IMG/VR virus record: IMGVR_UViG_3300025759_000928
Location: 1-20,210 of that record
Length of the DNA stretch: 20,210 nt
Origin: a virus
Strand: one strand, 5' to 3'
Each line of letters opens with the position of its first letter. Positions within the stretch are counted from its first letter, which is position 1. This document shows, in pieces, positions 1-20,210 of the stretch. The position numbers were made by a program, and so were the translations under genes. The notes below the pieces were generated by a model. The model made no database searches. It was not told where the DNA came from and saw only the letters and a program-made list of their open reading frames with translations.

Positions 1-586
1 CTTCTACCTCAGCAGCTTCCTCTTCCATTTCTTTTTTCTCAAAAGAAGCGATAATACCCTCTTCTTCAATTTTAAGAATCATGTCCTCAGCCATTTCGTA
101 CTCTCCTACAGGTAAAGGAATACGCTCGTCCTCATTAACGATAAATACAGGCTGTCCAGCTTCGAATGCTTCAGCTTCTAAAGCTGCTTGTCCGTCCGCT
201 GTTAAAATTTGCTCTAGCTTTACTTCTACGGCTTTTAAACCTATCTTACGAAGTAGCTCGTTTACTTGTTCTTTCATTTCTATTTTATTTAACTTATTAA
301 TTGCCCATTCAATACCCGAAGTTCCTCCCCAAGCGTCCCACATTAAACCACCGCAGCCCTCGCTATAAGGTACGTCTTTATGCTGCTGGTGTCTTTTGAA
401 GCTTGCCATACGAGCGATAGTATCTCTACTTATCGGCTCTCTGTTTGCTAGTTGGTTAGCTCTCGCCTTTCCTGTAGCTTCTCCGCAAGTACCCCAGCCA
501 TGTTTCTCTACCCATTCAAGCGCTCTCTTTGCGTTGTTAGTTGCGCTCTGAGGATAGTCTGTGTAACTCTCTAAAAGAACTTTCAT
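1..586 (-). CDS. Scaffold-like head protein, C-terminus cut by window edge
   Basis: Open from the ATG at 584-586 to the window edge with no stop, giving 195 residues of a longer protein. Residues 1 to about 105 form a Trp/Gly-rich domain (pieces such as WVEKHGWGTCGEATGKARAN and CGGLMWDAWGG). I recognise this domain from head-morphogenesis proteins of Bacteroidota phages, often next to or fused with prohead proteases. After KLNKIEMKEQ comes a segment (FEAGQPVFIVNEDERIPLPV and following) ending in a run of Glu and Lys. In related phages this short beta repeat followed by an acidic tail is typical of the scaffolding or protease-fusion region just before the major capsid gene. It lies downstream of the XkdF-like protease, which fits a procapsid role. 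The scaffold function is inferred from neighbours and family memory; no catalytic motif is visible. The start is preceded by the leader motif AAACGTATTTAATA seen before other genes here. Confidence 0.6.
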   Translation of the reverse strand, partial: MKVLLESYTDYPQSATNNAKRALEWVEKHGWGTCGEATGKARANQLANREPISRDTIARMASFKRHQQHKDVPYSEGCGGLMWDAWGGTSGIEWAINKLNKIEMKEQVNELLRKIGLKAVEVKLEQILTADGQAALEAEAFEAGQPVFIVNEDERIPLPVGEYEMAEDMILKIEEEGIIASFEKKEMEEEAAEVE

Positions 587-621
587 TATTAAATACGTTT
601 TATTTTCTGTTTGTTATAAAT

Positions 622-810
622 TTAACTAGAAACGCGGGTAATAGTTCGCGTTGTGTCCTCGTTTACAACGGTTGAATTATTAGTGTTTACAGTGCTTCCT
701 ATTCCTTGCGCTCCTATGCTTCCGTCGCAGCATTTACGACTATAAGTTTTGCCGTCTTTACACAGGCAACCTCTACGCCCTCCTCTCGGGCTTGTTCTAC
801 TCGGTGTCAT
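622..810 (-). CDS. Small Cys-rich conserved phage protein
   Basis: A 62-residue protein with a basic, Arg/Gly-rich N-terminus and a compact cysteine motif: C15 and C17 (GCLC), then C27 and C28 (KCC) followed by DGSIGAQGIG. Four closely spaced cysteines could bind a metal ion or form disulfides. I recognise the pattern RGCLC...KCC.G...AQGIG as recurring in small head-region genes of Bacteroidota phages, but I know of no established function. Its start overlaps the stop of the upstream 209-residue virion gene by 4 bases (ATGA), so the two are probably translationally coupled. The last 20 or so residues are Thr/Ser/Asn-rich and look unstructured. A gap of 35 bases separates it from the scaffold-like gene. 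It may be a minor capsid or head-completion component; that is a guess from position only. Confidence 0.7.
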   Translation of the reverse strand: MTPSRTSPRGGRRGCLCKDGKTYSRKCCDGSIGAQGIGSTVNTNNSTVVNEDTTRTITRVSS

Positions 811-1436
811 ATATGTACTTGTGTTCGTTGAATAAAATAAATTACGTCGTATATCTCCCCGTTATCACTAGGCAGCATCTTAACGCTTAAGCCGTTTGTT
901 ACTACGTCTGAATCTGAGTAATATTGAAACTGCTTCGTGTAGGTATGCTCTACGTCATTACCTTTAGGGAAAACTATAATATCTCTTACCCTTTCGTAAG
1001 GCGTGCCGTTTCCACCTTGTAAGTAAATATCGATATAGCCGTTAGCGTTGCTTATCTTAGCCTTAAATGCTATAGTAATTATATATACGTCGTTCTCGTT
1101 TTCGGCAAATAGCTTACTTCCATTATAATAAGCCGTAGAACTGTTTATGTAGGTGTTTAATACAGTGCCAGCGTTGTTAGGTACAGTAAACTCCGTAGCA
1201 GTTGTAAACGCATAAGATGAAGCACTTGTGTATTGTGTGTCGTCGTACCTTGCCCAGCCTAAACCTAAGCCCGAACTTTGAGCTGGGTATACTTTAACCA
1301 TCTCATCATTAAAACCCATGTAAAGCGCCTCGTTAGTAACTAGCATTGCACCCTGTTCTACGTTCACGCTGTTAACTTGCTCTAGGTCGCTTTCCTGTAC
1401 GTGTACTCTAAAAGAAGTGTTTTTAGTTGTCGCCAT
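807..1436 (-). CDS. Predicted virion structural protein, beta-rich
   Basis: A 209-residue protein of unrecognised family. The N-terminal third (MATTKNTSFRVHVQESDLEQ, then a stretch on a value shown or set at each position, GAMLVTNEALYMGF) resembles short collar-like or fibre-attachment segments in phage structural proteins. The remainder is rich in Tyr, Ser, Thr and Asn with alternating hydrophobic residues and looks like a beta sandwich. No signal peptide, membrane segment or catalytic motif is visible. It overlaps the upstream protease gene by 14 bases and the downstream Cys-rich gene by 4, so it belongs to the head cluster. A head fibre or decoration protein is a reasonable inference, and a receptor-binding or carbohydrate-binding jelly roll is an alternative. 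Function is unproven. Confidence 0.65.
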   Translation of the reverse strand: MATTKNTSFRVHVQESDLEQVNSVNVEQGAMLVTNEALYMGFNDEMVKVYPAQSSGLGLGWARYDDTQYTSASSYAFTTATEFTVPNNAGTVLNTYINSSTAYYNGSKLFAENENDVYIITIAFKAKISNANGYIDIYLQGGNGTPYERVRDIIVFPKGNDVEHTYTKQFQYYSDSDVVTNGLSVKMLPSDNGEIYDVIYFIQRTQVHI

Positions 1437-2001
1437 TTACTAAAGCTTTTAGTTCCTCGATTATCTCGTTTTCGCTGCTCATCTCTAAAGCTTCTAAGCC
1501 TTGGTAAATACCCTCAATAGAAAACCCTTTATAGTCGCCCGCTTTTATTTTCTCCCATTCGTTGTCGTTATATACTTTCATAGTAATAGCCCAACTTCCT
1601 ACAGGTGCTTTAAGGTTGTATAACGCTGTTTTATCCTTGTCTGTGTCCTCAACTAGCCAACTTTCAATAACACTCACCCCAGTAACTGGTCGCTCGTGTT
1701 CAGAAGTCACGTTATTAAGGTTCAACTTTTTCATAAATAGCTCCGCAGTTTTGTAGATAGTCTCTTTTGAGAAGTAAATGTTAAACTCCTTTTCTTTAAT
1801 CTTACGATAAATGCGCTTTTCAGGTACTAAAGCAAGCCCTGTTACTATACGCTTTTCGTCGTCTACTACTTTTAACTCCATCTTATAACCCGACAAGGCT
1901 ACAAAGTTTTCCTCGATAGCGGGGTTTTCTACTAACGAAACGGCAAATACTCCGTCCTCGTTTTCGTCCTTAATGAATAATTCTACTTCTTGTAATTCCA
2001 T
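1423..2001 (-). CDS. XkdF-like prohead serine protease (S78_2-type)
   Basis: A 192-residue protein predicted to cleave scaffold and capsid precursors during procapsid maturation. It has the layout of XkdF-like proteases: an N-terminal strand region with VSLVENPAI (residues 21-29), a mid region with H102 in SEHERPVTGV, then SWAITMKV and KAGDYKGFSIEG, in which S161 is the expected nucleophile. His and Ser spacing and the surrounding words match what I know of this family; I assign the third catalytic residue less surely. Usual family members are about this size or carry a C-terminal scaffold fusion; here the scaffold-like part appears to be a separate gene about 840 bases downstream. It follows the tape measure gene by 13 bases, whereas in most siphophages a portal gene precedes the protease. 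The leader contains TTTAAACGTAAATAAG before the ATG. Confidence 0.82.
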   Translation of the reverse strand: MELQEVELFIKDENEDGVFAVSLVENPAIEENFVALSGYKMELKVVDDEKRIVTGLALVPEKRIYRKIKEKEFNIYFSKETIYKTAELFMKKLNLNNVTSEHERPVTGVSVIESWLVEDTDKDKTALYNLKAPVGSWAITMKVYNDNEWEKIKAGDYKGFSIEGIYQGLEALEMSSENEIIEELKALVNGDN

Positions 2002-2014
2002 AACTTATTTACGT

Positions 2015-3892
2015 TTAAAGTGTACTTTGTTGTATTTTGTTTCTTTCGAGCGACTGAGCCGAGGTAACATCACCAGCTACTACATACGCCTGTAAAGGTT
2101 GCTGCCCTAGTGTCTGCGCTAGTTGGTTAGTGCCTGTGTTACCCACTACGTTAAAAGTCGCGGGGTTAGATAGTTCTGCGGGCGGGTTAGAAGCTCCAGC
2201 ACCTCCACCAGCACCGCCTGAGCCACCGCCTTGATATTGTTGTCTAGCAATAGTCGCCACGTTAGCAAGTCCAGCAGCAACAGCAGCAGCAGCAGCAATA
2301 AAAGGAGCAGCGGGGTTAGCAATACCTAACGGACTAGCAGCAGTCGAAGCAAAAGCAGCCGTAGCACCTTTATAAGTGTCTATAGTTGCTTGTGCTATAC
2401 TAATAGCCTTGCTTATGTTAAAAGCTCTTCTTTGCTGTTCCTCGTTTTCACCAGCGAACGCATTTACTAGGCTTCCTATTCCTTGCAAAGTTGCACCCGC
2501 TAATTCTAGCTTCGCGTTTTGTAACTCTCTTTCTCTTTGTAGTTCTGCTTCGGCTAGTTCTTTCTTTTTGTTATCGGCTTCTATTGCAGCATCTACTTTA
2601 GCTTCTTCGGCTGCTAGTTCAGCATCTAAGCTCGCTTGTATCTCTGCATCTACAGTAGATAGTCTTTCTAAGTGCTGAGCTTGAAATTCTTTCTCTAACT
2701 CCTCCTGTTGCTTTAATCTTTCCTCAAGGTCTTTTAAAAAATTATCGGCATCTCTGCGAAGTCTAGCCTCTTCCTCCATTTCGGCTATTATACGTGCTTT
2801 TCGTTTTTCAAAAGCTTCCTTTCTTATTTTCTCCTTTTCCTCCTCCGCTTCTCTCGTAGTTCTTACATCGTCTAACTTAATTTGCTCTAATAAAGTTTTA
2901 GACTCCTTTTGAGCAGCTAGCATAGCTTCATTGACCTTGTCAATTTTAGCATTAATGTCGTCAGCTTGCTCCTGTGTTAATTCTCCGCTTTGGTATAATA
3001 AGTCATACATAGCACCAAGCGCATCACCCTGTTTCTTTAGTTGTACCTGTAATTCATTGTTTGACTTTATACGCTCCATTCTATTTTTACGAACAGCCTT
3101 AAAAATATCCTCCTCAGCGTCTCCGCGAGCTTTCATCATTTCAACCTCAAACTTACGAAGCCCCTCTATCTCGTCGCGCTCTTTAGAAATAGCCTCAATA
3201 CGCTTTCCTTGTTGTTCTATGAACTCCTCGGTACGTCTTAGATTTTCTTGGTGTAAAGTTTCCGCTGCATCGTCTGTAATACCTAGCCAATTAGTAATAG
3301 CTTCAAAATTAGAAATTAAAGCAGCTATACCCGCTATAAGAGCAGTTATAGCAGTAATTATTAAGCCTATCGGGTTAGCTTTCATGGCTACGTTAAGCAC
3401 CTTTTGAGCTACAGCACTAGAACGGATAGCAACTCCTAACGCTTTAAAACTTGCTACGCTTTCTCTAATACCTTGAAAACCTTGAGCAATAGCCGAAGCA
3501 CTTTGAACGCGAAGTAAAGCCTCCTCTACCTTTTCACTCTCTACGCCCATAGCACCCATAGCACCAGCGCCAAGTTCAAAAGCAGAAGTAATACCTCCTA
3601 AAGCACCGCCTAAGTTTTGCGCTAAAGTTTGGCTCATACCGTCGACTACCATATCAGTGTCAACGATTACCTTTTTCATTTTTCCGACCTCGGCTGTAAG
3701 GTCTTTAAATTCCTGAGTTCCTTGCTCTCCAGCAATAGCCATTTCGTAGAGTCTATCCTCTAGCTCTCCTATACGACCCGACAAAGGCTGTATCTCTCCG
3801 TATACATCCTCGAAGCTGCCACCTAATTCATCTAGTGACTTGGTAGCCTGTTTAGCATCTACCTTTATTTCTATTGTTTTCTCTATTGCCAT
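2015..3892 (-). CDS. Tail tape measure protein
   Basis: A 625-residue protein with the hallmarks of a tape measure, which sets tail length and fills the tail tube until DNA ejection. The N-terminal 170 residues are helical and Ala/Gly-rich (for example NLGGALGGITSAFELGAGAM). A strongly hydrophobic segment spans about residues 174-195 (PIGLIITAITALIAGIAAL). A long, highly charged coiled coil runs from about 210 to 470 (many Glu/Lys/Arg/Gln). An Ala-rich second hydrophobic region follows (around AAAAAVAAGLANVATIA), then a Gly-rich linker (GGGSGGAGGGAGA) and a polar tail. It is short for a tape measure, which suggests a fairly short siphovirus tail. Its start overlaps the 47-residue gene at 3883-4026 by 10 bases. 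GC-rich AGC repeats near 2268-2300 merely encode the Ala run. Confidence 0.88.
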   Translation of the reverse strand: MAIEKTIEIKVDAKQATKSLDELGGSFEDVYGEIQPLSGRIGELEDRLYEMAIAGEQGTQEFKDLTAEVGKMKKVIVDTDMVVDGMSQTLAQNLGGALGGITSAFELGAGAMGAMGVESEKVEEALLRVQSASAIAQGFQGIRESVASFKALGVAIRSSAVAQKVLNVAMKANPIGLIITAITALIAGIAALISNFEAITNWLGITDDAAETLHQENLRRTEEFIEQQGKRIEAISKERDEIEGLRKFEVEMMKARGDAEEDIFKAVRKNRMERIKSNNELQVQLKKQGDALGAMYDLLYQSGELTQEQADDINAKIDKVNEAMLAAQKESKTLLEQIKLDDVRTTREAEEEKEKIRKEAFEKRKARIIAEMEEEARLRRDADNFLKDLEERLKQQEELEKEFQAQHLERLSTVDAEIQASLDAELAAEEAKVDAAIEADNKKKELAEAELQRERELQNAKLELAGATLQGIGSLVNAFAGENEEQQRRAFNISKAISIAQATIDTYKGATAAFASTAASPLGIANPAAPFIAAAAAVAAGLANVATIARQQYQGGGSGGAGGGAGASNPPAELSNPATFNVVGNTGTNQLAQTLGQQPLQAYVVAGDVTSAQSLERNKIQQSTL

Positions 3893-4026
3893 GCTTTACG
3901 TCTTTTCTCTTGTTTCATTTTGCCCTTAATAGTAGTCTCGAGCTTGTACTTTCCTTTAGCTATGTCCACGTTTTCACTAACCGCGTGCCAGTCGCTCATC
4001 TTTAACAATTCTAGTATATGCTTCAT
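3883..4026 (-). CDS. Small basic protein between baseplate and tape measure genes
   Basis: A 47-residue reading frame starting MKHILELLKMSDWHAVSENV and ending KQEKRRKAWQ before a TAG. Its ATG overlaps the stop of the 801-residue tail gene in an ATGA junction, and its last 10 bases overlap the tape measure start. The only in-frame ATG upstream of the tape measure and the two coupled junctions argue that it is translated; without it this would be the only sizeable gap in the tail operon. The protein is amphipathic and ends in a Lys/Arg-rich helix. I do not recognise a named family with certainty. Small proteins at this position often help fold or load the tape measure, but that role is only inferred here. 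Confidence 0.7.
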   Translation of the reverse strand: MKHILELLKMSDWHAVSENVDIAKGKYKLETTIKGKMKQEKRRKAWQ

Positions 4027-6428
4027 TGCTGTAATTTGTCTAAGTTCTCTTGTAATAAATACCCAAAGTCTTCAGTTAATATAAACCCTACGCTTGAGCC
4101 TTGAGTAATTACATAAGGTTCGCTTTTGTATAGGTTTCCGTCACCGTCGTAAAATTCTACATCGTAATAAGCAGACCTCGTGTTACCTGTTGCGTTCGCT
4201 GCTACGTCAAATTCTACATTCACTTCGCCCGACTGCTTAACAAGCGTTATAGGTGTCGTAGTTATCCAAGGGTAAGGCGTTGCGGGTACGATAGTCCAAT
4301 AACCGCCCTTACTAGGTTTAATAGGCTTAATAGGTAGAACTAAGTCGCCACCGTCTACAGGTAAAGGAGGAGCTGGAGGTGGTACAGTCCTTGGCTGTGT
4401 CACTATGTCAGTAATTAACTCAAGCGTTACTTTTCCAGTAGTTAGCTGCGACTTCATTAAGTTAATTCTGTACTTTTTATCACGTATTATTAGCGCATCG
4501 TTTAACTGAATAGAATTAAGTAACCTTAAAGGTAGATTTGTTTCCACCGTTACAACCCTTGCTTTATTGCTAAACAAGTTTTGTAAATACGCTCTATAAT
4601 ATATGTTATAAAGTGAATTGCTAACAGGCTCTAAACTCAGCGAGCTAATCTCTTCGTTAAAGTTAATAGAGTAGTCGGCAGCGTTATAAAATATCTCCTG
4701 TCCGAAAGGCATATAGCTTGTAATCTCCTCAGGCGTTACTCCATTAGTCAAGTAAAAAGATACCGTCTTACTATCGTATAAATATAACATTACGGGAGCT
4801 GGTATGTAAGGCGTATAGCTAGGTGCCTCTTCTAGTGAATAGCTTACTTGTAAATCTGTATCTGTAAATTTATTAAATAGTAAAGTTTCAAAGGGTAGCT
4901 CTATTTTAAAGTCTCCTCCGTCGTAGCCAAAGTAATTACGTAGCGTTCCGTATTGTAAGTTGTTTATGTCCTTGTACGCCTCGTTTAAAAAAGCCTTGCT
5001 CTCTTTCCAATTAAACTCTATATTGTTATATAACTTAGGTCTGTCAATCTTTATTTTACTAACGTCCGTATACTCGGTTATATCTATCTCTTCGCCTAGG
5101 CTGTACCAAAACTCTAAGGGCTCAACTTGAAAGGTGTTTTCATCTGTAGGATAGCAAGTCAAGTTAAACATTCTAAGCACTCCCGAAAAGTAATCGCTTA
5201 CTAACATATCAGGAGCAGACAAAGATATATTTAAGTCGCTGCTCATTGTGTTGCCTAAAGTCTCAAATTGACAAGCATACTCAGCTACTTCGGGTACGCT
5301 TACCCCTCCATCGTCAAATAGATAGCCCGCTACAAACTTATAAGCTATACTAAAATTAAAGTTTACAGGTGTGTTTTCCGCTCTTACCTCAAAAGTGTAT
5401 GTATCGTTTAAGCCTTGCACGTTGTTAACAGAAGTAACAGGGTTAAATAAAGTATCTCCTGAGGCTGCTATACTGTTTACTATTACGCCATTTCTGAACA
5501 CATCTAAATAATACGTATTCGAGCTACTCGTGTTGCCTACATAAATAGTTATGCTATGCGCTGCATCTCCAAACCAGTTTATGAAGTTAGGAGGGTTAGG
5601 AGTAATAAGGTTTAAGTTTACATAGTTCACTCTTACCTCGTTTGTAAAAATACCCGCGTTCTGTCCGTTAAACTCAGTTATGCACGTAGTGTTACTAGGG
5701 TTAAAAGCTAAAGGTAAAGCCGTAACATTAAAAGTAGGAGCGTCCGCGTTTTTCCACCATGTATAAAGCTTCTTAAATCTGTTATTCGTTAGAAAGTTTC
5801 CCGTAAATGTAACCCCGTAGGTGTCCTCTATTGCTTCTATAATTTTAGGCACTCTAACCGCTGGCTGTAGCTCGGTATAATTGATAGCCCCCGCACTTGT
5901 TTCTATATCGTTACTCGAAAGGTCGCCGTACTCCCAAACTCGCTCGCTAGAAATAAGCGGAAAACGTATATCCTCCTCAGCAGTCGAAGTAATACTATTC
6001 TTTACATTTGCATAGGTGTACTCAAAACTTAAACTGCTATAGTCTAAGTCTCTTAGCTTATCATCTCCGAAAAGGTCTTTAAGCGTAACAACATCACCAT
6101 AGAAAGTAATACTGTAGTGTTGTGCTTCTCCCTCTACTAACTCAGCACCCTCGAGCTGTATCTTACCTCTTCTAAAAGGCGTGTAGTTTATTTCTATTCT
6201 CGCTGGTTGTCTTTCCTTGGCTATAAAGCCGTCTTCTACATCGTTCTGATAGTAGTGTTTAAATATCTCATTGTTTCGAGGTGAAGCGGGTACAGTAAAC
6301 TGCTGCGAAAAGTCAGTGAATACTTTCGCAATGTCGTTAATGTTTTGAATACTTGAGCTTACCTCTATATTCTCATCGTCGAATAAGTCTAATATCTCAT
6401 CGTTTATGTATATCTGTACCGTCCGCAT
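4023..6428 (-). CDS. Large tail/baseplate protein with C-terminal BACON-like domain
   Basis: An 801-residue tail protein. The first 130 residues (KVFTDFSQQFTVPASPRNNE, then a region with FRRGKIQLEGAELVEGEAQ) match a conserved N-terminal region of large tail genes in Bacteroidota siphophages, likely a baseplate or tail-hub component. The middle, about 150-670, is mostly beta with many Asn, Tyr and Thr. A Pro-rich linker (about 677-707, PPPAPPLP) leads to a separate domain at about 708-779. That domain has the features of BACON folds: a Trp-containing first strand (PWITTTP), N.TG..R (NATGNTRSAYYDV) and a closing VITQG strand. The last residues end in LLQENLDKLQQ, a tail common in these phages. 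It overlaps the 344-residue gene by one base (TAATG) and the next small gene by 4. The BACON assignment is a pattern match by eye. Confidence 0.75.
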   Translation of the reverse strand: MRTVQIYINDEILDLFDDENIEVSSSIQNINDIAKVFTDFSQQFTVPASPRNNEIFKHYYQNDVEDGFIAKERQPARIEINYTPFRRGKIQLEGAELVEGEAQHYSITFYGDVVTLKDLFGDDKLRDLDYSSLSFEYTYANVKNSITSTAEEDIRFPLISSERVWEYGDLSSNDIETSAGAINYTELQPAVRVPKIIEAIEDTYGVTFTGNFLTNNRFKKLYTWWKNADAPTFNVTALPLAFNPSNTTCITEFNGQNAGIFTNEVRVNYVNLNLITPNPPNFINWFGDAAHSITIYVGNTSSSNTYYLDVFRNGVIVNSIAASGDTLFNPVTSVNNVQGLNDTYTFEVRAENTPVNFNFSIAYKFVAGYLFDDGGVSVPEVAEYACQFETLGNTMSSDLNISLSAPDMLVSDYFSGVLRMFNLTCYPTDENTFQVEPLEFWYSLGEEIDITEYTDVSKIKIDRPKLYNNIEFNWKESKAFLNEAYKDINNLQYGTLRNYFGYDGGDFKIELPFETLLFNKFTDTDLQVSYSLEEAPSYTPYIPAPVMLYLYDSKTVSFYLTNGVTPEEITSYMPFGQEIFYNAADYSINFNEEISSLSLEPVSNSLYNIYYRAYLQNLFSNKARVVTVETNLPLRLLNSIQLNDALIIRDKKYRINLMKSQLTTGKVTLELITDIVTQPRTVPPPAPPLPVDGGDLVLPIKPIKPSKGGYWTIVPATPYPWITTTPITLVKQSGEVNVEFDVAANATGNTRSAYYDVEFYDGDGNLYKSEPYVITQGSSVGFILTEDFGYLLQENLDKLQQ

Positions 6429-7462
6429 TATATAACGTAGTTTAGTTGGTTATGGCTGTACTCAAACTCTACCCTGTAATTAATTAGTTTGTCGTTTATA
6501 TGCTCCTGTAGTTTTACGTTTTGAGTTCTTAGCTTTACAGGCTCGTTATCTAGCATTATCTTTTCACTTAATAACATTGCTTTCATTACGTTGCTGTAAG
6601 TCTCAGGTACGAAGCCAGTGTTGGCTGTTACGCTTTTTTTCGCGTTTCTGTTAAATACCTGTCTCCTGTTTTCGTAAATGTCGTAATTGATACTAGACGG
6701 CATTAAGTTGTATTCCGTTCCTGTTGCTTCGAAGTTACGCTCGCTTGCTTTAAAGAAAATAATCTGCTGCCATACGCCGTACTGGTTAATGAAGTCACAA
6801 ACTAAAGGCGTGTACTTAGGTTCGCATATCGGCTCAAAGGTGTAAGTACGTACAGGGAAGCCCGCTTCGTAAATCTCTACTACGTTAGTTACTCCTATAT
6901 GGCTGGGATGTACGTAAGGCACGAATTTAACTCCGTTGTTTAGGCTTATAGAATCTGTTGAATTGTAAACCGCTTGCGTTAAACTTCCTGAGACGTTATT
7001 AAAGTATATACCTCCTCCGTTGCCTGTCTCCTGTACATAATAAGTGCCTTCATCTAAAAATACTGCGCTGTCTGTTATTCCGCTTGTGTCTCCAAGACTA
7101 GGGTTATATCCTTGCTCGTAATATCCGAAGCCGTCAAAAGCTACATAGTCTGTTGTGGTGTCGAGTACCTCGTTTACGTAGACTTTTACGCGAATAAAAC
7201 AATACTCATTGTTACCCGCTGCTGTCTCTACAGATGCGCTTGTAAACTTCTGAAAAGATATGTACTCCCTACAGTAAGGGCTTATATCAAAGTGCGCTGT
7301 AGTTGCTACTGAGCTAGGTATAACTTTGCTTAGTGTGTAAGTAGGTGTACTAGGTACTCCTGAGGGTAGGTTAAAAATATATAGTTCCGCTTTTACGACG
7401 TTTCCCACTGAGCTAGTCTTACTAACTATGTAAGGGCTGCGTACAAATATGCTAGTTGCCAT
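6428..7462 (-). CDS. Conserved tail structural protein (distal tail or tube type)
   Basis: A 344-residue protein, mostly beta by composition, with no signal peptide or membrane segment. The last 120 residues hold the most recognisable part: CEPKYTPLVCDFINQYGVWQ, FFKASERNFEATGTEYNLM, and later FNRNAKKSVTANTGFVPETY. I know these words from an uncharacterised tail-gene family in Bacteroidota phages, in which the N-terminal half is also beta-rich. The gene sits directly before the 801-residue baseplate-like gene, sharing one base with it (TAATG), so the products probably form one complex. A distal tail protein or the tail tube protein is the likely role, and the sequence does not decide between them. 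Its start overlaps the upstream gene by 11 bases. No key residue appears to be missing. Confidence 0.65.
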   Translation of the reverse strand: MATSIFVRSPYIVSKTSSVGNVVKAELYIFNLPSGVPSTPTYTLSKVIPSSVATTAHFDISPYCREYISFQKFTSASVETAAGNNEYCFIRVKVYVNEVLDTTTDYVAFDGFGYYEQGYNPSLGDTSGITDSAVFLDEGTYYVQETGNGGGIYFNNVSGSLTQAVYNSTDSISLNNGVKFVPYVHPSHIGVTNVVEIYEAGFPVRTYTFEPICEPKYTPLVCDFINQYGVWQQIIFFKASERNFEATGTEYNLMPSSINYDIYENRRQVFNRNAKKSVTANTGFVPETYSNVMKAMLLSEKIMLDNEPVKLRTQNVKLQEHINDKLINYRVEFEYSHNQLNYVI

Positions 7463-8036
7463 CAGGTAAATTATTAGTTGTGAATGTTAAAAAGTCTTCT
7501 AAGTCTAAACCAAACTTCTCTATTAAGTCATCAGGTAATCGTTTAAACGCTGCTTCAAAAGGTTTAGTAAAGAACATAGATGGGGCTATACCTCTAAAAT
7601 AGATATTGCTTGCGATTATCTGAGCCATTGTTTTATATGTTCCCTCTTTGAATCGTCCTTTATCGTCGCGCAGTCTATAACCTCTTTTCTTTACCCATTT
7701 CTCTATGTTATTGACAAACTTACCCCACGTTCCTTTGTGCGAACCGCTACCGAATCTATAGCGACTATTTGGTGCTTGTTGCCCTCGCTTTGTTCTATCC
7801 CCTCCGCGTACTTTGCTAGGGTCTTTACCCCTTACCCCTTCGTCTTGAAACTTACCGTAAGCCTCCATAAGAAACGCTAAACTAAAAGAGTTCTTTGTTA
7901 CGTTTAAATCAAAATCTAACGACCTGTAAAGCTCCTTACTTGCGTTCTTTCCTTTTCGCGTTAAGTTGCTACGGCTTGACTTAATCACTGCCTTAGCGAA
8001 TTTACTAAGCTCTATTTTTACTTCGTCACTTAACAT
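7452..8036 (-). CDS. HK97 gp10-like tail completion or neck protein
   Basis: A 194-residue basic protein. Recognisable pieces are FQDEGVRGKDPSKVRGGDRT, a WVKKRGYRLRDDKGRFKEGT segment around residues 113-132, and IYFRGIAPSMFFTKPFEAAF followed by an acidic C-terminus (LDLEDFL). This resembles HK97 gp10-type minor tail or neck proteins as found in Bacteroidota phages, which join the head connector to the tail tube; the family call is from memory of these words. It overlaps the 150-residue gene upstream by 7 bases and the 344-residue gene downstream by 11, so it is part of one tightly packed tail operon. Next to a terminator-like gene the connector role is consistent, though not proven. Confidence 0.65.
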   Translation of the reverse strand: MLSDEVKIELSKFAKAVIKSSRSNLTRKGKNASKELYRSLDFDLNVTKNSFSLAFLMEAYGKFQDEGVRGKDPSKVRGGDRTKRGQQAPNSRYRFGSGSHKGTWGKFVNNIEKWVKKRGYRLRDDKGRFKEGTYKTMAQIIASNIYFRGIAPSMFFTKPFEAAFKRLPDDLIEKFGLDLEDFLTFTTNNLPDGN

Positions 8037-8482
8037 ATAGTCATGTCGTTAGGTACTAATATATCAAAGGTAACAGCCCAGCCCGCCAAGTAGTTTTCGA
8101 ACCTTTCTGTAAAAGGCTCTATTGTAGGGTCTCCGTCTATTCTGAAAGTTCTTACGTTGTCTCCTCTGTCGAATATCTCAAGCATACGAAGTGCTACAGC
8201 TAACTGAGTGTTTAATACGTCTTGTTCGTCGTCGTTGCCTCTGAATATATCTGTAGTCTCGGTCTTACTTTTGTCTACTATATCCATGCACATAACAGTA
8301 ACGCTAAACCTTAATATATTGCTTTCCCTGTTTACGCTGTTTACCATTATATGGCTTAAAGGAAAGATAGTCTGCTTGCTTAAGTCAACGTCGAATATAT
8401 CTCCTTGAGTTACCGTGTTAACGAATACATCAGCATCGAGCTGTGCCTTAATAGTTGTTAGTATATCATAATATGCTGTCAT
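8030..8482 (-). CDS. Tail terminator-like protein
   Basis: A 150-residue protein with an alpha/beta layout typical of tail terminator (gpU-like) or neck proteins: an N-terminal helix (YYDILTTIKAQLDADVFVNT), a strand pair around residues 42-66 with HIMVNSV and LRFSVTVMCMDIVD, a helix rich in Leu and Ala (NTQLAVALRMLEIF), and a closing strand region GWAVTFDILVPND. The words GDIFDVDLSKQTIFPLSHIM are, as far as I recall, conserved across flavobacterial siphophages. The ATG overlaps the stop of the -1 frame of the tail chaperone gene in an ATGA junction, so ribosomes that have shifted frame end exactly where this gene starts. The next gene begins 7 bases before its end. The terminator role is inferred from fold expectations and neighbours. 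Confidence 0.65.
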   Translation of the reverse strand: MTAYYDILTTIKAQLDADVFVNTVTQGDIFDVDLSKQTIFPLSHIMVNSVNRESNILRFSVTVMCMDIVDKSKTETTDIFRGNDDEQDVLNTQLAVALRMLEIFDRGDNVRTFRIDGDPTIEPFTERFENYLAGWAVTFDILVPNDMTIC

Positions 8483-9221
8483 CTTTTAAACTGTTTCTTT
8501 ATCTCGTTTGTTTCTATTCTGTTTTTCTCGCTTTCAAAAGTGAGGTAGGTAAGAGCTGTTGAAAGTCGGAGTTTAGTGACTGCTTCAAAGTTCCTAACAT
8601 CTCCTCTAGCGAGTTGATAGATTGAGCTATACCAGCCCCATTTTCTCCCGAACTGGGCCCTAGTTGAATAATCGCCCTCCCCTCCTTCTCTAAATAACTC
8701 GGTAAAGCTGCTAGTAACTCGCTTCCTAAATTCCAAAAAAAAACCTGTGCGCCTAACACTACATCTAAAGGCATTAGCTTCATTAGTTCCGCGTATTCAT
8801 CCGTTCCATCGTAGTCTACTATTTTGTATTCCTCCTTTATCTGAGTTCCGATAGGTCTGAATAGTACAGCCATTGCTCTGTGCATATTGCTCCAGTCTCC
8901 TATGTACTTATCTAAATCCACGTACTCCCCGAAAGTCATAGCGTCAAGGTCAGGAACAAAACCAAATTTAAACCCCTTTAACTCGAACTTGTTTACTAGC
9001 TGTTTCTCTTGAATAAATAAGTTGTCTAGGTGTAAGCATACCTCCTCTACAGAAGCACGCTCTATCAGCTTTACTTTGTCTGCTGGTATCAAACAAAAGC
9101 ATTCAATCATTAACGCCTTTAGCTCGTTCTCTTCTAAACCTTTCGCACGTTCTAAAAAGTGCTGGTATTGTGCGAGCGTTATCTCTCTTAAGCTCTCAGG
9201 AAGTTGTATCTTAACTTTCAT
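8479..9221 (-). CDS. Tail assembly chaperone, -1 frameshift product
   Basis: Predicted extended product made by a -1 shift at the T run (8736-8742): 162 residues of the upstream frame, then 85 from the other frame, 247 in all. The -1 segment contains FGRKWGWYSSIYQLARGDVR and TYLTFESEKN and ends in KKQFKR; I recognise the word KWGWYSSIYQLA as conserved in Bacteroidota tail genes. The segment could not be translated on its own, since its first codon is a TTG inside the T run with no leader. Its TGA overlaps the ATG of the next gene (ATGA), which supports real use of this frame. This parallels lambda gpG and gpGT. Unusually, the two products are nearly equal in length, and 223 bases code in both frames. 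A sequencing error in the homopolymer would mimic this. Confidence 0.72.
8514..9221 (-). CDS. Tail assembly chaperone, zero-frame product
   Basis: A 235-residue product read straight through the T9 run. Residues 1-160 hold the conserved part: an N-terminal helical region, then FKFGFVPDLDAMTFGEYVDL and DWSNMHRAMAVLFRP. The last pieces resemble the T4 gp26/gp51-type hub chaperone words seen in many phages. This fits a tail assembly chaperone that binds the tape measure, as lambda gpG does. After the slippery site it continues for 73 residues (WNLGSELLAALPSYLEKEG to LLKARKTE). This segment has a helix-like pattern and also resembles the C-termini of homologues, so it is not a random tail. The leader holds ACACAATTAAACG before the ATG. 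The gene is first after the terminase and far from the tape measure, unlike lambda. The chaperone role is inferred from motif, position and frameshift. Confidence 0.75.
   Translation of the reverse strand: MKVKIQLPESLREITLAQYQHFLERAKGLEENELKALMIECFCLIPADKVKLIERASVEEVCLHLDNLFIQEKQLVNKFELKGFKFGFVPDLDAMTFGEYVDLDKYIGDWSNMHRAMAVLFRPIGTQIKEEYKIVDYDGTDEYAELMKLMPLDVVLGAQVFFWNLGSELLAALPSYLEKEGRAIIQLGPSSGENGAGIAQSINSLEEMLGTLKQSLNSDFQQLLPTSLLKARKTE
8736..8742 (-). other. Slippery heptamer U-UUU-UUU for -1 frameshifting
   Basis: On the coding strand the run is G, nine T, then GG, read in the zero frame as GTT TTT TTT TGG. This offers the classic X-XXY-YYZ pattern (T TTT TTT), where both tRNAs can slip back one base and re-pair. 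Slippage here moves the ribosome into the frame that stops at 8479. Two elements downstream might stimulate it: a purine-rich tract (AGAAGGAGGGGAGGG), and an 8-base complementarity between 8716-8723 and 8608-8615. Transcriptional slippage on T9 is an alternative route to the same proteins. Confidence 0.75.
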
Positions 9222-9333
9222 AAATTATATACGTTTAATTGTGTTTTTGTATTAAGTCGGTAGTGAGAGGGGTGGCTAGTTAACTTAGCCGCTATGCACT
9301 TAACATTATTCCCCTCCCATTTCTTAAGTTAAC
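9222..9333 (-). promoter_or_regulatory. Structured non-coding gap between terL and tail chaperone
   Basis: This 112-base gap contains no reading frame of useful length. On the transcribed strand, a 9-bp stem can form between UGGGAGGGG (9319-9311) and CCCCUCUCA (9272-9264), with one G-U pair. Inside it is a hairpin GGCUA-AGUUAAC-UAGCC (9290-9274). The hairpin loop and part of its stem (UAAGUUAAC, 9287-9279) are also perfectly complementary to GUUAACUUA (9333-9325), which begins directly after the terminase stop. The two pairings cannot fully coexist, as the UA of the hairpin stem would be shared. No U-tract follows, so it does not look like an intrinsic terminator, and no TAnnTTTG promoter is present. 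A regulatory leader, an RNA processing site or a DNA packaging site are all possible. Confidence 0.5.
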
Positions 9334-10536
9334 CTACCTTATATGATATTCTCCCCTAGTCGGGTTTTCTAGTTGATAGCTTACCGCGTACCTAAGTGCG
9401 TCGATAGCATGGTTGTATTTATCCACGGGCGTGCTGCTTTTCTTTTCTAACCAACAGTAGTTGTTTAGTTCCTTGATTAAGTCGGTACTTCCCTCATCTA
9501 TAATTAAGTCGAAGTCCTGAAGCAATGCTATCCCGTAAGTTACTGAACCTTGCCCCTTAATTGTAGGTACTATGTTATTACTTACGCTTAACTCACTTAT
9601 TAACCTTGGCTCTGCTGAATCCGCTACTATTAGACTGCTTCCCGCAAATCGTTTGTTTAGTTCTGCTATCTGTGAAGTCGTTAACGCTTGCTTATAGTAA
9701 TGTAGTTTAATGTATATTTTCTTGTTTGCCTTGTCTATGCTTGTCTCTACTAAAGTAGTCGGGTCCGCTGAGAATCCGAAGTCTTGCCCGAATACGCTCG
9801 GTGCTGCTTGCTCAAACTTGCCTATTGTCCAGTTGCTAAATATAACGCCCTCTGCTTTGTCGAGCCAACCTCCTAGTATTTGGTGCTTAAACTTCTCAGG
9901 ACGTCGTGTGCGTATGTTCTCTATTTGATTAATGTAACTCTCACTTAAGTTGTCTAAGTTGTCTAAATAGGTTGTGTGTATGTAAGTAGTGTCCCCCTTT
10001 GTGACGTTGCCCCCTTCCTGTATTCCTCTAGACTCAAAGAAGCGGTTATATATCCAATGCTCTTTTGTGCTAGGATTCATTATTAAAATCACCCTGTTCT
10101 GTATTCCTTTCGCCCTTACGCTTAAGTCTATCTTATCGAAAGTCTCCTCATCGGTTAGCTCTTCTGCTTCGTCGAGTACCCAAGTTGTTACGCCTTGCAA
10201 AGACTTGAGGTTAGCCGTTTGGTCTCCTGAGCTTGTCTTAATACCTCTGAATAATATACGGCTTCCCGACTGCTTGTTTATTATTTCGTCCTTGGTTATA
10301 TGAAATCTATCCTGCCATCCTAGTAGCTCTATTTTCTCCAAGAACTCAGGAATAATAGATATACCAGCTGAGCGCAAAGTATAACGAGTAAAAAGGATAA
10401 CATGATTAGGCTCTACGGTTAAAAGACAAAGAAGTAATCCAATAGAAAACGACTTACCCGAACCACGACCACCTGTACAAATGTAGTAGCGCGAATCATT
10501 ATCTAAGACTAAATACTTTTCGTTAATCTTTATCAC
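9334..10536 (-). CDS. terL: Terminase large subunit (Terminase_3 type)
   Basis: A 400-residue DNA packaging motor that translocates and cuts the genome at the portal. Visible motifs: Walker A GGRGSGKS at residues 22-29; an adenine or C-motif region with MNPSTKEHWIYNRFF near 153-167; Walker B WVLDEAEEL with the catalytic Glu near 119-127. The C-terminal nuclease domain begins at about 245 with acidic residues in FGQDFGFSADP (D252), LIVADSAEPRL (D306) and KYNHAIDALRYAV (D379). This is the RNase H-fold arrangement of Terminase_3 proteins, and the length is normal. It overlaps the small subunit gene by 14 bases. No portal gene follows; the next gene is the tail chaperone after a structured 112-base gap. 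The order and motifs make this one of the surest calls in the window. Confidence 0.96.
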   Translation of the reverse strand: MIKINEKYLVLDNDSRYYICTGGRGSGKSFSIGLLLCLLTVEPNHVILFTRYTLRSAGISIIPEFLEKIELLGWQDRFHITKDEIINKQSGSRILFRGIKTSSGDQTANLKSLQGVTTWVLDEAEELTDEETFDKIDLSVRAKGIQNRVILIMNPSTKEHWIYNRFFESRGIQEGGNVTKGDTTYIHTTYLDNLDNLSESYINQIENIRTRRPEKFKHQILGGWLDKAEGVIFSNWTIGKFEQAAPSVFGQDFGFSADPTTLVETSIDKANKKIYIKLHYYKQALTTSQIAELNKRFAGSSLIVADSAEPRLISELSVSNNIVPTIKGQGSVTYGIALLQDFDLIIDEGSTDLIKELNNYCWLEKKSSTPVDKYNHAIDALRYAVSYQLENPTRGEYHIR

Positions 10537-10795
10537 TCCTTACAGCTTTCAGTAAGTCATTAAAACTAACTACGTTTTCTCCTGTAGTGTGTATGTCTAC
10601 GCTTTCTTTTGGCTTGCCGTAACGGTATTCAAAGTATAGTTTAATAGCTTGCATATTGCCATCCATTACTAATTCGCCTAACTTCATCATAGCCTTATCT
10701 TGGTCTATTACGTTGTCTATTCTTTCTATTAGTTTAATCTCATCAGCTTTAGGCTTTCGCCCAGCTCCTTCTCTTTTTCCTCCGTGTGCTGCCAT
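10523..10795 (-). CDS. terS: Terminase small subunit-like DNA-binding protein
   Basis: A 90-residue protein that probably recognises the packaging start site and loads the large subunit. The N-terminus has the basic motif GGKREGAGRKP (residues 5-15), frequent in short phage terminase small subunits and related DNA-binding proteins of Bacteroidota. It is followed by a helical region and NMQAIKLYFEYRYGKPKES (residues 68 or so onward in order of the C-terminal half), also typical. It lacks an obvious separate oligomerisation domain and is shorter than many small subunits, so it may be a minimal version. Its stop lies 14 bases inside terL, giving the normal terS-terL order. The start is preceded by an A/T-rich leader without a Shine-Dalgarno sequence. 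Main alternative: a generic DNA-binding protein next to terL. Confidence 0.75.
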   Translation of the reverse strand: MAAHGGKREGAGRKPKADEIKLIERIDNVIDQDKAMMKLGELVMDGNMQAIKLYFEYRYGKPKESVDIHTTGENVVSFNDLLKAVRSDKD

Positions 10796-10814
10796 CTTGA
10801 AAAAATTTGTTTAT

Positions 10815-11000
10815 TCAATTCATATTTAAAAGCATATCGAACTGCTCTCTGTCTATGTCTATTATTTCCACGTCTAGGTCGTCTTCTAAGTGTTCTACAA
10901 AGTCAATTATATACTGTCCGTGTTTTACGTGTTCTATAACCTCTCTCATTAAGTCCATGTCTCCTACTGACTTGTTGAACTTTATGTAATAATACATCAT
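10815..11000 (-). CDS. Small acidic protein of unknown function
   Basis: A 61-residue protein I do not recognise. It starts MMYYYIKFNK, has a helical central part (MREVIEHVKHGQYIIDFVEH) and an acidic C-terminal half with many Asp and Glu (EDDLDVEIIDIDREQ). No cysteine pair, membrane segment or known motif is visible. Its ATG overlaps the stop of the 145-residue gene upstream by 4 bases, and it ends 19 bases before the small terminase gene, so it is transcribed with the packaging genes. Acidic small phage proteins sometimes mimic DNA or inhibit host proteins, but nothing specific supports that here. The plus-strand frame opposite it is a shadow. Confidence 0.6.
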   Translation of the reverse strand: MMYYYIKFNKSVGDMDLMREVIEHVKHGQYIIDFVEHLEDDLDVEIIDIDREQFDMLLNMN

Positions 11001-11434
11001 TGGTATTGATTGAAAAGAGTTTGTAGTTTATTTAGTACCCCTCTAAAACAGCTTCCACAGCTTGTAGGTTTAAAGTCGTAGTGTAGAACTCTGTTGTATA
11101 TTTTTACTAGTTCCTTTTGTTCGTCGGGTTTAATCATTGTCTTAGGCTTGCTAAAGAAGTCTGCTAGATAGTTATATTCATTCTCTTCTAAGCACTCAGG
11201 TTTATTATAAGGGAATATCTTATTTAGTTTCTCCTTTCTGTCGTCACATCCGCAGTCGTCACCAGCTATAAACTTAACGAGCTTTTTTATTCCTGTAGCT
11301 TCTGTTACTTTCTCTATAGTGTCACCTAAGCCCTCGGAGGTTTCCTCGTTTGCCTCGTTGAATCTTTCCTTCCATTCTTTATACTCCTTAGTTCTTTTGT
11401 CTAAGTTCTCGTAGTATTCGTTACTCTTCTCCAT
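10997..11434 (-). CDS. Conserved Cys-containing protein upstream of terminase
   Basis: A 145-residue protein of a family I recall from the terminase neighbourhood of many Bacteroidota phages; no function is known to me. Key pieces: a helical N-terminus rich in Glu and Lys, then GLGDTIEKVTEATGIKKLVK (residues 35-54), GDDCGCDDRKEKLNKIFPY with C61 and C63, C81 in NKPECLEEN, and C126 and C129 in SCGSCFRGVLNKL. The two C-x-C or C-x-x-C pairs could form a zinc site. The C-terminal part appears to be a short helical bundle. It overlaps the 65-residue gene upstream by 14 bases and the 61-residue gene downstream by 4. Its constant place before the terminase suggests a role in late-gene control or packaging, which is inference only. 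Confidence 0.7.
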   Translation of the reverse strand: MEKSNEYYENLDKRTKEYKEWKERFNEANEETSEGLGDTIEKVTEATGIKKLVKFIAGDDCGCDDRKEKLNKIFPYNKPECLEENEYNYLADFFSKPKTMIKPDEQKELVKIYNRVLHYDFKPTSCGSCFRGVLNKLQTLFNQYQ

Positions 11435-11618
11435 TGTCTTCTAGTTTAACCCCGTATACGCTTCTTTTAGGTATGTAGGGGCTTGTTATTAATTTGCGTT
11501 CCTTGTATTCGTCAAGTCCTATTCTAGTATATATGTCCTTGCTTAATATTATCTCTTCATAGTCAGGGTACTTATCTATGAAGTCGTCTATTATCTTAAA
11601 TGCTTTTCCTGTTGTCAT
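11421..11618 (-). CDS. Small conserved hypothetical protein
   Basis: A 65-residue protein without a recognised family. It starts MTTGKAFKIIDDFIDKYPDY, has an extended middle (IYTRIGLDEYKERKLI) and ends SVYGVKLEDNGEE. There are no cysteines, membrane segment or coiled coil. Its ATG overlaps the stop of the sigma-like factor gene (ATGA), and its end overlaps the next gene by 14 bases. It is therefore very likely co-translated with both. It may modulate the sigma-like factor, as a small protein encoded next to it, but the sequence gives no direct support. Confidence rests on tight packing, consistent codon use and absence of a better frame. Confidence 0.62.
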   Translation of the reverse strand: MTTGKAFKIIDDFIDKYPDYEEIILSKDIYTRIGLDEYKERKLITSPYIPKRSVYGVKLEDNGEE

Positions 11619-12109
11619 ATTTTTTCGTAGTCCTCATTTATGTAGTCTTCGTAGTCTTCTCCTACTGCTTCGCTTATTCTCTCCTTACAGGTTTTGATAG
11701 TGTGAAAGATTGAGCTTAAACTTATCTTTGTTTCGTTGCTTAGTTCTCTCATGCTTCTACCGTCTTTGTATAGTTTCCAAAGCATCTCGTCGTACCAGTG
11801 CCAGTTCTCTACTTCTTCTTCTATTCTTTCGTGTATCTTTTCTAGTTCCTCTTTTCTGTCGCTACCTTCCGCGCATAAATAACGCAGCTCCTCTAAATCT
11901 ATTTTGCATACTTTACTTTGCTTCCTGTGTAGGTCGTAAGTCATGTTACGTAATATATAATATACGAAAGTATCTGCAGTTTGTTTTTTAAGCTCGATAT
12001 TCATAAGCTTAATGTACATCTCCTGTACTATGTCCTCGGAAAAGTCCCCTCCTCCCAAGTTCTTAACTATGTTAACCCATTTGTTATGCTGGGCGTAAAT
12101 TGTTTCCAT
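11615..12109 (-). CDS. Sigma-70-like transcription factor
   Basis: A 164-residue protein with a two-domain ECF-like outline. The N-terminal part has FSEDIVQEMYIKLMN (residues 23-37) and TFVYYILRNMTYDLHRK (about 47-63), like sigma region 2, which binds core RNA polymerase and the -10 element. A charged linker follows (many Glu, about 75-105). The C-terminal part has a helix-turn-helix, YKDGRSMRELSNETKISLSS (about 114-133), like region 4. Such genes recur upstream of terminase genes in flavobacterial phages. It is the first gene after an intrinsic terminator and opens the late cluster, so a role in early-to-late switching is a fair inference. A TATATTTG box ends 5 bases before the ATG, so a transcript from it would be nearly leaderless; the -33 element there is poor. 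It is shorter than full sigma factors. Confidence 0.75.
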   Translation of the reverse strand: METIYAQHNKWVNIVKNLGGGDFSEDIVQEMYIKLMNIELKKQTADTFVYYILRNMTYDLHRKQSKVCKIDLEELRYLCAEGSDRKEELEKIHERIEEEVENWHWYDEMLWKLYKDGRSMRELSNETKISLSSIFHTIKTCKERISEAVGEDYEDYINEDYEKI

Positions 12110-12114
12110 GCTGA

Positions 12115-12122
12115 CAAATATA
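12115..12122 (-). promoter_or_regulatory. Possible promoter -7 box before sigma-like gene
   Basis: On the minus strand TATATTTG matches the Bacteroidota TAnnTTTG element. The expected -33 TTTG at 19-21 bp upstream is not present (the bases there read GTTTAACG, inside the terminator stem). Transcription from it would start at or beside the ATG at 12109. It would supply a late-gene transcript after termination of the early one, but the evidence is weak. Confidence 0.35.
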
Positions 12123-12125
12123 AAT

Positions 12126-12152
12126 AAAAAAAGGGAAGTCGTTAAACTTCCC
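12126..12152 (-). terminator. Intrinsic terminator ending the early/replication unit
   Basis: On the transcribed strand GGGAAG (12152-12147) and CTTCCC (12138-12133) form a perfect 6-bp stem, extended by a T-A pair inside, around the loop sequence TTTAACGA. Seven T follow directly (12132-12126) and then ATTTA. The reverse direction has no U-tract, so it acts only on minus-strand transcription. It lies 43 bases past the last replication-side gene and before the sigma-like gene. Confidence 0.85.
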
Positions 12153-12195
12153 CCTAAACATTAAAACTAAACCATGAAACACGACAAAGATAACA

Positions 12196-12396
12196 TTATT
12201 TCTCATAACTCAGAATAAACTTTTCGCATCTTCTTTTTACATTGCTTTCATGTAAGCCTTGAAGCTTCGCCACGTGTCTAAAACTTCGATACGTTTGAAC
12301 TACTGCAGCGGTTGCTTCTATCTTAGTCCACTTAACCTCATCTCTTAACTGAGGGACTAACTCGTCTAGTTTGTTAAGTACTTCTGTTTTTTTCAT
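12196..12396 (-). CDS. Small protein with possible helix-turn-helix
   Basis: A 66-residue basic protein. The second half, VVQTYRSFRHVAKLQGLHES then NVKRRCEKF, reads like a helix-turn-helix: a short helix, a Gly-containing turn and a basic recognition helix. The first half (VLNKLDELVPQLRDEVKWTK) is a charged helix that could dimerise. No clear named family comes to mind. It ends the replication-side operon, one base after the SSB-like gene and 43 bases before the terminator stem. A small DNA-binding regulator or a replication accessory factor is possible. Confidence in coding is fair from packing and length; confidence in function is low. Confidence 0.6.
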   Translation of the reverse strand: MKKTEVLNKLDELVPQLRDEVKWTKIEATAAVVQTYRSFRHVAKLQGLHESNVKRRCEKFILSYEK

Positions 12397-12397
12397 A

Positions 12398-12649
12398 TTA
12401 AAAAGGTAAGTCGTCGCTGTGCTGTGCGGCTTGTGCTACAGTTTCCTCTTTTGGCTCGTAGGTATCTAGCTTCGCATAAGGCTTGCCACTTTTACCCATT
12501 AACACACTCAAGTTAACCCAGCCGTTTTTATTGTTAGCCTTCATAAATTTCTCAAACTCTTCGACCTTTACGCTTAAATTACATAGCACGAAGTCGGGCG
12601 CGTTCTCATTCTTTTTAACGATTAAACCGTCTGCAAAAATTGTTTCCAT
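12398..12649 (-). CDS. SSB-like single-stranded DNA-binding protein
   Basis: An 83-residue protein that ends SDDLPF, the acidic Phe-terminated tip by which SSB proteins recruit replication and repair partners. The core, about residues 8-65, has FVLCNLSVKVEEF and GWVNLSVLMGKSGKPYAKLD, consistent with a small OB-like beta barrel. It is much shorter than classical SSB (about 110-180 residues) and belongs to a phage type I recall in Bacteroidota recombination modules. Placed after the exonuclease gene with two spare bases, it fits a role in coating the 3' overhang made by the nuclease for the ERF protein. The tip is directly visible; the OB fold is inferred. The N-terminal ATG follows an A/T-rich leader. 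Confidence 0.72.
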   Translation of the reverse strand: METIFADGLIVKKNENAPDFVLCNLSVKVEEFEKFMKANNKNGWVNLSVLMGKSGKPYAKLDTYEPKEETVAQAAQHSDDLPF

Positions 12650-12651
12650 AT

Positions 12652-13359
12652 TTATTTTGTTAATTTACTAATTGAACTCTCAAGCATAGAATAATACTCT
12701 CTACACTCTTTTACTCTTTCTTTCATTTTGTTTACCGTGTTTTCGTTGTACTCTACCTCGAATATCTTTACACGTAAATTTTCAGGTATTCTATCGAACT
12801 GCATTTTATCTCTAACCTTTTGCTCTATCTCTAAGGCTTGCTCGTCTGTAGGATCAATAGCTTTTAGTTTCCACGTTTCTCTCCTTATCTCATCCTGTAT
12901 AGCGTCCTCGGTATGATTGATTAAACAATAAGCTACGTAGCCGTTTAGCTTTCCTGTTAAGTCCATGTAAGCCAAAAGCTGGTACATATAATCTTTATTA
13001 GGCAGCTCGCTATCGAACCAAGGAAACGTAGTAGCGTCCCAGCTAGTTTTTATGTCTATAATAGAATCATCAGTAATAATATCGGGCGTTCCTACAAAGT
13101 AATCGTTTTTAAAGCGTTCCTCGTTTTTCTGAACTCCGAAGTTACCTGTAACCTTTGAGAAAAATAAGATACTTTCGTCCTCTTGGTTTGTACCCCTTTC
13201 AGTGTATCGGTTAGAGAAGTCTTTTTTAATACCGAACTCGTTATATAAAAATTGCTCTTCTACAGCAGTCTTAGCCGTCTTACTTAAAAACTCCGACTTT
13301 GTGCGAGGGTTAGCCATTATTTTGCCAACCCCCGAAGCATGACAATAGTACTGTTTCAT
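12652..13359 (-). CDS. YqaJ/lambda-exo-like PD-(D/E)XK exonuclease
   Basis: A 235-residue nuclease, predicted to resect double-stranded DNA ends for single-strand annealing. The core motifs are visible: VGTPDIITDDSIIDIKTS (residues 89-106) gives Asp93 and the D102-x-K104 pair of the PD-(D/E)XK fold. YMYQLLAYMDLTG (124-136) supplies the Q-x-x-x-Y helix common to YqaJ and exo-type enzymes. An acidic RGTNQEDESI segment (55-64) matches the upstream Glu motif. Length agrees with phage exonucleases of this class. It overlaps the 62-residue gene by 4 bases and stands two genes after the ERF protein, giving the usual nuclease plus annealase pair. A Cas4-like identity is unlikely as no cysteine cluster is present. 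Confidence 0.85.
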   Translation of the reverse strand: MKQYYCHASGVGKIMANPRTKSEFLSKTAKTAVEEQFLYNEFGIKKDFSNRYTERGTNQEDESILFFSKVTGNFGVQKNEERFKNDYFVGTPDIITDDSIIDIKTSWDATTFPWFDSELPNKDYMYQLLAYMDLTGKLNGYVAYCLINHTEDAIQDEIRRETWKLKAIDPTDEQALEIEQKVRDKMQFDRIPENLRVKIFEVEYNENTVNKMKERVKECREYYSMLESSISKLTK

Positions 13360-13544
13360 ATTTCCGTTTTTAGTTTATATAGTTTAGTTAAATCCTCATC
13401 GCTCAGCTTCTCGAATATATCAGCTAAATGGCTTCTAAATCGTGCTGGCTCGTGTGTGTACTTTCCTGTTAACTCTAAGCCTCTTTTCCTGTAGTCTGCA
13501 GTTTCTAACAAAGTGAGCTTATTAATAGTATTTTCTCTGCTCAT
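13356..13544 (-). CDS. Small hypothetical protein in recombination operon
   Basis: A 62-residue helical, charged protein that I do not recognise. It reads MSRENTINKLTLLETADYRK, then a segment with ARFRSHLADIFEKLSDEDLT and a short basic end. No cysteine pair, transmembrane segment or catalytic motif is visible. ATGA overlaps at both ends couple it to the ERF gene before it and the exonuclease gene after it, so it is almost certainly co-translated. It could be an adaptor or regulator of the recombinase pair, which is a guess from location alone. Confidence 0.6.
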   Translation of the reverse strand: MSRENTINKLTLLETADYRKRGLELTGKYTHEPARFRSHLADIFEKLSDEDLTKLYKLKTEI

Positions 13545-14065
13545 TGTTGTAAGCTTTTAGTTTGTTCTTTAGTTAACTCAAACTTCTCTATAAGTTCCTC
13601 CTTTGTGTAAGTTCCCTCAGCAATAGCTTTAACCGCCTTGTTGAACTGAGCAGAAGTTAAACTAGCTTTCTTAACTACTTTCTTTTCCTGTTCGCCCGCT
13701 GCGTCATTATCTACGTCTGTCACAAGTCCAAGCGCAGAACTTATAGCGTAGCGACGAAAATAAGAACAACCAGCACCAAAAGACTGAAAGTCGTTCATGC
13801 CTTTTAATTGTACGTAAGGCATAGCAACCTCGCTAGATACTTTCTCTCCGCTGTCAATATGAAAGATAATAGTTTCAATGTAGTTAACGCCTTCTTTAGT
13901 TCCTAAGTGCTGCATGAAGCCTAAGCCGTGCTTTTTTAGTAAAGGGTTAATCTTTTCGAAGATAGTAGGGAGGTCAGCGTATGAATAGCCGTAGCCTTTT
14001 GTTCCCTTGTGAATCGTTGGTACTTCTTGCTGGAAATCAGCAATTGCTTTAAATAAATTTTTCAT
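13541..14065 (-). CDS. erf: ERF-family single-strand annealing protein
   Basis: A 174-residue recombinase that anneals complementary single strands, working with the nearby exonuclease and SSB-like protein. ERF family words are clear: GYGYSYADLPTIFEKINPLL (residues 24-43), HGLGFMQ (46-52), and GMNDFQSFGAGCSYFRRYAI (89-108) with SSALGLVTDVDNDA after it. The last 45 residues are Lys/Glu-rich and may be a C-terminal tail for partner binding. Length is near the low end of the family but normal for phage ERF. A good promoter (14089-14118) lies just upstream, so this gene probably heads its own transcript. The leader carries AAACAATTAAAC before the ATG. The next gene overlaps by 4 bases. Confidence 0.92.
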   Translation of the reverse strand: MKNLFKAIADFQQEVPTIHKGTKGYGYSYADLPTIFEKINPLLKKHGLGFMQHLGTKEGVNYIETIIFHIDSGEKVSSEVAMPYVQLKGMNDFQSFGAGCSYFRRYAISSALGLVTDVDNDAAGEQEKKVVKKASLTSAQFNKAVKAIAEGTYTKEELIEKFELTKEQTKSLQQ

Positions 14066-14088
14066 GTTTAAAAGTTTAATTGTTTATG

Positions 14089-14118
14089 CAAATATAGTTA
14101 TTTATAATTGTTACGCAA
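14089..14118 (-). promoter_or_regulatory. Bacteroidota-type promoter before the ERF gene
   Basis: On the minus strand a TTG (14118-14116) is followed by a 19-bp spacer and TATATTTG (14096-14089), an excellent fit to the TTG/TTTG-N19-21-TAnnTTTG promoters of Bacteroidota. The predicted start would be near 14085, giving about a 20-base leader to the ATG at 14065. It overlaps the last codons of the ninG gene. It would give recombination genes a transcript of their own. Confidence 0.8.
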
Positions 14119-14631
14119 GTTTTTTAATAGTTTTTTGTATTTTTTTGTTATTTCCTTGATTTCGTCGATAGTCATCTTTAATGGCTCTAGGTCTTTACGC
14201 TCTAACCTGTTAACTCGCTCCTCTCCTATTCTGTTTATTAATTCAATACGATAGTTTATTAAGTTACCTGAGTAGAAAGTGTTACAGCGTTCGCATTGCT
14301 TATGTACGTTGTCTTCGTTAAAGCGAAGCTCAGGAGTACTTCCTACGCTCATGTAGTGACCAGCGTTCATTTTGCCGTTGTACGTTCCGCATGAAATACA
14401 GCTTCTATCTTTATCCCTTTCACGTATGTAAGCATTAAAGGCAGCTTGTGCTAGTTTCAAGTAGTCTGAGCGGGTAAGTAACTTTTCTTTGAGTTCCTTC
14501 TTTCTGTCCTTCCATTGCTTCTCCTTTTGTAGTTTCGTGTATTCGTATCCGCACTTGGTAGAACAAACAACTTGAAGCGGGCGTAATGGCTCAAACTTCT
14601 CTTTACATACTTTGCACTTTTTAGCTCTCAT
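14098..14631 (-). CDS. ninG: NinG/Rap-like recombination endonuclease
   Basis: A 177-residue protein of the lambda NinG (Rap) family, which cuts branched DNA during recombination. Motifs: an N-terminal zinc finger, C6-x-x-C9 (CKVC) and C23-x3-C27 (CSTKC); the basic RKELKEKLLTRSDYLK (residues 43-58); FNAYIRERDKD (65-75); then C78-x-x-C81 (CISCG), NAGHYMSVG (89-97) and LRFNEDNVH with H110, C113 and C116. These last motifs form the HNH-like catalytic and zinc region. The length is close to lambda NinG. It lies between the T5orf172 nuclease and the ERF gene. Unusually for this window, an AAGGAG precedes the ATG. Its last codons contain the -33 box of the ERF promoter. Confidence 0.92.
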   Translation of the reverse strand: MRAKKCKVCKEKFEPLRPLQVVCSTKCGYEYTKLQKEKQWKDRKKELKEKLLTRSDYLKLAQAAFNAYIRERDKDRSCISCGTYNGKMNAGHYMSVGSTPELRFNEDNVHKQCERCNTFYSGNLINYRIELINRIGEERVNRLERKDLEPLKMTIDEIKEITKKYKKLLKNLRNNYK

Positions 14632-14636
14632 AGTAA

Positions 14637-14642
14637 CTCCTT
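14637..14642 (-). promoter_or_regulatory. Shine-Dalgarno sequence of ninG
   Basis: AAGGAG stands 5 bases before the ATG at 14631. Bacteroidota genes, and most genes in this window, lack such a sequence, so this is one of few starts supported in the classical way. It also fixes the ninG start. Confidence 0.6.
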
Positions 14643-14649
14643 ATTTCGT

Positions 14650-15018
14650 TTAATTGTTTTCTTCATAATAGTAGTATTTATCAATCACCTCACAACTTGT
14701 CATATTTGTTAAGTCTAAAAGAATTTTTTTCACTTTTTCTAAAAACATTTCTTTGTTTTCGTATTTATACCATTCTCCTGTAGCTTTTTTCTTTTTAAAT
14801 ATTTGGTGTAGCGTATTTTCTATATCATATGGAATAGTGTAATAACCTAATATAAGAGGGTTAGCAGTGTTAAGTTGTCGTCTTCTACTTTCAAAGTCTC
14901 TAGTTTTTCCTATTTTAACTATATTAGGGTTTTCCATGAAAGCTAAGTAACATATTGTAGTACCTTTTAATTTACATACATCTGTTTTTTTAATTTTAAT
15001 AAATTTTGACTGCTTCAT
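14650..15018 (-). CDS. T5orf172-type GIY-YIG nuclease-like protein
   Basis: A 122-residue protein resembling the T5orf172/MUG113 branch of GIY-YIG nucleases. Matches: Y24 in ICYLAFMENPN, then IVKIGKTRDFESRRRQL (residues 33-49) with the conserved G and R positions, LGYYTI (57-62), YDIENTLHQIF (64-74) with the Glu of the active helix, and the closing TGEWYK (80-85). It is smaller than homing endonucleases and lacks a clear DNA-binding domain at the C-terminus, which is Lys-rich and ends in a run of Tyr and Glu. Its base composition is more AT-rich than that of its neighbours (many Lys, Ile and Asn codons with A/T), suggesting later arrival. It overlaps the coiled-coil gene by 4 bases, and its stop lies in the leader of ninG. 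DNA cleavage is inferred from family. Confidence 0.8.
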   Translation of the reverse strand: MKQSKFIKIKKTDVCKLKGTTICYLAFMENPNIVKIGKTRDFESRRRQLNTANPLILGYYTIPYDIENTLHQIFKKKKATGEWYKYENKEMFLEKVKKILLDLTNMTSCEVIDKYYYYEENN

Positions 15019-15308
15019 AATAATTCTTTTACCTCGTTTAGTTGTTTTTTAAGTTCGTCTATCTCCTTATCCTTTTCAAGTAGTAACTTATACTGGTTAA
15101 AGTTTTCCCTGTTAGTCTCGGTTAACTGCTTATCTACAGAAACGAGGAAGTAATATAACTCAGTAAGCTCTTTAATACATTTGTTGTTAGTCTCTATCCA
15201 TTCATGGCTAGGCTGTTTCTCCTTTACTTTCTCATTAATTGCTTTTAACTGCTCGGCTGCTAGTCTTATAGCCCCTTTGCTTAATACTACATCTATTGCG
15301 TAACTCAT
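15015..15308 (-). CDS. Coiled-coil protein of unknown function
   Basis: A 97-residue, mostly helical protein rich in Lys, Glu and Leu. The C-terminal third (LLLEKDKEIDELKKQLNEVK) has clear heptad spacing for a coiled coil. The first 30 residues contain IRLAAEQLKAINEKVKEKQ, another amphipathic helix. No domain name comes to mind. It is bracketed by ATGA overlaps with the RecA-fold helicase gene before it and the T5orf172 nuclease gene after it. It could be a helicase accessory or oligomerisation partner; its position beside the replicative helicase is the only hint. It has no membrane segment. Confidence 0.62.
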   Translation of the reverse strand: MSYAIDVVLSKGAIRLAAEQLKAINEKVKEKQPSHEWIETNNKCIKELTELYYFLVSVDKQLTETNRENFNQYKLLLEKDKEIDELKKQLNEVKELL

Positions 15309-16291
15309 GGCGTTTTAATTGTGTTCCATATCTCATGCGGGTCTTCATCTAACCCGTTTTCAATATCGAAGTTAATGTTTTTAAATTTGTTTAAGTCCTC
15401 CCGCGGCTCGTTAGGTACTATCTTCTTCTGAAAAGCTTGAGGGCGTTTAATTACATCTACCCCGTTAACCGTTAACCCTAGACCAAAGTTATAGTCTAAC
15501 ATAATAGGCTGGTCTTGAAACGTCGGCTTACCTCCAGTATCCGTGTCTTTTATCTTTGCTACTTCAATCATAGTAAACTTCCATAGCTCAGCGTGCGAAG
15601 TTAGGCGGTGTATAACTACGAAGTCATCAGCTTTATTTGCGAACGCTTTACCGCCTTCAATATCCGACTTAAAAGGTATTCGTACTTGTCCTTGCCATTG
15701 GTGGTCTTTAGGATAAACAGCTCCTAACCTTCCGCTTGCGCTCGTAGGATGTGCGTTAATAAATACCGAGTGCTTGCCCTCTTTAGTTACCATCTTTAGC
15801 TCGTTCAATACGTCGTAGTTACTAGAATAAGTTAAATCTGTCTTAAGTGAGTTCCAAGGGTCTATTAGTAGCGTATCTCTTCCTGAATTTAAGTATAAGT
15901 CTATTACCTCCCGCGGCTCGTATCGTTTCGTGTTGTCAATAAAACTAAAGTGGTTTTCTAACTTTATTTCTGCTCGTCGTATTTCTTTGTGGCTTAAGTC
16001 CATAAAAGACTTATTGCAGTACATCTGTACAAGGTCGCGCATTATCTTACCCGCGCTGTTTTCGTCGCAGAATAAACAAAAGCTTAAATCGTGATTAGTC
16101 GCTAGTGCTAGAAAGTACCAAAGTTGAAAATATGTCTTACCTACGTTGTCGTGTCCGAGAAATATGTTTAACTGGTTGTGCTTGTAGACAAAGTTCTCAT
16201 CTAAAGCGCAGCCTAGTTTTAAGCCTTTAGGTATCTTACCGTCTCGGTAGTCCGTTAAAAACTTTGTGCTGTGTCCGTTGTTTAGTATCAT
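15305..16291 (-). CDS. RecA-fold replicative helicase (DnaB/RepA-like)
   Basis: A 328-residue hexameric-type ATPase, likely the phage replicative helicase. Walker A is GHDNVGKT at residues 46-53 (in NIFLGHDNVGKTYFQLWY). Walker B is LLIDPWNSL at 141-149. HSVFINAHPTSASGR (174-188) is the sensor or switch strand, and FVVIHR follows around 230. This is the RecA/KaiC-like core found in DnaB, RepA and related helicases. No N-terminal DnaB bundle or primase domain is present, so a separate primase may be elsewhere, or the host one is used. The gene overlaps the DUF6291-like replication gene by 4 bases, mirroring the lambda O/P-type pairing of initiator and helicase or loader. Precise subfamily remains open. 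Confidence 0.82.
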   Translation of the reverse strand: MILNNGHSTKFLTDYRDGKIPKGLKLGCALDENFVYKHNQLNIFLGHDNVGKTYFQLWYFLALATNHDLSFCLFCDENSAGKIMRDLVQMYCNKSFMDLSHKEIRRAEIKLENHFSFIDNTKRYEPREVIDLYLNSGRDTLLIDPWNSLKTDLTYSSNYDVLNELKMVTKEGKHSVFINAHPTSASGRLGAVYPKDHQWQGQVRIPFKSDIEGGKAFANKADDFVVIHRLTSHAELWKFTMIEVAKIKDTDTGGKPTFQDQPIMLDYNFGLGLTVNGVDVIKRPQAFQKKIVPNEPREDLNKFKNINFDIENGLDEDPHEIWNTIKTP

Positions 16292-16869
16292 TTATTTGTA
16301 GCTTTTTTAACGTGTTCTACTAACGGATCTACTCTTGCACGTCCGTTCTCTCCGTGTTCTTTCTTAAGCCAGTTCTTAGCCGTCAAATATAAGGAAACAT
16401 ATTTACTGTTGCCTTTGTAGTTTTGTATCGCATCTAAAACCGTATCTATTTGCTCTTTCGTGTAGTTCTCGTTTAGCTTGATGCATTCTGCTTTTGTTAT
16501 TTTCAAATGTTTAAAAGACATATATATATCTTTATTATCATTTACATTTACATTTACATTTACATTATCAGTTGACGCTCGTAAACGCTCGTTAACGGTC
16601 GTTGCATTTCGTTGACGTTTCTCAGCGCTTTTACGCCCCGCTTCTCTGCGTTGCTCTAGTTGTGTTTCCCACTTCTGTAAATCCCTCTTCAATTGTCGTT
16701 TAATACTAATAAAAGCAAGTTCAACAAGTTGGTTATCTGCTGTAGGATTTTCATCGTTAACGTAAGAAAATATATGTTTAATTAATTTACCCGCTACTTC
16801 GTCAGGTAGAAAACTAAATAGGTCTTGCTGGTCTGCGTAAAGCACGAAGCTCTTTTTATCTTTTGCCAT
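16288..16869 (-). CDS. Replication initiator-like protein (DUF6291-type N-terminus)
   Basis: A 193-residue protein in two parts. The N-terminal 85 residues (KSFVLYADQQDLFSFLPDEV, then LIKHIFSYVNDENP and KRQLKRDLQKWETQLEQRRE) match, as I remember it, a phage replication domain annotated DUF6291. Residues 84-100 are a linker whose DNA is a 10-bp tandem repeat array, and residues 102-111 are the dipeptide repeat NVNVNVNVND. The C-terminal part (about 118-190) is a small helical domain with LKKEHGENGR and a basic end. The gene stands directly before the RecA-fold helicase (4-base overlap). Together with the embedded array this suggests an initiator that binds its own gene, as lambda O does. Initiator function is inferred. 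The ATG follows AATTTAAACT, with a 3-base gap from the MazG-like gene. Confidence 0.75.
   Translation of the reverse strand: MAKDKKSFVLYADQQDLFSFLPDEVAGKLIKHIFSYVNDENPTADNQLVELAFISIKRQLKRDLQKWETQLEQRREAGRKSAEKRQRNATTVNERLRASTDNVNVNVNVNDNKDIYMSFKHLKITKAECIKLNENYTKEQIDTVLDAIQNYKGNSKYVSLYLTAKNWLKKEHGENGRARVDPLVEHVKKATNK
16541..16564. repeat. Hexamer repeat TTTACA x4 (AT-rich block)
   Basis: Four perfect copies of TTTACA on the plus strand, followed by TT; on the coding strand they encode alternating Asn and Val. Since each unit is 6 bases, copy number can change without breaking the gene. The block may act as the unwinding part of the putative origin or merely as a flexible linker. Confidence 0.85.
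16571..16620. repeat. Five tandem 10-bp iteron-like units
   Basis: Plus-strand units are GTTGACGCTC, GTAAACGCTC, GTTAACGGTC, GTTGCATTTC and GTTGACGTTT, with consensus GTTRACGCTC. All five start with GT, and the fourth is the most divergent. The period of 10 is close to one DNA turn, so a bound protein would face the same side each time. A period of 10 cannot reflect a protein repeat, since it changes codon phase from unit to unit. Confidence 0.82.
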
Positions 16870-16872
16870 AGT

Positions 16873-17136
16873 TTAAATTCTTAAATAGTTAATTTTAATT
16901 TTGTTTTTTAATTCGCTTTCAATATCAATTTTATAATGCTCGGCAATATTAAGACAAACTAAAACTATATCTGCTAATTCCTCTTTAAAATTATCCATAT
17001 CCCTAAATTCTAAAGACTCTTCAAACTCGGAAACTTCCTCATATAATTTATCAATAAATTGAAATAAGGTAGTAGAGGGGGTTATTAGCCCCCTTTTTAC
17101 TGTGCTATCGTAATTTGTTTTTATTATTTCTTTCAT
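16873..17136 (-). CDS. MazG-like nucleotide pyrophosphohydrolase
   Basis: An 87-residue all-helical protein of the MazG or all-alpha NTP pyrophosphatase type, which hydrolyses nucleoside triphosphates or alarmone-like substrates to monophosphate and pyrophosphate. The metal-binding helices are visible: LYEEVSEFEESLEF (residues 31-44) with E33, E34 and E37, and NFKEELADIVLVCLNIAEHY (49-68) with E52, E53 and D56. That is the E-x-x-E...E-x-x-D pattern. It is a minimal single-domain form, as in many phages. Roles proposed for phage MazG include changing host nucleotide or ppGpp pools; the target here is unknown. It lies between the methyltransferase gene (1-base gap) and the initiator gene (3-base gap). 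Confidence 0.82.
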   Translation of the reverse strand: MKEIIKTNYDSTVKRGLITPSTTLFQFIDKLYEEVSEFEESLEFRDMDNFKEELADIVLVCLNIAEHYKIDIESELKNKIKINYLRI

Positions 17137-17137
17137 T

Positions 17138-18154
17138 TTAAAAAAGTTTTACATCTTCATACTTTGAGAACGTTCTTTTTTTAGCGTGTTTTAGGTTTTC
17201 AATAGCTTGGTTAAAGTAACTATCTTTTAACTCTATACCTATTGCTTTACGCCCTAAAGATACTGGACTATAAACCTCACTACCTACACCCATAAACGGA
17301 GTTAAAACAACTTCATTTTCGTTAGTGTACATTTCTACTATCCTATCAATTACATCTAATTGCAAAGGGTGTACGTGTTTTTCGTCGTCTTCTGTTTTAC
17401 TTTCTCGATACGGTAAAACATTGTCTATACGGACGTCATCCCATACAGCCGAAGCGTAACGCTGCCATATGTAATGGCTCAACTTATTGCTTTTCGGGTC
17501 TTCGTGATACTTATACTTTGAGTTCAAATGTTCCCAAAGTTGCTCCTCGTTAAATCCGTCGTTAGTTGCATTATTCCACGCTTGTAAAATATTAGGTAAA
17601 ACTGGTGTAGCTCCGTGGTATCTTTTTAGCCCTTGAGGGTGTGTTACTGGTACTTCGTTTTCGCCTTTCTTTGTAAATATTAGCATATAGTCAGGCATAG
17701 CTGTAAAACATTTAGTCATATCTTCAACTACAAATTTATGCATTAAACTTTGTACCATTGTACGCATACGAACTTTTAACGGTTCTTTCCAAATTGTTAT
17801 ACGGTTACGATATTCAAAACCATGCTTTTCATGTAGTCTAATAATCTCGTGAGGAAAGTCCCAAAGGCGCGAAGTATTATCAAATACATCCGTACAGTGT
17901 ACAGCGTTTATACGCCCTTTCTTTGTTACCCTAGCCATTTGCTCGATTAAAAAATCGTATTGCTCTAAAAATTGTTCCTTACTTTCGCAGTTGCTAAAAT
18001 CGTTAGGACTACTTGAGTAGTTGTATAAACCCGCAAAAGGTGGAGAATATACCGATAAATCAATACTCTCGTCTTTAAGCGTTGGTAATACGTGCATACA
18101 ATCTCCGTTATAGATTGCGTAATCATCTGTTAAAACTTGTTCTTTTACTTTCAT
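17138..18154 (-). CDS. DNA methyltransferase (N4/N6, beta class)
   Basis: A 338-residue SAM-dependent DNA methyltransferase. The catalytic motif IV comes first, SPPF (residues 37-40) in LSVYSPPFAGLYN, and the SAM-binding motif I near the C-terminus, TPFMGVGSEVYSPVSLGRKA (285-304) followed by GIEL (306-309). IV before I is the beta order. SPP[FY] is more typical of N4-cytosine enzymes, but N6-adenine action is not excluded. The middle region (about 90-200) with FPHEIIRLHEKHGFEYRN and a conserved TIWKEPLKVRMRTMVQSL stretch looks like the target recognition part. The gene lies one base after the SNF2-like helicase gene. No restriction endonuclease is visible in the window, so self-protection or epigenetic control is likelier than a complete restriction-modification system. 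Confidence 0.9.
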   Translation of the reverse strand: MKVKEQVLTDDYAIYNGDCMHVLPTLKDESIDLSVYSPPFAGLYNYSSSPNDFSNCESKEQFLEQYDFLIEQMARVTKKGRINAVHCTDVFDNTSRLWDFPHEIIRLHEKHGFEYRNRITIWKEPLKVRMRTMVQSLMHKFVVEDMTKCFTAMPDYMLIFTKKGENEVPVTHPQGLKRYHGATPVLPNILQAWNNATNDGFNEEQLWEHLNSKYKYHEDPKSNKLSHYIWQRYASAVWDDVRIDNVLPYRESKTEDDEKHVHPLQLDVIDRIVEMYTNENEVVLTPFMGVGSEVYSPVSLGRKAIGIELKDSYFNQAIENLKHAKKRTFSKYEDVKLF

Positions 18155-18155
18155 G

Positions 18156-19526
18156 TTAGATAAATTTTGGTGTTTCTATTTGTTTATTAAATTCTTTTGT
18201 TTTGTGCGTAAAGTCCGCGTTTACATTTTCTACTAGATTTTGATATAGCTGTATTGCTTTTTCGGTCTTTTGCTGTAGTGCTTCCATTACTCTAGTCTGA
18301 CCGTCTGAAATAACCATATCAATAGTTACGTCGCGTTGTTGCCCAAATCTCCAAAACCTTCGAATAGCTTGGTAGTATTGTTCGTAGCTCCATGTAGGAA
18401 AGAATACAGAGTGATTGCAGTGCTGCCAGTTTAAACCCATACCAGTCATCTTAGCCTTGGTTATTAGTCGAGTTATTTCTCCATTTGCAAAGGCTACTAA
18501 AATCTCTTCTTTACGGTCAACTGACATACTGCCTAATATTTCTACAGCTTCACTATCTAAAGACTTTATTAGTCCGCTTTCCTCGTTTCTATTAACCCAA
18601 TAAACAGAAGTCTTACCTTTTGCTAGTTGAATAGCCTTTTCGCATCTTTCTTTTATTGTGCTTTTCTCTTCGTGCTTTATTTCATTAAAGTTCTTTGCGA
18701 CTGGTGTAAACATTTGTATCTGACCGTCAACATCTATTAACGAATTGTTTTTAACGACGTGTTTATTTACTATGAGTTCAGGAAGTATATACCTCGTGTC
18801 ATCAAAACCTAAGTCCGACGGCTTTTTAACCATTATAGACCATTGGTTTACCCATGCAAAAAAGTCCTTTTCTGCGTGTGGTTTAAGATAGTATTTTTCA
18901 CCTATGTTACGGGCGTTACTGTCTGAGGTGTTATTGTTGTTTTTAAAAAACTTACCTAGCATATCCATATAACCCATATAACCGAGTGCCTCGCTACTTG
19001 TGCCTAGTTCTATAAAATCGTTAGGGCTTGGGGTTGCTGTAGATAAATAACGGTATTTTACTTTTTTAATAAAGCTAGTAATTTGATTTTTAATTTTACC
19101 GTCAAAGTTCTTTAAAATACTACTTTCATCTAGTATAACCCCCTCAAAGTCTTTAGGGTTTAAATATTGCAACCTTTCGTAATTACATACTACTATTTTC
19201 TTTGTGTGCTTTCCGTTTTTTGTTTGCTCGATGTCGTCGGTAATATTCCTATCCATAGCTTCTTTTACAAACTGAAAACCAACCGCTAAAGGCGTTAATA
19301 TTAATACCTTTCCATTAGTTTCGTTTACGATGTTCACAGCTATAGATAACTGTATTAAAGTTTTACCTAGTCCAGTATCAGCAAATACTGCCATTCTACC
19401 TTTTCTAACCGCTTTCTCTATTATTGCTTTTTGAAAATCAAAAGCACAATCAGGAAAGTAATTAGGCTCAAAACCAAACTCTCCTATAAGGTGTTTTTTT
19501 TGGTTTAAAAATTGTTCATAGTTCAT
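18156..19526 (-). CDS. SNF2/DEAD-like superfamily 2 helicase
   Basis: A 456-residue SF2 ATPase. Motif I is FADTGLGKT (residues 48-56), motif Ia lies around LILTPLAV (75-82), motif II is ILDESS (131-136, DES in place of DEAH), motif III is STATPSPND (162-170), and motif VI is QAIRRFWRFGQ (386-396). The SNF2-type final motif with Arg fingers is plain, and the second RecA domain also has MTGMGLNWQHCNH. Between the lobes, GYMDMLGKFFKNNN and WSIMVKKPSDLGFDD are words I know from phage helicases paired with methyltransferases. The methyltransferase gene follows after one base, as if they form a pair. The start is 21 bases after a terminator-like hairpin, so expression may be controlled by readthrough. 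Direct substrates are unknown. Confidence 0.9.
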   Translation of the reverse strand: MNYEQFLNQKKHLIGEFGFEPNYFPDCAFDFQKAIIEKAVRKGRMAVFADTGLGKTLIQLSIAVNIVNETNGKVLILTPLAVGFQFVKEAMDRNITDDIEQTKNGKHTKKIVVCNYERLQYLNPKDFEGVILDESSILKNFDGKIKNQITSFIKKVKYRYLSTATPSPNDFIELGTSSEALGYMGYMDMLGKFFKNNNNTSDSNARNIGEKYYLKPHAEKDFFAWVNQWSIMVKKPSDLGFDDTRYILPELIVNKHVVKNNSLIDVDGQIQMFTPVAKNFNEIKHEEKSTIKERCEKAIQLAKGKTSVYWVNRNEESGLIKSLDSEAVEILGSMSVDRKEEILVAFANGEITRLITKAKMTGMGLNWQHCNHSVFFPTWSYEQYYQAIRRFWRFGQQRDVTIDMVISDGQTRVMEALQQKTEKAIQLYQNLVENVNADFTHKTKEFNKQIETPKFI

Positions 19527-19546
19527 AATTTAATTGTTTTTTGTGT

Positions 19547-19603
19547 AAAAAAAAACCTCCGTAAATCCTTGAGGCTCTCACTTCTCAATTCATTACAGAG
19601 GTT
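19547..19603 (-). terminator. Terminator hairpin with a nested hairpin
   Basis: AACCTCTGTAA (19603-19593) and TTACGGAGGTT (19564-19554) pair over 11 positions with one G-U, and nine T (19555-19547) run out of the stem. Inside is a second hairpin TTGAG/CTCAA (19588-19584 with 19573-19569). It would end a short RNA started at 19642 or attenuate transcription into the helicase gene, whose ATG is 21 bases on. Confidence 0.82.
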
Positions 19604-19642
19604 AATAAAATGTCTGTGTTGCTTATTGTGAGAGCGCAACGT
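19547..19642 (-). ncRNA. Candidate structured RNA with complementary loops
   Basis: The predicted RNA of about 95 bases starts near 19642 (from the promoter) and ends in a U-tract. Hairpin 1 is GUUGC (19640-19636) with GCAAC (19622-19618) around a 13-base loop starting GCUCUCAC. Hairpin 2 is the terminator, with a nested hairpin whose 10-base loop ends GUGAGAGC. These 8 bases are perfectly complementary to those of loop 1, giving a potential intramolecular kissing contact. No reading frame is present. It is either a free small RNA or a leader controlling the helicase operon. I recognise no known RNA family. Confidence 0.65.
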
Positions 19643-19645
19643 GTA

Positions 19646-19678
19646 CAAATATAACTATTTTTCTTTTTCCCTTACAAA
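19646..19678 (-). promoter_or_regulatory. Bacteroidota-type promoter of the structured RNA
   Basis: TTTG (19678-19675), a 21-bp spacer and TATATTTG (19653-19646) on the minus strand fit the promoter form of this phylum. The -33 box overlaps the final codons of the 75-residue gene. The expected start at about 19642 is two bases before the first stem of hairpin 1, a neat agreement between promoter and RNA structure. Confidence 0.78.
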
Positions 19679-19882
19679 ATGTTCGTAAAAATATTCTTGT
19701 AAATCGTCTAGCTCTTGCCATACTTCTCTATCGGCTGTTATTTCACGCACTAGCCTATCTAGGTAAGCAGCGTAGTTCTTTGTTCTTTGTTTGAGTTCCC
19801 TGTTCCAGTCGATGTCTTCTAGTAAGTCTCTAAGCGTGTAAACAAGTCCCGCTACGTTTATTAATTTTTCTTCTTTTGTCAT
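19655..19882 (-). CDS. Small charged hypothetical protein
   Basis: A 75-residue protein I do not recognise. It appears all helical, with VAGLVYTLRDLLEDIDWNRE (residues 10-29), a Tyr-containing middle (KNYAAYLDRLVREI) and an acidic to basic C-terminus (LDDLQEYFYEHFVREKEK). No metal site or membrane segment is seen. It shares one base with the gene before it (TAATG) and is the last gene before the promoter and structured RNA. The -33 box of that promoter lies in its final codons. Coding confidence comes from coupling and length only. Confidence 0.62.
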   Translation of the reverse strand: MTKEEKLINVAGLVYTLRDLLEDIDWNRELKQRTKNYAAYLDRLVREITADREVWQELDDLQEYFYEHFVREKEK

Positions 19883-20121
19883 TAGTCTAGTTTTAAGTTA
19901 TAATTTTCTAATATTCTTCCTATTTCTTCTCTAATCTTTTCAGCTATTTCGTATTCTGCTTCATTTGCTTGCTGGTTATGGTTTAATATAGAAGCGTCGT
20001 ACTTTGTAGTTAATCTTAACAGTTGGTCTAATTCCCACATTGCTAACTTCCACTTGTAGCCGTCTAAGGCTGTTAACGCTGCTTCTGCGTCTTCGTCTTT
20101 AAATTCTAGTGTTATTTTCAT
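19882..20121 (-). CDS. Conserved small phage protein
   Basis: A 79-residue protein starting MKITLEFKDEDAEAALTALD. The following GYKWKLAMWELDQLLRLTTK and the later KIREEIGRILENYNLKLD recall a small conserved family seen in phages of both Firmicutes and Bacteroidota, in which a short beta strand, a Trp-containing helix and a C-terminal helix recur. I know of no established function. Its ATG overlaps the stop of the gene upstream (ATGA) and its stop overlaps the next start by one base, so it is part of the early operon. No cysteines or membrane segments are visible. Confidence 0.68.
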   Translation of the reverse strand: MKITLEFKDEDAEAALTALDGYKWKLAMWELDQLLRLTTKYDASILNHNQQANEAEYEIAEKIREEIGRILENYNLKLD

Positions 20122-20210
20122 AAGTCAAATATTGTTGTTTGGTTAATATCTTGCTTTCTTTCTATTCCTAGGTATGTTTCAAAGATAGTTCTTCCCGCTT
20201 CGTAGTCTAC
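20118..20210 (-). CDS. C-terminal end of an unidentified early protein
   Basis: The last 30 residues of a gene that begins outside the window: VDYEAGRTIFETYLGIERKQ then DINQTTIFDL and a TGA. The TGA overlaps the ATG of the next gene (ATGA). The final QTTIFDL resembles the short Q-x-x-hydrophobic-x-x-F pattern by which some proteins bind the sliding clamp, and such tails occur on phage DNA-modifying enzymes. With so little sequence, no family can be given. The composition matches the neighbouring phage genes. Confidence 0.5.
   Translation of the reverse strand, partial: VDYEAGRTIFETYLGIERKQDINQTTIFDL

Follow-up and report, generated by a model that had tools for sequence, protein, structure and literature searches.

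A kissing-loop RNA upstream of DNA-replication genes in phages of flavobacteria

Just ahead of their DNA-replication genes, hundreds of viruses that infect flavobacteria and related bacteria have a compact RNA in which the loop of a first hairpin kisses a second loop that is nested inside a predicted intrinsic terminator. The fold and the loop-loop kissing are well established by covariation. The RNA is a new family of a known general kind, phage leader RNA with conditional termination. Judging from sequence, the RNA probably decides whether the replication genes are read. The copy described here lies near one end of the window, by which we mean the whole stretch of DNA that was analysed (20,210 nucleotides, IMG/VR record IMGVR_UViG_3300025759_000928), and its parts are listed in Table 1 together with copies found in isolated phages.

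Table 1. Parts of the RNA and neighbouring genes in the window, and copies of the RNA in isolated phages
Feature	Record	Positions	Strand	Basis
Promoter box TATATTTG (Bacteroidota -7 type, TAnnTTTG)	Window	19653-19646	minus	Sequence
Hairpin 1	Window	19640-19618	minus	Sequence and fold prediction; stem covaries
Stem 1, GTTGC / GCAAC, 5 bp	Window	19640-19636 / 19622-19618	minus	Covariation
Octamer X, GCTCTCAC (RNA: GCUCUCAC), in hairpin 1 loop	Window	19635-19628	minus	Pairing with X'; covariation
AATAA (RNA: AAUAA), rest of hairpin 1 loop after X	Window	19627-19623	minus	Sequence
Linker from hairpin 1 to terminator hairpin, AAAGRAATTATT-like in relatives	Window	19617-19604	minus	Sequence and parsed relatives
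Terminator hairpin, whole	Window	19603-19554	minus	Sequence and fold prediction; outer and nested stems covary
Outer terminator stem, AACCTCTGTAA / TTACGGAGGTT	Window	19603-19593 / 19564-19554	minus	Sequence, covariation
Internal loop, TGAA / GGAT	Window	19592-19589 / 19568-19565	minus	Sequence
Nested stem, TTGAG / CTCAA	Window	19588-19584 / 19573-19569	minus	Sequence, covariation
Octamer X', GTGAGAGC (RNA: GUGAGAGC), in nested loop, AA directly before	Window	19581-19574	minus	Pairing with X; covariation
T run of predicted intrinsic terminator, first two T paired	Window	19555-19547	minus	Sequence; T-rich tail in most homologues
DEAD/SNF2-type helicase, first gene after leader, ATG ~20 nt past T run	Window	18156-19526	minus	
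DUF6291 protein, replisome-organizer-like, same operon	Window	16288-16869	minus	Matches primosomal and replisome-organizer PHROGs
RNA copy	Gundel_1	33904-34002		Covariance model match
RNA copy	hattifnatt9-1	9371-9464		Covariance model match
RNA copy	snusmum6-2	9721-9814		Covariance model match

Fold and covariation of the kissing loops

Read on the minus strand, positions 19640-19547 specify a ~95-nt RNA composed of hairpin 1 followed by a terminator hairpin that encloses a nested hairpin. Energy minimisation predicts this nested arrangement (-24.8 kcal/mol; z = -2.94), and an equally good fold was found in 1 of 200 shuffles. Octamer X comes straight after the 5' strand of stem 1, X' comes straight before the 3' strand of the nested stem, and the two read exactly as the original prediction had them, complementary over exactly 8 bases and each lying against a stem strand. 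The promoter box and the terminator hairpin that it had pointed out are likewise present in the sequence, the TATATTTG box ending 5 nt before stem 1. From these signals, transcription is predicted to start at stem 1 and to make use of the terminator.

The first homologues came from regions upstream of helicase relatives in viral contigs and from a match in Tenacibaculum phage Gundel_1, and their octamers are altered yet still complementary. Two pattern scans of viral contigs that placed no requirement on octamer pairing (the second with the last two bases of X fixed in the pattern) gave at least ~190 further loci. The covariance model R1 was built from 11 seeds (alignment A3) with stem 1, the outer stem and the nested stem only, the X:X' pairing being omitted, and it matches at least 154 distinct sequences, two of which are false. 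Among the 154 distinct matches listed, X pairs with X' at 8/8 in strict register in 139 and at 7/8 in 7 more, while the other true matches reach 7/8 or 8/8 once shifted by one or two bases; when X of one RNA is set against X' of another, 8/8 is found in ~5%, so that the loop layout is indeed beyond chance, as had been claimed. Perfectly self-complementary octamers of ~37 distinct kinds occur among the matches listed.

The alignments tell the same story. X:X' cells are paired at 99.8% in A6 (67 distinct rows) and 98.8% in A5 (82 distinct rows), with changes on both sides at six and seven, respectively, of the eight pairs, and sliding the X:X' partners of A5 by 1-3 columns makes the paired cells fall to 29.5-40.8%. 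Stem 1, the outer stem and the nested stem all show compensatory changes, and the covariation of X:X' is as strong as that of the stems. The compensating changes in both loops that the original prediction proposed to look for are thus found, in octamers that vary yet stay complementary, and the strict register of the covariation is what is expected for the intramolecular kissing complex that it had put forward. A set of 152 RNAs was also parsed, with a parser that demands octamer complementarity, which is why the kissing test rests on the R1 matches, A5 and A6 instead. In a mutual-information ranking of column pairs, used solely to look for other helices, stem 1, the nested stem, X:X' and the outer stem come out on top, and no competing helix appears among these parsed rows, which are selected for octamer complementarity.

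The geometry of the parsed RNAs (n = 152) is near-constant, X following stem 1 with 0 nt between them and preceding a linker, and X' following the nested stem after a spacer and meeting its last strand with 0 nt between them. X is 8 nt long in 130 of the 152, the linker after X is 6 nt in 119 (mostly AWUAUA) and the spacer before X' is 2 nt in 129 (mostly AA). Within the main class there is hardly any variation in the internal loop UGAA/GGAU, the AC end of X and the GU end of X'. In 142 of the 152, stem 1 is preceded by a TAnnTTTG box at a distance of 2-11 nt (mostly 4-6 nt). The bare X:X' duplex has an energy of ~-9 to -14 kcal/mol. By common rules for an A-form groove crossing, 2 nt and 6 nt would be approximately the shortest spacers that let both stems persist while the loops kiss, and the spacers here would lie near the minimum for kissing with the stems intact.

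Carriers and genomic position

The RNA is phage-specific and near-absent from bacterial genomes. When 84,980 bacterial and archaeal genomes were scanned with a pattern, 53 matches came up, and the fold is present in a single one of them, L323 from a Vicingaceae genome; a search of 46 genomes from its order and another of 395 from its class found no member beyond that genome. A prophage origin was rejected on these counts. As for L323 itself (G049 contig 9, 24130-24225), the Vicingaceae assembly may hold a contig from an infecting phage. Carriers usually have one copy per phage record, as counted with the covariance models R1 or R2, and the two copies of two-copy contigs (L462 and L463; L464 and L465; L227) carry differing octamers, which fits insulated cis elements. 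Among the isolated carriers, the hattifnatt and snusmum phages are part of a virulent Baltic isolate set (PMC7077304). The host of hattifnatt9-1 is Flavobacterium sp. LMO9 and that of Gundel_1 is Tenacibaculum sp. AHE14PA.

Comparison with Rfam 15, including C4 and IsrK, gave for the window region only hits far below the gathering score and for ten homologue loci no match at E<=0.5, in line with the claim that this structured RNA is undescribed; no description of it was found in the open-licence literature searched.

The gene after the RNA is co-oriented with it, its ATG lying mostly 15-28 nt past the stem, and longer apparent gaps mostly reflect small genes below the ORF cut-off. A DUF6291 gene follows directly in 89 of 152 contexts and lies within ~3.4 kb downstream in 15 more, and the other first genes encode a helicase, a primase, ParB, an HNH protein or an antirepressor, the last in Gundel_1. 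With first genes so varied, the RNA tracks the head of the replication operon and not one gene family. In the window a helicase gene does follow, but the helicase-methyltransferase genes named in the original prediction are only one of many kinds of downstream neighbour, and the link to them is incidental. Further along the same run of minus-strand genes (12398-14631), the window has genes for an exonuclease, ERF and NinG, which belong to recombination and replication. In hattifnatt9-1, the annotated start of the helicase gene (L466; MN812207.1 9441-10847) overlaps the terminator hairpin, and the likely ATG (MTDYEKF) comes after the hairpin.

The gene upstream of the RNA runs in its direction in 124 of 152 contexts, so that transcription entering from there could also feed the operon. 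A different layout is seen at L294, where the seven genes upstream of the RNA are divergent (the nearest shares phrog_24921 with window positions 1423-2001) and the ATG of the replisome organizer lies at most ~10 nt past the U-tract. This leaves no other visible position for a promoter and implies, for this one metagenomic contig, that the operon is read through the terminator. Its relative L244 has the same gene order with two small genes inserted.

Proposed transcription attenuation and its alternatives

The reading that we favour, with confidence standing about midway, is that a phage replication operon has this RNA as its 5' leader, which would act as a kissing-loop transcription attenuator. 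It is preferred because promoter, terminator and co-oriented replication genes follow each other in order and because of the L294 layout, which together suggest that transcription of the replication operon is gated. Among the functions that had been offered at the outset, attenuation is the one best supported by operon-head position and L294; a decoy for a host defence is unsupported, as octamers vary from one phage lineage to another. A mimic of a CRISPR repeat was also considered, GCUCUCAC being presumably present in a Cas13b CRISPR repeat, and was dropped since the octamer varies freely between phages.

The attenuator would work as follows. A transcript would begin at stem 1 from its dedicated TAnnTTTG promoter, and hairpin 1 would be the first to fold, leaving X exposed until the nested loop emerges, whereupon X' would pair with X over 8 bp to give a compact pseudoknotted fold containing the intrinsic terminator. 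Many transcripts would stop at the U-tract as the ~95-nt RNA and the remainder would continue into the replication genes, the level of read-through, and hence the timing or level of replication, being set by formation of the kissing fold, or by binding to it. The likeliest signals would be (i) accumulated ~95-nt RNA that pairs in trans with nascent leaders, the terminated RNA being then a possible trans regulator, or (ii) a protein that recognises the shape. How kissing would affect termination is not obvious, since it can apparently coexist with the terminator stem, and we infer this effect and its direction, as we do the signal and the use of promoter and terminator.

No covarying antiterminator stem that would exclude the terminator was found among the parsed rows, where the strongest covarying pairs all fall within the four helices, and pairing of the linker, as antiterminator, with the outer strand does not stand out, since 14 of 200 cross pairings do as well. 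A two-state switch within the leader is thus not supported, covarying antiterminator pairing being absent, and the lack of a covarying alternative stem favours control of the terminator by tertiary or trans pairing over such a classical switch.

A promoter box lying at the first stem, together with a terminator, would equally suit a stand-alone small RNA of the phage, acting in trans on a host or phage RNA or protein, in which kissing is a stabilising feature and the place at the operon head a matter of compact genome packing. Read-through would be unneeded wherever the upstream genes are co-oriented (124/152), and IsrK of Gifsy-1, where a single promoter yields both a terminated sRNA and a read-through mRNA, is a precedent for dual products (PMC4825925). 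We nevertheless regard it as unlikely, because the octamers vary by lineage, which speaks against a conserved target for octamer pairing, because the RNA is fixed at the operon head despite different first genes and because L294 requires read-through. Extra copies of the octamers, as candidate trans targets in their own contigs, numbered 7 and 9 versus 4.1 and 6.6 expected, with no clear excess.

The terminated RNA might also regulate its own kind in trans, as the CI RNA of P4 and c4 of P1/P7 do, an earlier copy kissing a nascent leader and altering its termination, which would provide copy-number feedback or interference between phages that share an octamer, the octamers serving as specificity groups. 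Such a role would be in keeping with octamers that are diverse yet complementary within each RNA, with the difference between two leaders of one genome and with the P4 CI RNA, a small RNA that derives from a replication-operon leader and also governs replication genes through RNA pairing that controls premature termination (PMC4825925). It is distinctly unlikely in our view, however, since pairing within the RNA should outcompete pairing in trans, and since carriers of the Baltic set are virulent (PMC7077304) and bacterial genomes are nearly without the RNA. These last two facts also indicate that prophage immunity is not its main use.

Other kissing leaders and known systems

Further support for the attenuator comes from other phages, where the same position is taken by permuted or non-homologous kissing leaders. 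In snork9-1 and hattifnatt9-1, the leader ahead of DUF6291 has the roles swapped, with AA-GUGAGACG in hairpin 1 and CGUCUCAC-ACUAC in the terminator hairpin; the elemoA leader is similar, with 7 bp, CGGGCAGG pairs with CCUGCCCG in the 11b leader, the phi13:2 and phi19:3 leaders have a 9-bp complementarity and further loci have symmetric 6- or 7-nt kissing loops. A kissing score of at least 9 is reached in 56 of the 74 DUF6291 upstream regions that have a terminator-like hairpin (regions that are related to varying degree and are not independent events, with ~29 different pairing sequences); the rate is 1.9% once the upstream sequence is shuffled and 8.8% when hairpins from other loci are used. 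Terminator-like hairpins from elsewhere in the contigs reach this score in 2.7% of cases, and several of those that do are genuine kissing leaders.

Leaders that kiss through a different architecture also occur outside DUF6291 regions (L510 ~3080-3520; L232 ~8360, minus; L314 ~3080; L610, first 440 bases), and some of them have an internal loop, GAGUA/GAAA, that resembles the bulged-G (loop E) motif. Two different leaders were seen upstream of DUF6291: in L571 and L572, CGCGTATCCGT ... ACGGATACGCC closes the whole RNA from the start point and no kissing was found, and in L489 and L492 a stem AAAGGGG ... CCCCTT stands right at the start point of the promoter, with an inner hairpin GTAAA...TTTAC.

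We tentatively suggest, at somewhat less than even confidence, that these RNAs form an undescribed leader superfamily in Bacteroidota phages, in which kissing with the terminator loop would be a general gate of the replication operon, and sometimes of other operons, and in which the diversifying octamer may insulate leaders or set self-recognition groups. Its loop architectures, in a grouping that we hold just as provisionally, would be the asymmetric 8-bp one, the same with loops exchanged, and the symmetric 6- and 7-nt ones.

This variety bears on two further explanations. One is a sensor for a protein or small ligand, whose fixed shape and unpaired AWUAUA, UGAA/GGAU and AA would offer a binding site to RNA polymerase or to a factor of phage or host origin, and this binding would control termination; the unpaired bases are strongly conserved, loop lengths are kept while the octamer sequence is free, and similar shapes precede different operons. 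We find it very unlikely, since the loops and internal loops of the other leaders at this position differ, so that no binding site is common to all, and no candidate factor was found. The other is that kissing merely protects the RNA or helps a constitutive terminator to fold, without any regulation, which would agree with a kissing that is compatible with the terminator stem and with a 5' end closed in stem 1. It is highly improbable, because it leaves unexplained both a promoter followed directly by a terminator ahead of replication genes and the differing kissing architectures at the same place.

Among known systems, the nearest functional relatives are P4 CI RNA and IsrK/c4, from which the RNA is set apart by the lack of an Rfam match and by layout. 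It shares with P4 CI RNA a place in the leader of the replication operon. However, the P4 RNA, a product of processing of a longer transcript, pairs with the flanking seqA/seqC and gives prophage immunity, whereas here both partners are inside one ~95-nt RNA, one of them in the loop nested in the terminator hairpin, and carriers are rarely seen among bacterial genomes; pairing with two flanking leader sequences is not seen, each octamer having one partner within the RNA. With the antisense RNA C4 (P1/P7) and with IsrK it shares a phage location, the Gundel_1 copy preceding an antirepressor gene, but it has no Rfam match and its fold and target layout are different.

Loop-loop kissing of 6-8 bp near replication control is familiar from ColE1 RNA I/RNA II and other plasmid antisense systems. 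The octamer diversity seen here resembles their compatibility groups, but theirs are two RNAs from opposite strands and here both partners are in one sense transcript. Attenuators of the pT181/pIP501 type have a terminator in the leader of a replication-initiator gene and employ an antisense RNA and alternative stems, whereas no covarying antiterminator stem was found in the leader here. HK022 put RNA, a structured leader of a phage early operon that acts on termination, is not known to have an internal terminator or kissing loops. The exchanged loops and the free octamer make this RNA an unusual variant of its kind.

The isolated laboratory carriers (hattifnatt9-1, snusmum6-2 and Gundel_1) make its function testable now, and the ~37 distinct, geometry-matched kissing octamers among the matches listed are a natural set for work on RNA structure. 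If the proposed function is true, this would be a new and widespread means by which an RNA times the replication of viral DNA, in a phylum where gene regulation of phages has received little study.
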